Below the pieces are notes generated by a model. That model was not told where the DNA came from, did no database searches, and saw nothing but the letters and a program-made list of their open reading frames with translations. From Brevibacterium sediminis (lineage in GTDB: Bacteria > Actinomycetota > Actinomycetes > Actinomycetales > Brevibacteriaceae): a stretch of 64,000 nucleotides of DNA. Positions 1 through 64,000 of the stretch are shown one piece after another. Each line of letters opens with the position of its first letter. Positions within the stretch are counted from its first letter, which is position 1. Where the stretch lies: positions 682,001-746,000 of the forward strand of contig NZ_JABKDD010000001.1 of the NCBI RefSeq assembly GCF_013623905.1, written 5' to 3'. The translations under genes and the position numbers were made by a program.

Positions 1-148
1 TCGGTGACGGGTTCTCCGCCAGCAGCAGGATGCCTGTGTCGAAGCGCATGACGACGACGGATCGGCCGCGGGCGATGCCCTTGCGGGCGAAGTCGGCCCG
101 GTCCTTCATCAGCTGTTCGGGTGAGACGTAGAACGGTGCCTGACTCAT
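1..148 (-). CDS. prcA: 20S proteasome alpha subunit, 5' part only
   Basis: Only the first 49 codons lie in the window; the rest runs off the left edge. The translation contains [20 protein letters not shown] and then GRSVVVMRF, the conserved N-terminal region of actinobacterial PrcA, which builds the outer rings and gates the proteasome core. The ATG at 146-148 is 34 bases downstream of the prcB stop, so prcB and prcA are probably co-transcribed. GACGG and similar bases before the ATG give only a weak ribosome binding site. Identity rests on the N-terminus plus gene order dop-pup-prcB-prcA. Confidence 0.93.
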
Positions 149-182
149 CGACGGTCCTTTCGCGGTAACGGTGCCGCAGTCA

Positions 183-980
183 TCACCGGGCGGTGGCCGT
201 GCGGCGGGCGACGACCTCGGTGGCGGTGTCCAAGACGGAGGCCGAATCGACCTCGGTGACCCCGTTCTCGAGGTCGACGGTGAAGATCGTCGGGGCGATC
301 TGCCGGACGAAATCCGGTCCGCCCGTCGCCGAGTCGTCGTCGGAGGCGTCGAAGAGGGCTTCGACGGCAACCCCAATCGCCTGCTCGTGGTCGAGGTCGG
401 CCCGCCACAGCTTCTTCAGCGCCCCGCGGGCGAAACCGGAACCGGAGCCGATGGAATGGAATCGGTGCTCTTCGTACTTTCCGCCGGTGACGTCGAAGCT
501 GAAGATCTGACCCTGCGGTCTGGATACGTCGACTCCGGCGAACAGCGGGACGACGGTGAGTCCCTGCATCGCCAGCCCGAGGTTTCCGCGCAGCATCGCA
601 GCCAAGCGGTTGGCTTTGCCGTTGAGCGAGAGACGGGCGCCTTCGATCTTCTCGTAGTGTTCGAGTTCGAGTTGGAAGAGCCGGATGAGGTCGAGTGCGA
701 CCCCGGCGGTGCCGGCGATGCCGATGACGGAGTAGTCGTCGGCGGCTTTGACCTTCTCCATCGAGTGCGAGGCGATGAGGTTGCCGATCGTCGCTCTCCG
801 GTCACCGGCCATGAGGATGCCCGAGGCGGTGCGGAAGCAGATGATCGTCGTGCCCTCCGGGGACTGTTCGGCCAGATCCCGCACACCGGGGTGCGGCAGC
901 GCTTCAGGCGCCGAGGAGCGGGCGAGTTCGACGAACGAATTGCTCGTCGAACTCAAGAATGCAGGAGGGAATCCTGCCAT
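183..980 (-). CDS. prcB: 20S proteasome beta subunit (catalytic)
   Basis: 265 residues. PrcB supplies the N-terminal-threonine protease sites of the 20S core that degrades pupylated proteins. A propeptide of about 43 residues precedes EGTTIICF; autocleavage before Thr44 would expose the catalytic Thr. Downstream [12 protein letters not shown] and the conserved GTAG segment match the family. I chose ATG 980 ([11 protein letters not shown]) because a longer reading frame extends into pup, where its residues are only the frame shadow of Pup. The start lies one base after the pup stop codon, which implies translational coupling. Length fits the family (about 270-290 residues in other actinobacteria). 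Confidence 0.95.
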
Positions 981-981
981 C

Positions 982-1173
982 TCATTGGCCGCCCTTCTGC
1001 ACGAAGTTCTTGACGAACTCCTCCGCGTTCGACTCGAGCACACCGTCGATCTCGTCGAGGATGGAATCGACGTTCTGAGTGTTGATCTGTCCCTGCACGG
1101 CCTCCGGCGGATCGACGGGGGCGTCTCCCCCACCGGACGATTTGTCTCTCTGGACCTGTTCCTGCGAGCTCAT
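982..1173 (-). CDS. pup: Prokaryotic ubiquitin-like protein Pup
   Basis: 63 residues, the normal size for Pup. Pup is joined through its C-terminal glutamate to lysines of target proteins, marking them for Mpa and the proteasome. The sequence ends [11 protein letters not shown]; the terminal Gln means it must be deamidated by Dop before ligation. The C-terminal half carries the conserved [13 protein letters not shown] helix that binds the Mpa coiled coil, and the N-terminal half is charged and disordered ([16 protein letters not shown]). It starts 11 bases after the dop stop and abuts prcB. Confidence 0.97.
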
Positions 1174-1184
1174 CTCACACTCCT

Positions 1185-2714
1185 TCAGTCGTTCTTCGAA
1201 CTCAGTCTATCCACTCCGAGTGCCTTGAGCAGGCCCTCGGCGGTTTCGATTCCCTTCACCCGATCGGCAAGCAGCTCACGGGTGCCTTTGAGCGGTTCGT
1301 GCATGGGCAGACGCACCACACCGAGGGCTCCCGCGTTGACCACGAGCGAGTCCCAGCTGGCGGCGACCAGATCCTCGCCGAGGCGGCTGACCGCCACGGA
1401 GCGCAGGAACGCGCGGGTCCCGTCGGGTGCGTTGACCACGGCGGCTTCGACCTCGGCGTCGGTGGTCATCCGACGGATGCGGCCGGCTCGTTCGAGCTTG
1501 TGGAACAGTCCCTTCTCCGGGCGCACATCGTGGTACTGGACGTCGATGAGGGCCAGCTTCGGATGGTCCCAGTCGATTCCCTCACGAGAACGGTAGCTCT
1601 CGAGCAGCACCCATTTGGCGACCCAGTCGATGGAGTCGGCCAGGGTCGTAGGGTCGGTCGAGAGCCCATCGAGGAATCGGCGCCATTCGGCGAGCACCTC
1701 GGCAGTTTCGGCATCCTCGGCATCGGCGTGTTCGAGGCACGCGGAGTAGAAGGCTTCTTGAATCTCCAATGCCGTTGTCGTCGTACCGTCGCTCAGCGCC
1801 AGCGGAGCCCTGAGGTCGAGGTCGTGGCTGACGTCCCACAGTGCCTGCAGGGCATCGGCGAGTTCGATCTGCGGTGCCAGCCCGGCCTCGATGAGTCCGA
1901 GGACGAGGGAGGTCGAACCGAAGCGGACGAACGTCGCAGGCTCCGCCAGGGTGGCGTCGCCGATGATCACGTGCAGCCGGCGGTATTTCGCGGGATCGGC
2001 ATGTGGTTCGTCCCGGGTGTTGACGATGGGACGGCGCAGGGTGGTCTCGAGCCCCACTTCGGCTTCGAAGAAGTCGGCGCGGGACGAGATCTGGAAGCCC
2101 TTGCCCTCGCCTTCGCGACCGATGCCGACCCGTCCGGATCCGCACAGGATCTGCCGGGTGACGAAGAACGGGACGAGGCCCGCGACGATGTCGTCGAAGT
2201 CCGTGGACCGGTCGACGAGGTAATTCTCATGGGTGCCGTAGGAGGCTCCCTTGGAGTCCGTGTTGTTCTTGTACAGATTGACCGGTTCCGCGCTCTTCTC
2301 GAGGGTCCGCACCGATTCGAGGGCGACGAGGTCGCCGGCCCGGTCGAAGGTGACGATATCGCGTGGAGTGAGGACTTCCGGGGACGAGTACTCGGGATGA
2401 GCGTGGTCGACGTAGTAGCGGGCACCGTTCTCCGTGACGACGTTCGCCAGGTACTGGGCTTCGACGTCGTCCTGCGGGATATGGGTCAGCTGCGAGGAGT
2501 CGGCGTCGGCGATGTTCATGAAGAAGCCGCGGGCGTCGGCCAATGGAGACTCGGTGGCGAAGTCCCAGAAGTTCTGGGACGACTTCAGTCCGCGCGGCCC
2601 GGCATAGGCGTCGACGACACGCGCCGAGTCCCGCATCGGGTTCGCTCGCGGATTGCCCGGCTGGCTGAGGCCGAACTCCGTCTCGGCTCCCATGACGCGC
2701 CTGACTCTGAGCAT
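1185..2714 (-). CDS. dop: Deamidase/depupylase of Pup
   Basis: 509 residues. Dop converts the C-terminal Gln of Pup to Glu and also removes Pup from substrates; it belongs to the glutamine-synthetase-like carboxylate-amine ligase fold shared with the ligase PafA. The N-terminus reads VRRVMGAETEFGL, the ATP/metal-binding start of the family, and NNTDSKGASYGTHENY is the conserved central motif. I chose ATG 2714 over an in-frame TTG five codons upstream because GGAGG sits eight bases before the ATG, whereas the TTG itself overlaps that Shine-Dalgarno sequence. First gene of dop-pup-prcB-prcA. PafA is not in the window and may lie left of prcA. Confidence 0.95.
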   Translation of the reverse strand: MLRVRRVMGAETEFGLSQPGNPRANPMRDSARVVDAYAGPRGLKSSQNFWDFATESPLADARGFFMNIADADSSQLTHIPQDDVEAQYLANVVTENGARYYVDHAHPEYSSPEVLTPRDIVTFDRAGDLVALESVRTLEKSAEPVNLYKNNTDSKGASYGTHENYLVDRSTDFDDIVAGLVPFFVTRQILCGSGRVGIGREGEGKGFQISSRADFFEAEVGLETTLRRPIVNTRDEPHADPAKYRRLHVIIGDATLAEPATFVRFGSTSLVLGLIEAGLAPQIELADALQALWDVSHDLDLRAPLALSDGTTTTALEIQEAFYSACLEHADAEDAETAEVLAEWRRFLDGLSTDPTTLADSIDWVAKWVLLESYRSREGIDWDHPKLALIDVQYHDVRPEKGLFHKLERAGRIRRMTTDAEVEAAVVNAPDGTRAFLRSVAVSRLGEDLVAASWDSLVVNAGALGVVRLPMHEPLKGTRELLADRVKGIETAEGLLKALGVDRLSSKND

Positions 2715-2746
2715 CTGATTCTCCTCCAAGGTCTAGACTCGGGGAC

Positions 2747-3151
2747 GTGGCAACGAAGAAATCTCATCTCCCCATCGCACTGATCGTCGACCTCATCCTC
2801 GTGGTTCTGTTCACGATCGTCGGTCATTACACACATTCTCACAATTTCGATCCGCAGGGGCTGATGACCACAGCGTGGCCGTTCGTCGCAGCCCTCGTCA
2901 TCGCCTGGCTGCTCACGGCCGTCTGGGATCGGCCGATCGCTCCGTTGGCCACGGGAACCGGGGTCTGGGCTATCACCGTCCTCGTCGGACTCGTCCTGCG
3001 CGGTGTCACCGGAGCCGGCGGCGATCCGGGGTCGGTGCCGGTGAGCTTTATGATCGTCGCGACGTCGCTCAACCTCATCACTCTGGTCGGTTGGCGTCTC
3101 ATCGCCACGGCCGTCTCCGGGGGTTCGGGCCGCCGCAAGCGCAGCCGTTGA
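2747..3151 (+). CDS. DUF3054 family membrane protein
   Basis: 134 residues with four hydrophobic segments (about residues 8-26, 43-61, 68-88, 100-122) and a basic tail GSGRRKRSR, so an integral membrane protein with a cytoplasmic C-terminus. The pattern, including HNFDPQGLMTTAWPF and the W-D-R-P segment, matches actinobacterial DUF3054; function is unknown. It starts at GTG 2747. A -10-like TAGACT (2734-2739) ends seven bases before the GTG, and no Shine-Dalgarno sequence is visible, so the mRNA is probably leaderless. It is transcribed away from dop and toward mpa, interrupting the proteasome cluster on the opposite strand. Confidence 0.8.
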   Translation: MATKKSHLPIALIVDLILVVLFTIVGHYTHSHNFDPQGLMTTAWPFVAALVIAWLLTAVWDRPIAPLATGTGVWAITVLVGLVLRGVTGAGGDPGSVPVSFMIVATSLNLITLVGWRLIATAVSGGSGRRKRSR

Positions 3152-3190
3152 GCATCTTCCCCTTCGGCACTGTGCACGGCCGGTAACGAG

Positions 3191-3234
3191 ACGAGCCCGC
3201 CGCTTCCGTCAGCTGACGGAAGCGGCGGGCTCGT
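3191..3234. terminator. Bidirectional terminator palindrome
   Basis: A perfect 44-base palindrome: the arm ACGAGCCCGCCGCTTCCGTC plus AG at 3191-3212 is mirrored at 3213-3234 with no spacer, so it folds into a long GC-rich hairpin on either strand. It lies between the convergent ends of the DUF3054 gene and mpa and probably terminates both. Neither side has a strong U-tract. Confidence 0.75.
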
Positions 3235-3253
3235 CGTTCTTACCGGACCCTTC

Positions 3254-4906
3254 TCAGACGAGGTCCGAGTTGGGCCGCACCTCGGCGATGTCGGTCTCGT
3301 ACGGCACTGTCGGGGCTCCCCTGGTCGTGTCGAGGTGCATCATCCGCAGATGAGTGACCCGTTCACCCTTGCGCCCGGAGATCCGTGCCCATTCGTCGGG
3401 GTTCGTCGTGTTCGGCAGGTCTTCGTGTTCGCTGAACTCTTCGGCGATCGCATCCTCGAAGTGGCCGGGGCGCAGGCCGCGCTCGCCGGTGTCGAGCAGC
3501 GATTTGATTGCCGCCTTCTTCGCACGGTCGACGATGTTGTGGATCATCGCGCCGGAGGCGAAGGCCGAGAAGTGGAGGATTTCCTTCGACCCGTCGGCGT
3601 AGCTGACCTCGACGAATTCGTTCTCCGGAGTCTCTGCGAACATCCGTTCGACACAGCTGTCGATGAGTGCCGAGACCGCCTCGGCGGGGGTGTCGTGGCC
3701 GGCGAGCACGCTCGAATGCAGGGGCAGCTCCGCGGTGAGGTACTTCTCGAAGATGTCTCGGGCCGCTTCGGCGTCGGGGCGTTCGATGCGGATCTTCACA
3801 TCAAGCCGGCCGGGGCGCAGGATCGCGGGGTCGATGAGGTCTTCGCGGTTCGACGCACCGATGACGATGACGTTGTCGAGCTGTTCGACTCCGTCAATCT
3901 CGGTGAGCAGCTGCGGCACGATCGTCGTCTCCACGTCCGACGACTTGCCGGTGCCGCGGGTGCGGAACAGTGATTCCATCTCGTCGAAGAACACCACGAC
4001 GGGGAAGCCGGCCGACGCCTTCTCGCGTGCCCGGGCGAAGATCAGGCGCAGCTGACGTTCGGTTTCGCCGACGTACTTGTCGAGCAGCTCCGGACCTTTG
4101 ATGTTGAGGAAGTAGGTCTTGCTCGTGCGGACCTTTCCGGTGCGGTCGGCCAGGGAGTTCGCCACGGCCTTTGCGATGAGCGTCTTTCCGCAGCCGGGAG
4201 GGCCGTAGAGCAGGATGCCCTTGGGCGGTTTGAGTCCGTGTTCGGTGTAGAGCTCGGGATGTTCGAAGGGCAGTTCGACGGCATCCTTGATCTGTTCGAT
4301 CTGGTCGGCCAGTCCGCCGATGTCCTGGTAGGTGATGTCGGGGACTTCTTCGAGCAGCAGCGAGGAGACCTCGGGCTTCTCGACGACCTGCAGCGCGTAA
4401 TGGGTCCGGGTGTCGACGATGACGGCATCGCCGACGCGCAGTCCTGCGTCGACGAGGCCGGCGGCGAGGGTGAAGACCTGCTCGTCATCGCCGGGAGCTC
4501 CGACGAGGATGCGCTGGGAGTCGACGAACTCACGGACGTTGACGACCGATCCCACGGGTGGGAACTCGCCGGTGCCGATGATGACGAGGCCTTCGGACAG
4601 GAGCACATCGGCTCCGGCTCGCAGCGTCTCGGGTTCGATTTCGGGGGCGACGGCCACGCGCATGCGTCGTCCGCCGACGATGACATCGGCCGTCACTGCG
4701 TTCTCGCCGAGCGCGATGAGCGTGCCCCAGTTGTTCGGCGGCTCGGTCAGGCGCCGAGCCTCTTCCTTGATCCGGTTCAGCTCATCACGGGCCGTGCGCA
4801 GAGTCTTCGACAGTGCTTCATTGCGTTTGCCCGCTGTGTAGAGCTGCTGGCGCAGGGACGCGGTGTCCTCGCGCAGCTTCTTCACCTCGGTCGTGGTCTC
4901 TGTCAT
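3254..4906 (-). CDS. mpa: Proteasome-associated AAA+ ATPase Mpa/ARC
   Basis: 550 residues. Mpa binds Pup through its N-terminal coiled coil, unfolds the tagged protein and feeds it to the 20S core. Visible in order: [20 protein letters not shown] coiled coil (about 5-65), OB-type beta domains (about 70-205), then the AAA+ module with Walker A GPPGCGKT (about residue 235), Walker [11 protein letters not shown] (about 307) and [14 protein letters not shown] 4906 has GGAGGATCG before it and overlaps the trmI stop as ATGA. The C-terminus is PNSDLV; the usual penultimate Tyr of the GQYL proteasome-docking tail is absent (see findings). Confidence 0.95.
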
Positions 4907-5976
4907 CGATCCTCCTTCGGCCCTGTGCTGTTGCTGGTCGGGCTTTCTGTGACATCTGTGGGCTGCGCATCTGCGGAGTCCTCGGGCTCGGTGCGCAGGC
5001 GTCTGCCGGCCTCTCGCATCACCCGGCGCAGCTTCTTGCCGTGCGCGGTGCGGGTGCCGATCGCCGCCTCGGTGACTTCGGGCTCCGTCCACGCCGCCAC
5101 ATCCTCGGCGGCCGCGGTGGCTCCCTGGGGGCGTTTCTTCTTCTCCAGCGGACTGATGCCGTCGGCCATTCGGCGGGCCATGATGAGGAACCCGGTGTGG
5201 GCGATCATCCGGTGGTCGGGCCGGACGGCGAGTCCGTCGACGTGCCAGCCGCGGACCATGGCCTCCATGGACTCGGGTTCGGCGAACTTGCCGGAAGCGC
5301 GCAGGGCTTCGACGAAGCGTGAGAGCTGCGGGACAGTGGCGACATACGCGATGACGATTCCCCCGGGTGTCAGGGCTTCGCTGACGGCCTCGAGCGTGTT
5401 CCAGGGGGTGAGCATGTCGAGGACGACGCGGTCGACGCTGCCGGGCCCGAAGGTCTGCGGCAGAGTTTCGGCGAGGTCGCCCACGGTGACGGACCAGTTG
5501 TCCGGTTCGCCGTCGAAGAAGTCGGCGATGTTTCCGGCCGCGATCGTGGCGAATTCCTCACGCAGTTCGAACGAGTGCACGGATCCCGTCGCGCCCACGG
5601 CGCGCAGCAGCGCCATCGACAGGGCTCCGGATCCGACGCCGGCTTCGACGACGGTGGCGCCGGGGAAGATATCGCCGAGGGTGACGATGAGTCCCGAATC
5701 CTTCGGGTAGACGACTGCGGCGCCGCGGGGCATGGAGAGCACGAAGTCCTCGTAGCGCGGGCGGAAGACCTGGAAGTCGACTCCCCCGGTGTTCGCGACG
5801 ATGATTCCTTCTGTGCGCCCGATGATGTCGTCGTGGCTGATGAGGCCCTTGTTCGTGTGGAAGTGCTCACCCGGGGCGAGCACGAAGGTGTGCATCCGCC
5901 CCTTGGGGTCGGTGAGCTGGACCTTCTCTCCGCGGCTCAGAACGCGCGGGGGCAGGGAATGCAGTGGCTGAGTCAT
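4903..5976 (-). CDS. trmI: tRNA (adenine(58)-N1)-methyltransferase TrmI
   Basis: 357 residues. TrmI adds a methyl group to N1 of A58 in the T-loop of tRNA, using SAM. The N-terminal beta domain ([20 protein letters not shown]) is followed by the Rossmann SAM-binding motif [16 protein letters not shown] at about 110-125 and the acidic strand [12 protein letters not shown]. The C-terminal about 80 residues are low-complexity and charged, an extension beyond the catalytic core. It overlaps mpa by four bases, the gene pairing also seen in other proteasome-bearing actinobacteria. TAGAGT nine bases before the ATG is a possible -10. Confidence 0.93.
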
Positions 5977-6021
5977 GATGAGTCCACTCTACGCTGGTGA
6001 GGATTGCCTCACACAACCGGC

Positions 6022-7182
6022 TCAGGCTGCCAGGAGTTCGTCGAAGAATTCCTGCAGGTCGATGACTCCGACCAGGGTGTTGCCGTCCATGACCAGGCTG
6101 AACTGCGCCTTGGGGCGGTGGGTGAGCGATTCGAGCAGGTGCGGGGCCGTGATGTCCTTCGGCACTCCGATCCACCCGGCCAGAGGGCGGGCGACCTCGC
6201 CGGCGGGAACCGCTTCGAGGGTTTCGGCGAGGCGACCGGCTGCGGCGTGCCGGTCGACGAGACCGTACGGCAGCCCCTTCTGGTCGAGGACGACGATGAG
6301 GGTGCGCTCCTTCGCGTTCCCGAGCGTGTTCGCATAGTCGAGGGTGTCGGCCAGGTCGGCATCCCAGGTGGCGGCGATCGCGGGCTGGATGACCTGGGAG
6401 AGGTCGTAGGTCTCCATCTTCCGGGCCCGCTTAGCGTGGGTGGCGGCATCTCCGGCGGAGAACCACAGCATGATCGCAATGAGCGACATCCAGGCCACGG
6501 TCAGCGGTTCCGGCCGATCACCGCGGAGCAGCGGGGTGATGACCGACCAGCCGATGAAGCCGACGGCGATGATCCGGCCGACCCAGCTGGCCACGATCGT
6601 GCCGAGGAACTGCGAACCGGTGATGCGCCACATGATCGCCTGCAGCGCCCAGCCGCCGTCGAGCGGAATGCCCGGCAGCAGGTTGATCGCACCGAGGGCG
6701 ACGTTGGCGAAGGTGACGGCGATGAGCAGCAGCCACGGCACCGAGGTGGGGCTGGCGGCGCTGAGACACCACCATCCCAGCAGGGCCAGGACGATGTTGA
6801 CGATGGGGCCGACGATGGAGATGACGAAGCTCGTCATCGCCGCTTTGTCGCGCGGGTTGTCCATCTGGGGCTCGAAGCGGGTGAACCCTCCCCAGATGTT
6901 CAGCTCGATCGCGGCGACCTTCTGTCCGTAGAACTGGCCGGCGACGCCGTGCGCGAGTTCGTGGAGGAACACGGACGCGAAGAGGAGCACCGCATAGGCG
7001 AAGGCGACGAACCAGGCCCCGATCCCCAGATCCGGTCGGACCTGGTTGAGCCACGGGGTGAAGAGGATGGTGATCACGATGGCGGCGAGGAACCACGACC
7101 ACGCCAGAATCACCGGAGCGCCGAGGACAGTGCCCAGGCGCAGACCCGATGACGCACCGGGGTGGTGGTTTTTCGCGGCCAT
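6022..7182 (-). CDS. Site-2 protease family (M50) metalloprotease with CBS domains
   Basis: 386 residues. An intramembrane zinc protease of the M50 family. The zinc motif is HELAH in SVFLHELAHGVAGQ (about residue 75), and the third ligand motif is LPGIPLDGG (about 170-178) between membrane segments. The hydrophobic part spans about 20-220; the remaining C-terminal part is a tandem CBS-like regulatory module (about 235-385), as in Rip3-type proteases. A -10-like TAGGCT lies about 60 bases upstream of the ATG (complement of 7240-7245), leaving a leader with GGAGG 12 bases before the start. Substrate is unknown; probably cuts a membrane anti-sigma or similar protein. Confidence 0.88.
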   Translation of the reverse strand: MAAKNHHPGASSGLRLGTVLGAPVILAWSWFLAAIVITILFTPWLNQVRPDLGIGAWFVAFAYAVLLFASVFLHELAHGVAGQFYGQKVAAIELNIWGGFTRFEPQMDNPRDKAAMTSFVISIVGPIVNIVLALLGWWCLSAASPTSVPWLLLIAVTFANVALGAINLLPGIPLDGGWALQAIMWRITGSQFLGTIVASWVGRIIAVGFIGWSVITPLLRGDRPEPLTVAWMSLIAIMLWFSAGDAATHAKRARKMETYDLSQVIQPAIAATWDADLADTLDYANTLGNAKERTLIVVLDQKGLPYGLVDRHAAAGRLAETLEAVPAGEVARPLAGWIGVPKDITAPHLLESLTHRPKAQFSLVMDGNTLVGVIDLQEFFDELLAA

Positions 7183-7309
7183 TGAAGGGGTTCCTCCGGT
7201 CGATGTCGTGGTCAGCGGACCACTGAGGGTCGGTTACTCAGCCTAACAGCGACGACGCACTCATCGCTGGTCGCCACGTCGTGTCCGTGCAGGTCGTTAC
7301 AGTGGAGTT

Positions 7310-8119
7310 ATGGCCGAGCTCACCAGTTTGTCGCCCTCCCGGGCCAATGACTTCATCCAATGCCCTCTGAAGTTCCGTTTCCGCAGCATCGACAAGCTGC
7401 CGGAGCCGCCTTCGCAGGCGGCGTTCCGCGGCACGGTGGTCCATGCGGTGCTCGAGAAGCTGTTCACCGCACCGGCGGCCGAGCGCACGGCGGAGCTCGC
7501 GCAGACGATGCTCATGCCGGCGTGGGACGAGCTCGTCGAGAAGGACCCGGATGTGCTCGAGATCTTCGAGGGCGAATCGGAGAAGGAGACGTTCTTCACA
7601 TCGGCGCGTCGGCTCATCGATTCCTACTTCGTGCTCGAGTATCCCGAGCATCTCGAACCGGAGGAGACGGAGAAGTTCGTCCGCACCACACTGGACAGCG
7701 GTCTCGAGCTGCGCGGGTTCATCGACCGCGTCGACGTCGCCCCGGGTGGGGAGCGGCGCCTCGTCGACTACAAGACGGGCAAGCAGCCGAAACCTCAGTA
7801 CGGACGAGAAGCCAAGTTCCAGATGGGCTTCTACGCTCTCGTCGTCTACCGACTCTCCGGCGAGCTCGTCCACACCCTGCAGCTGATGTACCTGGGTTCG
7901 CGCAGCGTGCTGAAGTCTCATCCGACGATGGCGGAGGTCGAACAGACCCAGTTCGAGATCGATGCCATCTGGAAGGACATCATCGCCTCGGCCGAGTCGG
8001 ACCGGTGGCGGCCGAAGAAGTCACCGCTGTGCAACTGGTGCACCTTCAAGCCGCTGTGCCCGGCGTGGGGCAACACCGCTCCCCCGACTCCGGAGATCAC
8101 GAAGATCGTGGGAGCGTAG
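7310..8119 (+). CDS. RecB-family PD-(D/E)XK nuclease with 4-Cys cluster
   Basis: 269 residues, a single-domain member of the Cas4/RecB-like nuclease family. The N-terminus SPSRANDFIQCPLKFRF and GTVVHAVLEKLF are family landmarks; the nuclease core is GFIDRVDVAP followed by RRLVDYKTGK and Q-x3-Y (QMGFYALV), where Asp, Asp and Lys bind metal. Cys in FIQCP together with CNWCTFKPLC near the C-terminus can hold a 4Fe-4S cluster, as in Cas4/AddB. TACAGT (7298-7303) ends six bases before the ATG, suggesting a leaderless start, although GGAG also lies in that gap. Probably acts in DNA repair; no CRISPR array is nearby. Confidence 0.87.
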   Translation: MAELTSLSPSRANDFIQCPLKFRFRSIDKLPEPPSQAAFRGTVVHAVLEKLFTAPAAERTAELAQTMLMPAWDELVEKDPDVLEIFEGESEKETFFTSARRLIDSYFVLEYPEHLEPEETEKFVRTTLDSGLELRGFIDRVDVAPGGERRLVDYKTGKQPKPQYGREAKFQMGFYALVVYRLSGELVHTLQLMYLGSRSVLKSHPTMAEVEQTQFEIDAIWKDIIASAESDRWRPKKSPLCNWCTFKPLCPAWGNTAPPTPEITKIVGA

Positions 8120-8122
8120 AGC

Positions 8123-8797
8123 TCAGGCGCTCTGCTGCGCACGGAGTCGTCGCAGGTCGGCGACACTGCGGCCTTCGAGGGTCTCCCATAGGGTTCGACC
8201 CGGACGGGGTTCGAGGTCGATGAAATGCGGGATCCCGATCGCAATGGTGCCGGCCGCCTCGGCACTGGCCAGACCCGGCTTCGAATCCTCCAGTGCCACA
8301 CAGTCGGCAGGGGCGAGGTCGAGCAGCGCAGCCCCACGCAGGTAGGGCTCGGGATCCGGTTTGCCGGCGGTCACCTCATCGCCGGAGACGAGACCGGCGA
8401 AGCTGTCGGGCGGACAGCTGGCGATGACTGCCTCGGCCAGCGGGCGGTACGACATCGTGACCATGACGCTCGGAATGCCTTCGGTCTTCAGTTCGGCCAG
8501 CAGCTCCAGCGCACCGGGGCGGAAAGGCACGGACTCTCGGATCTGTCCGATGACGTTGCCCATCAGGGTCTCGACGATCTCCTCGGCGGGCAGGTCGAGC
8601 CCGGCCTCACGCATCATTCGGGCGGAGACGATCAGCTCGTTTCCGACGAATTCGAGCCCCTGCTCTTCCGACCAGGACAGCCCGTGGGCGTTCATGAGTT
8701 CGGTCTCTGCGCGGATCCAATACGGTTCGGTGTCGACGAGGGTTCCGTCCATGTCCCACAGGACGGCGGCAGGGTCGGCTGATGCATGGTTCGTCAT
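8123..8797 (-). CDS. HAD-superfamily phosphatase (beta-phosphoglucomutase/Gph-like)
   Basis: 224 residues. Motif I is LWDMDGTLVDTEP (nucleophile Asp, then acid/base Asp) near residue 16, followed by a helical cap, the Thr/Ser of motif II in SVMVTMS, the Lys of TAGKPDPEPYL, and motif IV ALEDSKPGLASAEAAG. This places it among subfamily I HAD hydrolases acting on small phosphate esters; the substrate cannot be read. ATG 8797 is preceded by TACGCT and six bases (leaderless). Upstream in-frame starts would run into the divergent PAC2 gene. Convergent with the nuclease gene, only three bases apart. Confidence 0.85.
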   Translation of the reverse strand: MTNHASADPAAVLWDMDGTLVDTEPYWIRAETELMNAHGLSWSEEQGLEFVGNELIVSARMMREAGLDLPAEEIVETLMGNVIGQIRESVPFRPGALELLAELKTEGIPSVMVTMSYRPLAEAVIASCPPDSFAGLVSGDEVTAGKPDPEPYLRGAALLDLAPADCVALEDSKPGLASAEAAGTIAIGIPHFIDLEPRPGRTLWETLEGRSVADLRRLRAQQSA

Positions 8798-8819
8798 ACG
8801 CCCAGCGTAGTCTGGAACC
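8798..8819. promoter_or_regulatory. Overlapping divergent leaderless promoters
   Basis: Only 22 bases separate the two divergent ATGs. On the plus strand TAGTCT (8808-8813) ends six bases before ATG 8820; on the minus strand TACGCT (complement of 8804-8809) ends six bases before ATG 8797. The two -10 boxes share two bases, so both genes would start transcription at their start codon from physically overlapping promoters. Confidence 0.6.
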
Positions 8820-9650
8820 ATGAGTATTCTTCCATCCGGGTCCGGGGCACTCGTCTTCATCGCCTTCGAAGGTCAGGATGCCGATGCTTCCGAAGCGGCG
8901 AGTTCGCTGGTCAAGGATCTCATCGAGGTCTGGCACCTGGACGACTCCGAGATCCTCGACACCGATGGGTTCTACGAATTCCGCTTCTCCGAACCCGAGA
9001 TCATCCGCGACGAGGACGGGACGGCGTCGATCGCCTGGCCGGGCATCGCGGTCCACCGAGGTCGCCTCGGCGAGCAGTCGATCACGGTCATCCACGGTCA
9101 CGAACCGGGATTGAAATGGCGGGAGTTCCTCTCCCTCGTCCTCACCCACGTCGGCGATGACGATGCCGTCATCCTCCTCGGCGGTCTCCATGCCGAGGTT
9201 CCGCATACGCGTCCGCTGCCGGTGGTGGCCAATACGGAGGACGCAGAGCTTGCGTCCGAGCTCGGCATCGACGCCAACGGCTATGAGGGCCCCATCGGCA
9301 TTCTCGGTCTCCTCGGCGTCGCCTGCCGGTGGCGCGGAGTCCGCGCCGTCAACCTGTGGGTGGGAGTACCGGACTATCTGGCCGAGTCGCCGTCGCCGAA
9401 AGCCGAACTCGCGTTGGCGAAGGCAGTCGAACGCTATGCCGGCATCGAAATCGACATCCACGTGCTCGAGGAGGAGAGCCGGGCATGGGAGCTCGGCGCC
9501 GATGAACTCGTCTCCTTCAATCCCCGGCTGGCAGAGCTCGTTCAAGCGCTGGAGAAGCAGAACGATTCGACGGAGCTGCCCGAAGCCAGCGGAGACGCCA
9601 TCGCGGCCGAGTTCGAACGCTATCTGCGCAAACGCGGCCGCGATAAGTGA
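8820..9650 (+). CDS. PAC2 family protein (proteasome assembly chaperone-like)
   Basis: 276 residues. It has the PAC2-fold signatures: an N-terminal GALVFIAFEGQDADASEA strand-loop, ITVIHGHEPGLKWREF, then ILLGGLHAEVPHTRPLPV and GPIGILGLLG, typical of the DUF75/PAC2 family found in archaea and actinobacteria. In eukaryotes the family helps assemble 20S alpha rings; in actinobacteria the role is not established. Its presence a few kb from prcBA is suggestive but these proteins are common in proteasome-bearing genomes anyway. Leaderless start at ATG 8820. No membrane segment. Confidence 0.85.
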   Translation: MSILPSGSGALVFIAFEGQDADASEAASSLVKDLIEVWHLDDSEILDTDGFYEFRFSEPEIIRDEDGTASIAWPGIAVHRGRLGEQSITVIHGHEPGLKWREFLSLVLTHVGDDDAVILLGGLHAEVPHTRPLPVVANTEDAELASELGIDANGYEGPIGILGLLGVACRWRGVRAVNLWVGVPDYLAESPSPKAELALAKAVERYAGIEIDIHVLEEESRAWELGADELVSFNPRLAELVQALEKQNDSTELPEASGDAIAAEFERYLRKRGRDK

Positions 9651-9706
9651 ATCGCCGACTCCCGGTGGTCAGGCGGTGAACGCCGAGAGCTGTTAGTCGA
9701 GCGATA

Positions 9707-10966
9707 TCAGTCGAGCAGGCGGATGCCCAGGAGGGCATCGACGGCGTCGGCAACTCGGTCGCCGGTGATGGCCGCTGTCTCCGACGGATCGGAGTCCGCA
9801 TAGTGTTCGGCCCATTCGTCGAGGATCCCGAGAGCCCGCGGGCTGTCGAGGTCATCGGTGAGTGCTTCGCGCAGCAGGCCGATGATGTGCTCGCGCAGAC
9901 CCTGGCGACATTCTGATTCGCATTTGGCCGCATGCTTCCATGCCTGCAGGCGTGCTTCTGCGATGGACAGCTGCTCCTCGGTGAAGCTCCAGTCGCTGCG
10001 GTAGTGGTTGGACAGGATCACGGTGCGAATGGCCATGGGGTCGACTCCGCGCTCGCGCAGCTTCGAGACGAGGACGAGGTTGCCCTTGGACTTGCTCATC
10101 TTCTCGCCGTCGAGGCCCACCATTCCGGTGTGCATATAGGTCTTCGCCATGGGTGTGTCCCGCCAGGCAGCAGCATGGGCGGCACTCATCTCATGGTGAG
10201 GGAAGATGAGGTCGCTGCCGCCTCCCTGCACGTCGACGGGGAAGCCGAGATACCGATCGGCGATGACAGTGCATTCGACATGCCAGCCCGGTCGTCCCTG
10301 GCCCAGTGTGCCTCCGTCCCAGGACGGTTCGCCTTCGCGTTCGGCCCGCCACAGCAGCGGATCGATGGGATTCTCCTTGCCCGGAGTCTCGGGGTCACCG
10401 CCGCGTTCGGCCGAGAGCGCTGCCATGGTCTCGGCGTCGTCATGGCTGACTGTGCCGAAAGGTGGGGTGATCTGCGTCGACACACGGTAGTAGACGTCAC
10501 CGCTGTCGAGAGTGTAGGCGGCCCCCTTGTCCACGAGATCGCGGACGCCGGCGGCGATCTCGTCGACGGATTCGACGACGCCGATGAAGTTCGCCGGCGG
10601 GATCACCCGCAGGGCTTCCATATCCTCTCGGAAGAGATCGATCTGCGACGAGGCGAGTTCGCGCCAGTCGACTCCCGTGGCGTCGGCCCTCTCCAGCAGC
10701 GGATCGTCGACGTCAGTGGTGTTCTGTGCGTACTCGACCTCGAGTCCCGCATCACGCCAGATCCGGTTGAGCAGGTCGAAGGCCACATAGGTGGAGGCGT
10801 GCCCGAGGTGCGTCGCATCGTAGGGGGTGATGCCGCAGACGTAGAGTCGAGCGGTCTGCTTGGATCCGCGCAGCCTGCGCGGGCTGCGTGTGCTCGTATC
10901 AAAAACCGTAGGCACCTTGCCGGTGCTGGTCAGACGGGGCAGTTGAGGTTCGGGCCATGACTTCAC
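9707..10966 (-). CDS. mshC: Cysteine-1-D-myo-inosityl 2-amino-2-deoxy-alpha-D-glucopyranoside ligase
   Basis: 419 residues. MshC joins cysteine to GlcN-Ins using ATP, the third step of mycothiol synthesis; it is a cysteinyl-tRNA synthetase relative lacking the anticodon domain. Seen: YVCGITPYDATHLGHAST (zinc Cys and HIGH motif, about 50-65), FPHHEMSAAHAAA, and EKMSKSKGN (KMSKS, about 290). I chose GTG 10966 (VKSWPEPQLP, the normal family N-terminus); TAGGCT (complement of 10974-10979) ends seven bases before it, so the mRNA is probably leaderless. Sits downstream of the SCO1664-like and DUF3090 genes, a conserved actinobacterial neighbourhood. Confidence 0.94.
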   Translation of the reverse strand: MKSWPEPQLPRLTSTGKVPTVFDTSTRSPRRLRGSKQTARLYVCGITPYDATHLGHASTYVAFDLLNRIWRDAGLEVEYAQNTTDVDDPLLERADATGVDWRELASSQIDLFREDMEALRVIPPANFIGVVESVDEIAAGVRDLVDKGAAYTLDSGDVYYRVSTQITPPFGTVSHDDAETMAALSAERGGDPETPGKENPIDPLLWRAEREGEPSWDGGTLGQGRPGWHVECTVIADRYLGFPVDVQGGGSDLIFPHHEMSAAHAAAWRDTPMAKTYMHTGMVGLDGEKMSKSKGNLVLVSKLRERGVDPMAIRTVILSNHYRSDWSFTEEQLSIAEARLQAWKHAAKCESECRQGLREHIIGLLREALTDDLDSPRALGILDEWAEHYADSDPSETAAITGDRVADAVDALLGIRLLD

Positions 10967-11026
10967 GGCACCCAGCCTAACCGAGAGGCAGGCGTTCGGC
11001 ACTTCCGAGGCGAAGTGATGCCGGTT

Positions 11027-11842
11027 TCAGATCGGCGGCCAGGGAATTGCGGTGCGATCGTCCGGTGCGTCGGGGAAGAACTCGGCGGCGAGAAGCCGGT
11101 CGGCCCTGTCTTTCAGAGCCTCGATCTCGTCTGCCGACAGGCAGTCGCTCAGCTGCGTCCGCAGCCTCTCGTCCATGGCGGTGACTTCCTGAAGCGCATC
11201 GATCTCTTCGGCGCAGAACGAGGTGCGAGAGAAACCCCACAGAACGGTGCGCAGCTTCTCCTCATTGTGGAAGGTCAGTCCGTTGTCGATGCCGAAGACG
11301 CCGATGTCGGCCGCGGCGGTGCTCGGCAGGCAGCTGCCGGTGATGACATGACCGGCTTTGCGGTCGGCGTTGTTCGCGAGCAGGTCGAAGAAGGCAATGG
11401 AACGCAGGCTCTCGTCGACGGAATGGGAGAGTACGAGGTCGCGTCCGTCCTCGGTGCGCAGAGCGAAGATCGGTGTGTGATCGACGGGGATCGCGTTGAC
11501 CGTCGACAGGGTCACGGCTTCGTCATCGTCGGAGGCTTCGACATAGGCCTGCAGGGATCCGCGGCCGGCGGGCAGATCATCGCGCAGAACCGTCGGCGGA
11601 ACGACCCCCAGGTCGAGTGCGGCGGAGAGTCGATACGCCGCCACCTCGCGCAGGGCCAGTGTCTGTGCCGGGAAATCGTGCAGGGGCCGTTCGCCCGAGA
11701 TGGGTTTGTAGACGGCCTTGATCGCCCGGCCCTCGTGTTCGAGCACGAGCAGTCGGGTGTCGTTGCTGGCGCGTGGGATCGATCCCATCTCCGTCCACTC
11801 CCCCGCAGCCAGTGCGTCGAGGAGAATCCCGTGGTCCATCAC
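11027..11842 (-). CDS. SCO1664 family protein (PI3/4-kinase-like fold)
   Basis: 271 residues. Recognisable as the conserved actinobacterial family with a phosphatidylinositol-kinase-like core: AIKAVYKPISGERPLHDFP (ATP-binding Lys in a beta strand), LREVAAYRLSAALDLGVVPPT, and the catalytic-loop-like FFDLLANNADRKAGHV with D-G/IGVFGIDNGLTFH for metal binding. Function is unknown. It starts at GTG 11842 or ATG 11839, within ten bases of the DUF3090 stop, so the two genes are surely co-translated. Consistent neighbour of mshC, which suggests a link to mycothiol or thiol metabolism, but this is inference. Confidence 0.82.
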   Translation of the reverse strand: MMDHGILLDALAAGEWTEMGSIPRASNDTRLLVLEHEGRAIKAVYKPISGERPLHDFPAQTLALREVAAYRLSAALDLGVVPPTVLRDDLPAGRGSLQAYVEASDDDEAVTLSTVNAIPVDHTPIFALRTEDGRDLVLSHSVDESLRSIAFFDLLANNADRKAGHVITGSCLPSTAAADIGVFGIDNGLTFHNEEKLRTVLWGFSRTSFCAEEIDALQEVTAMDERLRTQLSDCLSADEIEALKDRADRLLAAEFFPDAPDDRTAIPWPPI

Positions 11843-11845
11843 GGT

Positions 11846-12409
11846 TCAGGCGCGCGGGATCCCGTTGGCCCGGGGACACAGATGGCCGTCGGGTTCGAGC
11901 GGGAGGGAGCAGAACGGGCAGTCTCCGCGTCCGGCGCTGACGACCTGTTCTCCGCGGCGGGCGAATTCTCGGGCGGCGGCGGCGCCGAGGACGATGCGCA
12001 GGACTTCGCGTTCGACTTCGTCGTCATCGGGGTCGGCGGAGGTTCCGGCCTGGGCGTCCGCCTCGGTGAGTTCGAAGCATTCGATGACGAGTTCGTGCTT
12101 GACGGTGTCCCAGCCCAGGCTCATCGTGCCGACGCGGAACTCCGGTTCGATGGGCACGTTGAGCCCGGCGTTGTCGATGAGATCGTCGAGCGCCGTCTGC
12201 GGCACCCGCGCGGCCGTATCCTTGATCATCACCATATCGAGCAGTTCGGTGATCCGGTCGGAGAGGATCTCGACCTGCTCCTTCTCGACGACCACGGTCG
12301 TCAGCGCGTTGCCGGACTTCGCCTGGAGGAGGAACGTCCTCTCACCGGGGAGTCCGATTGTGCCGACGACGAAACGATCGGGTGTGGGGTGGTCGTACAG
12401 AGCTGCCAT
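11846..12409 (-). CDS. DUF3090 family protein
   Basis: 187 residues. Begins ALYDHPTPDRFVVGTIGLPG and ends with a probable zinc-binding motif CPFCSLPLEPDGHLCPRANG (C-x2-C...H-x-C), both characteristic of DUF3090. Function is unknown. It is the first gene of the unit DUF3090, SCO1664-like, mshC, although mshC also has its own -10 box. TAGGCT (complement of 12416-12421) ends six bases before the ATG, so this mRNA is probably leaderless as well. Confidence 0.87.
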   Translation of the reverse strand: MAALYDHPTPDRFVVGTIGLPGERTFLLQAKSGNALTTVVVEKEQVEILSDRITELLDMVMIKDTAARVPQTALDDLIDNAGLNVPIEPEFRVGTMSLGWDTVKHELVIECFELTEADAQAGTSADPDDDEVEREVLRIVLGAAAAREFARRGEQVVSAGRGDCPFCSLPLEPDGHLCPRANGIPRA

Positions 12410-12466
12410 GTCTTCAGCCTAGTTCAAAGACTTACATGACGGTCCGGCCTGGGATACATTTGAGTC

Positions 12467-12727
12467 ATGAGCACTGATCCTCGTGAGGCCCTGGACGCAT
12501 TCCTCGAAGCAGTGAGAGAGCACTACGCTGCATCCGCGCACCGCAATGGTGACCAAGACCCCCGAGTCGAAGCCGCTTATATGGCTTTGGCCGATGCCTT
12601 CGAAATCTACGAAGACGCGATCTACACCGCGTTCGACGAAGTCACTCCATTCGAACTCTTCGATGACGTCGAGGATGCCAAGGACGATGACGAGTTCCTC
12701 CTCGACGATGACGACGAGGACGACTGA
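12467..12727 (+). CDS. Small acidic conserved protein of unknown function
   Basis: 86 residues, predicted helical N-terminal two thirds (PREALDAFLEAVREHYAASA) and an extremely acidic tail DDDEFLLDDDDEDD. Similar small proteins occur in Micrococcales and are often labelled primosomal protein without evidence; I do not assign a function. TACATT (12455-12460) ends six bases before the ATG and there is no Shine-Dalgarno sequence, so translation is probably leaderless. Divergent from DUF3090 with 57 bases between the start codons. Confidence 0.72.
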   Translation: MSTDPREALDAFLEAVREHYAASAHRNGDQDPRVEAAYMALADAFEIYEDAIYTAFDEVTPFELFDDVEDAKDDDEFLLDDDDEDD

Positions 12728-12756
12728 GGGCCTGACAGAGCGTCGGACCTGCCGCT

Positions 12757-13671
12757 CTAGTCCGACGGACCCCAGGAGATCTGGTCGAGCACTTCGGCGA
12801 TCTCATCCGCCAGTTCGACCTCGCTGGCGGTGACCTCGGCCAGCTGTGCCGAAGTGCGCGGCGAGACCAGGGTGCTCGCGATACCGTGCTGTCGGTTGAA
12901 CGCCAGGGCGATGTCCAATGTCGACACGCCCAGAGCGGTCGCGGCACGACGGACGCCGGCAAGCACACGGTTCGACCGCTCGTCGAGGTAGGCACCGGCG
13001 TATTCGCTCAGCTCCCCCGCCAACCGCGAATCCTGGGGAGTCGCGTTCCGGTACTTGTCGGTGAGCACTCCGCGCCCCAGTCCCGCTCCGGCGATGAGTG
13101 AGACTCCCGCATAGTCGGCGGCCGGAACGAGCTCTGCCTCGGCCTCGCGGTTGAGCAGCGAGTATTCTGCGACGACACACGCGACCGGAATCCCGGCCCC
13201 GCGCATCTCCGCCAGCTGCCAACCGGTGTGGTGGGACACGCCCACGTAGCGGATCTTCCCGAGAGTGAGCAGGGTCTCGACCGCCGATGCGGTCTCGGCA
13301 CGGTCGACCTCGGCATCGAAGACGTCGAGGACGAGCACGTCGAGGTGGTCGCGACCGACTGTGCGCAGCAGGGAATCGACTTGGCTGAGGATTCTCGAGC
13401 GCCCGAGTCCGGCCTCGATGTGGCCGGGTTCACTGATGGACACGCCCACCCGGGCCAGCAGCAGAATCTCTTCGGGAAGTCTCAGCCGTCCGAGCACCTC
13501 GGCGGAGATCGTAGCCGAGCTGGGCAGCTCGATGAGGTTGCCACCTGCGTCTTTGTACTCATCGACGAGGCGCTGGGCGACCTGGTCATCGACCCGATGC
13601 CCCCACTCGAAGGTTCCGAGACCCACATCGCTGACGTCCAGACCGGTAGTGCCGAGGCGTTGGTGCTTCAT
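12757..13671 (-). CDS. Aldo/keto reductase-family protein lacking the catalytic tetrad
   Basis: 304 residues with an AKR TIM barrel: MKHQRLGTTGLDVSDVGLGT at the N-terminus, IRYVGVSHHTGWQLAEM in the middle, LGVSTLDIALAFNRQHGIAS near the C-terminus. Every residue of the Asp-Tyr-Lys-His tetrad seems replaced: the Asp/Tyr segment (normally DTA-x2-YG) reads NLIELPSSAT, the Lys strand reads LLLARVG, and the His strand reads LDVLVLDVFD. It may be a non-catalytic NADP-binding protein. ATG 13671 is 70 bases from the divergent uppP start. The gene is intact and has normal codon use, so it is probably expressed. Confidence 0.8.
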   Translation of the reverse strand: MKHQRLGTTGLDVSDVGLGTFEWGHRVDDQVAQRLVDEYKDAGGNLIELPSSATISAEVLGRLRLPEEILLLARVGVSISEPGHIEAGLGRSRILSQVDSLLRTVGRDHLDVLVLDVFDAEVDRAETASAVETLLTLGKIRYVGVSHHTGWQLAEMRGAGIPVACVVAEYSLLNREAEAELVPAADYAGVSLIAGAGLGRGVLTDKYRNATPQDSRLAGELSEYAGAYLDERSNRVLAGVRRAATALGVSTLDIALAFNRQHGIASTLVSPRTSAQLAEVTASEVELADEIAEVLDQISWGPSD

Positions 13672-13740
13672 GCTTCTTGAGGTTACCCGATGCTGCGACT
13701 ACCGTGGTTTCGTTCCCACCTCATATTCTCAAGGAGTCGT

Positions 13741-14577
13741 ATGTACGACTGGCTGGTCGCTGCCGTGCTCGGAATCGTGCAGGCACTCACCGAGTTCCTC
13801 CCGATCTCCTCCTCGGCGCATGTGCGCATCGTCGGCGAACTTATGCTGCCCGGTTCGGATCCGGGCGCGTTCTTCACCGCCATCATCCAGATCGGCACCG
13901 AGGCGGCCGTCGTCGTCTACTTCTGGCGCGATATCGTCACAATCATCTCCAAATGGTGCAAGGCACTCGTCGGCAAGCATGATCGCAGGGACCCCGAGGT
14001 GCGCCTGGGTTGGCTGATCATCGTCGGTTCGATTCCCATCGTCATCATCGGCCTGCTCTTCCAGGACTACATCGAGGGTGCACTGCGCAGCCTCTGGATC
14101 ACCGCGACGATGCTCATCGTCTTCGGTCTCATCATCGGCATCGCCGACTGGGCCGGGAAACGCGAACGCACCCTCGAGGACATGAACTGGGGTCAGGGCA
14201 TCCTGTTCGGCTTCGCGCAGGCGCTCGCCGTCATTCCCGGCGTGTCACGCTCGGGCGGCACGATCATGGCCGGCCGTTTCATGGGCTTCGATCGTCCAGC
14301 GGCGGCTCGCTACTCGTTCCTGCTCGCCATTCCCGCCGTCGTCGGTTCCGGTCTCTACGGTGTGGCGCAGACGCTCGGTCGGAGTGAAGCCATGGTTCTC
14401 GGCTGGGGACCGACGATCCTCGCCACAGTGATTTCGTTCGCTCTCGGTCTCGTCGTCATCCACTGGTTCCTCAAGTACGTGGAGACGAAGTCCTTCGCCA
14501 TCTTCGTCTGGTACCGCGTGGCCCTGGGCATCGTCCTCTACATCCTGCTCGGCACCGGAGTCCTCGCAGCAGTCTGA
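13741..14577 (+). CDS. uppP: Undecaprenyl-diphosphatase UppP/BacA
   Basis: 278 residues. Recycles the cell-wall lipid carrier by dephosphorylating undecaprenyl pyrophosphate at the membrane; confers bacitracin tolerance. Motifs: EFLPISSSAH (about 20-29, catalytic Glu/Ser/His region) and PGVSRSGGTIMAGR (about 165-178). About eight hydrophobic helices. I chose ATG 13741 because AAGGAG lies seven bases upstream and MYDWLVAAVLGIVQALTEF is the normal family start; a longer frame from 13690 adds 17 unlikely residues. Confidence 0.95.
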   Translation: MYDWLVAAVLGIVQALTEFLPISSSAHVRIVGELMLPGSDPGAFFTAIIQIGTEAAVVVYFWRDIVTIISKWCKALVGKHDRRDPEVRLGWLIIVGSIPIVIIGLLFQDYIEGALRSLWITATMLIVFGLIIGIADWAGKRERTLEDMNWGQGILFGFAQALAVIPGVSRSGGTIMAGRFMGFDRPAAARYSFLLAIPAVVGSGLYGVAQTLGRSEAMVLGWGPTILATVISFALGLVVIHWFLKYVETKSFAIFVWYRVALGIVLYILLGTGVLAAV

Positions 14578-14623
14578 GCCCGCGCGTTTCATTTCGGGCT
14601 GTCGTCCGACACTCCAGCATCAT

Positions 14624-14659
14624 CTGATCCCGGCATTCGCTCCTGAGTGCCGGGATCAG
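14624..14659. terminator. Bidirectional terminator between uppP and histidine phosphatase
   Basis: Inverted repeat CTGATCCCGGCA (14624-14635) and TGCCGGGATCAG (14648-14659) with a 12-base loop. It lies between the convergent ends of uppP and the phosphatase gene and overlaps the latter's stop codon (14656-14658). No strong U-tract. Confidence 0.65.
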
Positions 14660-15369
14660 CGCATTCCGCCGCCGCCGACGGCGGCCGATTGGGCGAGTCC
14701 GGCGGCGGTCACCGACATCGCCGCGAGCACCGGCCTGTCACCGGAGAAGTCGATGACCGTGAACGATCCGGGAGCGACGCTCAGCCGTTGGAAATCGTCC
14801 AGCGGCATCCCCAGGGCGTCGGCGATGATCGCCTTGATGATGTCTCCATGGGAGACGATCATCGCCCACCGAGGCGGCGCCGATTTCTCGGTACCGTCCG
14901 TGGGCACTGCATCGGGCCGTGCTTCGGCATCGGCACGTTCGTCCTTACGCAGCTGGGCCACGAGATCACGGACTCGGGCTGTGGAACGTTCGGCCGCCTC
15001 GGTGATGGATTCCCCTCCGGGGAACCTGGCCTGCGACGCCGACTTCACTACGGTCGCCCACAGGGGCTCCTGGCCCAGTTCCTTGAGTGGCCGGCCCGTC
15101 CATTCGCCGTAGTCGAGCTCGATGACGGCCTCGTCGACGTCGATGCGATCGAAGTCAGCTGTTTCGGCTGCGATCGATGCGGTCTGTTCGCAGCGCTGCA
15201 GGGGCGAATGCAGCAGCTGGGTGAAGTGCCGATGCGGCAGCAGTTCGAGGTTGGCCCGCAGTGCCCGGGTTCCCTCATCGGTGAGGGACACGCCGGGTGC
15301 GCGTCCGGCCAGGATTCCGGAGACGTTGGCGCTGGAGAGGCCGTGCCGCAGCAGAACGATGACGGGCAT
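14656..15369 (-). CDS. Histidine phosphatase family protein (MSMEG_4193-type)
   Basis: 237 residues. Phosphoglycerate-mutase-like fold: VIVLLRHGLSSANVSG gives the RHG motif with the phospho-accepting His near residue 9, followed by LLHSPLQRCEQTA, the Glu of ELDYGEWTG, and the second His in AMIVSHGDIIKAI. Such phosphatases lie close to mshC/DUF3090/SCO1664 in other actinobacteria, as here (within 4 kb). Substrate unknown. TAATCT (complement of 15377-15382) ends seven bases before the ATG, so a leaderless mRNA is likely. Confidence 0.85.
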   Translation of the reverse strand: MPVIVLLRHGLSSANVSGILAGRAPGVSLTDEGTRALRANLELLPHRHFTQLLHSPLQRCEQTASIAAETADFDRIDVDEAVIELDYGEWTGRPLKELGQEPLWATVVKSASQARFPGGESITEAAERSTARVRDLVAQLRKDERADAEARPDAVPTDGTEKSAPPRWAMIVSHGDIIKAIIADALGMPLDDFQRLSVAPGSFTVIDFSGDRPVLAAMSVTAAGLAQSAAVGGGGMR

Positions 15370-15406
15370 ACCCTCAAGATTAGCCCAGATCGTCTAGGGT
15401 GAGGCT

Positions 15407-15610
15407 ATGAAACGTCAGCGTCCACGTATGACATACGAGTTCCGCAAGGTCTCGTTCTCTCGTGATGTGCCGCGGTCGGTCAGCCTGCAGGAACTCAACG
15501 ACCAGGCGGAATACGGCCAATGGGAGCTCGCCCGCACCCGCATATCGGTCGGCGGAGTCCGCACCGTGTGGCTGCGCCGGAAGATCATGCCGTTGACGAT
15601 GAGCAGCTGA
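15407..15610 (+). CDS. DUF5703 family small protein
   Basis: 67 residues, basic, no membrane segment. The pattern YEFRKVSFSRDVPRS, then LNDQAEYGQWELARTRI and VRTVWLRRKIM matches actinobacterial DUF5703, of unknown function. TAGGGT (15395-15400) ends six bases before the ATG and suggests a leaderless start. Divergent from the histidine phosphatase; their starts are 37 bases apart. Confidence 0.8.
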   Translation: MKRQRPRMTYEFRKVSFSRDVPRSVSLQELNDQAEYGQWELARTRISVGGVRTVWLRRKIMPLTMSS

Positions 15611-15614
15611 TGGT

Positions 15615-16643
15615 GTGAGATCGCCTTCCCTCGTTCCTGTTCTCACTGCCGGCCTCGTCACGATCACTGCAGGAGCGGCGATGTCCCTGCAGGGACGAGC
15701 GAACGGTCTGCTCGGGCAGGTGCTCGGACATGCCGTCTTCGCCGCGCTCGTCTCATTCTTCGTCGGCCTCCTCTGTGTCGGCATCGCCTTGGCAGTCTCG
15801 GCCCGATCCCGTGCTGCCGGCCGACGTCTCATCGCGCTGCTGCGGGATCGTACGCTGCCCTGGTGGATGCTCCTCGGGGGCTTGAGCGGCTGCCTCGTCG
15901 TCATCGCACAGGCCACGACCATTCCGCGGATCGGCGTGGCCATGTTCACGATGGCGTTCGTCTCCGGCCAGGTCACCGGTGGGCTCATCGTCGATGCCAC
16001 CGAGCTGCCGCCGGGCGGCCGTCAGCGTCTGAGCGTCCTGCGCATCCTCGGCGTGGTCATCGTCCTCGCTTCCCTGGCCTTCGCCGCAGGTGACCGCCTG
16101 CAGTCGGGGATTCCGCTGTGGACTCCCCTGCTCCCGCTCGTCTCCGGGGCACTGACGAGTGTGCAGCAGGCGTTCAACGGCCGTATCCGGGCTGCTGCCG
16201 AATCGGCGGTGGTCGCGACGACGGTGAACTTCACGGTCGGCTTCGCAGCACTCGTCGTCGGCACATTCGTCCTGCTCATGACCGGACATCCCTGGCGCGA
16301 ATTCCCGACCGCGCCGGATCAGTGGTGGATCCTCCTCGGCGGGGCCTTCGGGGTGGTCTTCATCGCCCTGACGACGGTCACCGTAGCCAGGCTGGGTGTG
16401 CTGCTGCTCAGCCTGTTCGCGCTCTTCGGCAACCTCGTCGGGGCATTGGCCCTCGATGTGCTGCTGCCGATTCCCGGCTCCGATGTCACGCTGACCACGG
16501 TGCTCAGCGCCATCGGAGTGCTCATCGGTATCGTCGTGACGATTCTGCCGGTGCCGGTCGGGCCTTCAACTTCAGCGGTCAGGCCCAAATCAGCGGTCAG
16601 GCCTTCATCAGGAAGTCGCCGAGGACCCGCGTCCCGAACTTGA
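15615..16643 (+). CDS. DMT/YdcZ (DUF606) family membrane transporter
   Basis: 342 residues with about ten hydrophobic helices in two repeated halves, the two DUF606 domains of the YdcZ family (SLQGRANGLLGQVLGHAVFA in the first half, SVQQAFNGRIRAAAESAVVA in the second). Substrate is unknown. The start is uncertain: GTG 15615 lies four bases after the DUF5703 stop; an internal start would shorten the N-terminus slightly. The last 47 bases overlap the convergent M20 gene and include a duplicated 18-base unit that yields SAVRPKSAVRPS in the soluble tail. Confidence 0.78.
   Translation: MRSPSLVPVLTAGLVTITAGAAMSLQGRANGLLGQVLGHAVFAALVSFFVGLLCVGIALAVSARSRAAGRRLIALLRDRTLPWWMLLGGLSGCLVVIAQATTIPRIGVAMFTMAFVSGQVTGGLIVDATELPPGGRQRLSVLRILGVVIVLASLAFAAGDRLQSGIPLWTPLLPLVSGALTSVQQAFNGRIRAAAESAVVATTVNFTVGFAALVVGTFVLLMTGHPWREFPTAPDQWWILLGGAFGVVFIALTTVTVARLGVLLLSLFALFGNLVGALALDVLLPIPGSDVTLTTVLSAIGVLIGIVVTILPVPVGPSTSAVRPKSAVRPSSGSRRGPASRT
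16572..16603. repeat. 18-base tandem duplication at convergent gene ends
   Basis: TCAGCGGTCAGGCC occurs at 16572-16585 and again at 16590-16603, an 18-base period. The second copy contains the stop codon of the M20 gene (16597-16599, minus) and both copies encode part of the C-terminus of the YdcZ-type transporter. Confidence 0.7.
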
Positions 16644-17904
16644 GCGCCGAGATCGGCACCCTCTCGTCGACGCCGTGGAACATGGCCGGGAAGTCGAGGT
16701 CGCCGGTCAGCTGGAGCGGAGCGAAGCCGTAGCCGGTGATTCCGAGCTCGGCCATCGACTTGTTGTCCGTGCCTCCGGAGAGCGTATAGGGCAGGACGTT
16801 CGCGCTCGGGTCGTCGGCGAGCAGGCTCTTCTGCATCTGCGCGACCAGCGGAGTGTCGAACGGCGACTCGAGCGCCTCGCCTTCGTCCTCGGCGGTGATA
16901 TCGATCCCCTCCCCCGCGAGTTCCTTGATCTTGAGCATGACGTCCTCGTGCTGTCCCGGCAGAGTGCGACAGTCGACGTAGGCGGTCGCGGTGCCGGGAA
17001 TGACGTTGTGTTTGTATCCGGCTTCGAGGAACGACGGGTTGGAGGTGTTCTGCAGGGTCGGTGCCACGAACTTCTCGACCGAACCCAGCTCGGCGAGCAG
17101 CTGCGGAATCGTCTCTGCCGTGAACTCGATTCCCGTGAGCTCCGAGACGCCTTCGAGGAGCTTCCTTGTGGCCCGGGGGATCTCCTGCGGCCACGGGTGG
17201 TTGCCGATCCGGGTGATCGCGGCGGCGAGCCGCGTGACGGGGTTGTCGTCGTTTCGCTGAGATCCGTGTCCGGCGGTGCCGTGAGCGACGAGGTTGAGCC
17301 AGGCCAGCCCCTTCTCTGCCGTCTGGATGAGGTAGATCCGCTGGCCGCGGACGTCGACGGAGTAGCCGCCGACCTCCGAGATCGCCTCGGTGGCTCCCGA
17401 GAACAGCTCGGGACGGTTGCGCACCATATGGCGGGCACCGTAGTTTCCTCCGGCCTCCTCGTCGGCGAAGAACGCGATCACGAGGTCCCGACGCGGAGTG
17501 AGTCCCTGACGGAGCATGGCACGGACGGACGCGACGATCATCGCGTCCATGTTCTTCATGTCCACCGCTCCGCGGCCCCACAGCAGACCGTCTTTGACGA
17601 CTCCTTCGAAGGGGTCGACGCTCCAGTCCTCCGCGGCCGCCGGAACGACGTCGGTGTGGCCGTGGACGACGAGTGCCGGAGCCTCCGGATCGGAGCCTTT
17701 CACACGAGCGACGAGATTGGCCCGGCCCGGGGAGGATTCGACGATTTCGGACTTCAGGTCAACCTCGGAGAGCCAGGACGCGATGAGTTCGGCGGCCGGC
17801 AGCTCCGGGTTGGCTTTGTTCCCGCCCCAGTTCTGTGTGTCGATGCGGATGAGCTGACGGCACAGTTCGGTGACTTCGTCCTCTGCGGTGCTGAAATCAA
17901 ACAC
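16597..17904 (-). CDS. M20 family metallopeptidase (ArgE/DapE/carboxypeptidase-like)
   Basis: 435 residues. Two-zinc hydrolase: VVHGHTDVVPA (first His and Asp), GRGAVDMKNMDA (bridging Asp), FADEEAGGNYGA (catalytic and zinc Glu), and FHGVDERVPI near the C-terminus (last zinc His). The dimerisation domain sits between. I chose GTG 17904 because GAGGGGAG lies five bases before it and the protein then begins FDFSTAEDEVTELCRQLI, the usual M20 N-terminus; a longer frame adds 30 residues without support. Substrate (acyl-amino acid or peptide) is not determinable. Confidence 0.88.
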   Translation of the reverse strand: MFDFSTAEDEVTELCRQLIRIDTQNWGGNKANPELPAAELIASWLSEVDLKSEIVESSPGRANLVARVKGSDPEAPALVVHGHTDVVPAAAEDWSVDPFEGVVKDGLLWGRGAVDMKNMDAMIVASVRAMLRQGLTPRRDLVIAFFADEEAGGNYGARHMVRNRPELFSGATEAISEVGGYSVDVRGQRIYLIQTAEKGLAWLNLVAHGTAGHGSQRNDDNPVTRLAAAITRIGNHPWPQEIPRATRKLLEGVSELTGIEFTAETIPQLLAELGSVEKFVAPTLQNTSNPSFLEAGYKHNVIPGTATAYVDCRTLPGQHEDVMLKIKELAGEGIDITAEDEGEALESPFDTPLVAQMQKSLLADDPSANVLPYTLSGGTDNKSMAELGITGYGFAPLQLTGDLDFPAMFHGVDERVPISALKFGTRVLGDFLMKA

Positions 17905-18116
17905 GGGACTCCCCTCGATGGTGGTTCGATCACGCGGCAGTGCTGTGATCGGCCTGACAGTCACCACCGTATCCCACCCGCGAGCCCGGCTCACAGACGA
18001 ACGGGCGTGTATCAGCGGGTCAGAAGTTCATCCGTGGTGATCGGGATCGGGGCGGATGATCATTGAACCCGCAGAAGCCCCGATGCCGCAGACGTCTCCG
18101 ACTGCCGAATACGAAA

Positions 18117-18146
18117 ATGGCCTCCGGATCGAAATCCGGAGGCCAT
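18117..18146 (-). terminator. Rho-independent terminator of tRNA-Leu
   Basis: Perfect 13-bp stem: ATGGCCTCCGGAT (18117-18129) pairs with ATCCGGAGGCCAT (18134-18146) around a CGAA loop. On the minus strand it is followed by TTTT (complement of 18113-18116) and lies ten bases beyond the tRNA 3' end. Confidence 0.85.
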
Positions 18147-18156
18147 CTCCTCGTTG

Positions 18157-18244
18157 TGCGCGAAGGGGGACTTGAACCCCCACGCCCGATAAGTTGGGCA
18201 CTAGCACCTCAAGCTAGCGCGTCTACCAATTCCGCCACTCGCGC
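18157..18244 (-). tRNA. tRNA-Leu (anticodon GAG)
   Basis: 88 bases, a class II tRNA. The acceptor stem pairs GCGCGAG with TTCGCGC (one G-U), discriminator A at 18157; D-loop TGGCGGAATTGGTAGACGC; the anticodon stem CTAGC/GCTAG encloses loop TTGAGGT with GAG at positions 34-36; a long variable arm (TGCCCAACTTATCGGGC) and a T-arm GGGGGTTCAAGTCCCCC follow. No CCA is encoded. It would read CUC and CUU codons. Confidence 0.96.
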
Positions 18245-18328
18245 TGGCAACAGAGATAACTCTACATGCGCGAAGCGGTGTCGCAAAATCGAAATCGGGT
18301 TTTGTGACGCACTGCACTTATCACGCCA

Positions 18329-19180
18329 TCATTCGAGGTGTGCCACCCGCGAGAGGACGTGCGGTTTGCCGTTCTTCAGGTCGAAGACCGCCGACTCCGC
18401 AGCCTCGTGACGACGCCCGGAGGTCAGCGCATAGCCGACCGTGCCGGGCAGCAGGATCGGCTTCGCGAAGGACACATCCCAGCGGTAGGACTCGAGCCGC
18501 GGATCCATTGCCGAGAACGCCCGGGAGGCGCTGTACATCCCATGGGCGATCTGCCGTGGGAATCCGAATCCCTTCGCGGCCAGACCGTTGAGGTGGATCG
18601 GATTGTAGTCACCGGAGACCTTCGCATAGCGCTGACCGATGATCGGATCCAGACGCCACAGGGCACTGGGCTGCGGCGCCGTGAACTCGAGGTGCGGCAC
18701 CTGTGCCTTCGGCTTGGCTCCGGAGAGCTTCCGCCCCTTGGCCAAGTACGTCGAGACCTCGTCCATCACGGGACGACCGTCGACCTTCGCCTCGAGCCGG
18801 ACCTCGATCGTGGTGCCCTTCGTGTGCTCGAAGGGACCGGCGAGCTCGAGGTGGAAGTCCACAACCTCGCCGAGGCGGGCCTGCGAATGCATATCGACGC
18901 GATTGTGGATGTGGACCATCCCCATCATCGGCAGCGGCACTTCGGGGTCGGCCAACAGCTGCATGCTCAGCGGGAAGCCGAGGATGTGCAGGTAGCCGGG
19001 GTGGACGATATCGTCCAGACCGTGACCGACGACGTGGGCGAAGCCCGCATAGGCGACCGGTTCGAGCGGAATGCTGCGATCGATCGCATGGTCCGGCAGC
19101 TCCGGACCGGTGCGCGGGCCCACCGGCAGGGTCTTGAGCAGGGCACGGGCATAGATGGGAAGCATCGAATCCGCCATCAT
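18329..19180 (-). CDS. htdX: MaoC-type 3-hydroxyacyl-thioester dehydratase (HtdX-like)
   Basis: 283 residues, close to mycobacterial HtdX (about 280). Double hot-dog fold with the hydratase motif in RYAKVSGDYNPIHLNG (Asp and His catalytic) near residue 190, and MGMVHIHNRVDMHSQ in the first half. It would dehydrate (3R)-hydroxyacyl-CoA or -ACP. The start ATG 19180 overlaps the fabG4 stop as ATGA. Last gene of a three-gene operon with the ketoreductase and thiolase, an arrangement matching Rv0241c-Rv0243 of Mycobacterium. Substrate form (CoA or ACP) is not settled by sequence. Confidence 0.88.
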   Translation of the reverse strand: MMADSMLPIYARALLKTLPVGPRTGPELPDHAIDRSIPLEPVAYAGFAHVVGHGLDDIVHPGYLHILGFPLSMQLLADPEVPLPMMGMVHIHNRVDMHSQARLGEVVDFHLELAGPFEHTKGTTIEVRLEAKVDGRPVMDEVSTYLAKGRKLSGAKPKAQVPHLEFTAPQPSALWRLDPIIGQRYAKVSGDYNPIHLNGLAAKGFGFPRQIAHGMYSASRAFSAMDPRLESYRWDVSFAKPILLPGTVGYALTSGRRHEAAESAVFDLKNGKPHVLSRVAHLE

Positions 19181-20529
19181 GCACCCACCATGTTCTGACC
19201 GCAGACACGCAGCGTCTGTCCGTTGATGCCGCGGGCACCGCTGGATGCGAGGAAGCCGATCGCTTCGGCCACATCGACCGGCTGCCCGCCCTGCTGCAGG
19301 CTCGAGAGCCGGCGCGCGACCTGGCGTGTGAGAGTCGGCATCTTCGCGGTCATATCCGTTTCGATGAAGCCGGGTGCCACCGCGTTGATCGCTCCCCCGC
19401 GGGCGGCGAAGTCCTCCGCCGAGGAGGCCGTGAGTCCGATGACGCCGGCCTTCGAGGTCGCATAGTTCGTCTGGCCGCGGTTGCCCGCGATTCCCGAGGT
19501 CGAGGCCAGGGAGACGACCTGGGCGCCGTCGGCGAAGAGTCCTTTCTCCGCCAGGCGCGCATTGATCATCGTCTGCGCGGCGATGTTGACGGCGATGACA
19601 GAATCCCATTTGGCCGCGTCCATGTTCGCCAGCATCTTGTCGCGGGTGATGCCGGCGTTGTGGACGAGGACGTCCACGGGTGCCCCGAGCGCCTCGGCGA
19701 TCTTGTCCGGGGCATCGGCTGCGGTGATGTCGAGCTGCAGCGACTTGCCGCCGATCCGGTTCATCACCTGCGCCAGCGCCTGCCCTGCCTGCGGCATGTC
19801 CACGCCGATGACGTAGGCGCCGTCGCGGGCGAGGTTCTCGGCGATCGCGGCTCCGATTCCACGTGCGGCACCGGTGACCACGGCAGTGCGACCGGCCAGC
19901 GGGCCGGCGTCACCGGTGGACATGAATTCGTCCAGGCTCAGCCGCTGACCGGCGTCCGAAGACACCGTGAGGAACTGGCCGGAGACATAAGCGGACTTGC
20001 CCGAGAGCAGGAACCACAGGGCCGCATTCACCGAGGGTGCGGTGAGGTCGACGCCGTCGAGCAAGATTCCGTTGGCGGTCGAGCCGGCGCGCATCTCGTG
20101 GGCGACGGACCGGGTGAAGCCGGTGATGCCCTGGGCGGTGGCGGCCTGCTCCGGTGTCTGGTTCTGCGCATCCGGTGCCGTCGAGATTGTGATCACTCGA
20201 CCGCAGGTGGCAAGCGAACGCAGGGCGGCGCCGATTTCGAGCACGACCGGTGACAGGTCAGCCGGGGACTGCGCATCGTCGAGGACGGCGATGACGGCCC
20301 GCAGCTTCTCACCGGTCTGTGCGTTGCGGCGGACCTCAAGTCCGTTCTCCAGCAGCTGATCGGCCAGCCCCTGGGCCCCGGGACCGGTGCCGAGGACGAG
20401 GACCGGCTTGTTCTCATAGGACGCCGGGGTGGAGCCGAAGCGATTGAGTTCGACCGGCTGCGGCAGACCGAGGGTTTTGGCCACCTGCTTCAGCGGTCCG
20501 TTGACGAGGGAGAGATAGGTGTCTTTCAT
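19177..20529 (-). CDS. fabG4: High-molecular-weight 3-oxoacyl-thioester reductase (FabG4-like)
   Basis: 450 residues, the size of HMwFabG proteins. The N-terminal half (about 1-200) is a flavodoxin-like, degenerate Rossmann domain beginning YLSLVNGPLKQVAKTLGLPQ. The C-terminal half is a complete SDR: TGAARGIGAA cofactor loop (about 219), HNAGITRD, Ser in VVSLASTSGIAG, and Tyr/Lys in TNYATSKAG; it ends with INGQTLRVCGQNM. It reduces 3-oxoacyl-CoA/ACP with NADH in mycobacteria. ATGA overlap with the thiolase upstream and with htdX downstream shows tight coupling. Confidence 0.93.
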   Translation of the reverse strand: MKDTYLSLVNGPLKQVAKTLGLPQPVELNRFGSTPASYENKPVLVLGTGPGAQGLADQLLENGLEVRRNAQTGEKLRAVIAVLDDAQSPADLSPVVLEIGAALRSLATCGRVITISTAPDAQNQTPEQAATAQGITGFTRSVAHEMRAGSTANGILLDGVDLTAPSVNAALWFLLSGKSAYVSGQFLTVSSDAGQRLSLDEFMSTGDAGPLAGRTAVVTGAARGIGAAIAENLARDGAYVIGVDMPQAGQALAQVMNRIGGKSLQLDITAADAPDKIAEALGAPVDVLVHNAGITRDKMLANMDAAKWDSVIAVNIAAQTMINARLAEKGLFADGAQVVSLASTSGIAGNRGQTNYATSKAGVIGLTASSAEDFAARGGAINAVAPGFIETDMTAKMPTLTRQVARRLSSLQQGGQPVDVAEAIGFLASSGARGINGQTLRVCGQNMVGA

Positions 20530-21815
20530 GCTGCCTCCACAATCGCAGTGAGTCCCTGTCCGCCTGCAGCGCAGATCGAGACCAGGGAGCGCTTCTTGCC
20601 GGTGGTCTTCAGGTGCTTGGCGGTGCTGGCGATGATGCGTCCGCCGGTGGCGGCGAAGGGGTGGCCGGCGGCCAAGCTCGAGCCCAGCGGGTTGAGCTTG
20701 TCGCGGTCGATGGTGCCCAGCGCCGCATCGAGACCGACCTTATCCTTGCAGAACTCTTCGGATTCCCAGGCGGCCAGGTGCGAGAGCACGGTGGAGGCGA
20801 ATGCCTCGTGGATCTCGAAGACATCGAAATCATCGAAGGTCAGCCCGTTGCGGGCCAGCAGCCGCGGAACTGCGTAGGCAGGGGCCATGAGCAGACCTTC
20901 GTCGCCGTCGACGAAATCGACGGCGGCGGCTTCGGCATCGACGAGGCGCGCCAACGGGGTGAAGCCGTGCTCGTCTGCCCAATCCTCACTGCCCAACAGC
21001 ACCGAGGAGGCGCCGTCGGTCAGCGGAGTCGAGTTGCCGGCGGTCATGGTCGCCTCGGTGGCGAGCTTCCTGCCGAAGACGGGGTTGAGCTTCGCCAGGG
21101 ATTCCACGGTCGAGTCGGCACGCATGTTCGTATCGCGGCTGACCCCGAGGTACGGGGTGGTGAGGTCATCGAAGAAGCCGGATTCCCATGCCGCGGCGAG
21201 GTTCTTGTGGGAGGCCACGGCCAGTTCGTCCTGGGCCTGTCGGCTGATGCCCCAGGCGGCGGTGGTGATCGCCTGATGCTCGCCCATGCTCAAGCCCGTG
21301 CGCGGTTCGCCCGTGCTCGGAGCCTGCGGTGCGAGGTAGGCGGGGCGGATCTGGGAGGCGATCTTCGCCTTCTGCACCATCGTCTTCGCACGGGTGAGCT
21401 CGAGGAGGATCTCGCGCATCGAATCGTTGATGACGATCGGAGCGTCGGACGTCGAATCCACGCCCGAGGCGATTCCGGATTCGATCTGCCCGGCATTGAT
21501 CTTGTTGTTGAGGCTGACCACGGCTTCGAGGCCGGTGGCGCAGGCCTGACCGAGATCGAAGGCGGGGGTCGTCGGTGCCAGGGCGGAGCCGAGCACGGCT
21601 TCCCGGGTGAGGTTGAAGTCCTTCGAATGCTTGAGGACTGCACCTCCGGCGACCTCGCCGATGTTCTCTCCGGCCAGTCCGAAGCGGGCAACGAGCCCGT
21701 CGATGGCCGAGGTGAGCATATCGAGGTTCGTGGCCTTCGAGTACTGCTTGTTCGAGCGGGCGAAGGGAATTCGGTTGCCGCCGAGGATGACGGCGCGGTT
21801 GTTGGGAGCGGACAT
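20526..21815 (-). CDS. fadA2: Acetyl-CoA C-acyltransferase (FadA2-like thiolase)
   Basis: 429 residues. Thiolase landmarks: nucleophilic Cys in DLGQACATGLEAV (about 95), NPLGSSLAAGHPFAATGGR (His) and SICAAGGQG (second Cys) near the C-terminus. Catalyses condensation or thiolysis of 3-oxoacyl-CoA. I chose ATG 21815 because GGAGG is five bases upstream; a GTG two codons earlier overlaps the Shine-Dalgarno sequence. First gene of the operon thiolase-fabG4-htdX and divergent from tetR across a TetR-type operator, so it is probably controlled by that repressor. Confidence 0.92.
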   Translation of the reverse strand: MSAPNNRAVILGGNRIPFARSNKQYSKATNLDMLTSAIDGLVARFGLAGENIGEVAGGAVLKHSKDFNLTREAVLGSALAPTTPAFDLGQACATGLEAVVSLNNKINAGQIESGIASGVDSTSDAPIVINDSMREILLELTRAKTMVQKAKIASQIRPAYLAPQAPSTGEPRTGLSMGEHQAITTAAWGISRQAQDELAVASHKNLAAAWESGFFDDLTTPYLGVSRDTNMRADSTVESLAKLNPVFGRKLATEATMTAGNSTPLTDGASSVLLGSEDWADEHGFTPLARLVDAEAAAVDFVDGDEGLLMAPAYAVPRLLARNGLTFDDFDVFEIHEAFASTVLSHLAAWESEEFCKDKVGLDAALGTIDRDKLNPLGSSLAAGHPFAATGGRIIASTAKHLKTTGKKRSLVSICAAGGQGLTAIVEAA

Positions 21816-21845
21816 GTGCACCTCCGAGTGGTTGATTTAGCCGAT

Positions 21846-21870
21846 ACCGACAGTACCTGATACTGTCGGT
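21846..21870. promoter_or_regulatory. TetR-family operator between tetR and thiolase operon
   Basis: Perfect 10-bp inverted repeat ACCGACAGTA (21846-21855) and TACTGTCGGT (21861-21870) with spacer CCTGA. The right arm contains TACTGT, a -10-like box seven bases before the tetR ATG, so bound protein would block the tetR promoter. On the other strand the operator lies 31 bases upstream of the thiolase start. Size and symmetry fit a TetR dimer site. Confidence 0.8.
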
Positions 21871-21873
21871 TAC

Positions 21874-22485
21874 ATGAAATCGATCACAGACGGTCGCTCG
21901 ACGAGATGGCAGAAGCATCGCGATGAGCGTCGTCGCGAACTTCTGCGTTCCGTGCGGCTCGTCGTCGACGAGTACGGCGACGATATGTCGATGGAGCAGA
22001 TCTCTGACGCGACCGGGACGTCGAAGTCGGTGCTCTACCGATACTTCACCGACCGGGCAGGTCTGCAGGCGGCCATGGGTGAATGGGCGATGGGCGTCAT
22101 CGTCCGGTCTCTCGACGAGGCCGCGGCCGCCTCGGCGAAGGGCGAGGGCTCAGCCGCGGCGCAGGAGTCCCTGGCCGCGATGATCCGCGCATTCGTCACG
22201 CTCGCCGCGAATTCTCCGAACGTGTATCGCTTCTGCGACACCGCGGTCAACCGGTTCGCGCCCGAGGAGACCGGCGGTTTCTTCAATTCCATTGCCGGGC
22301 AGCTGGCCGAACGCCTCGGGCTGAGCGGCGAACAGGCTCGGCTGTGGTCGGCCGGAGCGATCGGTTTCGTCCGCGCCGCCACCGAGACGTGGCTGTCCCG
22401 ACCGGACCGGCCCGAGGAATTCGCCACCACCATCACCCATTGGCTCTGGGCAACCCTGCCCGAACAACGAGGAGTAGAACAATGA
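21874..22485 (+). CDS. TetR/AcrR family transcriptional regulator
   Basis: 203 residues. Helix-turn-helix at about 27-66 (MSMEQISDATGTSKSVLYRYFTD), then an all-helical ligand-binding domain. It probably senses an acyl-CoA and represses its own gene and the divergent thiolase-fabG4-htdX operon through the inverted repeat just upstream; this is inferred from position. -10-like TACTGT ends seven bases before ATG 21874 and there is no Shine-Dalgarno sequence, so the mRNA is probably leaderless. Its stop overlaps the start of the acyl-CoA oxidase-like gene (ATGA). Confidence 0.9.
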   Translation: MKSITDGRSTRWQKHRDERRRELLRSVRLVVDEYGDDMSMEQISDATGTSKSVLYRYFTDRAGLQAAMGEWAMGVIVRSLDEAAAASAKGEGSAAAQESLAAMIRAFVTLAANSPNVYRFCDTAVNRFAPEETGGFFNSIAGQLAERLGLSGEQARLWSAGAIGFVRAATETWLSRPDRPEEFATTITHWLWATLPEQRGVEQ

Positions 22486-24521
22486 AGCTGTCTCTTGACC
22501 CGAAAGCCATCAACGACGTCCTCGACGGACATTGGGCAGAAGCTCGCCGACGCGGGCGGACTCTGGCCGAAGAGCCGTCGACCCATGACGATCCGGCCGA
22601 TGATCTCGACACCGCACGAGCGAAGACCCTAGACGGGGTCATGATGATGGCCGAGACCGGGCTGCCGATGACCGGGCTGTCACCGGAGATGGGCGGAAAG
22701 AACGAACACGCAACGAACGTCGCCGGGTTCGAAGAGACCGTCACGGCCAACCCGAGCCTGCAGATCAAAGCCGGCGTCCAGTTCGGACTCTTCGGCGGAG
22801 CGATCCTCCATCTGGGAGACAAGGAGCAGCATCAGAAGTGGCTGCTCGACGCTCAGTCCGGCCGTCTGCTGGGTTCGTTCGCGATGACGGAGATCGGGCA
22901 CGGCTCCGATGTGGCGAACGTGGCGACCACCGCCACCTACGATGAGGCGACCGAAGAGTTCGTCATCGAGACCCCTTTCCGGGCCGCAACGAAGGAGTAC
23001 ATCGGCAACGCCGCCCGCGATGCCCGGGCCGCCGTCGTCTTCGCTCAGCTCATCACCAAAGGTGTCAAGCACGGGGTGCATGCCTTCTTCGTGCCCGTCC
23101 GCGACGAGGCCGGTGAGCCGATGCCGGGAGTCTCGATCGAAGACGACGGCTACAAGGGCGGGCTCAAGGGAGTCGACAATGGTCGCCTCGCCTTCGACTC
23201 CGTGCGGATCCCACGCACCAACCTGCTCAATCGCTACGGAGACGTCACCGCCGACGGCACGTACTCCTCCCCCATCGAATCGCCGGGACGCCGCTTCTTC
23301 ACGATGCTCGGCACCCTGGTCCAGGGTCGTGTTTCGCTCGACGGCGCCTCAGTGGTCGCATCGAAGATCGCCCTCGACATCGCCGTGCGCTACGGACTCG
23401 AGCGCAAGCAGTTCACGGCCGGCGATGACTTCGCCGAGACGACTCTGCTCGACTACGGCCAGCATCAGCGTCGCCTCATGCCGGCCCTCGCCGCCGTCTA
23501 CGCCTCGGCGTTCGCGCACGAGAAGCTGCTGACCTCCTTCGAAGAGGTCTTCGCCGGAGCCGATGACTCCGAGGAGAACCGGGCTCTGCTCGAGACCCGG
23601 GCGGCTGCGTTCAAGGCCGACTCGACCTGGATGGCGCTCGACGTCATCCAGGAATGCCGTGAGGCCTGCGGCGGTGCCGGATTCATGGCGGAGAACCGCC
23701 TCGTCGGGCTGCGCGCCGACCTCGACGTCTACGTCACCTTCGAAGGCGACAACACGGTGCTGCTGCAGCTCGTGGCCAAGCGCCTCCTCGGCGACTATGC
23801 CAAGGAATTCGCGAACCTCGACGTCGGCGGAGCCGCCCGCTTCATCGGCACCCAGGCCGCCGAACATACGCTCTACCGCACCGGTCTGGCCAATGCCGGA
23901 CGGGCGATCTCGGATGCGCTGACCCCGAACCTCGGCGACAAGCGGATCAGGTCGGGACGCCTGCAGCGGACACTGCTCGAAACGCGACTGGAGGTCATGG
24001 TCGCCGGAGTCGCTCAGGCACTGCGACCTGCGACGAAGATGCCGGCCGCGCAGGCGGCCGATCTGTTCAACGTCCACCAGCATGAGCTCATCGAGATGGC
24101 ACGCGCCTATGTCGAGCTCGAGAAGTGGAAGGCGCTGGACGAGAAGATGAAGGAGCAGACCGACGCCGATCAGGCCAAGGCCTTCCGTCGTCTGCGTGAC
24201 ACCTACGGTCTCGGACTGATCGAGAAGCACATGGCCTGGCACCTCATGTACGGTCGCCTGCCGATGTCGCGTGCACGCCAGATCAACGAGACGCTGAACC
24301 GTCTGTGCAAGAAGCTTGCCGCCAATGCCCTCGACCTCGTCGAAGCATTCGGCTACTCGGATGTCCACCGTCGGGCCACCATCGCCTCCGGCGTCGAAGC
24401 CGAGCGTCAGGCAGAGGCCGCCGACTACTACCGTCGGGCGCGGGCTCGTCAGGACTTCCCGGTCGACGAGAAGCAGCTGCGCAAGGCCGCGAAGAAGAAG
24501 GCGAAGGCCGCCGCACGGTGA
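22482..24521 (+). CDS. Acyl-CoA dehydrogenase/oxidase-family flavoprotein
   Basis: 679 residues, longer than ordinary acyl-CoA dehydrogenases (about 380-610). FAD-binding signatures: SFAMTEIGHGSDVANVAT (about 130-147), CREACGGAGFMAENR and TFEGDNTVLLQLVAKRLL (about 390-430, Glu in the position of the oxidase base). A C-terminal helical domain of about 220 residues resembles acyl-CoA oxidase (ACOX), ending in KKAAKKKAKAAAR-like basic residues. So it could be an oxidase (using O2) or a FadE5-type dehydrogenase. ATG 22482 has GAGGAG upstream and overlaps the tetR stop. It would introduce the double bond that the htdX/fabG4/thiolase set then processes. Confidence 0.88.
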   Translation: MKLSLDPKAINDVLDGHWAEARRRGRTLAEEPSTHDDPADDLDTARAKTLDGVMMMAETGLPMTGLSPEMGGKNEHATNVAGFEETVTANPSLQIKAGVQFGLFGGAILHLGDKEQHQKWLLDAQSGRLLGSFAMTEIGHGSDVANVATTATYDEATEEFVIETPFRAATKEYIGNAARDARAAVVFAQLITKGVKHGVHAFFVPVRDEAGEPMPGVSIEDDGYKGGLKGVDNGRLAFDSVRIPRTNLLNRYGDVTADGTYSSPIESPGRRFFTMLGTLVQGRVSLDGASVVASKIALDIAVRYGLERKQFTAGDDFAETTLLDYGQHQRRLMPALAAVYASAFAHEKLLTSFEEVFAGADDSEENRALLETRAAAFKADSTWMALDVIQECREACGGAGFMAENRLVGLRADLDVYVTFEGDNTVLLQLVAKRLLGDYAKEFANLDVGGAARFIGTQAAEHTLYRTGLANAGRAISDALTPNLGDKRIRSGRLQRTLLETRLEVMVAGVAQALRPATKMPAAQAADLFNVHQHELIEMARAYVELEKWKALDEKMKEQTDADQAKAFRRLRDTYGLGLIEKHMAWHLMYGRLPMSRARQINETLNRLCKKLAANALDLVEAFGYSDVHRRATIASGVEAERQAEAADYYRRARARQDFPVDEKQLRKAAKKKAKAAAR

Positions 24522-24543
24522 CCGCAGGCCCGTGATCCGGGCA

Positions 24544-24589
24544 CACCAGAAGACCCCCGCAGCGAACGGTCTGCGGGGGTCTTCTGGTG
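24544..24589. terminator. Bidirectional terminator
   Basis: Perfect 19-bp stem: CACCAGAAGACCCCCGCAG (24544-24562) pairs with CTGCGGGGGTCTTCTGGTG (24571-24589), loop CGAACGGT. It separates the convergent acyl-CoA oxidase-like gene and metX. Confidence 0.88.
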
Positions 24590-24650
24590 CTTGGGGAGAT
24601 TCGGGTCGCCGGCTGGCGACGGTGCTCGCTACCAGCCAGCCCCGACGGTC

Positions 24651-25685
24651 TCAGTCGGCGAGGAAGTCGGCGAGCACCGCGGAGATCTTCTCTGTCTCGG
24701 TGAGGAACCCGTCGTGACCGACCGGGGAGTCGATGATGTGGTGTCGCACTCTCCCCGGCAGCGCCTCGGCGAGGATGCCCACCTGTTCCGGCGGGAACAG
24801 CCGATCCGAGGACACGGAGACCACGAGGTTGTCGGTGCAGGCGTCGGCCAGTGCCACCGTGAGGTCGGAGGAGCGACCTCGGCGCACATCGTGGTCGCGC
24901 AGGGCACGTGTGAGCACGATATAGCTGTGCGGATCGAACCGGGCGGTGAGCTTCTTGGCCTGATGGTCCAGGTACGAGGTCACCTCGTAGTAGTCCTCCG
25001 AACGCAGGCGGCGGGAGAAGCGTTCATTGAGATCGGCATCGTTGCGATACGTCAGGTGCGCGATCTGCCGGGCCAGTCCGAGACCATGACTGGGGAAGCT
25101 GCCGACGGCCGAATAGTCTCCGGAGTAGTAGTCGGCGTCGAGTTCGATCGCGCGTTCCTGCATCATCGCCCAGGCGATCTGGTCGGCTTCGCAGAAGGCC
25201 GGTGCGGCGATGACCGCACATTTGCGGACCTTCCGGCTGTCCAACAGAGCGAACTCGAGCGCTCGCGCACCACCCATGGATCCGCCGATGACGGCGACCC
25301 AGGAGTCGATGCCGAGGATCTGGGCGAGATTGTGCTCCAGACGTGCCATGTCGCGGATCGAGACCCGAGGGAATCGGGAGCCGTAGGCCAGACCGTCATC
25401 ATAGGACGACTGCGGCCCGGTCGTTCCCGAGCAGCCTCCGAGGGAGTTCGCACACACCACGAAGTACTTGTCGGTGTCGACGGCTTCCCCGGGCCCGACG
25501 ACACCCGCCCACCATTCGGTGACGCGGGTGTCGCCGGTCAGAGCATGCTCGATGAGGATCGCATTGGACCGGTCGGCGTTGAGGGCGCCGAATGTCTCAT
25601 AGGCGATCTCGACCGTGCCGAAGGTGTGTCCCGAGTCCGTGCCGAAGCCGAGGATCCGTTCGACGGAAGTGCTCTGGGTGGTCAT
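24651..25685 (-). CDS. metX: Homoserine O-acetyltransferase
   Basis: 344 residues. Acetylates homoserine for methionine synthesis; alpha/beta-hydrolase fold. ILIEHALTGDTRV forms the oxyanion strand, GGSMGGARALEFALL carries the nucleophilic Ser (about 140), and the acid and base are in the C-terminal SVSSDRLFPPEQ and SPVGHDGFLTE. I chose ATG 25685 (MTTQSTSVERILG), one base after the metY stop; a longer frame would read the metY tail in the wrong frame. Forms a two-gene unit with metY. Confidence 0.95.
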   Translation of the reverse strand: MTTQSTSVERILGFGTDSGHTFGTVEIAYETFGALNADRSNAILIEHALTGDTRVTEWWAGVVGPGEAVDTDKYFVVCANSLGGCSGTTGPQSSYDDGLAYGSRFPRVSIRDMARLEHNLAQILGIDSWVAVIGGSMGGARALEFALLDSRKVRKCAVIAAPAFCEADQIAWAMMQERAIELDADYYSGDYSAVGSFPSHGLGLARQIAHLTYRNDADLNERFSRRLRSEDYYEVTSYLDHQAKKLTARFDPHSYIVLTRALRDHDVRRGRSSDLTVALADACTDNLVVSVSSDRLFPPEQVGILAEALPGRVRHHIIDSPVGHDGFLTETEKISAVLADFLAD

Positions 25686-25686
25686 C

Positions 25687-27009
25687 TCAGGCCGCGGTCT
25701 GCGCCTTCGCCGCAGCTGCCGCGAAGCCCTTGTCGAGGTCGCCGATGATGTCGTCGACACCTTCGATGCCCACGGACAGGCGGACCAGTGCCGGGTTGAC
25801 TCCGGCCGCCTTCTGGGCTTCCTCGTCGAGCTGAGCGTGCGTGGTCGAGGCCGGGTGGATGACGAGCGAGCGGACGTCGCCGATGTTCGCCACCAGCGAG
25901 TGCAGTTCGAGGGCGTCGACGAAGGCCACAGCGGCGTCGTATCCGCCGGCGATGTCGAAGGCGAGCACCGAACCCACGCCGTTCGGCAGGTACTTCTTGG
26001 CCAGTCCGTTCCAGGGGCTCGACTCGAGTCCGGCGTAGGCGACGCGGTCGACCTGGCTGTGAGCCTCGAGGTAGGCGGCGACCTTGTTCGCGTTCTCCAC
26101 GTGGCGCTCGATGCGCAGGCTCAGGGTCTCGATGCCCTGGGCCAGCAGGAATGCGTTCGTCGGACTGAGCGAGGGTCCGAGGTCGCGCAGGCCCTGCACG
26201 CGAGCCTTGAGTCCGAAGGACACGTTCACTCCGAAAGCTCCGTCGGCGCCGAGGTCGCGAGCGAAGACGAGTCCGTTGTAGGAAGCGTCGGGTTCATTGA
26301 AGCCGGGGAACTTCTCCGGCTGTGCTCCGTAGTCGAAGTTGCCGCTGTCGACGAGGACACCGGCAACGGAGTTGCCGTGGCCGCCGAGGTACTTCGTGGC
26401 CGAGTGGAGCACGACGTCGGCGCCGTGTTCGATCGGACGCACGAGGTATGGGCTGGCGAGGGTGTTGTCGACGATCAGCGGCACACCGGCATCGTGAGCG
26501 ATTCCGGCGATCGCCTCGATGTCGAGGATGTCTGAGCGCGGGTTCGACACGACCTCGCCGAAGAGGAGCTTCGTGTTGTCCTGGATCGCGTTCTTCCACG
26601 CCTCATGGTCGTCGACATTGACGAAGGTGGTCTCGATGCCGAGCTTGCGCAGGGTGACGTCGAGGAGGTTGACGGTTCCGCCGTAGAGGCTGGAGCTGGC
26701 CACGATGTGGTCACCGGCTCCGGCGACGTTCGTGATCGCGAGGAATGCCGCGGACTGGCCCGAGGCGGTGAGGACGGCGTGGACGCCGCCTTCGAGATCG
26801 GCGATGCGGTTCTCGACGACCTCGTTCGTCGGGTTCGTCAGGCGGCTGTAGACGGGGCCGACGTCGGTCAGCGCAAAGCGCGCTGCGGCGTGGTCGACGT
26901 CGTTGAACACGAACGAGGTGGTCTGGTGGATGGGCAGGGCGCGCGAACCGGTGGTCGGATCGGGAACCTGTCCGGCATGGATCTGACGGGTTTCGAATGC
27001 CTGGGTCAT
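25687..27009 (-). CDS. metY: O-acetylhomoserine aminocarboxypropyltransferase (sulfhydrylase)
   Basis: 440 residues. PLP enzyme converting O-acetylhomoserine and sulphide to homocysteine. QTTSFVFND near residue 30, SSLYGGTVNLLDVTL, and the PLP lysine in VVLHSATKYLGGHG (about 210) are family features; RLSVGIEGVDDIIGDLD ends the Cys/Met-PLP domain. ATG 27009 has AGGAGAG seven bases upstream; a longer frame adds 41 residues translated from the promoter region. Upstream lie repeated 12-base motifs and a palindrome that may bind a sulphur-metabolism regulator. Confidence 0.95.
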   Translation of the reverse strand: MTQAFETRQIHAGQVPDPTTGSRALPIHQTTSFVFNDVDHAAARFALTDVGPVYSRLTNPTNEVVENRIADLEGGVHAVLTASGQSAAFLAITNVAGAGDHIVASSSLYGGTVNLLDVTLRKLGIETTFVNVDDHEAWKNAIQDNTKLLFGEVVSNPRSDILDIEAIAGIAHDAGVPLIVDNTLASPYLVRPIEHGADVVLHSATKYLGGHGNSVAGVLVDSGNFDYGAQPEKFPGFNEPDASYNGLVFARDLGADGAFGVNVSFGLKARVQGLRDLGPSLSPTNAFLLAQGIETLSLRIERHVENANKVAAYLEAHSQVDRVAYAGLESSPWNGLAKKYLPNGVGSVLAFDIAGGYDAAVAFVDALELHSLVANIGDVRSLVIHPASTTHAQLDEEAQKAAGVNPALVRLSVGIEGVDDIIGDLDKGFAAAAAKAQTAA

Positions 27010-27102
27010 GGTGACTCTCCTGTATGAGTGCGGTGGCGGTGTCGCTGGTTGAGGCGATGTGATGTGTCTACTGTCATCGACTTCGCCGGCTGGCACCCGC
27101 CT

Positions 27103-27170
27103 GTGTGTCATGTTGGCGTCATCGTGTGTCATGTTTCGTCACACCGCGCCGTGCAGTTGTCACACGTGTG
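27103..27170 (-). promoter_or_regulatory. Candidate operator region upstream of metYX
   Basis: The 12-base word GTGTGTCATGTT occurs exactly twice, at 27103-27114 and 27124-27135, a 21-base period (two helical turns), and a perfect palindrome CACACGTGTG lies at 27161-27170. All are within 161 bases upstream of the metY ATG. No terminator-like hairpin or recognisable SAM riboswitch core was seen here. Binding protein unknown. Confidence 0.45.
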
Positions 27171-27182
27171 CTGTGCCGACGA

Positions 27183-30100
27183 TCACCGGAAGTTCCGCGC
27201 CTTCGTCGGCAGCTGCACCTCGAGGGGGACGAGTTTGTGCGCGTAGAGGCTGACCACGTCTCCCCCGCGCTGGATGAGTCCGGTGACGACGAGGGCATTG
27301 CGGGAGGTCGCGACCGTGCGGAAGCGTTTCATCAGCCCGGCCGTGGCTACGACGTTGAGCATCCCGAATTCGTCTTCGAGGTTGATGAAGGTGATCCCCG
27401 AGGCGGTGGCCGGGCGCTGCCGATGGGTGACGATCGCGGCCACCGTCATCCGGGTTCCGTCCGCCGCACGCGCTGCATCTGCGGTCGATGAGTATCCGCG
27501 GGCGCTCAGCGTCTCGCGCATCATCTCCGTGGGGTAGCCGTCGACGGTGATCCCGGTGGAGAAGAGTTCGGCCAAGGTCGTATCGAAGGCGTCCATGGTC
27601 GGCAGGCTCGGCGCCGAGTCCACGCTCGCCGTTCCCGGCAGCAGCCCCGGATGGGCACCGGCGACTCCCCCGGCCAGCCACAGGGCCTGCCGTCGGTCGA
27701 GGTCGAATCCGGACAGGGCCCCGGCCGTGGCCAGCGATTCCAGGGCCTGCTTGCCGATGCCGGTGCGTTCGGCCAGGTCCGCCACCGAGGCGAAGGGAGC
27801 GATCTCGCGTTCGGTCACGATCACCTCGGCGAAGGAGCCGACATGCGCGACCGTGTCCAGCCCCAAGCGGATCCCCAGCTCCCCCGCCGAGGCGGTCGTG
27901 TCCTTGTCCTCCCCCGCTGAGGCGGTGTCCCCATCCCCGGCCTCTGCGACCCGTTCGAGGTCCGTGGCCGCCTGGGACCGGCGGATGTCGACGGGCAGGA
28001 TCGGCACTCCGTGCCGGCGGGCATCGGCGATGAGCGACTGCGGGGAGTAGAAGCCCATCGGCTGGCTGCGCAGCAGACCGGCGGTGAAGGCGGCGTGGTG
28101 ATGGTATTTGAACCAGGCGGACTGATAGACGAGGTTCGCGAAGCTGATGGCATGCGATTCGGGGAATCCGTAGTTCGCGAAGGCCGCGATGGTGGAGAAG
28201 ATCGTCTCGGCGGTCTCCGCGTCGACTCCGCGCTCCATGGCTCCGGTACGGAACTTCTCGGCGAGTTCGGCCATCCGCTTCTCCGACCGACGGGAGCCCA
28301 TGGCCTGCCGCAGCCGGTCGGCATCGGCCCCGGTGAACCCGCCGACGTCGATGGCCATCTGCATGAGCTGCTCTTGGAACAGAGGGACCCCGCAGGTCTT
28401 GGCCAAGGACTTCTCGAGCAGCGGGTGGAGGTATTCGACCTCATCCAGACCCTGCCGTCGGCGGATATAGGGGTGGACGGAGCCGCCTTGGATCGGCCCC
28501 GGTCGGATGAGGGCGACCTGCACGGCCAAGTCGTAGAACTTCTCCGGGCGCAGCCGGGGCAGGGTGGCCAGCTGGGCGCGGGATTCGACCTGGAAGACCC
28601 CGATCGCATCGGCACGGCAGAGCATCTCGTAGACGGCTTCGTCGTCGTCATCGATCTCCGCCCGGTCGATGAGGACCCCAGTATGACGGTGGACGAGTCC
28701 GACCATCTCGTGCAGGGCGGTGAGCATGCCCAGACCGAGCAGGTCGAACTTGACCAGGTCCATGGCCGCGCAGTCGTCCTTGTCCCATTGGACGACGGTG
28801 CGGTGGCCCATCGTCGCCTTCTCGATCGGCACGACTTCACCGATGGCACGGTCGGCCAGGATCATCCCGCCGGAGTGGATGCCCAGATGGCGCGGTGAGC
28901 CGAGCAGATCCTCGGCGACCTTGAGCACCGGTGCGGGCACCGGTGAGTCCTCGGCATCGGGCAGGCTCGACCACCGGTTGCTCGACTTCGAGAACGCATC
29001 CTGCTGGCCGGGGGCATAGCCGAGGCTGAAGGCGGCGTCCCGGATAGCCGATTTCGCACGGTAGGTGATGACATTGGCGACCTGGGCGGCCCGGTCACGA
29101 CCGAAATGGTCGTAGACGTATTGGATGACCTCTTCGCGGCGGCCGGATTCGATGTCGATGTCGATGTCCGGGTACCCCTTGCGGTCCGGGGACAGGAACC
29201 GGTCGAAGAGCAGTCCGTGTTTGACGGCGTCGACGGCGGTGATGCCGAGGACGTAGCAGACCGCGGAGTTCGCCGCCGAACCCCGGCCTTGGCAGAAGAT
29301 GCCCATATTGCGGCAGAACTCGGTGATGTCGAAGACGATGAGGAAGTAGCCGCAGAAGCCCAGTTGGGCGATCATGTCCATCTCCCGGTCCAGCTGCTCC
29401 CAGGCCCGCGGGTGCTCTGCTCGGGATCCGTAGCGGGTGCGGCCGCGTTCGGCGATGAGGCCACGCAGATACGTCTCCCCCTCGGTCTCATCGGGCATCG
29501 GCGCCTTCGGCAGGTCGGGACGGGCCGAGGAGAGGACGAAGGAGCAGTCCTGACCGATCCGCACCGCATTGTCCACAGCCTGCCGCGGGAATCGCGCGAG
29601 CATCTCCTCACCGGTGTGGATGCGTGCGCTCGCCGTCGCCGGCAGCCATCCGGCCAGTTCGTCCAGGGGCTTCCGCGACCGCACCGAGGCACGCACCTGA
29701 GCCGACTTCCACTCGGCCCGGGTGGCGAAGTGGACGGCGTTGCTGGCGATGATCGGCAGTCCCGTCCGCTGGGCCAGATCGCCGAGGTGGCGCAGCCTCT
29801 CGTCGTCATCCGGGGTTCCGTCCCGGCTGAGTTCGACGGCGACCCGGTCGGGTCCGAAGAGTGCGGTGAGTTCGCGCAGAGCGCTGAGCCCGCCGTCATC
29901 GTCGCCCAACGCTCGTCGCAGCGGTCCTTTGCGACAGCCGGTGAGGATCATCCAGTCTCCGTCCTCGGCCGCGAGTTCTTCGAGGTCGAAGAGCGGACGG
30001 TTCTTCTCACCGCGCAGGTTCGCCTCGGTGATGATCTGAGAGAGCTGGTGGTAGCCCTCGACACTGCGGGCGAGGACGAGCAGGTGGGTGGCATCGGGAT

Positions 30101-30629
30101 CGGTCTGGCCGGGGATCTTCTCCTGCAATCCCACGGACAGCTCGGAGCCGAACACGGTGTCCAGCCCCACCTCGGCGGCGGCATGGGCGAAGCGGACGGC
30201 TCCGTAGAGTCCGTTGTGGTCGGTCAGCGCCAGGGAGCTCAGCCCGGCGGCGGCACCGGCGGCGACGAGCTCCTCGGGGTCGGAGGCTCCGTCGAGGAAG
30301 CTGAACTGGGAATGCACATGCAGCTCCGCCCAGTCGACCTGCTTCCGCAGCAGTCCCGGTCCGTGGTTCGGCCCCTGAGCGCTGCCGGCGCCTGTCGGCT
30401 CCTGATAACGGCTGCGTCCGTCCGAACCGCCGGGGCCGACCGAGACTTGGTAGCGGTCGGGACGGGAGAACGCAGGGGCGTCGGAGCCGTCGGCGTGCTT
30501 GTCGACAGGCTGTGTTCCTGCCGGGTTCTCGCCAGCAGGCTGTTTGTCCGCCGGGGAGGACGGGATGTCCTTGCCTTCGAGGCGGCGCGCCAGCTTCGAC
30601 CACGGTGTGCGCGGGTTAGAGAATCCCAT
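27183..30629 (-). CDS. dnaE2: Error-prone DNA polymerase III alpha subunit DnaE2
   Basis: 1148 residues. DnaE2 is the catalytic polymerase of the damage-induced mutasome with ImuA' and ImuB. The PHP domain begins ELHVHSQFSFLDG (about 105-118) after an unusually long Pro/Gly/Asp-rich N-terminal tail. The palm has the catalytic aspartates in YPDIDIDIESGRREEV (about 485). The C-terminal OB-fold lacks the tau-binding extension of DnaE1. A lineage-specific insertion with the repeated unit TASAGE lies near residue 900. GAGGAGGAG sits before ATG 30629. Third gene after imuA and imuB, 65 bases beyond imuB. Confidence 0.95.
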   Translation of the reverse strand: MGFSNPRTPWSKLARRLEGKDIPSSPADKQPAGENPAGTQPVDKHADGSDAPAFSRPDRYQVSVGPGGSDGRSRYQEPTGAGSAQGPNHGPGLLRKQVDWAELHVHSQFSFLDGASDPEELVAAGAAAGLSSLALTDHNGLYGAVRFAHAAAEVGLDTVFGSELSVGLQEKIPGQTDPDATHLLVLARSVEGYHQLSQIITEANLRGEKNRPLFDLEELAAEDGDWMILTGCRKGPLRRALGDDDGGLSALRELTALFGPDRVAVELSRDGTPDDDERLRHLGDLAQRTGLPIIASNAVHFATRAEWKSAQVRASVRSRKPLDELAGWLPATASARIHTGEEMLARFPRQAVDNAVRIGQDCSFVLSSARPDLPKAPMPDETEGETYLRGLIAERGRTRYGSRAEHPRAWEQLDREMDMIAQLGFCGYFLIVFDITEFCRNMGIFCQGRGSAANSAVCYVLGITAVDAVKHGLLFDRFLSPDRKGYPDIDIDIESGRREEVIQYVYDHFGRDRAAQVANVITYRAKSAIRDAAFSLGYAPGQQDAFSKSSNRWSSLPDAEDSPVPAPVLKVAEDLLGSPRHLGIHSGGMILADRAIGEVVPIEKATMGHRTVVQWDKDDCAAMDLVKFDLLGLGMLTALHEMVGLVHRHTGVLIDRAEIDDDDEAVYEMLCRADAIGVFQVESRAQLATLPRLRPEKFYDLAVQVALIRPGPIQGGSVHPYIRRRQGLDEVEYLHPLLEKSLAKTCGVPLFQEQLMQMAIDVGGFTGADADRLRQAMGSRRSEKRMAELAEKFRTGAMERGVDAETAETIFSTIAAFANYGFPESHAISFANLVYQSAWFKYHHHAAFTAGLLRSQPMGFYSPQSLIADARRHGVPILPVDIRRSQAATDLERVAEAGDGDTASAGEDKDTTASAGELGIRLGLDTVAHVGSFAEVIVTEREIAPFASVADLAERTGIGKQALESLATAGALSGFDLDRRQALWLAGGVAGAHPGLLPGTASVDSAPSLPTMDAFDTTLAELFSTGITVDGYPTEMMRETLSARGYSSTADAARAADGTRMTVAAIVTHRQRPATASGITFINLEDEFGMLNVVATAGLMKRFRTVATSRNALVVTGLIQRGGDVVSLYAHKLVPLEVQLPTKARNFR
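27879..27926. repeat. 30-base-period in-frame repeat inside dnaE2
   Basis: CTCCCCCGCCGAGGCGGT at 27879-27896 recurs at 27909-27926 with one change. The period is ten codons, giving a repeated TASAGE peptide between the polymerase core and the OB region. Confidence 0.65.
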
Positions 30630-30694
30630 CGGGATCTCCTCCTCTCAAGTGGGGTCGTTCTCTCGGCTGGGGTCGTTGGTCGGCAGGTTGCCGG

Positions 30695-32320
30695 TCAGCG
30701 GTAACGGCCGGTGAGGTACCACTGACCGTGCTCTTTGCTCAGCAGAAGGGCACGGCCGGCATCGGTGACCACCTGCAGCCGGGTGCGGTAGACGGCTCGG
30801 TTCGGGTCCCACCATCCGGATTCGATGGGCCAGGAACCGGAGTAGTCGGTGATGGTCTCGGTCTGCCCGGTGGGGAATCTGATCGTCGCCGGGGCCGCAC
30901 CCAGACCCGAGGGGCGTGCTTCCACCGGTGAGCCGTCCGCGGCGAGCACGTCGACGGCGGAGTGTTCGACCGTCGTCGGACGGGGTGCGTGCAGAGCACC
31001 GGGCCAGGGAGCGGCAGGGCTGCGTTCGGGGACGGCCGCCTGCTGCCACGGGGTCCACAGGTTCGTCTCTGCCGGGTCCCACCCGCCTTGGATGCCCGGA
31101 ACCAGGACGGCATCGGGACCGAACAGTCCCTGCAGACGCTCGAGCGTATGGGTGATCTGCCCGGTGTTCTCGTCGAACAGGCTGCGTGTGGCACCGATCG
31201 GGGTGGTCAGTTCGGCCGCGATGAGGCGCAGCGCGATGATGCCATCCTCGGAGAAGTCCGCGGCGTCGGGTGCCGGCTCGTCGACGATGTCGAGTTCCTG
31301 CGGGTCAGGCTGTGCCGTGCGGGGATTCTGTCCCGGAGGCGAACCCCGGCCCACTCCCGCCAGCCAGCCTTCGGCCTGCCACCGCAGGCGGTCGGCGATC
31401 GCGTTCTCCTGCATGTCCTCGATCCGCCAGGTCCGGGACGAGGACTGGCCGCCCGCGGCATCGAGTTCGATCGTGATCTGGGTGCAGACCAGCCCCTGTC
31501 TGCGCACCTTGGCCAACAGGTCGGCACCGAGCTGGCGGGCGAGGAAGCCGAGGGTGTCGCTGCGGGTCGTCGGGGCATCGAGGTCGAGTTCGACGTCGAG
31601 CTGTTCGCCGCGGACATGATCGGCGAGCGGGGCTCCTGCCCGCCCGGAGGCCAGGTCGTGCAGATGCCGACCGAAGGCGCCGAAGCGTGCGTTCACGTCT
31701 TGGGTCGCGAGGCGGGCGAGGTCACCGAGGGTGCGCAGCCCCAGCTGCAGGAAGACCTCGATCAGCGCGGTCGCCTCGGCGCCGGCGTATTCCAGGGTGG
31801 TGATCGGCTGGGCGGAGAGGAAGTCCACGGTCTGTCCGGGTTCGACGCGGCGCGCCTGTCCGGCGGCGAGGACCGCGGCGAAGACGGTGTCCGCGATCCC
31901 GGGGAAGAACTCCCATCCGGTGTCATCGACAAGCGCCGAGACCAGTGTCTCGACCGCATCGGCTTCGTCGGCGTAGCCGTGTCTGAGCGAGTCGAGAGGG
32001 ATCGCCAATGTTCCCGGGCTGAGCAGGGTGAACCTGGCGACGAGGTTGTCGAGGGCACCGACGCCGGCACTGAAATGTCGGTTGTCGGCCTCTTCGTCCC
32101 AGACCGCGATGTGGGCTTCCGGACAGCGGTATCCCACGGCGCGTTTGTTGTTCCCGGCGGTGATTCCGGCGGCACGGGCCGGAGCATCGGCGGCGATGAC
32201 CTTGCCGGCGTGGAGGACCGCGACAGGGCGGCCCGGTGCGATGTCGTGTTCGACCGCTGCGGCCACCGCCGGCCAGTCGGGAACAGTGAGCACGAGGGTG
32301 CGGCCGGACTCATCCGACAT
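30695..32320 (-). CDS. imuB: ImuB, non-catalytic Y-family polymerase homologue
   Basis: 541 residues. ImuB tethers DnaE2 to the sliding clamp during mutagenic repair. Starts TLVLTVPDWPAVAAA, the ImuB counterpart of the DinB N-terminus but without the catalytic acidic residues, and later has VNARFGAFGRHLHDLASGR (helix-hairpin/thumb region) and the little-finger part around LDAPTTRSDTLGFLARQLG. The C-terminal about 200 residues are variable. It starts at ATG 32320, overlapping imuA by 11 bases, and is followed by dnaE2. Confidence 0.9.
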   Translation of the reverse strand: MSDESGRTLVLTVPDWPAVAAAVEHDIAPGRPVAVLHAGKVIAADAPARAAGITAGNNKRAVGYRCPEAHIAVWDEEADNRHFSAGVGALDNLVARFTLLSPGTLAIPLDSLRHGYADEADAVETLVSALVDDTGWEFFPGIADTVFAAVLAAGQARRVEPGQTVDFLSAQPITTLEYAGAEATALIEVFLQLGLRTLGDLARLATQDVNARFGAFGRHLHDLASGRAGAPLADHVRGEQLDVELDLDAPTTRSDTLGFLARQLGADLLAKVRRQGLVCTQITIELDAAGGQSSSRTWRIEDMQENAIADRLRWQAEGWLAGVGRGSPPGQNPRTAQPDPQELDIVDEPAPDAADFSEDGIIALRLIAAELTTPIGATRSLFDENTGQITHTLERLQGLFGPDAVLVPGIQGGWDPAETNLWTPWQQAAVPERSPAAPWPGALHAPRPTTVEHSAVDVLAADGSPVEARPSGLGAAPATIRFPTGQTETITDYSGSWPIESGWWDPNRAVYRTRLQVVTDAGRALLLSKEHGQWYLTGRYR

Positions 32321-33080
32321 GGCTGATCACCTGCCGCAGCTGTCTGATCGTCGACCACCGAGGATCGTCGTCCGTGCCCGTGGCCGGATCTGTGCCCAGA
32401 TCCGTTGTCGGGGCCTTGGACGCTCCGCCGTCTGCCACCACTTCCAGCGTCCCCGCGGGGACGCTGGCGGGAGTTCCTGACGGTCCCGGCAGCAGGAACC
32501 GGTGGGTTCCCGTCTGTGAACGAGCGCGGACGAGGCAGGACTGCAGACGGCCGTGACCGTGTTCGGCACCCGACCAGCGGGTGTCGGTGATCTCGATCTG
32601 CTCCGTACTGCCGGAAAGAGGTCGGAGGCTGATGAGGCTCATTCGTCGTTCACGGATCTTCGCCAGGAGTCGGGCCCGTTCCGAAGCACTCGGGGCGAAG
32701 CCGGGGTCGACGAGGATGATGTCGAAGGATTCGATGAGGATCGAAGCCACTCGCAGCCAGTCCTCACCAGGGGTCGCGAGGTTGACGAAATGGTCGAGAT
32801 CGACACCGAGGTCGGCGATCGAGGACACGGACGGTTCGCCGAGCCCGATGCCGGCACACCACTTCTGCTCCCGGGTCGCCGCAGCGATCGTCGCCAGGCC
32901 GCAGCTCAGCGACAGGTCACCGGTGACAGTGACGAGTTCCCCACGCGGCAGACCGCCGCGACGGAACAGCGGAGAGAGCACAGGATCCACCGGATGAGGT
33001 GGGATCTTGTCGAACAGTGCCGCAGCCGTGGAGATCCCCGTCTCCCGACTGAGCTGTTCGATGACCGGTGCTGTTGACAT
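32310..33080 (-). CDS. imuA: ImuA' RecA-like mutasome accessory protein
   Basis: 256 residues. RecA-fold ImuA': LSPLFRRGGLPRGELVTVTG with a degenerate P-loop (no GKS/T), KWCAGIGLGEPSVSSIADLG, and FDIILVDPGFAPS in the Walker B position. It helps ImuB and DnaE2 in damage-induced mutagenesis. I chose ATG 33080 because the -10 box GATAAT ends seven bases before it; the ATG at 33089 would lie inside the promoter. The C-terminal linker carries one copy of the GTCCCCGCGGGGAC palindrome, encoding VPAGT. Start of the imuA-imuB-dnaE2 operon. Confidence 0.87.
   Translation of the reverse strand: MSTAPVIEQLSRETGISTAAALFDKIPPHPVDPVLSPLFRRGGLPRGELVTVTGDLSLSCGLATIAAATREQKWCAGIGLGEPSVSSIADLGVDLDHFVNLATPGEDWLRVASILIESFDIILVDPGFAPSASERARLLAKIRERRMSLISLRPLSGSTEQIEITDTRWSGAEHGHGRLQSCLVRARSQTGTHRFLLPGPSGTPASVPAGTLEVVADGGASKAPTTDLGTDPATGTDDDPRWSTIRQLRQVISHVG
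32444..32467. repeat. Palindromic element copy 1, inside imuA
   Basis: A perfect 24-base palindrome, core GCGTCCCCGCGGGGACGC flanked by CCA and TGG. It lies in the coding sequence of the C-terminal linker and reads Val-Pro-Ala-Gly-Thr in frame. One of six related sites in the window. Confidence 0.8.
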
Positions 33081-33116
33081 GACATCCATTATCGAACTGG
33101 TGTTCTAAATTGGCAA
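33081..33116 (-). promoter_or_regulatory. SOS-controlled promoter (LexA box) of the imuA-imuB-dnaE2 operon
   Basis: Minus-strand -35 TTGCCA (complement of 33111-33116), exactly 17 bases, then -10 GATAAT (complement of 33088-33093), then seven bases to ATG 33080. A LexA box TCGAAC-TGGT-GTTCTA on the plus strand (33092-33107) fills the spacer; it matches 11 of 12 defined positions of the actinobacterial consensus TCGAAC-N4-GTTCGA. LexA would block RNA polymerase directly. Confidence 0.88.
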
Positions 33117-33119
33117 GAT

Positions 33120-34934
33120 TCAGACAACAGCTTTGCTTTCCCGGGCGTGTCGCCATTCGGCTTCGAACATCCATGCGATACAGAGGCCGAGGTCAAAGCC
33201 GTAACCGCCGCCGACAGTGCCGGGATCGGCCGCTTTCGTGATCTGCCTGACCTTGGCAACGCGAACCGCCGTGTTGAACATCATCCGTCCCCTCATCCGG
33301 CTTTCCAGAGGAAGCAGCTGGGAGCCGTCGGGCAAGTAGAAGGCAAAGGCGGCGGGACCGCGCATCGCTCCAGCGAAGTCCGCTCCGGTGCGTTCGATGC
33401 GCAGCTGGTATTTGTGCACCACGGTGTGATGTCTGCGACAGAGCAGGATGAGATTGTCCATATCGGTCCTCCCGCCCTGCGACCAGGGGCGGATATGGTG
33501 GGCATCGCATCGCCTGCGGGCGCGACAGCCGGGGAATTGGCAGCAGACATCACGCACACTCAGCGCCATTCGCTGTCGTCTGCTCACCAGACGCTTCGAG
33601 CGCCCGAGCATGAGGACGTCACCTCCGGCATCCTTGATCGCCCCGCTGATCAGCGCCTCACAGCTCAGGCGCTCCGCCGTCGCCGCAGTGATGCCGCCGA
33701 ACCCTTCGATCCGGCAGGTCGTATCCGCGCCTCCGCTCGACGTCCCCGCGGGAACGTTTCCCTCGACTCCTGCCGGACCGTCCGGTTCGCCTTCCGTCCC
33801 CGCGGGGACGCAGACGGCGGTCGGCTTTGCGGGGATGCTGAGCAGAGGGGGCTTGAACGCGGGCGCGGCTTCCATCGTGGCGCCGCTGCGGGTGATCACC
33901 TCTGCGGAGGCATGAACGAGCAGTCGGGCACGATCGGCGTCGATCGAACCCGTGGGCTCGGCACGAGGGAAGGCGTGGATGATCTCCATCAGGCACATGA
34001 CCTGGGAGACCGGCTCATAAGGAGCCTCGTCCGCTTTGCCACCCTCGCCCGCAGCCCCATCCCCATCGGAACCGCCATCATGGACGGGACGTTCGAGAAC
34101 CTGGCGGGCGGCGTCGAGCATCGCGGCGATCTCTGCGGCGTCGTCTTCCTCGAGTTCGATCGTGATCCGGGTCCGACCGGGTGCCACCTGACGCATGCTC
34201 ACACTGTCCTGAGCCAGGTACAGAGGGAACGGGCCGTTGTCGATCTTGTCGGCCAGCTGCTGGTAGTTCTGCGAGATCCGGCTGATCTGGCTGCCGGTGG
34301 CGAGGGTGGCCAGACGCAGCGCCTCATCGTCGCCGATCCGCTCCCCCAGTCGGGTCACTTCCCTCACCTTTGAGAAGCTGATATCACCGCCCGCCAGACT
34401 CTTCTTCACTTTCGGCATGTCCCGCAGAGCCCTCATCACGCGCACATACTCGCGAGCCGTGTGCATGCTCACCGACGCCACATGCATCACCCACTCGGTC
34501 AGGGTCTTCACACCGACCCATTCCGCCCACAATCCCCGCCTCTCGACCTCGTCGATGAGGGTGATGACGCGGGCATGGCAGAAGGAGATGCATGAGATGC
34601 TGCGCCGGATATCCGTCACGATCTGCTCACAGGTGAGGGTGCTGGGGTCCACATCGGCGTCAGCCCCTCCATAGTCCTTCGGATCCACGCTCAATCGCTC
34701 GAGCTCCGCGGTCTCGGCTGCGCGCGGTCGCGTCGATTCCTGTGCAGCCGAACTCGCTCCTGCCTCATCCCACCGAGCCGTGTTCTGCTGTCCCCTGCCC
34801 CACGGTCCCGAGCCTGCCCATGCCTGAGCGGACGGAATTCCGCTCTGGCTTGCCGAGGCCACGGCCGCTTCCCTCACACGTCTTTCCCATTCCATGTCCT
34901 CGCCCCACGGATCGACCTGATCTTCGTCGTGCAT
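33120..34934 (-). CDS. DUF222/HNH endonuclease domain protein (13E12 family)
   Basis: 604 residues. DUF222 helical domain (about 90-330, including ECERIVTDIRRS-like and HVASVSMHTAREYVRVMRAL) followed by a C-terminal HNH nuclease: CCQFPGCRARRRCDAHHIRP, then DNLILLCRRHHTVVH, with Cys and His ligands for zinc. Members are multicopy in actinobacteria and of unknown role. ATG 34934 follows GAGGAGGG. The linker between domains holds two copies of the GTCCCCGCGGGGAC palindrome, both reading VPAGT. Its stop is three bases before the -35 of the SOS promoter. Confidence 0.87.
   Translation of the reverse strand: MHDEDQVDPWGEDMEWERRVREAAVASASQSGIPSAQAWAGSGPWGRGQQNTARWDEAGASSAAQESTRPRAAETAELERLSVDPKDYGGADADVDPSTLTCEQIVTDIRRSISCISFCHARVITLIDEVERRGLWAEWVGVKTLTEWVMHVASVSMHTAREYVRVMRALRDMPKVKKSLAGGDISFSKVREVTRLGERIGDDEALRLATLATGSQISRISQNYQQLADKIDNGPFPLYLAQDSVSMRQVAPGRTRITIELEEDDAAEIAAMLDAARQVLERPVHDGGSDGDGAAGEGGKADEAPYEPVSQVMCLMEIIHAFPRAEPTGSIDADRARLLVHASAEVITRSGATMEAAPAFKPPLLSIPAKPTAVCVPAGTEGEPDGPAGVEGNVPAGTSSGGADTTCRIEGFGGITAATAERLSCEALISGAIKDAGGDVLMLGRSKRLVSRRQRMALSVRDVCCQFPGCRARRRCDAHHIRPWSQGGRTDMDNLILLCRRHHTVVHKYQLRIERTGADFAGAMRGPAAFAFYLPDGSQLLPLESRMRGRMMFNTAVRVAKVRQITKAADPGTVGGGYGFDLGLCIAWMFEAEWRHARESKAVV
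33741..33756. repeat. Palindromic element copy 2, inside the HNH gene
   Basis: CGTCCCCGCGGGAACG, the element core with one mismatch in the right arm. Reads VPAGT in the minus-strand frame of the HNH protein, within a Pro/Gly-rich linker. Confidence 0.65.
33795..33810. repeat. Palindromic element copy 3, inside the HNH gene
   Basis: CGTCCCCGCGGGGACG, perfect 16-base palindrome, 38 bases from copy 2. Reads VPAGT in frame in the same linker. The flank GCAGACGG resembles the right flank of copy 6. Confidence 0.75.
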
Positions 34935-35168
34935 GGCGTCCCTCCTCGTGCCGTTCGGCCCCGCAGCCCCCATGACCACCGACCGTGCTCCCACTCTAGA
35001 ACTCGGCACTGACACGAGAATTCCCTCTAATGCAAGCCGAACTGATTATTCATTGATTATCTTCGATTCATTTTCGTTTCTGCTGGTGATGGCTGCACAC
35101 TTGCCGAAGCCACCGCAACCTGCTCCCGTCGACGCGCTCGTGTCAGTGCGTCCGGGTAGGGTGGCGTC

Positions 35169-35846
35169 ATGACCGACGGCACAAACGGCAGTTCGGCCCG
35201 CGAAGCGGCCACGCGTGATTCCTATGATGCGATCGCCCGGACCTACACGGAATGGGTCGCCGATGAGCTCACCGCCAAACCGCATGACCGTGCCGTCCTC
35301 GGGGCCTTCTCCGAGCTCGTCCTCGGCACCGGCTCAGCGGAGGTCCTCGACCTGGGCTGCGGGCCCGGTCGCATCACCACGTTCCTCGCCGCCCTCGGGC
35401 TCGAGCCGCGCGGACTCGACCTCTCCCCTGCCATGATCGAACTCGCTCAGGGCCTCTATCCGACGCATCAGTTCGACGTCGGGTCGATGACCGCCCTGCC
35501 CTATGCCGCTGAGTCCTTCTCCGGTCTCGTCGCCTGGTACTCGACGATCCACGTCCCGGACGATGAGCTTGTCCTCACCTTCGCCGAGGCGGCCCGTGTC
35601 CTGCGTCCGGGCGGTTGGTTCCAGTTGGCGTTCCAGCTCGGGGACCGGGTTGATCACTTCTCCGATCTCGCCGGCTTCGACGTCGATCTCGACTTCCACC
35701 GCCGCTCGATCGATGACGTGATCACCGCGCTCGAACCGCACGGCTTCATTCCTGCCTCCCGCCTCGAACGCGAACCCGACCGGACCGGTCGCTTCCCGGA
35801 GGCGACCAGGCAGGGGTACCTCCTCGTTCGTAAGGCCGGCCTCTGA
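35169..35846 (+). CDS. Class I SAM-dependent methyltransferase
   Basis: 225 residues. N-terminal helix SYDAIARTYTEWV, motif I EVLDLGCGPGRITTFLAALG (about 58-76), acidic end of strand 2 in RGLDLSPAMIELA, then SMTALPYAAESFSGLVAWY. A Methyltransf_11-type small-molecule methyltransferase; substrate unknown. TAGGGT (35157-35162) ends six bases before ATG 35169, with no Shine-Dalgarno sequence: probable leaderless mRNA. The 234 bases between this start and the HNH start are AT-richer than the surroundings (around 35030-35090). Confidence 0.85.
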   Translation: MTDGTNGSSAREAATRDSYDAIARTYTEWVADELTAKPHDRAVLGAFSELVLGTGSAEVLDLGCGPGRITTFLAALGLEPRGLDLSPAMIELAQGLYPTHQFDVGSMTALPYAAESFSGLVAWYSTIHVPDDELVLTFAEAARVLRPGGWFQLAFQLGDRVDHFSDLAGFDVDLDFHRRSIDDVITALEPHGFIPASRLEREPDRTGRFPEATRQGYLLVRKAGL

Positions 35847-35866
35847 GGTGAGAAGATGAGGGTGAT

Positions 35867-36331
35867 ATGAACATCGACATCGTCTTCCACACTCCCGAGA
35901 TCCCCGGCAACACCGGAAACGCCATCCGGCTCGCCGCGGTCACCGGAGCCCATCTGCATCTCGTCGAGCCCCTCGGCTTCGACCTCTCCGACGCGAAGCT
36001 GCGCCGAGCCGGTCTCGACTATCACGACCTCGCCCATGTCACCGTCCATCCTTCGATCGACGAACTCTGGGGCCACCTCGGCGAACGTCGGGTGATCGCG
36101 TTCAGCACGCATACGGACAATTCCTTCGCCGATGTGGACTACCAAGACGGTGATGTCCTCGTCTTCGGACGCGAGTCGACAGGACTGCCCGACGAAGTCG
36201 TCAACGACGAGCACGTGGATATGACCGTGCGGATTCCGATGCTTCCGGCACGCCGTTCGCTCAACCTGGCGAATTCGGCATCCATCGCCATCTACGAAGC
36301 CTGGCGTCAACACGGCTACGCAGGGGCCTGA
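35867..36331 (+). CDS. trmL: tRNA (cytidine/uridine-2'-O-)-methyltransferase TrmL
   Basis: 154 residues, the compact SPOUT form. Starts NIDIVFHTPEIPGNTGNAIR (motif 1 with Asn and Arg), has DVLVFGRESTGLPDEV (motif 2) and IPMLPARRSLNLANSASIAIYE (motif 3, deep trefoil knot and SAM site). It methylates the ribose of the wobble base of certain tRNA-Leu species in E. coli. It begins 20 bases after the methyltransferase gene with GAGGGTGAT as ribosome binding site. Confidence 0.93.
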   Translation: MNIDIVFHTPEIPGNTGNAIRLAAVTGAHLHLVEPLGFDLSDAKLRRAGLDYHDLAHVTVHPSIDELWGHLGERRVIAFSTHTDNSFADVDYQDGDVLVFGRESTGLPDEVVNDEHVDMTVRIPMLPARRSLNLANSASIAIYEAWRQHGYAGA

Positions 36332-36376
36332 ACCCGCGTAGACTTCTTCGCGAACGCTTTACCTGAAAGGACCACT

Positions 36377-37201
36377 ATGACCGCAAAGGTGCTCACTGTC
36401 GCCGGATCCGATGTCTCCGGAGGAGCCGGACTCGAAGCCGATCTGAAGATGTTCGACGAATACGGGGCCTTCGGCACTGCCGTCGTCACCTGCATCGTCA
36501 CTTTCGATCCCGATGACGGATTCGCCCATGTCCTCGAGTTCATCGAGCCCGAGGTCGTCACCCGTCAGCTCGAATCGACGCTGGCCGTGCACGAGTTCAC
36601 CGCCATCAAGTCCGGCATGCTCGGCTCCGTCGACTCGGCACTGGTCCTCGCCGAAGAGCTGAAGACCAATGATCTGCCGTACGTCTTCGATCCTGTGCTC
36701 GTGTGCAAGGGCGCAGGCACCATGGTCGATCTCAAGGATCTCTTCGTCGAGAACCTCGTGCCTCTGGCCACCGTCGTCACCCCGAACCTCGAAGAGGCCG
36801 CGACCCTGGCCGGGGTCGTCCCCATCGACTCCGTCGAGGGCATGGTCGAGGCCGCGAAGATCATCCACGGGCAGGGCGCGAAGAACGTCGTCGTCAAGGG
36901 CGGAGCCCGTCTCGCCGGGGACGATGCCATCGACATCCTCTTCGACGGTGAGACCGTGACGACTCTGCGCTCGCGCAAGGTCAACAACAAGCTCGTCAAC
37001 GGCGCAGGATGCTCCTTCGCCTCCTCGATCGCGGCAGGAATCGCCACCGGTCTCGACATCAAGGACGCTGTCGTCTCCGCCAAGGAGAAGGTCGCTCACG
37101 GAATCGCGAACTGCCTCGACAATGCCACCGGCGTCGCTTCGCTCTACCATCCGGCGGCACGGGTGAGTCCCTCCTCCGAGGTCTCAGTCACCGTCGACTG
37201 A
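36377..37201 (+). CDS. pdxK: ThiD-fold pyridoxal/pyridoxine kinase
   Basis: 274 residues, ribokinase fold. TVAGSDVSGGAGLEADLKMF at the N-terminus; VFDPVLVCKGAGTMVDL (about 112-128) and VNGAGCSFASSIAAG (anion hole and catalytic region, about 212-226). The DPVxVCKGA and GAGC pattern matches Bacillus-type PdxK rather than ThiD, which has MVAKSG and GTGC-type sequences, so I favour vitamin B6 salvage; hydroxymethylpyrimidine kinase is the alternative. TAGACT (36339-36344) is a likely -10, and GAAAGGA is the ribosome binding site for ATG 36377. Confidence 0.83.
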   Translation: MTAKVLTVAGSDVSGGAGLEADLKMFDEYGAFGTAVVTCIVTFDPDDGFAHVLEFIEPEVVTRQLESTLAVHEFTAIKSGMLGSVDSALVLAEELKTNDLPYVFDPVLVCKGAGTMVDLKDLFVENLVPLATVVTPNLEEAATLAGVVPIDSVEGMVEAAKIIHGQGAKNVVVKGGARLAGDDAIDILFDGETVTTLRSRKVNNKLVNGAGCSFASSIAAGIATGLDIKDAVVSAKEKVAHGIANCLDNATGVASLYHPAARVSPSSEVSVTVD

Positions 37202-37208
37202 TCACTGT

Positions 37209-37246
37209 TGCCAGGGTTGCGTCCCCGCGGGGACGCAACCCTGGCA
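37209..37246. repeat. Palindromic element copy 4, intergenic
   Basis: A perfect 38-base palindrome without a loop, seven bases after the pdxK stop: core GCGTCCCCGCGGGGACGC, extended on both sides (TGCCAGGGTT at left, its complement at right). It is the longest member of the family. No U-tract follows on either strand. Confidence 0.82.
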
Positions 37247-37310
37247 CGGTTCCGCGGAGCCGTCGTAACGGACAGAACTGTCGTAACGGACACTGCGGCC
37301 CGCAGACAGC

Positions 37311-37349
37311 AGATTGCCCCGCACACCTGATCGGTGTGCGGGGCAATCT
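37311..37349. terminator. Bidirectional terminator between pdxK and rpmE2
   Basis: Perfect 16-bp stem AGATTGCCCCGCACAC (37311-37326) and GTGTGCGGGGCAATCT (37334-37349), loop CTGATCG. Convergent genes lie on both sides. Confidence 0.87.
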
Positions 37350-37375
37350 GAATTAAGCTGTTGGAACGCCCGAGA

Positions 37376-37630
37376 TCAGCGCTTGCCGAAGCCCTTGTAG
37401 CGGTCCTTGAACTTCTCCACGCGGCCGGCGGAGTCGAGGATGCGCTGCTTGCCCGTGTAGAACGGGTGCGAAGCGGACGAGATCTCGACGTCGATCACGG
37501 GGTAGGTGTTGCCGTCTTCCCACTCGATGGTCTTCTCGCTCTTAGCGGTGGAGCGGGTGAGGAACTTGGTGCCGGAAGCCAGATCGTTGAATACGATCGG
37601 TGCGTATTCCGGGTGGATGTCCTTCTTCAT
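37376..37630 (-). CDS. rpmE2: 50S ribosomal protein L31 type B
   Basis: 84 residues. [20 protein letters not shown] and [20 protein letters not shown] are L31 signatures. There are no CxxC pairs, so this is the zinc-free (C-minus, type B) paralogue. In other actinobacteria such copies are often induced in zinc starvation by Zur, but I could not recognise a Zur box here. ATG 37630 follows AGAGG. About 114 bases of leader with nested self-complementary segments precede it. Confidence 0.95.
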
Positions 37631-37744
37631 TTTCTTACCTCTGCTGAATTCTTTCAGGCGCCTGATATGAGTTGAACTCATCTGCCAGTGCCCGAATTCG
37701 TCTGCTGGACACACTCCGAACCGTAGGAACCGGACACGGAGCGA
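37631..37744 (-). promoter_or_regulatory. Structured 5' leader of rpmE2 (possible L31 autoregulatory element)
   Basis: The probable -10 TAGAAT is the complement of 37751-37756, giving a leader of about 114 bases. It contains GAATTC at 37646-37651 and 37694-37699 (able to pair), enclosing ATGAGTTGAACTCAT (37667-37681) and CAGGCGCCTG (37655-37664), both self-complementary. Ribosomal-protein leaders upstream of L31 are known in actinobacteria; whether this is the same class was not tested. Confidence 0.45.
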
Positions 37745-37807
37745 CAATCGATTCTAACTGATGGGCCCGGACAAAGCGATTCGACACGGATCTCCTAAAC
37801 TGTGGCC

Positions 37808-38359
37808 ATGACCACGAAGGAACGCCTCTCCGCTCAGTTCACTCTCCGACCCGCCGCCACCGCCCCCGAACTCATGGCCGAATCGACGGCCACCGCCTTG
37901 TCCGCGGTATCCGGCGAAGTCGACGTCTTCGATATCGATCCGCAGATCGCCGATACCGCTGCTCTCCTCGATGCCACGGATCTGCCTCCGGCGACCTCGG
38001 CGAACTGCGTTCTCGTCGCCGGCTCGCGGGGCGGCGAGGAGCGGATCGCCGCCTGCATGGTGCTGGCGAACACCCGCGCCGACGTCAACAAGCGGGTCAA
38101 GAAGCTCCTCGATGTCCGCAAGGCCTCGTTCCTGCCGCTCGAACGCGCCGTGAACGAATCGGGGATGGAGTACGGCGGCATCGGACCGATCGGCCTGCCG
38201 GAGAATTATCGGGTGCTCATCGACTCCCGCGTTGCGGAGGCCGACGAACTCATCATCGGTTCCGGTATCCGCGGCTCCAAGCTGCTCCTCTCCGGATCCG
38301 CACTCGCGTCCCTGCCCGGCGCCGAGGTGATCGAGGATCTCGCGAACGAGATCGGCTGA
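37808..38359 (+). CDS. YbaK/EbsC family aminoacyl-tRNA deacylase-like protein
   Basis: 183 residues. Matches the YbaK/ProX editing fold: SANCVLVAGSRGGEERIAAC, ANTRADVNKRVKKLLDVRKASF (Lys-containing active-site strand), GGIGPIGLPENYRVLIDSRV and IIGSGIRGSKLLLSGSALAS. Such proteins hydrolyse mischarged Cys-, Ala- or Ser-tRNA. I chose ATG 37808 because the -10 TAAACT (37796-37801) ends six bases before it; a GTG two codons earlier lies in that gap. Confidence 0.87.
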   Translation: MTTKERLSAQFTLRPAATAPELMAESTATALSAVSGEVDVFDIDPQIADTAALLDATDLPPATSANCVLVAGSRGGEERIAACMVLANTRADVNKRVKKLLDVRKASFLPLERAVNESGMEYGGIGPIGLPENYRVLIDSRVAEADELIIGSGIRGSKLLLSGSALASLPGAEVIEDLANEIG

Positions 38360-38404
38360 CCGTGGCGCTCGGTCCCGCGCCGTCCGTCAGCCAGATACTG
38401 CCCG

Positions 38405-39193
38405 TCAGTTCAGTCCCGCTCGTTCGATGACGTAGTCGATGAGCGGGGCGTAGAGGTTTGGCACCACATCATCGTCCAAGGGGATGGTGGCTTCGATCTG
38501 CCCCTGCGCCTCGGCGACGAAAAGGGCGGGATCGTTGCAGTCGGCGTAGCCGATAGTTCGCAGTCCCCGGCTCGAGGCAGCACCAGCCCAACCATGATCG
38601 GCCACAACGAGGTCCGGGGCCGACCCGCCGCGGGCGGCGAAGTCGTTGAGCAGCGCATGCATCGGTTCGGCCAGGTGGGTGTGCGGGCTGCCGCCATGCT
38701 GGTGCCAGGTCCACACATTGTGGATCTGACGGACGTCGCCGCCGATCTCCGGGACCGGGATGAAGTGATCACGGGTGTCGATGACGGCGCCGGCGTTTTT
38801 CGCCGCGGCGGCAATTGCCATATGCACGGGCAGCAGTCCTGCCGGATGTCCGGTGGCGAAGAGGATCCGGCCGCCGGCGCGGGCGACCTGGCCGACCGCC
38901 TCGGCGAGCTTCTCCAGAGCGTCGATGCAGCCTTCGGTGGAGATCGTGTCCACGCCTTCGACGAACTCGGGATCGGGCCGCAGGCCGCAGCGTTCGACCA
39001 TGAGCGCGAACACTGAGTCATAGTCCCAGTCGCGGGTGAGTTCGACGCCGAAGTCGAATTGGCGTTCCTGTTCGAGGAACCGGTGGATGTGCGAGAGGTT
39101 GTTCTCTCTCGGTGTGGCGACCTCCCCGGTGATCCGTCCGGCTTCAAGAGCAAGGGCTAGGGTGCTGCGGTCCACTGGGGTCCTCTCCGTCAT
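38405..39193 (-). CDS. Actinobacterial phosphatase-like protein of unknown substrate
   Basis: 262 residues. Resembles a conserved actinobacterial family annotated simply as phosphatase: LALALEAGRITGEVATPRENN, GRILFATGHPAGLLPVHMAIA, and LVVADHGWAGAASSRGLRTIGY (possible metal or phosphate loops). I can describe but not assign the reaction. ATG 39193 was chosen; an in-frame GTG at 39211 would overlap the end of the broken RhuM-Fic gene. TATGAT, a -10-like box, lies about 40 bases upstream inside that pseudogene. Confidence 0.68.
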   Translation of the reverse strand: MTERTPVDRSTLALALEAGRITGEVATPRENNLSHIHRFLEQERQFDFGVELTRDWDYDSVFALMVERCGLRPDPEFVEGVDTISTEGCIDALEKLAEAVGQVARAGGRILFATGHPAGLLPVHMAIAAAAKNAGAVIDTRDHFIPVPEIGGDVRQIHNVWTWHQHGGSPHTHLAEPMHALLNDFAARGGSAPDLVVADHGWAGAASSRGLRTIGYADCNDPALFVAEAQGQIEATIPLDDDVVPNLYAPLIDYVIERAGLN

Positions 39194-39207
39194 GACTGCG
39201 GGAATGA

Positions 39208-40124
39208 TCACTGTCTTTCTGAGACGATCATACGGATGATGAGCGCGATCATCAGTTCCTTCTCGGAAGGTTCACTCATCGCGACCAGCAGCGTCATCGC
39301 TGCCAGCGCATTGTTGTCGACTCGCCTGTTGCCATCGGGGTCGATCAGCGCGCCGTTGCGGTCAAGGAAGGTGACGAACAGCGCCGCGGCGCTGCGCTTG
39401 TTGCCGTCGGAGAGGGGGTGGTCTTCTCTTCGGCGGTCGGATAGAGTTCGTGGTCTCCGAACCCCTGATAGATCGCCCCGATGACAGCCCCTAGAGCATC
39501 GCCTCGTTCCCTCCCCAGCAATTTATCGTCGGGAAATGCCAATGACAGTCCGCCGATGATTCTGCGTGCTTCTTCCAGGGTCAATTCCCATCCAGGCACG
39601 GAGCTCGATTTCGACGACAAGTATCCTTCGTCATAATCTCTGAGCATGGTGAGACTTGGCAGGTACGTTGACAGTACGTCGGCAACCCCCGCAACCAATT
39701 CATCCTGCGACCTCGTCAGCACGCTGACAATCTTTCCCAATTCTGACAACCGCCGTTGGTTGACGGCGGTTCCTTCGATCGCATAGCGATGAAGGACATC
39801 GTTTGCCCAACGGCGAAATCGCGCTCCTTCCGACGACTTCACTCGAAATCCCACCGACAGGACCATGTCGAGGCTGTAGTGCTCAACCATACGTGTGACG
39901 GTTCGGGCGCCTTCTTTCTGAACTGTCGCAAATTTTGCGACAGTTGGCTCACCGTCGACTTCCTCCCGCAGAGCGTTGTTGATATGTTTGCCGATCGTCT
40001 TCACATCACGTCCGAACAGATGCGAAAGCTGATGCCGTGTCAGCCAAACGGTATCGGAATCAGTGCGCACCTCGAGCGCGGCGTCACCGTCAGCGGTCGG
40101 ATACAGCTCAATCGAATTGCTCAT
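39208..40124 (-). pseudogene. RhuM-Fic/Doc fusion gene broken by a frameshifting deletion
   Basis: The N-terminal part (from ATG 40124) is an intact RhuM domain: VWLTRHQLSHLFGRDVKTIG, then EGARTVTRMVEHYSLDMVLS and GFRVKSSEGARFRRWANDV. It continues into the expected Fic region as GDHELYPTAEEK, then leaves frame near 39432 and ends at 39345. The next frame holds the Fic core, EDHPLSDGNKRSAAALFVTF, and runs to a stop at 39208. In intact relatives about ten residues (LLYF-like) join EEK to the HPxxDGNKR motif, so about 31 bases seem deleted. Base composition is lower in GC than the neighbours, suggesting recent acquisition. Confidence 0.78.
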
Positions 40125-40156
40125 AATCAAACGTCAAAGTGCGCCACTGACACGGC

Positions 40157-41086
40157 TCAATCGTCCTGCAGGGCGAAGCAGGTGACCGCCGAGGCGGCCG
40201 CGACGTTGAGGGAGTCCACTCCCCCGCTCATGGGGATCATCACGGTCGAGTCACAGGCGGCGATCGTCGATCGCCTGAGTCCTTCGCCTTCAGTGCCGAA
40301 GACGACCGCGGTGCGCTCCGGTGCCGAGGCGGCGAAGTCGCGCAGCCCCACAGAATCATCGTCGAGTGCCAGGGCGGCCACGTGGAAGCCGGCGTCGTGC
40401 AGGGCAGAGATTCCGGCGGGCCACGGGTCGATGCGCGTCCACGGCACCTGGAACACCGTGCCCATGGACACACGGATCGACCGGCGATAGAGCGGATCGG
40501 CGCAGCGCGGGGTCACGAGCACGGCGTCGACTCCGAATGCGGCCGCGGAGCGGAAGATGGCGCCGACGTTCGTATGGTCGACGATGTCTTCGATGACGAC
40601 GAGTCGCCTGGCATCGGCGATCAAGGAGGAGACCGGAGCCGGAGCGGGGCGGCCCATGGCGGCCAGAGCTCCTCGGTGGAGGTGGAATCCGGTCAGGGAC
40701 TCCATAGCGGCATCCGTGCCGATGAAGATCGGCACATCGCTCTCAGCGATGATGTCGGCCAGGTCGAACAGCCATTTCGGGCTGGTGAGGAACGACCGAG
40801 GCGAGAGGCCGGCTGCATGAGCGCGGCGGATGATCTTCGAGGATTCGGCGATGAACAGCCCCTCGGCGGGTTCACGGACGCTGCGCAGGGCGACATCGGT
40901 CAGCTGCGTGTAGTCGCGCATGCCCTCGAGGCGCCCGTGCAGGGCATCGCCGGAATCATCGCCCTGGCTCCCAGAAGTCAGGTCCGCCTCGTCGAAGAAG
41001 CGCAGACGCTCGACGGCGATCCCGAGCTCAGCGGACCGATCGATGACCTGCTGGCGGGTCATGGGTGCCTTGGCCGGAGTGTTCAC
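40157..41086 (-). CDS. TrmH/SpoU family RNA 2'-O-methyltransferase
   Basis: 309 residues. An N-terminal substrate-binding region (about 1-140) is followed by a SPOUT domain: VVIEDIVDHTNVGAIFRSAAA (motif 1), TAVVFGTEGEGLRRSTI (motif 2) and MIPMSGGVDSLNVAAASAV (motif 3). Methylates a ribose in rRNA or tRNA; site unknown. GTG 41086 with GGGAGC upstream gives the longest supported frame; ATG 41062 is an alternative. It precedes the RhuM-Fic pseudogene on the same strand. Confidence 0.9.
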   Translation of the reverse strand: MNTPAKAPMTRQQVIDRSAELGIAVERLRFFDEADLTSGSQGDDSGDALHGRLEGMRDYTQLTDVALRSVREPAEGLFIAESSKIIRRAHAAGLSPRSFLTSPKWLFDLADIIAESDVPIFIGTDAAMESLTGFHLHRGALAAMGRPAPAPVSSLIADARRLVVIEDIVDHTNVGAIFRSAAAFGVDAVLVTPRCADPLYRRSIRVSMGTVFQVPWTRIDPWPAGISALHDAGFHVAALALDDDSVGLRDFAASAPERTAVVFGTEGEGLRRSTIAACDSTVMIPMSGGVDSLNVAAASAVTCFALQDD

Positions 41087-41116
41087 AGCGTGCTCCCGTT
41101 CACAGCGGAATTCCGT

Positions 41117-41953
41117 TCACAGCGTGAGGATCCTCCAGATCGCGACGAGTCCGAGGGCCACGATGACGGCGCGCAGCAGCACGGGCGAGAACTTCCGCCC
41201 GATTCGGGCACCGAAGTACCCGCCGATGAGTGAGCCGATGGCGATGCAGACAACGGCGATCCAGTTGATCCGGTCGTGGCCGACGATGATGTACGTGCTT
41301 GCCGAGACCGTATTGACGACGAGGACGAGGACGTTCTTCAGCCCGTTGAGTCGCTGCAGATCATCGGGCAGCAGCAGACCGAGCAGGGCGATGAGGATGA
41401 TGCCCTGGGCGGCGGCGAAGTAGCCGCCGTAGATCGCGGTGAGGAAGACGACGATGAGCACGGCGATGTACCGGCCCGTGGACAGGCGATCCCCCGCCTT
41501 GGCGGCCCGATGCTCGACGCCGGCGGCCTCGGCCCGGCGCAGGGACCGGTTCTTCAGGTAGCGGGAGAGGTACGGCTGCCCGACCACCATGATCAAGGCC
41601 ACGACGAGGAGGACCGGCACGATCGTCTCGAAAGCATCCTCGGGCAGGTGCAGCAGCAGATACGCACCGGTCAGCGACCCGAGCAGAGAGGCGGGAACGT
41701 ATCCGAGAATCCGTTTCCACTGCCCTCGCAGCTCTTCACGGTATCCGAACGAGGAGGCGATATTGCCGGGGATGAGACCGACAGCGTTGCTCATCGTCGA
41801 CACCACCGGCGGCACTCCGAAGGCGACGAGCGCCGGGAAGGTGATGAGCGTTCCGGAGCCGACGACGGCGTTGATGCCGCCTGCCGCGATTCCGGCGACG
41901 ATGACAAGGCCGATCTGCCACGGTTCGAGGCTCAGGTTCGCCAGGAACTCCAT
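41117..41953 (-). CDS. TauE/SafE family sulfite exporter-type membrane protein
   Basis: 278 residues with eight or so hydrophobic helices. The family repeat is seen as GIAAGGINAVVGSGTLITFPAL at the N-terminus and YGGYFAAAQGIILIALLGLL in the second half; GGYFGARIGRKFSP near the C-terminus. TauE/SafE proteins export sulphite or organosulphonates; the substrate here is not known. ATG 41953 is two bases beyond the ABC ATPase stop; a longer frame upstream reads that gene out of frame. Probably co-transcribed with the ATPase gene. Confidence 0.87.
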   Translation of the reverse strand: MEFLANLSLEPWQIGLVIVAGIAAGGINAVVGSGTLITFPALVAFGVPPVVSTMSNAVGLIPGNIASSFGYREELRGQWKRILGYVPASLLGSLTGAYLLLHLPEDAFETIVPVLLVVALIMVVGQPYLSRYLKNRSLRRAEAAGVEHRAAKAGDRLSTGRYIAVLIVVFLTAIYGGYFAAAQGIILIALLGLLLPDDLQRLNGLKNVLVLVVNTVSASTYIIVGHDRINWIAVVCIAIGSLIGGYFGARIGRKFSPVLLRAVIVALGLVAIWRILTL

Positions 41954-41955
41954 GC

Positions 41956-42741
41956 TCAGAGGGCGGAACGTGCGTGGTAGCGCTGACCGTCCCGAGTGAG
42001 CTTGACGTCGATGCCGAAGGTCGCCGCGAGGTTCTCCGCCGTCAGGGTCTCCTCGATCGGACCTGCGGCCAGATCGGTGCCCTCGGACAGCAGCAGCACA
42101 TGAGTGATGCCCTCCGGGATCTCCTCGACGTGGTGGGTGACCATGATCGTGGCCGGCGCCCACTTCGACGAGAGGATCTCCGAGAGTGCGCCGAGCAGCT
42201 CCTCACGCCCGCCGAAGTCGAGTCCGGACGCCGGCTCGTCGAGCAGCAGAAGCTCCGGGTCGGTCATGAGCGCACGCGCGATCTGCACACGCTTGCGCTC
42301 GCCCTCGGACAGCGTACCGAAGGTGCGATCGGCCAAGTGAGTGATGTGGAACGCGGCCAGCAGATCGCGGGCACGCTCGATATCGTCCTGCTCGTACTCC
42401 TCCACCCAACGTCCGGTGACGCCGTAGGCGGCGGTGAGCACGGTGTCGAGGACCGCTTCGGAACTCGGAATGCGGTTGGCCAGAATCGTCGAGGCATAGC
42501 CGATGCGCGGGCGCAGCTCGAACACATCGACGCGGCCGAGCTGCTCCTCGAGGATGTTGACCGTACCCGTCGTCGGATGCATGCGACCGGCCGCGATTTC
42601 GAGCAGGGTCGTCTTGCCCGCACCATTGGGTCCGAGCACTGTCCAGTGCTCGCCTTCGGCGACGGTCAGCGAGAAATCGTCGAGGAGGAAATTCGTCCCC
42701 CGGCGCACGGACACAGAATCCAGATTCAGGACTTCACTCAT
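41956..42741 (-). CDS. Stand-alone ABC ATPase (YlmA/ModF-like)
   Basis: 261 residues, single nucleotide-binding domain. Walker A GPNGAGKTT (about 38), signature LSEGERKRVQIARAL (LSGGQ variant with Glu), Walker B LLLLDEPASGLD, switch His in TIMVTHHVEEIP. No membrane partner is encoded next to it apart from the TauE-like gene, and the form resembles YlmA-type cytoplasmic ATPases. TAGAGT (complement of 42750-42755) ends eight bases before the ATG, so the leader is absent or very short. Confidence 0.85.
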   Translation of the reverse strand: MSEVLNLDSVSVRRGTNFLLDDFSLTVAEGEHWTVLGPNGAGKTTLLEIAAGRMHPTTGTVNILEEQLGRVDVFELRPRIGYASTILANRIPSSEAVLDTVLTAAYGVTGRWVEEYEQDDIERARDLLAAFHITHLADRTFGTLSEGERKRVQIARALMTDPELLLLDEPASGLDFGGREELLGALSEILSSKWAPATIMVTHHVEEIPEGITHVLLLSEGTDLAAGPIEETLTAENLAATFGIDVKLTRDGQRYHARSAL

Positions 42742-42785
42742 ATCTTCAGACTCTATCGCAGACGAGCCGTCTATCCTGGTTCGAC

Positions 42786-43520
42786 ATGGACCTCACGACC
42801 GACTCACTGCTGCTGACCCTGGCCCTCAACCACCGTCTGCGCTCGACCCTGCCCCCTGACGAGGTGACCTCTGCGTTCCTCGACGATGATCGTGATGTTC
42901 CTCTCATCGTCTCCGATGAGGTCTTCGACTCGGTCGTTCCCACCGGTCTGCTGCTCTTCATCGCTGAGGCGGCCGCCTCGGGAATCACCCATGCGCGCTT
43001 GGCGCTGCACCACCCGTCTCTGCCGCATGCGACTCCCCCGGTCGATCGCACCGCCCGAACGAAGGTCGGACGCCACACCGCCCCCGTCGTCCTCCATCGC
43101 GGCGATGAGCAGGCGGCGATCGCCCTCATCGGCGCCGAGGCGAACGTCGAGATCATCGCCTGTGCGCCCACCGTCTTCCGCCCCGTCACGGTCGGGTCCG
43201 CCCCCGAGGCGCTGCGGCGTCTGCGCCTGCTGGTGATGGAGGGCTTACGCCTCGTCGAGACCATCGACGTTCCCGAGGACTGGCGGCAGGGGCCGTGGCG
43301 TGACTGGCAAGAGGAGCTGTCGACGATGCACCCGATCTCCCGGCTCATCCCCACTGAGGCGGATTCCCGAGCGATCTACGCCGCCCTCGACATCCACCAC
43401 CGGATGCGCACCGTGCTCGCACCTGCGACCGTCGCCCCGCCAGAGTTCGGTGCGCTGCTGTCTCAGCTGCACCCCGCCGCCGCGGACTACATCATGGCAG
43501 TGGCTACGATGAAGGGGTGA
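42786..43520 (+). CDS. Conserved protein of unknown function, coupled to serB
   Basis: 244 residues, no membrane segments or recognised motifs. An N-terminal LTTDSLLLTLALNHRLRSTL and a PLIVSDEVFDSVVPTGLLLF strand-helix suggest a folded enzyme-like domain; the C-terminal half is helical. I do not recognise the family. Its stop overlaps the serB start as GTGA, so it is translated with serB and may serve serine or phosphate metabolism. TATCCT (42772-42777) ends eight bases before the ATG. Confidence 0.72.
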   Translation: MDLTTDSLLLTLALNHRLRSTLPPDEVTSAFLDDDRDVPLIVSDEVFDSVVPTGLLLFIAEAAASGITHARLALHHPSLPHATPPVDRTARTKVGRHTAPVVLHRGDEQAAIALIGAEANVEIIACAPTVFRPVTVGSAPEALRRLRLLVMEGLRLVETIDVPEDWRQGPWRDWQEELSTMHPISRLIPTEADSRAIYAALDIHHRMRTVLAPATVAPPEFGALLSQLHPAAADYIMAVATMKG

Positions 43521-44194
43521 ATGAGACGCCTCAGGCCACCGCCTCCCAGATCCCCGTCCAACTGCTCGTCATGGACGTCGACTCGACATTCATCAACGAA
43601 GAGGTCATTGACCTCATCGCCGCCCATGCCGGGGTCGGAGACAAGGTCGCCGACATCACCGAACGCGCCATGGCCGGAGAGCTCGACTTCGCCGAATCCC
43701 TCGCCGAACGGGTCGCCCTGCTGAGCGGGCTGCCGGAGACCGTGCTCGATGAGGTGCGAGAGCAGATCACCCTCACCGAGGGAGCCGCCGACCTGGTCGC
43801 GGCAGTGCACTCCTCGGGCGGCCAGGTGGCTCTGGTGTCGGGCGGCTTCACCGCCATCATCGCTCCCGTCGCCGCACAGCTGGGCATCACCGACGTCTTC
43901 GCCAACGGACTCGACATCCATGACGGGCTGCTGACCGGGCGGACGAACGGCCGTGTCATCGACCCGAGCGCCAAGGCCGAGATCTTCGAGAATCTACTCG
44001 CTGCCGGCGGATACGATCGTGCCGCCTCGGTGGCGATCGGTGACGGCGCCAATGACATCGGCATGGTCGAAGCCGCCGGCCTCGGAGTCGCCTTCTGTGC
44101 GAAACCGGCGCTCGTCGCCGCAGCGGACGCGTCCGTGGAGACACGCGACCTGCGAGCCGTCATCGACCTGGTCGCTGCGCGTGCAGACGTGTGA
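43517..44194 (+). CDS. serB: Phosphoserine phosphatase SerB
   Basis: 225 residues. The last step of serine synthesis. HAD motif I is LLVMDVDSTFINEEVID (DxDST, about 19-23), motif II SSGGQVALVSGGF, motif III Lys in SAKAEIF, motif IV VAIGDGANDIGMVEAAGLGV. It lacks the N-terminal ACT domains found in mycobacterial SerB2. The start is GTG 43517, overlapping the upstream gene by four bases. Confidence 0.94.
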   Translation: MNETPQATASQIPVQLLVMDVDSTFINEEVIDLIAAHAGVGDKVADITERAMAGELDFAESLAERVALLSGLPETVLDEVREQITLTEGAADLVAAVHSSGGQVALVSGGFTAIIAPVAAQLGITDVFANGLDIHDGLLTGRTNGRVIDPSAKAEIFENLLAAGGYDRAASVAIGDGANDIGMVEAAGLGVAFCAKPALVAAADASVETRDLRAVIDLVAARADV

Positions 44195-44244
44195 GCGATC
44201 CCTCCCAGGGTGTGGCACCGGCGCCATTGACCATTGACTGACCG

Positions 44245-44293
44245 AAGACGCCTGTGGCGCTGACGAATGTTTCGTCAGCGCCACAGGCGTCTT
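44245..44293. terminator. Bidirectional terminator between serB and SixA-like gene
   Basis: Perfect 23-bp stem (44245-44267 with 44271-44293) and a three-base loop TGT; each arm ends in a short A or T run. The centre reads CTGACGAATGTTTCGTCAG. The genes on both sides converge. Confidence 0.88.
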
Positions 44294-44324
44294 GTCGACA
44301 GATCGCGTCGGTCAGACGGTGCGT

Positions 44325-44831
44325 TCAGACTCCGTGGAAGACCCGGATCTGCGGGGCCGGGTAGTGTCCCGGCTCCACGTCCCAGCTCTCGAGGTCGAAG
44401 ACCGCGATCGACGAGGGACGGAAGGTATCGGGAACCCCGCCTTCCGGATTGAGGTGGCCGACCACCTCGGCGACGGTCGGCTGATGGCCCACGACATACG
44501 CGCACTGCGCATCCGCGGGAATCGAGTTGATCGCATCCAACCAGTCGTCGACGGACCCGGAATACAGCGAGGGATCCTCGCGCAGGGTCAGGTCGCCCGG
44601 TTCGTCGAGAGTTCCTCCATGAGCGCGGTTGACGGCTTCGACGACAGCCTGTCCGGTCTGCACGGTGCGCCTGGCCGCCGAGGCGATGGCCACATCGGGT
44701 GACCAGCGCTCGGCGATCTCGGCTCCGGCCTCGACCGCTTGAGCCAGACCCTTCGCATCCAGGGACCGTTCGAAGTCGGTCGGACCGTGCGCTTCCGCCT
44801 TGGCGTGGCGGGCGAGGATGAGCACAGGCAT
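44325..44831 (-). CDS. SixA-like phosphohistidine phosphatase
   Basis: 168 residues. LILARHAKAEAHG gives the RHxK motif with the nucleophilic His near residue 9; SAARRTVQTGQAV and CAYVVGHQPTVAEVVGHL supply the second His. Homologues dephosphorylate phosphohistidine or small molecules. ATG 44831 lies nine bases from the fabI stop (44840); a longer frame reads fabI out of frame. Third gene after fabG and fabI. Confidence 0.87.
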   Translation of the reverse strand: MPVLILARHAKAEAHGPTDFERSLDAKGLAQAVEAGAEIAERWSPDVAIASAARRTVQTGQAVVEAVNRAHGGTLDEPGDLTLREDPSLYSGSVDDWLDAINSIPADAQCAYVVGHQPTVAEVVGHLNPEGGVPDTFRPSSIAVFDLESWDVEPGHYPAPQIRVFHGV

Positions 44832-44839
44832 GAGTGGTC

Positions 44840-45598
44840 TCAGGCGCCGGTGGAGTGGAATCCGCCGTCGACGTGGATCATCTCGCCGGTAGTGGCGGGG
44901 AACCAGTCGGAGAGCAGGGCGACGATGGCCTTGCCGGCAGGAGTGGTGTCCTTCTGGTCCCAGCCCAGGGGTGCGCGGTCGCCCCACATGTCTTCGAGCG
45001 TTCCGAAGCCGGGGATCGAGGTTGCGGCGGTGGTCTTCAGCGGTCCGGCCGAGACGAGGTTGACGCGCACGCCGTCTTCACCGACGTACTTGGCGAGGTA
45101 GCGGGCGGTCGATTCGAAGGCGGCCTTGGCCACACCCATCCAGTCGTAGACCGGCCAGGAGATGGTCGCGTCGAAGGTCAGTCCGACGATTCCGGCGCCC
45201 TTGTTGAGCACGGGCTTCGCGGCCACGGCGATGGCCTTGAGCGAGTATGCGGAGACGTGGATGGCCGCGGACACGGAGTCCCAAGGCGTGTCGAGGAAGA
45301 CTCCGCCGAGGGCGTCCTTCGGAGCGAAGGCGATGGCGTGGACGATTCCGTCGATGTTGCCGCCGAGGCGCTCGGGCAGGGCCGCGAGGTCCTCTTCGTT
45401 CGTGGCGTCGAGTTCGATGACCTGCGGGGTCTCGGGCAGGCGTTCGGCGATCACCTGAGTGATCTTCATCTGGCGACCGAAGCTCGAGAGAATGACCTCG
45501 GCTCCCTGCTCCTGTGCGATGCGAGCAGCGGCGAAGGCGATCGACGCCTCGGTGAGCACGCCGGTGACGAGAATGCGCTTTCCGTCAAGAATTCCCAT
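44840..45598 (-). CDS. fabI: Enoyl-ACP reductase (FabI/InhA)
   Basis: 252 residues. SDR fold with the InhA-type glycine region KRILVTGVLTEASIAFAAAR and active site YDWMGVAKAAFESTARYLAK (Tyr-x6-Lys). HAIAFAPKDALGG is the cofactor/substrate loop. Reduces enoyl-ACP with NADH in fatty-acid elongation; the neighbours match the mabA-inhA pair of mycobacteria. ATG 45598 has AAAGGA nine bases before it. The gap to fabG upstream is 148 bases and holds no gene. Confidence 0.93.
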   Translation of the reverse strand: MGILDGKRILVTGVLTEASIAFAAARIAQEQGAEVILSSFGRQMKITQVIAERLPETPQVIELDATNEEDLAALPERLGGNIDGIVHAIAFAPKDALGGVFLDTPWDSVSAAIHVSAYSLKAIAVAAKPVLNKGAGIVGLTFDATISWPVYDWMGVAKAAFESTARYLAKYVGEDGVRVNLVSAGPLKTTAATSIPGFGTLEDMWGDRAPLGWDQKDTTPAGKAIVALLSDWFPATTGEMIHVDGGFHSTGA

Positions 45599-45746
45599 GG
45601 TGGTCCTTTCGAAAGGAAGGTGGTTTGCGTGTGCATGACGCCGCTTCGGGCGGTGTCTCTGTATCGAAGTCTACGGGCTGCGGCCCGGCGGGGCCGCATC
45701 GTCTGCGGACGAGGATCCGGTTGTGACCGGCCCAGCGCCGTCTGAG

Positions 45747-46457
45747 TCAGTGGCCCATGCCCAGTCCGCCGTCGACGGGGATGACGGCACCGGAGATGTA
45801 AGCGGCTTCATCGGAGGCCATCCAACGGACGACCTTGGCGACCTCACCGGGTTCGGCGAATCGCTTCGCCGGGATGGTGGCGAGGTACTCTGATCGCTGC
45901 TTCTCGCTGAGCTCATCGGTCATATCCGTGCGGATGAAGCCCGGGGCGACGACATTGGCGGTGATTCCGCGGGAGCCGACCTCACGGGTGATGGATCGGG
46001 CGAAGCCGACGAGACCGGCCTTCGAGGCGGAGTAGTTCGCCTGACCGGGCACCCCGTAGAGACCCGACACCGAGGAGATGAGGACGATGCGGCCCTTCTT
46101 CGCGCGGATCATCCCGGTGATTCCGCGCTTGACGGTGCGGAAGGCACCGGTGAGGTTCGTATTGATGACGGATTCGAATTCGTCATCGTTCATCCGCATG
46201 AGCAGATTGTCGGCGGTGATTCCGGCATTGGCCACGACGACCTCGACGGGACCGAGCTTCTCCTCGATCTCGGTGAACGCCCGATCGATCGATTCGCTGT
46301 CGGTGACATCGGCGGCCACGGCCAGCGCTCCCTCCGGGGCCTGACCGTTGCGGGAGGTGACTGCCACCTTGTCCCCCTGGGCGAGGAATTCCTCGGCGAT
46401 GGTGCGACCGATTCCGCGGTTGCCGCCGGTGACGAGGACTGTGCGTGGTTTTGACAC
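45747..46457 (-). CDS. fabG: 3-oxoacyl-ACP reductase FabG
   Basis: 236 residues. RTVLVTGGNRGIGRTIAEEF (TGxxxGIG), NAGITADNLLMRM, Ser in IVLISSVSGLYG and YSASKAG (Tyr and Lys), ending SGAVIPVDGGLGMGH. I chose GTG 46457 because AGGAG lies six bases before it and the protein then begins SKPRTVLVTGG; the longer frame adds 34 residues without family support. Upstream of fabI, as fabG1/mabA is upstream of inhA in mycobacteria. Confidence 0.92.
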   Translation of the reverse strand: MSKPRTVLVTGGNRGIGRTIAEEFLAQGDKVAVTSRNGQAPEGALAVAADVTDSESIDRAFTEIEEKLGPVEVVVANAGITADNLLMRMNDDEFESVINTNLTGAFRTVKRGITGMIRAKKGRIVLISSVSGLYGVPGQANYSASKAGLVGFARSITREVGSRGITANVVAPGFIRTDMTDELSEKQRSEYLATIPAKRFAEPGEVAKVVRWMASDEAAYISGAVIPVDGGLGMGH

Positions 46458-46557
46458 GTTGGTCTCCTGTTGATCGACTGTGTTCTTCAAATCTATCGTG
46501 GACAAACCTATCCTGTCCTTTGGCCGATGGATATGACTCTCACAAAGGACGAGTATC

Positions 46558-47091
46558 ATGTTTGGCAGTCATCGATCGAAGAAGGATATGGTCAGGCACG
46601 CTCAGCAGATCACAACGGCAGACACCGCCCTTGATGACGATATGCGGTCTCGGATCATCAAGTATTCGATCACCATGGGCATCAGGACGGTCTGCTTCGT
46701 GGCCGCCTATTTCGCTTTCGTCGCAGATATGCACATCCTCATGTGGATCTGCGTGGCAGGGGCGGTCGTCCTCCCCTACCCTGCGGTGATCTTCGCCAAT
46801 GCGGGCCGTGAACGCACCCGAGATGATCGTTCCGCCCTGCTCGAACAGGCCCCGCTGACAGAGCTGCCGCCGGCGCGCGGTGAGACGATCTCCGGCGACA
46901 CCCTCGGAGGGGATACGGGCGACGACGCAGATCCCCGAGGTGGCACAGATCCCCGAGACGGCGCCCCTGACGAGTCCGATCCAGGCGCGGATCACCGGCA
47001 CGAAACGATCCGGGGCGAGACGGTCCCGGGCGAAACCGTCCAAGGTGAGACCGTCGACGACAACGACGAGGACAGGAGGGACCAGGCTTGA
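46558..47091 (+). CDS. DUF3099 family membrane protein
   Basis: 177 residues. Two hydrophobic segments (about 40-56 and 60-78) in the DUF3099 pattern RSRIIKYSITMGIRTVCFVA and HILMWICVAGAVVLPYPAV, followed by a long acidic low-complexity tail with repeated GETV units (RGETVPGETVQGETV). Function unknown. AAAGGACGAG precedes ATG 46558. It is divergent from fabG and leads a tight plus-strand trio with a 70-residue protein and SURF1. Confidence 0.82.
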   Translation: MFGSHRSKKDMVRHAQQITTADTALDDDMRSRIIKYSITMGIRTVCFVAAYFAFVADMHILMWICVAGAVVLPYPAVIFANAGRERTRDDRSALLEQAPLTELPPARGETISGDTLGGDTGDDADPRGGTDPRDGAPDESDPGADHRHETIRGETVPGETVQGETVDDNDEDRRDQA

Positions 47092-47300
47092 GCGAGCAGC
47101 TGCAGTGTTCCGCGAAGGAATGCCGGGCGTTCGCGACCCGCGCCCTGCTGTGGAACAATCCCCGCGTCCACACTCCCGAGCGGAAGAAGACGTGGTTGGC
47201 CTGTGATGAGCACCTCGACTATCTGCGTGACTTCCTGACTCTGCGCGACTTCTTCATCACCGACGTCTCCGTCGACGATATTCCGGAGGACGCAGGTTGA
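47088..47300 (+). CDS. Small conserved Cys-containing protein, unknown function
   Basis: 70 residues with Cys in LQCSAKECRAFAT and later WLACDEHLDYL, so a possible zinc site (C-x4-C...C-x2-H). ALLWNNPRVHTPERKKTW is a conserved-looking core; similar short proteins occur in other Micrococcales, sometimes labelled acetone carboxylase without evidence. It starts at TTG 47088 with AGGAGGG eight to nine bases before it, overlapping the DUF3099 stop as TTGA. Confidence 0.72.
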   Translation: MSEQLQCSAKECRAFATRALLWNNPRVHTPERKKTWLACDEHLDYLRDFLTLRDFFITDVSVDDIPEDAG

Positions 47301-48199
47301 GCCGCTATTCCTTCCTCTTCTCCGCACGCTGGCTCAAATACATCGCCATGGCGATCATCGTCATCATCGCCTGCGTGTTCCTCGCCCTGTGGCAGAAGGA
47401 CCGCCGCGATCAGCGGGAGCAGGAGATCGCGACGATCACCGCGAACTACTCCGCCGACCCCGTCGACATCACCTCGGTGCTCTCGACACCGAATTCGACG
47501 CTGGAGACCACCGATGAGTGGACCCAGGTGGAGCTGACCGGATCGTTCTCCGACGAGGACACCGTCCTCGCACGCAACCGGACGGTGGAAGACAAACCCG
47601 GCTTCTATGTGGTGACTCCGTTCGAGATCACCGGCGGATCGACGATCGCCGTCGTCCGCGGCTTCACCGCCGAACAGGATTCCGTGCCGCCCGCTCCTCG
47701 GGGTGAGCAGACCGTCATCGCTCATCTGCGTCCCGCTCAGGACGGATCCGAGGATGAGAATCCGAAGGGCCTCATCAAAGCCATCGATCCCGCGCGCATT
47801 CCGGGAATGGACGATGCCTATGCGCATGTCTACGTCGAGGCCTCACCGGCGGAGACAGGCGGTGCCCCGGAAGAGGGGCTGACCCCGCTGCCGATGCCCG
47901 AGCTCGATCCGGGCAACCACCTGTCCTATATGCTCCAGTGGTTCGCCTTCGGAATCATGATCATCATCGCCGTGGTCATCTCGGCCCGACGTGAGCGCAA
48001 GGCAGCCGCCGAGGCGGTCGAGCACGGCGCTGTCGAGAACGAAATGGTCGTCATCGACAAGGCCGCCCTCGACGCGGGCGCGAAGATCAGCCAGCCCGGC
48101 AGCCGCTATGGCCGCAACCGCTGGGCCTCGCCCACCGTGCGCGGGCAGGCCGAAGCCGAGGAGGATGCCCTGTTCGAGGAGCGCTTCCGCTCAAAGTGA
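47297..48199 (+). CDS. SURF1 family cytochrome oxidase assembly protein
   Basis: 300 residues. SURF1 helps insert haem a into cytochrome aa3 oxidase. Membrane segment 1 is at about 13-33 (WLKYIAMAIIVIIACVFLAL), followed by an outer soluble domain (WTQVELTGSFSDEDTV, GFYVVTPFEITGG, VVRGF), and segment 2 is at about 212-234 (LQWFAFGIMIIIAVVI), with a charged cytoplasmic tail. It starts at TTG 47297, overlapping the upstream stop as TTGA. ctaA and ctaB are found 11-13 kb away. Confidence 0.9.
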   Translation: MSRYSFLFSARWLKYIAMAIIVIIACVFLALWQKDRRDQREQEIATITANYSADPVDITSVLSTPNSTLETTDEWTQVELTGSFSDEDTVLARNRTVEDKPGFYVVTPFEITGGSTIAVVRGFTAEQDSVPPAPRGEQTVIAHLRPAQDGSEDENPKGLIKAIDPARIPGMDDAYAHVYVEASPAETGGAPEEGLTPLPMPELDPGNHLSYMLQWFAFGIMIIIAVVISARRERKAAAEAVEHGAVENEMVVIDKAALDAGAKISQPGSRYGRNRWASPTVRGQAEAEEDALFEERFRSK

Positions 48200-48250
48200 G
48201 CCGATCAGCCGAGTGAGGCCGACCGGCTCAACCGAGTGTGATGTGCCCGC

Positions 48251-49849
48251 TCAGGCGAGCGTGACGAGATCGAGGTACGTGTCGTTCCACAGGTCCTCGT
48301 CGCCGTCGGGCAGCAGCAGCACGCGGTCGGGGTCGAGCGCGGACACCGCACCCTCATCGTGGGTGACGAGCACGATCGCACCTTCGTAGCGGCGGATCGC
48401 CGAGAGGATCTCCTCGCGGGACGCCGGATCGAGGTTGTTCGTCGGCTCGTCGAGCAGCAGCACGTTCGCGCTCGAGACCACAAGGGTGGCCAGCGCCAGA
48501 CGTGTCTTCTCGCCGCCGGAGAGGACCCCGGCAGGTTTGTGCACATCGTCACCGCTGAAGAGGAACGAACCGAGCACATTGCGCACCGCGGTGTCGTCGA
48601 GGTGCGGGGAGTTCCGCGACATGTTCTCCAGCACTGTGCGTTCGAGGTCGAGGGTCTCATGCTCCTGCGCGTAGTAGCCGAGCTTGAGGCCGTGTCCGGG
48701 CACGACTTCTCCGGAGTCGGGTTCGTCGAGTCCGGCGAGCAGTCGCAGCAGCGTCGTCTTTCCGGCGCCGTTGTAGCCGAGTACGACGACTCGTGTGCCC
48801 TTGTCGATAGCGAGGTCGACACCGGTGAACACCTCGGTCGAACCGAAGCTGCGAGAGAGTCCTTCGGCCGTCAGCGGCACACGTCCGCAGTCGGCCGGGG
48901 CCGGGAAGCGCAGATTCGCGACCTTCTCCGTGGCGCGTTCGTCCTCGAGACCGGCGAGCAGTCGGTCGGCACGCTTGGCCATCTGCTGGGCGGCGACGGT
49001 CTTCGTCGCCTTCGCCATCATCTTGTTCGCCTGAGCGTTGAGCGCCGCGGCCTTCTTCTCGGCATTGGCACGTTCGCGGCGGCGGCGCCGCTCATCGTCC
49101 TCACGCTGTTTGAGGTAGAGCCGGTAGCCCATCGAATAGATGTCGATGGTCTGACGGGTGGCGTCGAGGAAGAAGACCTTGTTGACCACTTCATCGATGA
49201 GATCGAGGTCGTGGCTGATGATGATCAGACCACCGGAGTAGGCCTTGAGGTGGTCGCGCAGCCACAGCACGGATTCGGCGTCGAGGTGGTTCGTCGGCTC
49301 GTCGAGGATCATCGTATCCGGGGCCGAGAATAGGATCCGGGCGAGTTCCACACGGCGACGCTGACCGCCGGAGAGCGTCCCGATCTCCTGGCTGATCAGG
49401 GCCTCGTCGAGGCCGAGGTTCGCGGCGATCGCGAAGGCTTCGGATTCGGCGGCATAACCACCGGCCGCGATGAACTCCGCTTCGATGCGCGGGTAGCGGT
49501 CGATGGCCTTCGTCGCCACCTTCTCGTCCGGTGAGGCCATCTGCCGTTCGGCCTTGCGCAGACGCTTGACGAGGACGTCAAGATCACGCACCGAGAGGAT
49601 GCGTTCCATTCCGGTGGCGGTGAGGTCACCGCTGCGCGGATCCTGCGGCAGATAGCCGACGGTGCCGGAGATCGACACGGAACCGGATTGCGCCGGGTGT
49701 CCGCCCATGATCACCTTGGTCAGGGTCGTCTTGCCGGCGCCGTTGCGGCCGACGAGACCGACTCGGTCGCCCTTGTCGACGCGGAAGGACACCTCGGACA
49801 TGAGGGTGCGGGCGCCGACGGCGACTTCGAGGCCGGAGGCCTGAATCAT
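48251..49849 (-). CDS. ABC-F family ATPase
   Basis: 532 residues, two ABC domains without membrane segments. Walker A sites GRNGAGKTT (about 36) and GYNGAGKTT (about 360); signatures LSGGQRRRVELARIL and LSGGEKTRLALATLV; Walker B MILDEPTNHLD and LLLDEPTNNLD. The charged inter-domain linker (about 245-315, REDDERRRRRERANAEKK) is the ribosome-facing arm typical of ABC-F translation factors. Whether it is housekeeping (EttA/Uup-like) or antibiotic-protective is not decidable. ATG 49849 overlaps the rnhA stop as ATGA. Confidence 0.93.
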   Translation of the reverse strand: MIQASGLEVAVGARTLMSEVSFRVDKGDRVGLVGRNGAGKTTLTKVIMGGHPAQSGSVSISGTVGYLPQDPRSGDLTATGMERILSVRDLDVLVKRLRKAERQMASPDEKVATKAIDRYPRIEAEFIAAGGYAAESEAFAIAANLGLDEALISQEIGTLSGGQRRRVELARILFSAPDTMILDEPTNHLDAESVLWLRDHLKAYSGGLIIISHDLDLIDEVVNKVFFLDATRQTIDIYSMGYRLYLKQREDDERRRRRERANAEKKAAALNAQANKMMAKATKTVAAQQMAKRADRLLAGLEDERATEKVANLRFPAPADCGRVPLTAEGLSRSFGSTEVFTGVDLAIDKGTRVVVLGYNGAGKTTLLRLLAGLDEPDSGEVVPGHGLKLGYYAQEHETLDLERTVLENMSRNSPHLDDTAVRNVLGSFLFSGDDVHKPAGVLSGGEKTRLALATLVVSSANVLLLDEPTNNLDPASREEILSAIRRYEGAIVLVTHDEGAVSALDPDRVLLLPDGDEDLWNDTYLDLVTLA

Positions 49850-50547
49850 TCTGTCTCCAAACTGCGGCCGATGAGTTCGGCCAGAAATTCTTGGGGGTGG
49901 ATGCCGCGGGCCTGTGCCCGGGCGACGAGTTCATCTGCGACTGAGGACGGCACACGACAGGACACGACAGTGGTGTCCGGCCCGGCCGCTGCGGTCACGG
50001 GCTCGACGGAAACATCGTCCTGAGCAACAGGTTCCGTCGGGTCGTCTGCCGGATCATCGTCGGCCGTCGCGGTCGACGTCCCCGCGGGGACGTATCCTGG
50101 GCCTTCCGGCACGGACGTGCCCTTTTGGAAGGCGGTGGCAGCCGCACGTGCGCGATCATCGGCGGCCTCATTGAGTTCGTGGTTGTTGTGTCCTTTGACC
50201 CACTCGAACTCGACAGTCCGCCCGCTCAGTGCCTCATCGAGAGACGCTAAGAGGTCCTTGTTGAGGACTTCTTTTCCATCGGCCTTCTTCCACCCTTTGC
50301 GTTTCCACCCCGGCATCCATTTGGTCAGGGCGTTGATGACGTACTGCGAATCACAGTATATCTTCAGCTCGTCGTCGCTGTCCGCGGTCGACCGGAGCAG
50401 GTCGAGGACGGCCATGAGCTCACCGCGGTTGTTCGTCGCGTTCTTCCACCCGCCGGCATGCCAGGAGGTGTCGTCGATGTACCAGGCCCACCCGGCGGGT
50501 CCGGGGTTGCCGAGCGCGGATCCGTCGGCGGCAGCGATGATCGTCAA
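49846..50547 (-). CDS. rnhA: Ribonuclease HI with C-terminal extension
   Basis: 233 residues. RNase H core (about 1-140): Asp in AADGSALGNPG, Glu in NNRGELMAVL, Asp in IYCDSQYVINAL, and WVKGHNNHELNEAADDRAR (His and Asp), all four metal residues present. A linker with one GTCCCCGCGGGGAC palindrome (VPAGT) leads to a C-terminal segment TTVVSCRVPSSVADELVARA that looks like a ribbon-helix-helix unit. I chose TTG 50547 because AAGGAG lies five to six bases upstream and the protein then begins TIIAAADGSAL; earlier starts add unlikely residues. Confidence 0.9.
   Translation of the reverse strand: MTIIAAADGSALGNPGPAGWAWYIDDTSWHAGGWKNATNNRGELMAVLDLLRSTADSDDELKIYCDSQYVINALTKWMPGWKRKGWKKADGKEVLNKDLLASLDEALSGRTVEFEWVKGHNNHELNEAADDRARAAATAFQKGTSVPEGPGYVPAGTSTATADDDPADDPTEPVAQDDVSVEPVTAAAGPDTTVVSCRVPSSVADELVARAQARGIHPQEFLAELIGRSLETE
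50076..50093. repeat. Palindromic element copy 5, inside rnhA
   Basis: ACGTCCCCGCGGGGACGT, a perfect 18-base palindrome in the linker between the RNase H domain and the C-terminal extension; reads VPAGT in frame. Confidence 0.75.
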
Positions 50548-50660
50548 TGGTTCTCCTTGGAAAGTCGGATTCCATTCTTTCACGCCGCTCTCGGGTTCTC
50601 GGTCCGTGGGGCGGTGATCTCCGCGACCCTGCCCGGACACGAGTGCCGGATCGGACGACG

Positions 50661-50707
50661 ATCGCCGAGGCGGGGCTGACCTTCTCAGGTCGCCCCGCCT
50701 CGGCGAT
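50661..50707. terminator. Hairpin between sufT and rnhA
   Basis: ATCGCCGAGGCGGGGC (50661-50676) pairs with GCCCCGCCTCGGCGAT (50692-50707), with GACC/GGTC extending the stem after a bulged T. It lies downstream of the SUF operon on the minus strand and probably ends it. No U-tract is seen. Confidence 0.65.
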
Positions 50708-50714
50708 GGTGTTC

Positions 50715-50740
50715 GTCTGCGTCCCCGCGGGGACGCAGAC
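50715..50740. repeat. Palindromic element copy 6, intergenic
   Basis: A perfect 26-base palindrome (core GCGTCCCCGCGGGGACGC, flanks GTCT and AGAC) between the sufT stop and the hairpin just downstream. Same core as the other five sites. Confidence 0.8.
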
Positions 50741-50763
50741 AACCGAACGTCGTCGGTGTCGGA

Positions 50764-51099
50764 TCAGATGTTGAAGCCGAGGGCACGCATCTGTTCGCGG
50801 CCGTCCTCGGTGATCTTCTCCGGGCCCCATGGCGGCATCCAGACCCAGTTGATCCGGTAGGCCGGCACGATTCCCTCGAGCGACTGTGCGGTCTGGTCCT
50901 CGATGACGTCGGTCAGCGGGCAGGCTGCCGAGGTCAGGGTCATCTCGATCACGGCGGTGCCGTCGTCTTCGACCGAGAGTCCGTACACGAGGCCGAGATC
51001 GACGATGTTGACACCGAGCTCGGGATCGACGACGTCCATCATCGCCTCGCGCACTTCGTCGACGCTGGCATTCTGCGGTGCGTCAATGACTTCAGGCAT
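50764..51099 (-). CDS. sufT: SufT/DUF59 iron-sulphur cluster maturation factor
   Basis: 111 residues. MIP18-type fold: VREAMMDVVDPELGVNIVDL, GLVYGLSVED, EMTLTSAACPLTDVIEDQ with the conserved reactive Cys, and a C-terminal NWVWMPPWGPEKITEDGREQ. It helps pass clusters to target proteins. ATG 51099 with GAGGAG upstream overlaps the sufU stop by eight bases. Last gene of the SUF operon. Confidence 0.92.
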   Translation of the reverse strand: MPEVIDAPQNASVDEVREAMMDVVDPELGVNIVDLGLVYGLSVEDDGTAVIEMTLTSAACPLTDVIEDQTAQSLEGIVPAYRINWVWMPPWGPEKITEDGREQMRALGFNI

Positions 51100-51571
51100 T
51101 GTGTTTCTCCTCACGAGCTGCTTGTGCTTGGTTGAGTGCGTCCTTGAACGCCATCCATGCCAGGAGAGCGCATTTGATCCTGGCCGGGAATTTCGACACT
51201 CCGGTGAACGCCGCGGCGTCACCGAGAATCGACTCATCCGCCTCCATTGTCCCACGTGAATGCATGAGTTCGTGGAACGCGCCTTCGATCTCGAGCATCT
51301 GCGCGACGGAGGATTCGGCGGCCAGCTCCGACAGCACCGAGGCCGAGGCCATCGAGATCGAACAGCCGTCGCCGGTCCACCTCACCGCGATCGTGCCGTC
51401 CTCACGCAGTTCGGTCTCGAGCTCGATCTCATCGCCGCACGTCGGGTTCACCTGATGCGAATATCCGTGCGGTGACCCTGCGGCATCACGGAGCAGTTCG
51501 GTGTTGCCGACGCGTGCCCGCGACTGGTCGAGGATCACCTGTTGGTAGAGCTGCTGCATCTGTGTGCTCAT
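51092..51571 (-). CDS. sufU: SufU iron-sulphur assembly protein
   Basis: 159 residues. Zinc-dependent sulphur acceptor of SufS in Gram-positive bacteria. The three Cys ligands are in VNPTCGDEIELETE, WTGDGCSISMASASV and RIKCALLAWMAF, with Asp of GDE. ATG 51571 is preceded by GAGGGGAG. Its end overlaps sufT; it begins 16 bases after the sufS stop. Confidence 0.94.
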   Translation of the reverse strand: MSTQMQQLYQQVILDQSRARVGNTELLRDAAGSPHGYSHQVNPTCGDEIELETELREDGTIAVRWTGDGCSISMASASVLSELAAESSVAQMLEIEGAFHELMHSRGTMEADESILGDAAAFTGVSKFPARIKCALLAWMAFKDALNQAQAAREEKHNA

Positions 51572-51587
51572 CGGTTCGCTCCCCTCC

Positions 51588-52838
51588 TCAGGCGACTCCG
51601 AAGAAGGGCCGCACTTCCGCCAGAGCGGTGAGGAAGCGGGTGCAGTCTTCGACGTTGTTGTACAGGTACGTGCTCGCCCGCGTCGAGGCGGTGACCCCGA
51701 AGCGGCGGTGCAGCGGCTGAGCGCAGTGGTGGCCCACCCGCACGGCGATGCCCTGCGAGTCGAGATACTGTCCGACATCGTGGGCGTGCACGCCGTCGAC
51801 GTCGAAGGCCACGGTTCCGATCCGGTCTTCGGCCTCGCCGAGGATGTGGATTCCGGGGATCTGGCCGATCCCGTCGAGGAGGACTCGGGCGAGTTCCTTC
51901 TCATGCTCGAGAACATTGTCCAGCCCCACCTCGGTGAGGTATCCGATCGCTGTCGCGAAAGCCGCCACCTCGGCGACCGGCTGAGTGCCGGCCTCGAACC
52001 GCTGCGGAGCGGGCATGAACTCGGTCTCCTCCATGGTCACCGTGGTGATCATGGATCCGCCGGTGAGCACCGGCGGCAGAGCGTCGAGCAGTTCGGACTT
52101 GCCCCACAGCGCGCCCAGGCCGGTGGGGCCGAGTGCCTTATGAGCGGAGAACGCGGCGAAGTCGACGTCGAGGTCGACGAAGTCCACGGGCATATGCGGA
52201 ACGGACTGGCAGGCGTCGAGCACGACGTAGGCTCCGATGGCGCGGGCCCGTTGCACGAGGCGGTCGACCGGGTTGATCGTGCCGAGGACGTTGGAGACGT
52301 GCGTGAACGCGAGCACCTTCGTCGATTCGTCGACGATCGTGTCGAGATCGGTCAGATCGAGTTCACCGGAGTCAGTGACCGGCAGCCAGCGCAGCTGTGC
52401 TCCCGTGGAGGCAGCCAGCTGCTGCCACGGCACGAGATTCGCATGGTGCTCCATCTCGGTGACGACGATCGAGTCACCGGGGGCGAGGGCGAAACGCTCT
52501 GCGTCGTCTCCCCCGAAGCCATGGCTGGCCCGATCCATGCCGAGGGCCACGATGTTGAGCGCCTCGGTCGCGTTCTTCGTCCAGCACACCTGTTCCGGTG
52601 TCCCGCCGACGAGTCCGGCAGCGGCGATCCGACCGTTCTCGAAGGCGTCCGTGGCCTCGACGGCCAGGGAGTGCGCACCTCGGTGGACGGCGGCGTTGCG
52701 CTGCTGGAAGTACTCGACGAAGGTGTCGATGACGCACTGCGGCTTCTGCGATGTCGCTCCCGAGTCGAGATACGACAGCGGCGACTCCCCGACCCTCACA
52801 TCGAGGATCGGGAAGTCGCCCCTCAGACGTGAGAACAT
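51588..52838 (-). CDS. sufS: Cysteine desulfurase SufS
   Basis: 416 residues. PLP enzyme taking sulphur from cysteine for cluster assembly. The PLP Lys is in FAAFSAHKALGPTGLGALWG (about 225), and the persulphide Cys in RVGHHCAQPLHRRFG (about 370). YLDSGATSQKPQCVIDTF starts the fold. ATG 52838 overlaps the sufC stop as ATGA. Group II (SufS-type) by length and by pairing with SufU. Confidence 0.95.
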   Translation of the reverse strand: MFSRLRGDFPILDVRVGESPLSYLDSGATSQKPQCVIDTFVEYFQQRNAAVHRGAHSLAVEATDAFENGRIAAAGLVGGTPEQVCWTKNATEALNIVALGMDRASHGFGGDDAERFALAPGDSIVVTEMEHHANLVPWQQLAASTGAQLRWLPVTDSGELDLTDLDTIVDESTKVLAFTHVSNVLGTINPVDRLVQRARAIGAYVVLDACQSVPHMPVDFVDLDVDFAAFSAHKALGPTGLGALWGKSELLDALPPVLTGGSMITTVTMEETEFMPAPQRFEAGTQPVAEVAAFATAIGYLTEVGLDNVLEHEKELARVLLDGIGQIPGIHILGEAEDRIGTVAFDVDGVHAHDVGQYLDSQGIAVRVGHHCAQPLHRRFGVTASTRASTYLYNNVEDCTRFLTALAEVRPFFGVA

Positions 52839-53596
52839 CAGACGCCGGCGGTGAAGAAGCGGTCGTAGCCTTCGTTCTCGAGGCGTTCGGCCAGTTCCGG
52901 TCCGCCTTCCTCGGCCACCTTGCCCTTGATGATCACGTGGACGTGATCGGGCTTGATGTAGTTGAGGATGCGCGTGTAGTGGGTGATGAGCATGATGCCG
53001 ACGTCGGTGGCGTCCTTGACGCGGTTGACGCCTTCGGACACGATGCGCAGCGCGTCGACGTCGAGGCCGGAGTCGGTCTCGTCGAGGACGGCGAACTTCG
53101 GCTTGAGCATCTCGAGCTGCAGGATCTCGTGACGCTTCTTCTCGCCGCCGGAGAAGCCTTCGTTGACGTTGCGCGAGGCGAAGGCGGGATCCACACGGAG
53201 GTTCTCCATGGCCTGCTTGAGGTCCTTGGTCCAGTTGCGCAGCTTCGGAGCTTCACCGTCGATGGCGGTCTTGGCCGAGCGGAGGAAGTTCGTCACGGTC
53301 ACGCCGGGAACCTCGACGGGGTACTGCATGGCCAGGAACAGTCCGGCCTTGGCACGCTCGTCGACGGACATCTCAAGGACGTCCTCTCCGTCGAGGGTGA
53401 CCGAACCGGAGGTCACTTCGTACTTGGGGTGACCGGCCAGAGCGTAGGCCAGGGTCGACTTGCCGGAGCCGTTGGGGCCCATGATGGCATGGGTCTCGTT
53501 CGTGTTGATGACGAGGTCGATGCCGTTGAGGATGGGCTTGAGACCGGTATCGGTGTTGACACCGACGTGCAGGTCTTCGATCTTGAGAGTGGACAT
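52838..53596 (-). CDS. sufC: SufC ATPase
   Basis: 252 residues. ABC-type ATPase of the SufBCD scaffold. Walker A GPNGSGKST (about 38-46), signature FSGGEKKRHEILQLE, Walker B FAVLDETDSGLD, switch His in LITHYTRIL. It energises the conformational change of SufB-SufD. ATG 53596 follows AAGGATCATT; the Rieske ferredoxin gene is 26 bases upstream. Confidence 0.96.
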   Translation of the reverse strand: MSTLKIEDLHVGVNTDTGLKPILNGIDLVINTNETHAIMGPNGSGKSTLAYALAGHPKYEVTSGSVTLDGEDVLEMSVDERAKAGLFLAMQYPVEVPGVTVTNFLRSAKTAIDGEAPKLRNWTKDLKQAMENLRVDPAFASRNVNEGFSGGEKKRHEILQLEMLKPKFAVLDETDSGLDVDALRIVSEGVNRVKDATDVGIMLITHYTRILNYIKPDHVHVIIKGKVAEEGGPELAERLENEGYDRFFTAGV

Positions 53597-53622
53597 AATG
53601 ATCCTTCTTCTTCGGTCTTGAG

Positions 53623-53946
53623 TCAGTTCAGGGTGGTGTTCGGGTCGACGAGGATGCGGCCGGCGATCTCTTTGCAGTCATAGACCGCGACGGGTTCGAA
53701 CGCCGGCGGATTGACCGGCTTGCCCGTGTTGAGATCGAACTGCGAGCCGTGCAGCCAGCATTCGATGGTGCAGTCCTCGACGTCTCCTTCGGCCAGCGAC
53801 ACCTCACCATGGGTGCACAGGTCGTCGATGGCGTGTATCGTGCCGTCGGAGTCGCGAGCGATGCAGATCTCGTACTCGCCAACCTCGATGCGCATGGTGC
53901 CGCCGGGGGCCACCTCGTCGGTGGCCGCCACGTCGATCATGGTCAC
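53623..53946 (-). CDS. Rieske-type [2Fe-2S] ferredoxin in the SUF operon
   Basis: 107 residues. The cluster motif is C-T-H in DDLCTHGEVSLAEGDVEDC and C-x2-H in ECWLHGSQFD, the Rieske pattern CxH...CxxH. Actinobacterial suf operons often carry such a ferredoxin between sufD and sufC; it may donate electrons for cluster building. Starts at GTG 53946, overlapping the sufD stop (GTGA), with ATG 53940 as an alternative. Confidence 0.9.
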   Translation of the reverse strand: MTMIDVAATDEVAPGGTMRIEVGEYEICIARDSDGTIHAIDDLCTHGEVSLAEGDVEDCTIECWLHGSQFDLNTGKPVNPPAFEPVAVYDCKEIAGRILVDPNTTLN

Positions 53947-55118
53947 AGAACACTCCGGGACAATTCGTCTTCGATGCGTTCGTTGAGCACGTCTTCGATC
54001 TCGGGCACCTGGATCTTCTGGATCACTTCGTTGAAGAATCCACGGACCACGAGCTGACGAGCGACGTCCTCGGGGATGCCGCGGCTCATGAGGTAGAACA
54101 GGTGCTCCTCATCGAAGCGACCCACCGAGGAGGCGTGGCCGGCACCGGCGATGTCGCCGGTCTCGATCTCGAGGTTCGGCACCGAGTCGGCGCGGGCGCC
54201 ATCGGTGAGGATGAGGTTCCGGTTGAGCTCGTAGGTGTCGATGTCGAGGGCCTCGGGACGGATGAGCACATCGCCGATCCACACGCTGCGCGCGTCCTTG
54301 CCCTGCAGTGCGCCCTTGTAATGGACGTTCGACTGGGCCTTCGGCGTGTTGTGGTCGATGTAGGTGCGGTGCTCGAGGTGCTGACCGGCATCGGCGAAGT
54401 AGAGTCCGAGCAGTTCGGCCTCTCCCCCGGCTGCCGAGTAGCGCACGTTCGTGTTCAGGCGCACGACGTCACCGCCGAGGGTGATGTGGATGTGCTTGAA
54501 CTTCGCGTCCTTGCCCACGATCGCGTCGTGCTGACCGAGGTGCAGGGAGCCGTCGTCCCACAGCTGCAGCGATACGAAGGTCACGTCCGCACCATCGCCG
54601 ATGACGAGGGAGACGAGCTCGGAGTACCGGGCCAGTCCCTCGTGTTCGACGACGATGGTCGCCTTCGAATTCGCACCGACCGTGACGACGACATGGCCGT
54701 GGCCGAGCGCCTCACCGGTGCCGTCCGCGTGGATGATCGCGGCCCGCTCGAGTTCGGTGTCCGCGGGGACCGAGTAGTGCGTCACCGCAGAGGCGCGGTT
54801 GGCGGCGACGGCCGCGGCGCGGTCCTCGGGCTCGAGGATGCCCAGTTCCTGGGCTGACTCGAGCGAGATCTCCTCGACGGACAGACCCTCGGGCAGATCC
54901 GACTCGAACTTCAGCTTCGCCTCGGTGGCGGTGTCCTCGAAGAATTCGCTGAACTTGCGGACGGGAGAGAAGCGCCATTCCTCCTCCCGGCCGGTGGGCA
55001 CGGGGAAGTCGGCGACAGCGAAGCTGCGCGTGCGCGCATCGCGCTTCGAATCGGGCACCTGGACCTCGGAACCGTGCGAATGCTCCGAGAGGCCAAGCGG
55101 GTTGGTGGTATCAGTCAC
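53943..55118 (-). CDS. sufD: SufD scaffold subunit
   Basis: 391 residues. Forms the SufBC2D complex. N-terminal extension, then GREEEWRFSPVRKFSEFF (the WRFS/Y motif), beta-helix core, ending in GHASSVGRFDEEHLFYLMSR and the helical tail ARQLVVRGFFNEVIQKI. Start GTG 55118 with AAAGGAG seven to eight bases before it; 40 bases after sufB. Confidence 0.94.
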   Translation of the reverse strand: MTDTTNPLGLSEHSHGSEVQVPDSKRDARTRSFAVADFPVPTGREEEWRFSPVRKFSEFFEDTATEAKLKFESDLPEGLSVEEISLESAQELGILEPEDRAAAVAANRASAVTHYSVPADTELERAAIIHADGTGEALGHGHVVVTVGANSKATIVVEHEGLARYSELVSLVIGDGADVTFVSLQLWDDGSLHLGQHDAIVGKDAKFKHIHITLGGDVVRLNTNVRYSAAGGEAELLGLYFADAGQHLEHRTYIDHNTPKAQSNVHYKGALQGKDARSVWIGDVLIRPEALDIDTYELNRNLILTDGARADSVPNLEIETGDIAGAGHASSVGRFDEEHLFYLMSRGIPEDVARQLVVRGFFNEVIQKIQVPEIEDVLNERIEDELSRSVL

Positions 55119-55158
55119 AGATTTACTCCTTTGAGTGCAGTGGGCGCCGGGTCGGGTC

Positions 55159-56589
55159 TCAGCCGACCGCGCCTTCCATCTGCAGTTCGATGAGGCGGTT
55201 GAGTTCGAGGGCGTACTCCATCGGGAGTTCGCGTGCGATCGGCTCGACGAAGCCGCGCACGATCATCGCCATCGCCTCGGTCTCCTCCATGCCGCGGGAC
55301 ATGAGGTAGAAGAGCTGATCCTCACTGACCTTCGACACGGTGGCCTCATGGCCGAGTGTGACGTCGTCTTCGCGGATGTCGATGTAGGGGTACGTGTCCG
55401 AACGGGAGACGTTGTCGACGAGCAGGGCGTCGCAGAGGACGTTGTTCGACGAGCCTTCGGCGCCCGGGTGGACGTGGACGAGTCCGCGGTAGCCGGCGCG
55501 GCCGCCGCCGCGGGCCACGGACTTCGACACGATCGACGAATGGGTGTGCGGAGCGGCGTGGACCATCTTCGCACCGGTGTCCTGGTGCTGTCCCTCGCCG
55601 GCGAAGGCCACGGACAGCGTCTCGCCGCGGGCGTGCTCACCGGTCAGCCAGATGGCCGGGTACTTCATGGTCACCTTCGAGCCGATGTTGCCGTCGACCC
55701 ATTCCATGGAGGCGCCCTCTTCGGCGATGGCGCGCTTGGTGACGAGGTTGTACACGTTGTTCGACCAGTTCTGGATCGTCGTGTAGCGGACCTTCGCATC
55801 CTTCTTCGCGATGATCTCGACGACGGCCGAGTGCAGGGAGTCGGTCTTGTAGATCGGAGCGGTGCAGCCCTCGACGTAGTGGACCGAGGAACCCTCGTCG
55901 GCGATGATGAGCGTGCGCTCGAACTGGCCCATGTTCTCCGTGTTGATGCGGAAGTAGGCCTGCAGCGGGATCTCGACGTGGACGCCCTTGGGGACGTAGA
56001 CGAAGGAGCCGCCGGACCAGACAGCGGTGTTCAGAGCGGCGAACTTGTTGTCACCGGACGGAATGATCGACCCGAAGTACTCTTCGAAGATCTCCGGGTG
56101 CTCGCGCAGGCCGGTGTCGGTGTCCATGAAGATGACACCCTGAGCCTCGAGCTCCTCGTTGATCTGGTGGTAGACGACCTCGGACTCGTACTGAGCGGCG
56201 ACACCGGCGACGAGGCGCTGCTTCTCGGCCTCTGGGATGCCGAGCTTGTCATAGGTGTTGCGGATGTCCTCGGGCAGGTCCTCCCAGGACGTCGCCTGTC
56301 CCTCGGTGGAGCGAACGAAGTACTTGATGTCCGCGAAGTCGATTCCGGTGAGGTCGGCGCCCCAGTTCGGCATCGGCTTCTTGTCGAACAGACGCAGAGC
56401 CTTGAGTCGACGCTTGAGCATCCACTCCGGTTCGTCCTTGAGCTTCGAGATGTTGCGGACGACTTCCTCGCTGAGGCCGCGGGTCGCGGTCGCGCCGGCA
56501 TCGTTCTCGTCGTGCCAACCGTATGCGTACTGCCCGAGGTCTTTGAGCTCGGGATTCGCATCGATGATCCGATTTCCTGTGTCAGTCAT
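55159..56589 (-). CDS. sufB: SufB scaffold subunit
   Basis: 476 residues. Site of de novo Fe-S cluster assembly. [12 protein letters not shown] near the N-terminus, [41 protein letters not shown] with conserved core, [13 protein letters not shown] (Cys), and [20 protein letters not shown] at the end. ATG 56589 overlaps the sufR stop as ATGA and has AAGGAGG upstream. Confidence 0.96.
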
Positions 56590-57305
56590 CGTGAACCTCC
56601 TTGAGGTCGATCATTGCTGTGGATGAGTGGTCTGGTCAGTTCCGAAGTCGGAATGTGGGTGGTGCACACATGGTCGCCCTGGGCCAGCGACGACAGCCGC
56701 CGCACGTCGACACCGAGGTAGTCGGAGAACATCGCGAGCTCTGCTTCGCAGATCTCCGGGTACTCCGCCGCCACGGCCTGGATCGGGCAGTGTCCCTGGC
56801 ACAGCTGCATCGCCTCCAACGGGGTTCCGGCCGCGACCGGGGTCGCCGAGGCGGCGTACCCTTCCCGTGTGAGTGCGGCGGCAAGTGCACGTGAGCGAGA
56901 CGCCACTGTGGTGCCGCCGCGCTTTTCGAGTTCCGGTCCGAGTCGCTCCCGCAGTCGGCTCACGAGGTCTTCCGTGAAGCCCTCCACTGCCGATCTGCCG
57001 TGCTTGTCCTCCATGAAGCGCAGGATGTTCACGGCCAACTCGTCGTAGGAATGACTGACCGAATCGTGTCCGGCCGTCGTGACCACATAGTGCCGGGCCG
57101 GTCGGCCCCTGCCCGCCTGTTTGCCGGCGAGTTCACGGACCTCGAGAAGGCCCTCACTCTCCAGCGCGTCCAGGTGACGACGGATCGCCGCGGGAGTCAG
57201 CTCGAGGGCTTTGGCCAAAGACGAAGCAGTGATCGGCCCTTCGTCGAGCACCGACTGGAAAACCTTCTGCCGGGTTCGGCGATCTTCCGTGTCGTTTGCA
57301 GCCAT
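56586..57305 (-). CDS. sufR: SufR-type iron-sulphur sensing repressor
   Basis: 239 residues. Winged helix at about 16-70 ([20 protein letters not shown]), followed by a regulatory domain with Cys in [13 protein letters not shown] and [10 protein letters not shown] and HVCTTHI, candidate ligands for a sensory cluster. First gene of the SUF operon, so it probably senses cluster supply and represses itself and the operon. AAGGAGGTGG precedes ATG 57305. A CAAC-N6-GTTG operator overlaps its promoter. Confidence 0.92.
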
Positions 57306-57326
57306 AATCCACCTCCTTGACTAACA

Positions 57327-57340
57327 CAACAATATTGTTG
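57327..57340. promoter_or_regulatory. SufR operator (CAAC-N6-GTTG)
   Basis: CAACAATATTGTTG, a perfect 14-base palindrome, is exactly the CAAC-N6-GTTG site known for cyanobacterial SufR. On the minus strand it covers a possible -10 TATTGT (18 bases after TTTACG), 21 bases before the sufR ATG, so bound SufR would block the operon. Confidence 0.8.
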
Positions 57341-57359
57341 CGTAATTTGTTTCGTAAAA

Positions 57360-57378
57360 CTAGGTGAGCCTAACCACC
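57360..57378. promoter_or_regulatory. Possible IdeR/DtxR iron box
   Basis: CTAGGTGAGCCTAACCACC matches the IdeR/DtxR consensus TTAGGTTAGGCTAACCTAA at 13 of 19 positions, including TAGGT and CTAACC halves. It lies just upstream of the putative sufR -35 and about 65 bases before the divergent ABC gene. Confidence 0.5.
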
Positions 57379-57442
57379 GCCCGCGTCGCGCGTGGACACC
57401 GGCGGTTTCGACACCCGTTTCGACGCGTCGTAGAATAGCCTG

Positions 57443-58360
57443 GTGTCATCTCCGGCCCTGACCATTCGCGGTCTCCAGTACTCCTACGGCACCCACCGTG
57501 TCGTCGACGGAATCGACCTCACGGCCGAGTCCGGATCCGTCCTCGGCGTTCTCGGACCCAACGGCGCAGGAAAATCCACGACCATCTCCCTGGCTGTGGG
57601 CACCCGCCGTCCCGAATCGGGCACGGTCGAGATCTTCGGGCACGACCCCGTCACCGAACACGCGACGACGTCGCAGCTGGCCGGGGTCATGCTCCAGGAC
57701 GGCGGACTGCCGAAGAGCTCGAAGCCCCTGCAGGTGCTGCGGCACCTCTCCACCCTCTATGAGAATCCCGTGCCGGTCGACGAACTCGCCGAACCGCTGG
57801 GTCTCCACGACTTCGCCGGACGCACGATGCGCAGGCTCTCCGGAGGACAGAAGCAGCGAGTGGCGCTGGCCGCGGCCCTCATCGGACGGCCCCGCCTCGT
57901 CTTCCTCGACGAGCCCTGCGCCGGTCTCGACCCGCAGGCTCGCGAGGTCGTCCACAGCTTCATCCGCGATCTCGCCGACCGCGGAGTCGCCGTCGTCCTC
58001 ACCACCCACGACCTCGCCGAGGCCGAGGAGCTCTCCGACGAGGTCGTCGTCATCGATCGCGGACGGATCATCGCTCAGGGAGCGCCCGAGGAGCTGCGCA
58101 GCGCCTCCGCCGGGTCCCGGTCGCTGACGATACGCCTCGCCTCCCCTGTCCCCGCCGCCCTCGTCGATCGGCTCACCGAGCTCGGTCCCGCCTCGGCGCA
58201 GGGTTCGATGATCTCTCTCGACGGAGCACCGACGGCGAGTCAGATCGCGGCCGCGTGCACTGCCGTCGCCGAGGCGGGACTGCAGATCACGGACATCGGC
58301 ATGCAGAGGCAGTCCCTGTCCGACGTCTTCTTCGAACTGACCGGGAGGCCGCTGCGATGA
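57443..58360 (+). CDS. ABC transporter ATP-binding protein
   Basis: 305 residues. Walker A GPNGAGKST (about 36-44), signature RLSGGQKQRVALAAALIG, Walker B LVFLDEPCAGLDPQ, switch His in VLTTHDLAEAEELS, then a C-terminal DrrA-like extension. Partner of the permease encoded next. GTG 57443 is six bases after TAGAAT (57431-57436), so a leaderless mRNA is likely. The trio with ctaA mirrors Rv1458c-Rv1456c in mycobacteria. Confidence 0.93.
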   Translation: MSSPALTIRGLQYSYGTHRVVDGIDLTAESGSVLGVLGPNGAGKSTTISLAVGTRRPESGTVEIFGHDPVTEHATTSQLAGVMLQDGGLPKSSKPLQVLRHLSTLYENPVPVDELAEPLGLHDFAGRTMRRLSGGQKQRVALAAALIGRPRLVFLDEPCAGLDPQAREVVHSFIRDLADRGVAVVLTTHDLAEAEELSDEVVVIDRGRIIAQGAPEELRSASAGSRSLTIRLASPVPAALVDRLTELGPASAQGSMISLDGAPTASQIAAACTAVAEAGLQITDIGMQRQSLSDVFFELTGRPLR

Positions 58361-59088
58361 CCTCGACACGCATCGTCTCGCAGGCGAAGTTCGAGACCCT
58401 GTCCGTTCTGCGCAACGGCGAACAACTGCTGCTCTCAATCATCTTCCCGCTGGGACTTCTCGTCTTCCTCGCGAAGACTCCCCTGCTCACCGGGCTCGGG
58501 GTCATCGAGGCCGGTACCGATCCGCTGTCGATCGCCGTCCCCGGGGCGCTGAGCCTGAGCCTGGCCTCCAGCGCATTCACCGGGCAGGCGATCGCAACCG
58601 CCTTCGACCGCCGCTACGGGGTGCTGCGGCAGCTGGCGACGACTCCGCTGGGGACGAACGGACTCATCCTCGGCAAACTCGGCGCCGTCATCGTCGTCGT
58701 TCTCATCCAGTACGCACTCGTCTTCGCCGCGGCGGCGATTCTCGGCTTCCGAGGTCCCGTCGACATCCTCGGACTCTTCCTGGCCACGCTGTTCGGCACC
58801 GCCGCGCTGCTCTCGCTCGGTCTGCTCATGGCCGGCACAGTCCGCGCCGAGGCGACTCTGGCGGCGACGAACCTCATCTGGGTGCTCATGGCGGGCGTCG
58901 GTGGCCTCGTCATCGCACATCCGGGAGAATGGGGAACGGTTGTGGGCTACCTGCCCTCCGGTGCGCTCGGCGACGCCATGCGGTCGGCCATCGGACACGG
59001 CGGCACAGACATCAAAGCAATCATCGTGCTCCTGGTATGGGGGCTTGTGGGAACGCTTGCGGCACGCAGGTGGTTCCGTTTCGAATGA
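58357..59088 (+). CDS. ABC transporter permease (ABC-2 type)
   Basis: 243 residues, six hydrophobic segments in ABC-2 exporter arrangement; ATAFDRRYGVLRQLATTPLG is the conserved cytosolic loop. ATG 58357 overlaps the ATPase stop as ATGA; a longer frame reads that gene out of frame. Substrate unknown; the steady association with ctaA suggests a haem or cytochrome-oxidase role, by inference only. Confidence 0.9.
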   Translation: MTSTRIVSQAKFETLSVLRNGEQLLLSIIFPLGLLVFLAKTPLLTGLGVIEAGTDPLSIAVPGALSLSLASSAFTGQAIATAFDRRYGVLRQLATTPLGTNGLILGKLGAVIVVVLIQYALVFAAAAILGFRGPVDILGLFLATLFGTAALLSLGLLMAGTVRAEATLAATNLIWVLMAGVGGLVIAHPGEWGTVVGYLPSGALGDAMRSAIGHGGTDIKAIIVLLVWGLVGTLAARRWFRFE

Positions 59089-59096
59089 GGAGTGAA

Positions 59097-59999
59097 GTGG
59101 TCACGAAGAAGATCCGCATCGCCGCTTGGGCCATGCTCATCGCCCAGGCAGGGATCATCCTGACCGGGGGAATCGTCCGGCTCACCGGCTCTGGGCTCGG
59201 CTGTTCGGACTGGCCGAAGTGCACCCCTGATTCGCTCGTGGCCACCAGCGAGATGGGCATCCACGGCGCCATCGAGTTCGGCAACCGCCTGCTGGCTGTG
59301 GCGCTGGCGATCCTCGGCGTGTGCATTGCGCTCATGCTGTGGAGGCACCGGAAGCAGCGCCCGGATCTCTTCTGGCTCAATATCGGCCTGCTGGCCATCG
59401 TGCCCGTCCAGGCCGTCGTCGGCGGAATCACCGTGTGGACGAAGCTCAATCCCTGGGTCGTCGCCGGGCACTTCGTGCCCTCGGCCGTCGCTGTCGGCGT
59501 CGCCGCCTACTTCGTCCGCCGCACCTATGACACCGGCGTGCGGCTGGGCACCAAGGCCCCGGCTCCGCTGCCGACTCTGGGGTGGATCATCCTCGGTCTC
59601 ACCGCGATCATCGTCGTCTTCGGCGTGCTCACCACGGGGGCCGGGCCCCATTCGGGTTCGACGATCTCGACCCGCAACAACCTCGACAACATCTGGGTCA
59701 CCCGCTTGCACGCCGCGCCGGTGTGGCTGCTCGTCATCACCACGATCTCCGCTCTCGTCGTCGCCCGGAAGAAGACGCAGACGGCGATGGTCGCCCCGCT
59801 GACCGTGCTTCTCGTCGTCGAGGTGGCCCAGGGAATCATCGGCTACGTCCAGTACTTCCTCGGTGTTCCCGAACTGCTCGTGGCCTTACACATGGTCGGC
59901 CTGTCGGCTACGATTGCGGCAAGCGTTGCCGTCCTCGACAGCGCATACCCGAGGAGCACCGATGTCAGTCCCGATCGTTCCGTGTCTGTGGTTTCCTGA
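59097..59999 (+). CDS. ctaA: Haem A synthase CtaA
   Basis: 300 residues. Converts haem O to haem A for aa3-type oxidase in the membrane. Eight hydrophobic helices; conserved His in GIHGAIEFGNRLL, VVAGHFVPSAV, TRLHAAPVWLL and LVALHMVGLS. LTGSGLGCSDWPKC after helix 1 is the family's Cys-bearing loop. GTG 59097 follows GAGGAG; ATG 59085 in frame, overlapping the permease stop, is an alternative. Confidence 0.92.
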   Translation: MVTKKIRIAAWAMLIAQAGIILTGGIVRLTGSGLGCSDWPKCTPDSLVATSEMGIHGAIEFGNRLLAVALAILGVCIALMLWRHRKQRPDLFWLNIGLLAIVPVQAVVGGITVWTKLNPWVVAGHFVPSAVAVGVAAYFVRRTYDTGVRLGTKAPAPLPTLGWIILGLTAIIVVFGVLTTGAGPHSGSTISTRNNLDNIWVTRLHAAPVWLLVITTISALVVARKKTQTAMVAPLTVLLVVEVAQGIIGYVQYFLGVPELLVALHMVGLSATIAASVAVLDSAYPRSTDVSPDRSVSVVS

Positions 60000-60426
60000 C
60001 TGCGCCGAGGAGGCCATGGAGTTCTACTGCTCCGTCTTCCCCGATTCGCGAGTCCTGTCCATCGAACGCTATCCCGACGAATCCCTCGACGAACACTTCA
60101 AGGGGATGAGCGGGAAGGTCCTGACCGGCCGGTTCGTCCTCGACGGCACAGAGTTCATCTGCCTCGACGGCGGACCGGTGTTCACATTCAACGAGGCGAT
60201 CTCGCTGACCGTCGAATGTGCGGACCAGGCCGAGATCGACCACTATTGGTCGAATCTGTCGGCGTCACCCGAGCATGAACAGTGCGGTTGGCTCAAGGAC
60301 CGCTTCGGAGTCAGCTGGCAGATCGTTCCCGCGAATCTCGGCGAGCTGATGACCGGTCCGGCACAGACTCATGCGCTCATGCAGATGAAGAAGATCGTCA
60401 TCGACGACCTCGTCAACGCCGGCTGA
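59962..60426 (+). CDS. VOC family protein (PhnB/YjdN-like)
   Basis: 154 residues. VPIVPCLWFPDCAEEAMEFY and GTEFICLDGGPVFTFNEAIS match the 3-demethylubiquinone-methyltransferase-like/PhnB branch of the glyoxalase-bleomycin fold; WSNLSASPEHEQCGWLKDRFG and SWQIVP complete it. No activity can be assigned. ATG 59962 follows GAGGAG and overlaps the ctaA end by 38 bases in another frame. Confidence 0.87.
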   Translation: MSVPIVPCLWFPDCAEEAMEFYCSVFPDSRVLSIERYPDESLDEHFKGMSGKVLTGRFVLDGTEFICLDGGPVFTFNEAISLTVECADQAEIDHYWSNLSASPEHEQCGWLKDRFGVSWQIVPANLGELMTGPAQTHALMQMKKIVIDDLVNAG

Positions 60427-60469
60427 GAATTTGCGTTCCGACCCGAAGCGCAAGGCACAGACGCACAAC

Positions 60470-60529
60470 GGCCCAGTTTGAGTTGGATAGCACTGTTTCA
60501 AATCTGTGCTATCCAGCTCAAACTGGGCC
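60470..60529. terminator. Bidirectional terminator between VOC gene and ctaB
   Basis: 24-base arms at 60470-60493 and 60506-60529 pair with one G-U: GGCCCAGTTTGAGTTGGATA and so on. Loop of 12 bases (TGTTTCAAATCT). Genes on both sides converge. Confidence 0.85.
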
Positions 60530-60556
60530 GAATGGATCAGCGGGTTCTTCGGCGAG

Positions 60557-61543
60557 TCACCAGATACCGGGGATCAGGGTGGGCACGAACGGGTCGATGG
60601 CCACTGCCAGGAAGAGCAGTGACAGGTAGGTGATCGAACCGTGGAAGACCTTCATCGCCTTGAGCGAGGTGCCGTCCTTACCCTGCTTGGCACGGGAGAC
60701 CAGCGAGTAGCACGACCACAGGAACCAGACTCCGGCGCCGACGGCCACGATCGTGTAGACAGGACCCATCGGAGCGACGGGAATGAGCGCGAGTGAGCAG
60801 GCGATCATCGCCCAGGTGTAGAGGATCATCTGACGGCCGACGGATGTCGGCGGAACCTTCGACGGCAGCATGGGCACGTCGGCGGCGTCGTAGTCGGCCT
60901 TGTACTTGATCGCCAGCGGCCAGTAGTGCGGCGGGGTCCAGAAGAAGACGACGAGGAAGAGCAGTACGGGCTCCCACGCGATTCCTCCGGTCACAGCCGA
61001 CCAGCCGATGAGCACGGGCATGCAGCCTGCAGCGCCGCCCCAGACGATGTTCTGTGAGGTGCGGCGCTTGAGGACGAGGGTGTAGAAGACTGCGTAGAGC
61101 AGAATCGCCGAAGCGGTGAGTCCCGCCGTGACCCAGTTCGTGAATCCGCCGAGCCAGAAGATCGAACCGATGCCGAGCACGAAAGCGAAGATGAGTGCAG
61201 AACGGGGGCTGATCTCACCGGTGACGAGGGGACGGTCCTTCGTCCGTTCCATCTTCGCGTCGATGTCACGGTCGACGTAGCAGTTGAAGACCGAGGCCGA
61301 GGCCGCAGCGGCGGCTCCGCCGATGAGGGTGTTGATGACGAGCCAGATGTTCGGCAGTCCCTGAGCGGCCAGGAACATCACGGGCGCGGTCGTGACGAGG
61401 AGCAGCTCGATGACGCGCGGCTTGGTCAGCGCGATATAGGCGCTGATGATCGAACGCGGTCGGGTAGCGAGGCTCTGCTCGTCGATGGCCCTCTGCAGAG
61501 GTCGTTCACTCTGCTCTTCCCGGTTCTGACGAAGTTTGCTCAC
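60557..61543 (-). CDS. ctaB: Protohaem IX farnesyltransferase CtaB
   Basis: 328 residues. Makes haem O from haem B and farnesyl diphosphate. UbiA fold with NCYVDRDIDAKMERTKDRP (first Asp-rich motif, about 85-105) and IKYKADYDAADVPMLP (second, about 215). Seven to nine hydrophobic helices. GTG 61543; the -10 TAGAAT (complement of 61551-61556) ends seven bases before it, so leaderless. The first TAG of that -10 is the stop codon of the upstream gene. Confidence 0.94.
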   Translation of the reverse strand: MSKLRQNREEQSERPLQRAIDEQSLATRPRSIISAYIALTKPRVIELLLVTTAPVMFLAAQGLPNIWLVINTLIGGAAAAASASVFNCYVDRDIDAKMERTKDRPLVTGEISPRSALIFAFVLGIGSIFWLGGFTNWVTAGLTASAILLYAVFYTLVLKRRTSQNIVWGGAAGCMPVLIGWSAVTGGIAWEPVLLFLVVFFWTPPHYWPLAIKYKADYDAADVPMLPSKVPPTSVGRQMILYTWAMIACSLALIPVAPMGPVYTIVAVGAGVWFLWSCYSLVSRAKQGKDGTSLKAMKVFHGSITYLSLLFLAVAIDPFVPTLIPGIW

Positions 61544-61553
61544 GCCCTAGATT

Positions 61554-62111
61554 CTACCTGTTGTCGAAGTTTTTGCCAGTCGCGCGCAGGCGAGTCGAGT
61601 CACTGACGATGCGGACGAGGAAGGCCACCGCCGCACACACCGGAGCAAGCACGACGACCTGCACGATGAGCACTGAGATGAAGCTCAGCGAGGTCGACTG
61701 CGGATCCGTGCGGAGGAGATTCGCATCGACGCACAGGCCGATGAATCCGGTGATGACGGAGTAGACGAGGGCGGTCGTCCACACCAGTCCGCCGCGCCGT
61801 GCATTGAGCATCACGGCCAGCGCTGCCGCGAAGGGGGTGAGCAGAAGGAGTGTGCCCAACGTCCACAGGCCGAGCTCCCCGATGTCGACGGTGCCGCGGA
61901 GCGGCTGGGCGATCGCCGACGACACGGCGACGGTAGCCACGGCGAAGAACACCGGGCACGCCGTGCCGATCCGGGAGATCAGCCGACGGAGCCCCCTCGT
62001 CTGTTCGGCCACCTCGGCGAAGTCGGGGCGCCTGCCCGCCGGCCGATCGGATCGCTGGTCCCCGCTGTCTGCGACGGCGGCATTGATCACGGGATCAGCA
62101 CCTTTGCTCAC
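61554..62111 (-). CDS. Small membrane protein of unknown function
   Basis: 185 residues with four hydrophobic segments (about 56-75, 83-104, 112-132, 148-172) after a charged N-terminal part (GDQRSDRPAGRRPDFAEV). I do not recognise the family. I chose GTG 62111 because GGAGG lies nine bases before it; a longer frame adds over 100 residues that read as noncoding. It ends in TAG that also begins the ctaB -10 box, and faces the tkt gene across 226 bases. Confidence 0.68.
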   Translation of the reverse strand: MSKGADPVINAAVADSGDQRSDRPAGRRPDFAEVAEQTRGLRRLISRIGTACPVFFAVATVAVSSAIAQPLRGTVDIGELGLWTLGTLLLLTPFAAALAVMLNARRGGLVWTTALVYSVITGFIGLCVDANLLRTDPQSTSLSFISVLIVQVVVLAPVCAAVAFLVRIVSDSTRLRATGKNFDNR

Positions 62112-62337
62112 CCTGTCATCCCTCCAGTCAGGCACAGTCCATTTTCGGTCTCCGCAGCACACAGCAGCCATTGGATGTCGAACCCGCAACTGTGCGCGAG
62201 ACCACACTTTACCCGTCGGTAGCCTAAATGTCTCGCTCCCTCTCAGCACGGCGGGTGAACAGGGGCGGCGCTTCAGGCATCCGACGGGTAGAGTTTGAAT
62301 GCACGCTCTTAAGACGAACGAAGGATCGCTCGACGAC

Positions 62338-64000
62338 ATGACAACTCTGTCCTGGACTGAACTCGACAATCGCGCAGTCGACACTGCCCGCCTCCTCGCC
62401 GCGGATGCGGTGCAGAAGACAGGGAACGGGCACCCGGGCACCGCAATGAGCCTGGCTCCCATCGCACACTACCTGTATCAGCACGGACTCACTCACGACC
62501 CGGCCGACCCGACTTGGGTCGGCCGTGATCGTTTCGTCCTCTCCTGCGGTCACAGTTCGCTCACGCAGTACGTCCAGCTCTACCTGGCAGGGTTCGGGCT
62601 CGAGCTCGACGACCTCAAGGCGCTGCGCACATGGGGTTCGCTCACCCCGGGGCACCCGGAAGTCGGCCACACCGCCGGCGTCGAGATCACCACGGGGCCC
62701 CTGGGCTCCGGACTGGCCTCGGCCGTGGGCATGGCCATGGCCGCTCGCCGTGAACGCGGACTCTTCGACCCCGAGGCGGCTCCCGGCAGCTCACCGTTCG
62801 ACCACAACATCGTCGTGCTCGCCTCGGACGGCGACCTCGAAGAGGGAGTGTCCGGTGAGGCGTCATCGCTGGCCGGGACGCAGGAGCTGTCGAACCTGCT
62901 GGTGATCTGGGACGACAACAAGATCTCCATCGAAGACGACACCGCGATCGCCTTCGGGGAGGACACGGCCGCCCGGTACGCCGCCTACGGCTGGCACGTC
63001 CAGCACGTCGACTTCACTGCCGGTGGTGACTACCACGAGGACATCGAAGCCTTCCACGCCGCCGTCGAGGCCGCTCGCGCGGATTCCCGCCCCTCGTTTA
63101 TCCGCCTGTCCACGATCATCGCCTGGCCCGCCCCGAACGCGCAGAACACCGGCGGGTCCCACGGTGCGGCCCTCGGCGAGGACGAGATCCGTGCGACCAA
63201 GGAGGTCCTCGGCTTCGACCCGGAGTCGACCTTCGCCGTCGACGACGAGGTTCTCGCCCACACTCGTCAGGCCCTGGACCGCGGTCGTGCCGCCCACCTC
63301 GAATGGGACAAGTCCTTCGCCGAATGGCGCACCGCCAACCCGGACAACGCTGCTCTCTTCGACCGTCTGTCCAAGCGCGAACTGCCCGCCGGCCTCGATG
63401 CGGCCTTCCCGGTCTTCGAAGCCAGCGAGAAGGGCATCGCCACCCGCGCAGCGTCCGGTCAGGTTCTCAATGCGATCGCCGAGACCATGCCCGAACTCTG
63501 GGGCGGTTCCGCCGACCTCGCGGGCTCGAACAACACTCTGATCAAGGGTGAGCCGAGCTTCCTGCCCGCTCACCGCTCCACGGGTGCATTCTCCGGCCAC
63601 GAGTACGGACGCAATATCCACTTCGGCGTCCGCGAGTTCTCCGCCGGTCTCATCGGCAACGGCATCGCCCTGCACGGCGGAACCCGCCCGTACAACGGCA
63701 CGTTCCTCGTCTTCAGCGACTACCAGCGGCCGGCCGTGCGCCTGGCTGCCCTCCAGCAGCTGCCGAACCTGTTCGTGTGGACCCACGATTCGATCGGCCT
63801 CGGTGAGGACGGACCGACCCACCAGCCGATCGAGCACCTCTCCGCGCTGCGGGCGATCCCCGGCCTCGACCTCGTCCGACCGGCCGATGCGAACGAGACC
63901 GCGGTCGCATGGCGGAAGATCCTCGAACGCACCGACGGCCCCAGCGGACTCGTGCTGACCCGACAGGCCGTGCCGGTCCTCGACCGTGAGAAGTACGCCC
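62338..64000 (+). CDS. tkt: Transketolase, 5' part
   Basis: 554 codons are in the window; the C-terminal part continues beyond the right edge. Transfers two-carbon units between sugar phosphates in the pentose phosphate pathway. AVQKTGNGHPGTAMSLAP (catalytic His), then TTGPLGSGLASAVGMAMAAR, and the TPP motif ASDGDLEEGVSGEASSLAG; second domain VREFSAGLIGNGIALHGG and THDSIGLGEDGPTHQP. ATG 62338 was chosen; an in-frame ATG at 62299, 13 codons upstream, is possible. Close to ctaB as in mycobacteria. Confidence 0.95.
   Translation, partial: MTTLSWTELDNRAVDTARLLAADAVQKTGNGHPGTAMSLAPIAHYLYQHGLTHDPADPTWVGRDRFVLSCGHSSLTQYVQLYLAGFGLELDDLKALRTWGSLTPGHPEVGHTAGVEITTGPLGSGLASAVGMAMAARRERGLFDPEAAPGSSPFDHNIVVLASDGDLEEGVSGEASSLAGTQELSNLLVIWDDNKISIEDDTAIAFGEDTAARYAAYGWHVQHVDFTAGGDYHEDIEAFHAAVEAARADSRPSFIRLSTIIAWPAPNAQNTGGSHGAALGEDEIRATKEVLGFDPESTFAVDDEVLAHTRQALDRGRAAHLEWDKSFAEWRTANPDNAALFDRLSKRELPAGLDAAFPVFEASEKGIATRAASGQVLNAIAETMPELWGGSADLAGSNNTLIKGEPSFLPAHRSTGAFSGHEYGRNIHFGVREFSAGLIGNGIALHGGTRPYNGTFLVFSDYQRPAVRLAALQQLPNLFVWTHDSIGLGEDGPTHQPIEHLSALRAIPGLDLVRPADANETAVAWRKILERTDGPSGLVLTRQAVPVLDREKYA

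Follow-up and report, generated by a model that had tools for sequence, protein, structure and literature searches.

A conserved palindrome between divergent operons as the probable TetR-type operator of a beta-oxidation gene set in Brevibacterium sediminis

Introduction

The stretch of Brevibacterium sediminis DNA analyzed here (64,000 nucleotides; hereafter, the window) contains a TetR-family regulator gene and an oxidase gene that diverge from genes for a thiolase, a FabG4-type reductase, and an HtdX-type hydratase, with a palindrome in the gap between them. This arrangement raises the question of whether a single site could govern both gene groups. A sequence-only reading of the locus had proposed one TetR-type operator common to tetR-oxidase and thiolase-fabG4-htdX. 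Comparisons among genomes lend support to this proposal through conservation of the site, symmetry that is maintained after sequence change, and co-loss with the regulator, and suggest that the neighboring TetR-type repressor very probably binds at the palindrome. The analysis covered sequence, synteny, conservation, and co-loss; from these, we infer binding, the direction of control, the ligand, the chain length, and the stereochemistry of the cycle.

Divergent gene organization and enzyme functions

The genes of the locus and the repeat that follows them are (window coordinates):

18329-19195, minus strand: htdX-type MaoC hydratase gene; PF01575; PDB matches to HtdX (4oob/3wew, E 5e-34); start codon uncertain
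19177-20529, minus strand: fabG4, 3-oxoacyl reductase of 450 aa; NCBIfam PRK08261, 544 bits (cut-off 410); PDB matches of FabG4 type, E about 1e-99
20526-21815, minus strand: fadA2-type thiolase gene, 429 aa; NCBIfam PRK09268, 720 bits (cut-off 539); PDB match to FadA2 (7xly, E 1e-168)
21874-22485, plus strand: tetR, TetR-family regulator of 203 aa with an N-terminal DGR..RW..HR motif
22482-24521, plus strand: acox, acyl-CoA oxidase-type flavoenzyme of 679 aa; its ATG overlaps the tetR stop codon (ATGA)
24544-24589, no strand assigned: inverted repeat with a 19-bp stem after acox, a likely terminator closing the tetR-acox operon

The gene names tetR, oxidase, thiolase, fabG4, and htdX, which had been proposed from the letters alone, agree with these domain, family, and PDB matches. 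The acox product scores over the cut-off for two ACOX C-terminal domains (PF22924, 135 bits; PF01756, 48 bits), and its best PDB matches are acyl-CoA oxidases, mostly peroxisomal (E 1e-67 to 3e-48). Acyl-CoA dehydrogenases come next and are at least 30 orders of magnitude weaker (E 4e-18). Furthermore, acox is the only strong match to the ACOX C-alpha1 model in the genome (138.8 bits, compared with 32.7 for the next gene).

The view that these genes form a full beta-oxidation set also holds, as oxidation, hydration, dehydrogenation, and thiolysis are all covered by domain or PDB matches. As the hydratase is of the MaoC type and the dehydrogenase of the FabG type, the cycle is expected to pass through (R)-3-hydroxyacyl-CoA, as it does with peroxisomal MFE-2. 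The acox product, HtdX, FabG4, and FadA2 probably constitute an (R)-specific beta-oxidation set. The 3HCDH_N model (PF02737) has 13 matches in the genome, five of them strong, so this cassette need not be the sole beta-oxidation route of the genome. In addition, a tRNA-Leu (GAG) gene is located directly 3' of htdX on the same strand (window 18156-18244, minus), and co-transcription is possible.

The palindrome in the intergenic gap

The gap extends from the thiolase ATG (21815, minus strand) to the tetR ATG (21874, plus strand) and contains the palindrome:

21846-21870, no strand assigned: predicted operator palindrome, ACCGACAGTA-CCTGA-TACTGTCGGT, an exact 10-5-10 inverted repeat

Both the exact repeat and the gap length of 58 bases between the two divergent gene groups are as the sequence-only reading had given them. 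In relatives, the symmetry extends to 14-5-14, which corresponds to 21842-21874 here, with 11 of the 14 pairs matching. Repeats with perfect 10-bp arms and loops of 0-10 nt account for 38 nested rows in the window. By hand count, these rows represent 12 distinct places, and several of the places resemble terminators. Twelve simulations under a first-order Markov model gave a mean of 2.6 rows of the same class (range 0-6). A random 58-bp gap contained a repeat with perfect 10-bp arms in 25 of 20,000 simulations. The significance of the palindrome lies in its being kept in relatives, rather than in the perfection of its arms. The earlier description of the arms as perfect is true of the sequence here, but perfection itself is not a conserved feature, the exact form being present in 12 of 57 Brevibacterium genomes.

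Conservation in Brevibacterium and Micrococcaceae

Allowing up to three mismatches, the palindrome was matched in 53 of these 57 genomes, although the match in one of them (G069) lies off the locus. Among the 30 Brevibacterium loci with a match that were examined, 28 are the tetR/thl locus. For a broader comparison, 80 named loci were found through the TetR family in Brevibacterium and Micrococcaceae (Arthrobacter relatives). The complete divergent gene order is present in 77 of these loci, and the other three lack at least one gene within the stretch examined. All 80 have the core GTACYTGNTAC ahead of the tetR start codon, at a distance of 10 nt in 78 loci and 9 nt in two. Because 31 of the 80 loci allow one in-frame start codon only, the spacing in those loci is no product of choice. 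Both the spacing and the leaderless prediction given below come from this 80-locus analysis, which located the core without requiring a -10 element or a start codon. The spacer is CCTGA in 77 loci, CTTGA in two, and CCTGC in one.

The arms vary between families. At one and the same place, they resemble ACCGACAGTA/TACTGTCGGT in Brevibacterium and are CGATACCCAGCGTA/TACGCTGGGTATCG in Micrococcaceae. The two groups diverge at positions 4, 5, and 7 of the arm (GACA in Brevibacterium, CAGC in Micrococcaceae), with complementary differences on both arms, such that both versions are palindromic; 25 of the 47 Micrococcaceae loci have a perfect 14-5-14 repeat. This between-family comparison provides good support for an operator. 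Among 68 distinct sites from a larger set of families, pairing at positions 4, 5, 7, 8, and 12 is more frequent than in shuffled data, in a count that ignores relatedness. A tree-based count for positions 4, 5, 7, and 8 found three doubly changed complementary branches, compared with one or two in slid controls. Given so few independent double changes on the TetR tree, the case for an operator was not rested on covariation. When TetR residues were compared with operator positions by mutual information, again ignoring relatedness, residue 54 was linked with position 4, as a lead only.

Regulator loss and other arrangements in the order

Of 248 genomes searched from the order, 199 have a match to the TetR group (E up to 1e-20; the weaker matches may be paralogs). 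For co-loss, we used 22 genomes from this order-wide search that have no regulator match or only a weak one. A strong fadA2 match is present in six of these 22 genomes, and none of the six has the core within about 4.2 kb. In one of the six loci (L214), the thiolase and acox genes are still divergent, the tetR gene between them is gone, the core is gone as well, and acox has a Shine-Dalgarno sequence. Judging from its gene order and letters, L214 has naturally lost both the regulator and the operator. This locus belongs to genome G123, which carries the same family label as L039, and retains what may be a remnant of the right arm and of the beginning of tetR (GGGTATCACGAACC). In the other five loci, fadA2 adjoins fabG4 in another arrangement, and some of these loci have a different TetR gene nearby.

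Among 52 loci from other families of the order, thiolase and acox flank tetR on opposite sides in 41. A strict pattern of core plus leaderless start fits 149 of 169 locus records and does not fit 20, with some genomes counted twice. This pattern prescribes TA, T, and a start codon for the right side, and right-arm invariance in this record set is therefore by construction. Start codons in the 52 loci were chosen partly by a -10 rule, and the leaderless claim is therefore not based on them. Both the 52 loci and the 169 records include L048 and L049, which are TetR paralogs at other loci and were given no weight for the operator. Several loci, L042, L045, L177, and L178 among them, carry two half-similar sites at a distance from each other, seemingly one for each promoter, in contrast to the single shared site of Brevibacterium and Micrococcaceae. 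In L042, L044, L045, L177, and L178, each divergent promoter seems to have a CCTGN-TAC site to itself, and the recognition helix has YRHF in place of YRYF. In L043, the expected leaderless start opens a short, leader-peptide-like ORF with a stop codon that overlaps the tetR ATG (ATGA).

Promoter elements within the arms

Three further elements were assigned in the gap:

21820-21825, minus strand: Shine-Dalgarno sequence GGAGGT of the thiolase gene
21850-21855, minus strand: predicted -10 element of the fadA2 operon, TACTGT in the left arm
21861-21866, plus strand: predicted -10 element of tetR, TACTGT at the start of the right arm, preceded by TGA at 21858-21860; extended -10-like

The placement of the tetR -10 element inside the right arm by the sequence-only reading thus fits an extended -10-like box, and the left arm, read on the minus strand, supplies an identical box that is an addition to it. 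The TAnnnT pattern is retained in both arms among 33 distinct sequences, and positions 1, 2, and 6 of the left arm are invariant. The TG in the spacer fits an extended -10 element for tetR. A sigma-70 scan of the 58-bp gap found no -35/-10 pair, and the promoter reading consequently relies on the conserved extended -10 by itself. The predicted tetR -10 element ends 7 nt upstream of the tetR ATG. With the start codon 7 or 6 nt beyond the hexamer, the tetR mRNA is predicted to be leaderless. Moreover, the asymmetric spacer CCTGA is better conserved than the arms, which suggests that the promoter, besides the operator, constrains the site.

These elements raise the alternative that the symmetry mainly reflects a bidirectional promoter with two facing -10 boxes, without a dedicated repressor. 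The invariance of the TAnnnT boxes over 33 distinct sequences is compatible with it, and one study describes promoters of this kind, bidirectional and with symmetric -10 elements, as common in Escherichia coli (PMC12825309). However, the arm symmetry extends well beyond the -10 boxes, to positions 7-14, as illustrated by the perfect 14-5-14 repeats of Micrococcaceae. The two -10 boxes also place the predicted divergent start sites about 31 bp apart, whereas that study gives a usual distance of 18 bp (or 10 or 23 bp). Finally, the core is missing from the six loci that do not have this tetR at the junction. A promoter without a repressor is thus quite unlikely as the main source of the symmetry.

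The adjacent TetR-type regulator

An N-terminal helix-turn-helix domain is present in the regulator (PF00440, TetR_N; 26.5 bits, cut-off 24), and the DGR..RW..HR motif is invariant in the TetR alignment. Close relatives of the TetR with species names come from B. permense, B. iodinum, and B. linens and share 98% identity with it. An AlphaFold2 model (pLDDT 85.9) has nine helices and the all-helical TetR fold. The nearest structures to this model are an uncharacterized Rhodococcus TetR (Z 16.9) and KstR (Z up to 16.8; 5cxg, Z 16.8, rmsd 2.9 over 178 residues), followed by B. subtilis FadR with stearoyl-CoA (Z 14.8), Thermus thermophilus FadR with lauroyl-CoA (Z 14.3), and DNA-bound FasR (Z 13.4). 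Helical folds readily yield middling Z scores, and likeness in the TetR fold is a weak guide to the ligand. The resemblance of the model to acyl-CoA-responsive regulators makes an acyl-CoA ligand likely, and release of TetR by acyl-CoA is accordingly a likely, model-based prediction.

The likeness to FasR bears on the direction of control, since the TetR might activate the lipid operon in a FasR-like manner rather than repress it. FasR provides the nearest matches of known function (the best named NCBIfam model, and PDB 6o6n), and it is an activator (PMC7382501). The family match has 39.1 bits against a cut-off of 330 and is thus well below the level of a FasR equivalog. Against activation, both predicted -10 boxes lie under the site, and a protein bound at such a position blocks polymerase; furthermore, the rule based on a distance of less than 200 bp from the divergent gene gave repression in five of five tested Streptomyces cases (PMC3511530). 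We consider an activating role very unlikely.

Search for further sites

In the genome of origin (G000, 4.17 Mb), the palindrome with up to three mismatches matches one place, and the reversed control matches none. A looser pattern gave 53 forward matches in 10 genomes (5, 2, 3, 2, 10, 5, 4, 7, 5, and 10) compared with 106 for the reversed control (11, 9, 10, 7, 10, 12, 5, 11, 16, and 15). The palindrome had been put forward as a precise search key for other regulon members, and this expectation found no support, given one match in the own genome and a looser pattern at or below the control. Among the 57 Brevibacterium genomes, G060, G063, and G065 each have one isolated extra match, and G069 has the off-locus look-alike only. 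The extra match in G060 lies inside a permease-like reading frame (FecCD-type by eye). The switch appears to be local and confined to a single locus, and sites of another form are conceivable.

These results also bear on whether the palindrome serves another regulator, either global or a second TetR, with the adjacent TetR as a bystander. Further TetR genes occur nearby in some distant families, as this alternative would need. A single site per genome speaks against a global regulator, and the site accompanies the TetR throughout Brevibacterium and Micrococcaceae and disappears with it, which makes a bystander role highly unlikely. A chance palindrome or an RNA hairpin (terminator or attenuator) may be dismissed as having next to no probability, despite the 12 places with perfect 10-bp arms in the window, because position and sequence are kept across the genus, other letters occupy the same spot in another family, and the predicted start sites leave the palindrome untranscribed in both directions.

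A separate palindrome, GTCCCCGCGGGGAC, has 23 copies in the genome, compared with none for its reversed control. Exact cores are found in the window at 32447, 33794, 37219, 50076, and 50719, with a weaker copy at 33740. Several of the window copies are inside genes (a 259-aa ORF and genes for a DUF222-HNH protein and an RNase H protein), and one seems to be intergenic. The copies within genes encode VPAGT in apparent linker regions. This sequence has the look of a palindromic element that is dispersed through the genome and also invades coding sequences.

Proposed mechanism

The explanation that we favor is that the palindrome is the operator of the adjacent TetR, that both promoters are repressed, that acyl-CoA causes release, and that the (R)-specific set is co-induced; as a whole, we regard it as highly likely. 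One TetR dimer would bind the palindrome, or perhaps two, as two dimers are conceivable given that the symmetry in relatives spans 33 bp. As the -10 boxes of the two divergent promoters lie within the arms, bound TetR would cover both boxes and block RNA polymerase in both directions. Rightward, this would shut off tetR-acox (autorepression, with a leaderless mRNA), and leftward, fadA2-fabG4-htdX. Such an arrangement has precedents in the Streptomyces TetR regulators whose divergent neighbor lies within 200 bp (PMC3511530) and in AcrR, which is described as repressing both RNAs of its own bidirectional promoter (PMC12825309). Long-chain acyl-CoA, once it builds up, would bind TetR, which would leave the DNA; for FasR, DNA binding is disrupted by acyl-CoAs of C16 or longer (PMC7382501). 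The acox-type enzyme, HtdX, FabG4, and FadA2 would be made together for an (R)-specific beta-oxidation cycle, and consumption of acyl-CoA would reset the switch.

Comparison with known systems

The regulatory layout is that of a textbook divergent TetR autorepressor, and the regulator seems to be widespread and apparently unstudied. Our literature search, for which subscription journals were mostly beyond reach, found no paper on this TetR, and novelty is unproven thereby. As a tentative broader reading, which we hold to be plausible but short of probable, the locus may represent an order-wide, dedicated beta-oxidation switch with a TetR that is unnamed in the literature searched, in which a peroxisome-type, (R)-specific cassette is controlled from one element that serves as the operator, supplies both -10 boxes, and launches a leaderless repressor mRNA. 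In this reading, the arms and the recognition helix (residue 54/position 4) would have co-drifted between families around an unchanging GTA-CYTGN-TAC core. A widespread TetR group may now be given a target, an operator, and a plausible class of ligand, and may be tied to a complete fatty-acid breakdown set. How Brevibacterium and Arthrobacter relatives control their use of lipids thereby becomes directly testable, and a compact, possibly acyl-CoA-responsive switch is on offer for engineering.

Divergent TetR autorepressors such as TetR/TetA, AcrR/AcrAB, EthR, and the Streptomyces SCO4099 and SCO7222 share with this locus a gap of less than 200 bp (58 bp here) and an operator within it (PMC3511530 and PMC12825309). 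As in those systems, repression of both sides is predicted here, and the conserved palindrome overlaps both predicted promoters. Unlike them, this locus has a beta-oxidation target, both predicted -10 elements in the arms, a predicted leaderless tetR, and the ATGA overlap with acox. FasR of Mycobacterium tuberculosis is the best named family model and the best PDB sequence match, and it has a similar fold and is linked to lipid genes. It differs in being an activator of the fas-acpS synthesis operon, on which it acts through three inverted repeats (PMC7382501). The FadR proteins of Bacillus and Thermus and KstR are similar in fold and in having degradation genes as targets, and their solved structures hold acyl-CoA or steroid-CoA. 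They share about 13-17% identity with the TetR over the structural alignment, and the comparison covered fold, targets, and ligands.

For the three minus-strand enzymes, the closest solved relatives are FadA2, FabG4-type, and HtdX structures. In M. tuberculosis, the genes fadA2-fabG4-htdX are Rv0243, Rv0242c, and Rv0241c. The mycobacterial locus pairs them with fadE5 rather than with an ACOX-type enzyme and is not known to contain this TetR. Peroxisomal beta-oxidation consists of acyl-CoA oxidase, MFE-2, and thiolase. The locus described here resembles it in an ACOX-type first enzyme, a MaoC-type hydratase with an SDR dehydrogenase, and a thiolase, and differs in having separate bacterial genes in two divergent operons, with oxidase activity and (R)-stereochemistry as predicted properties.
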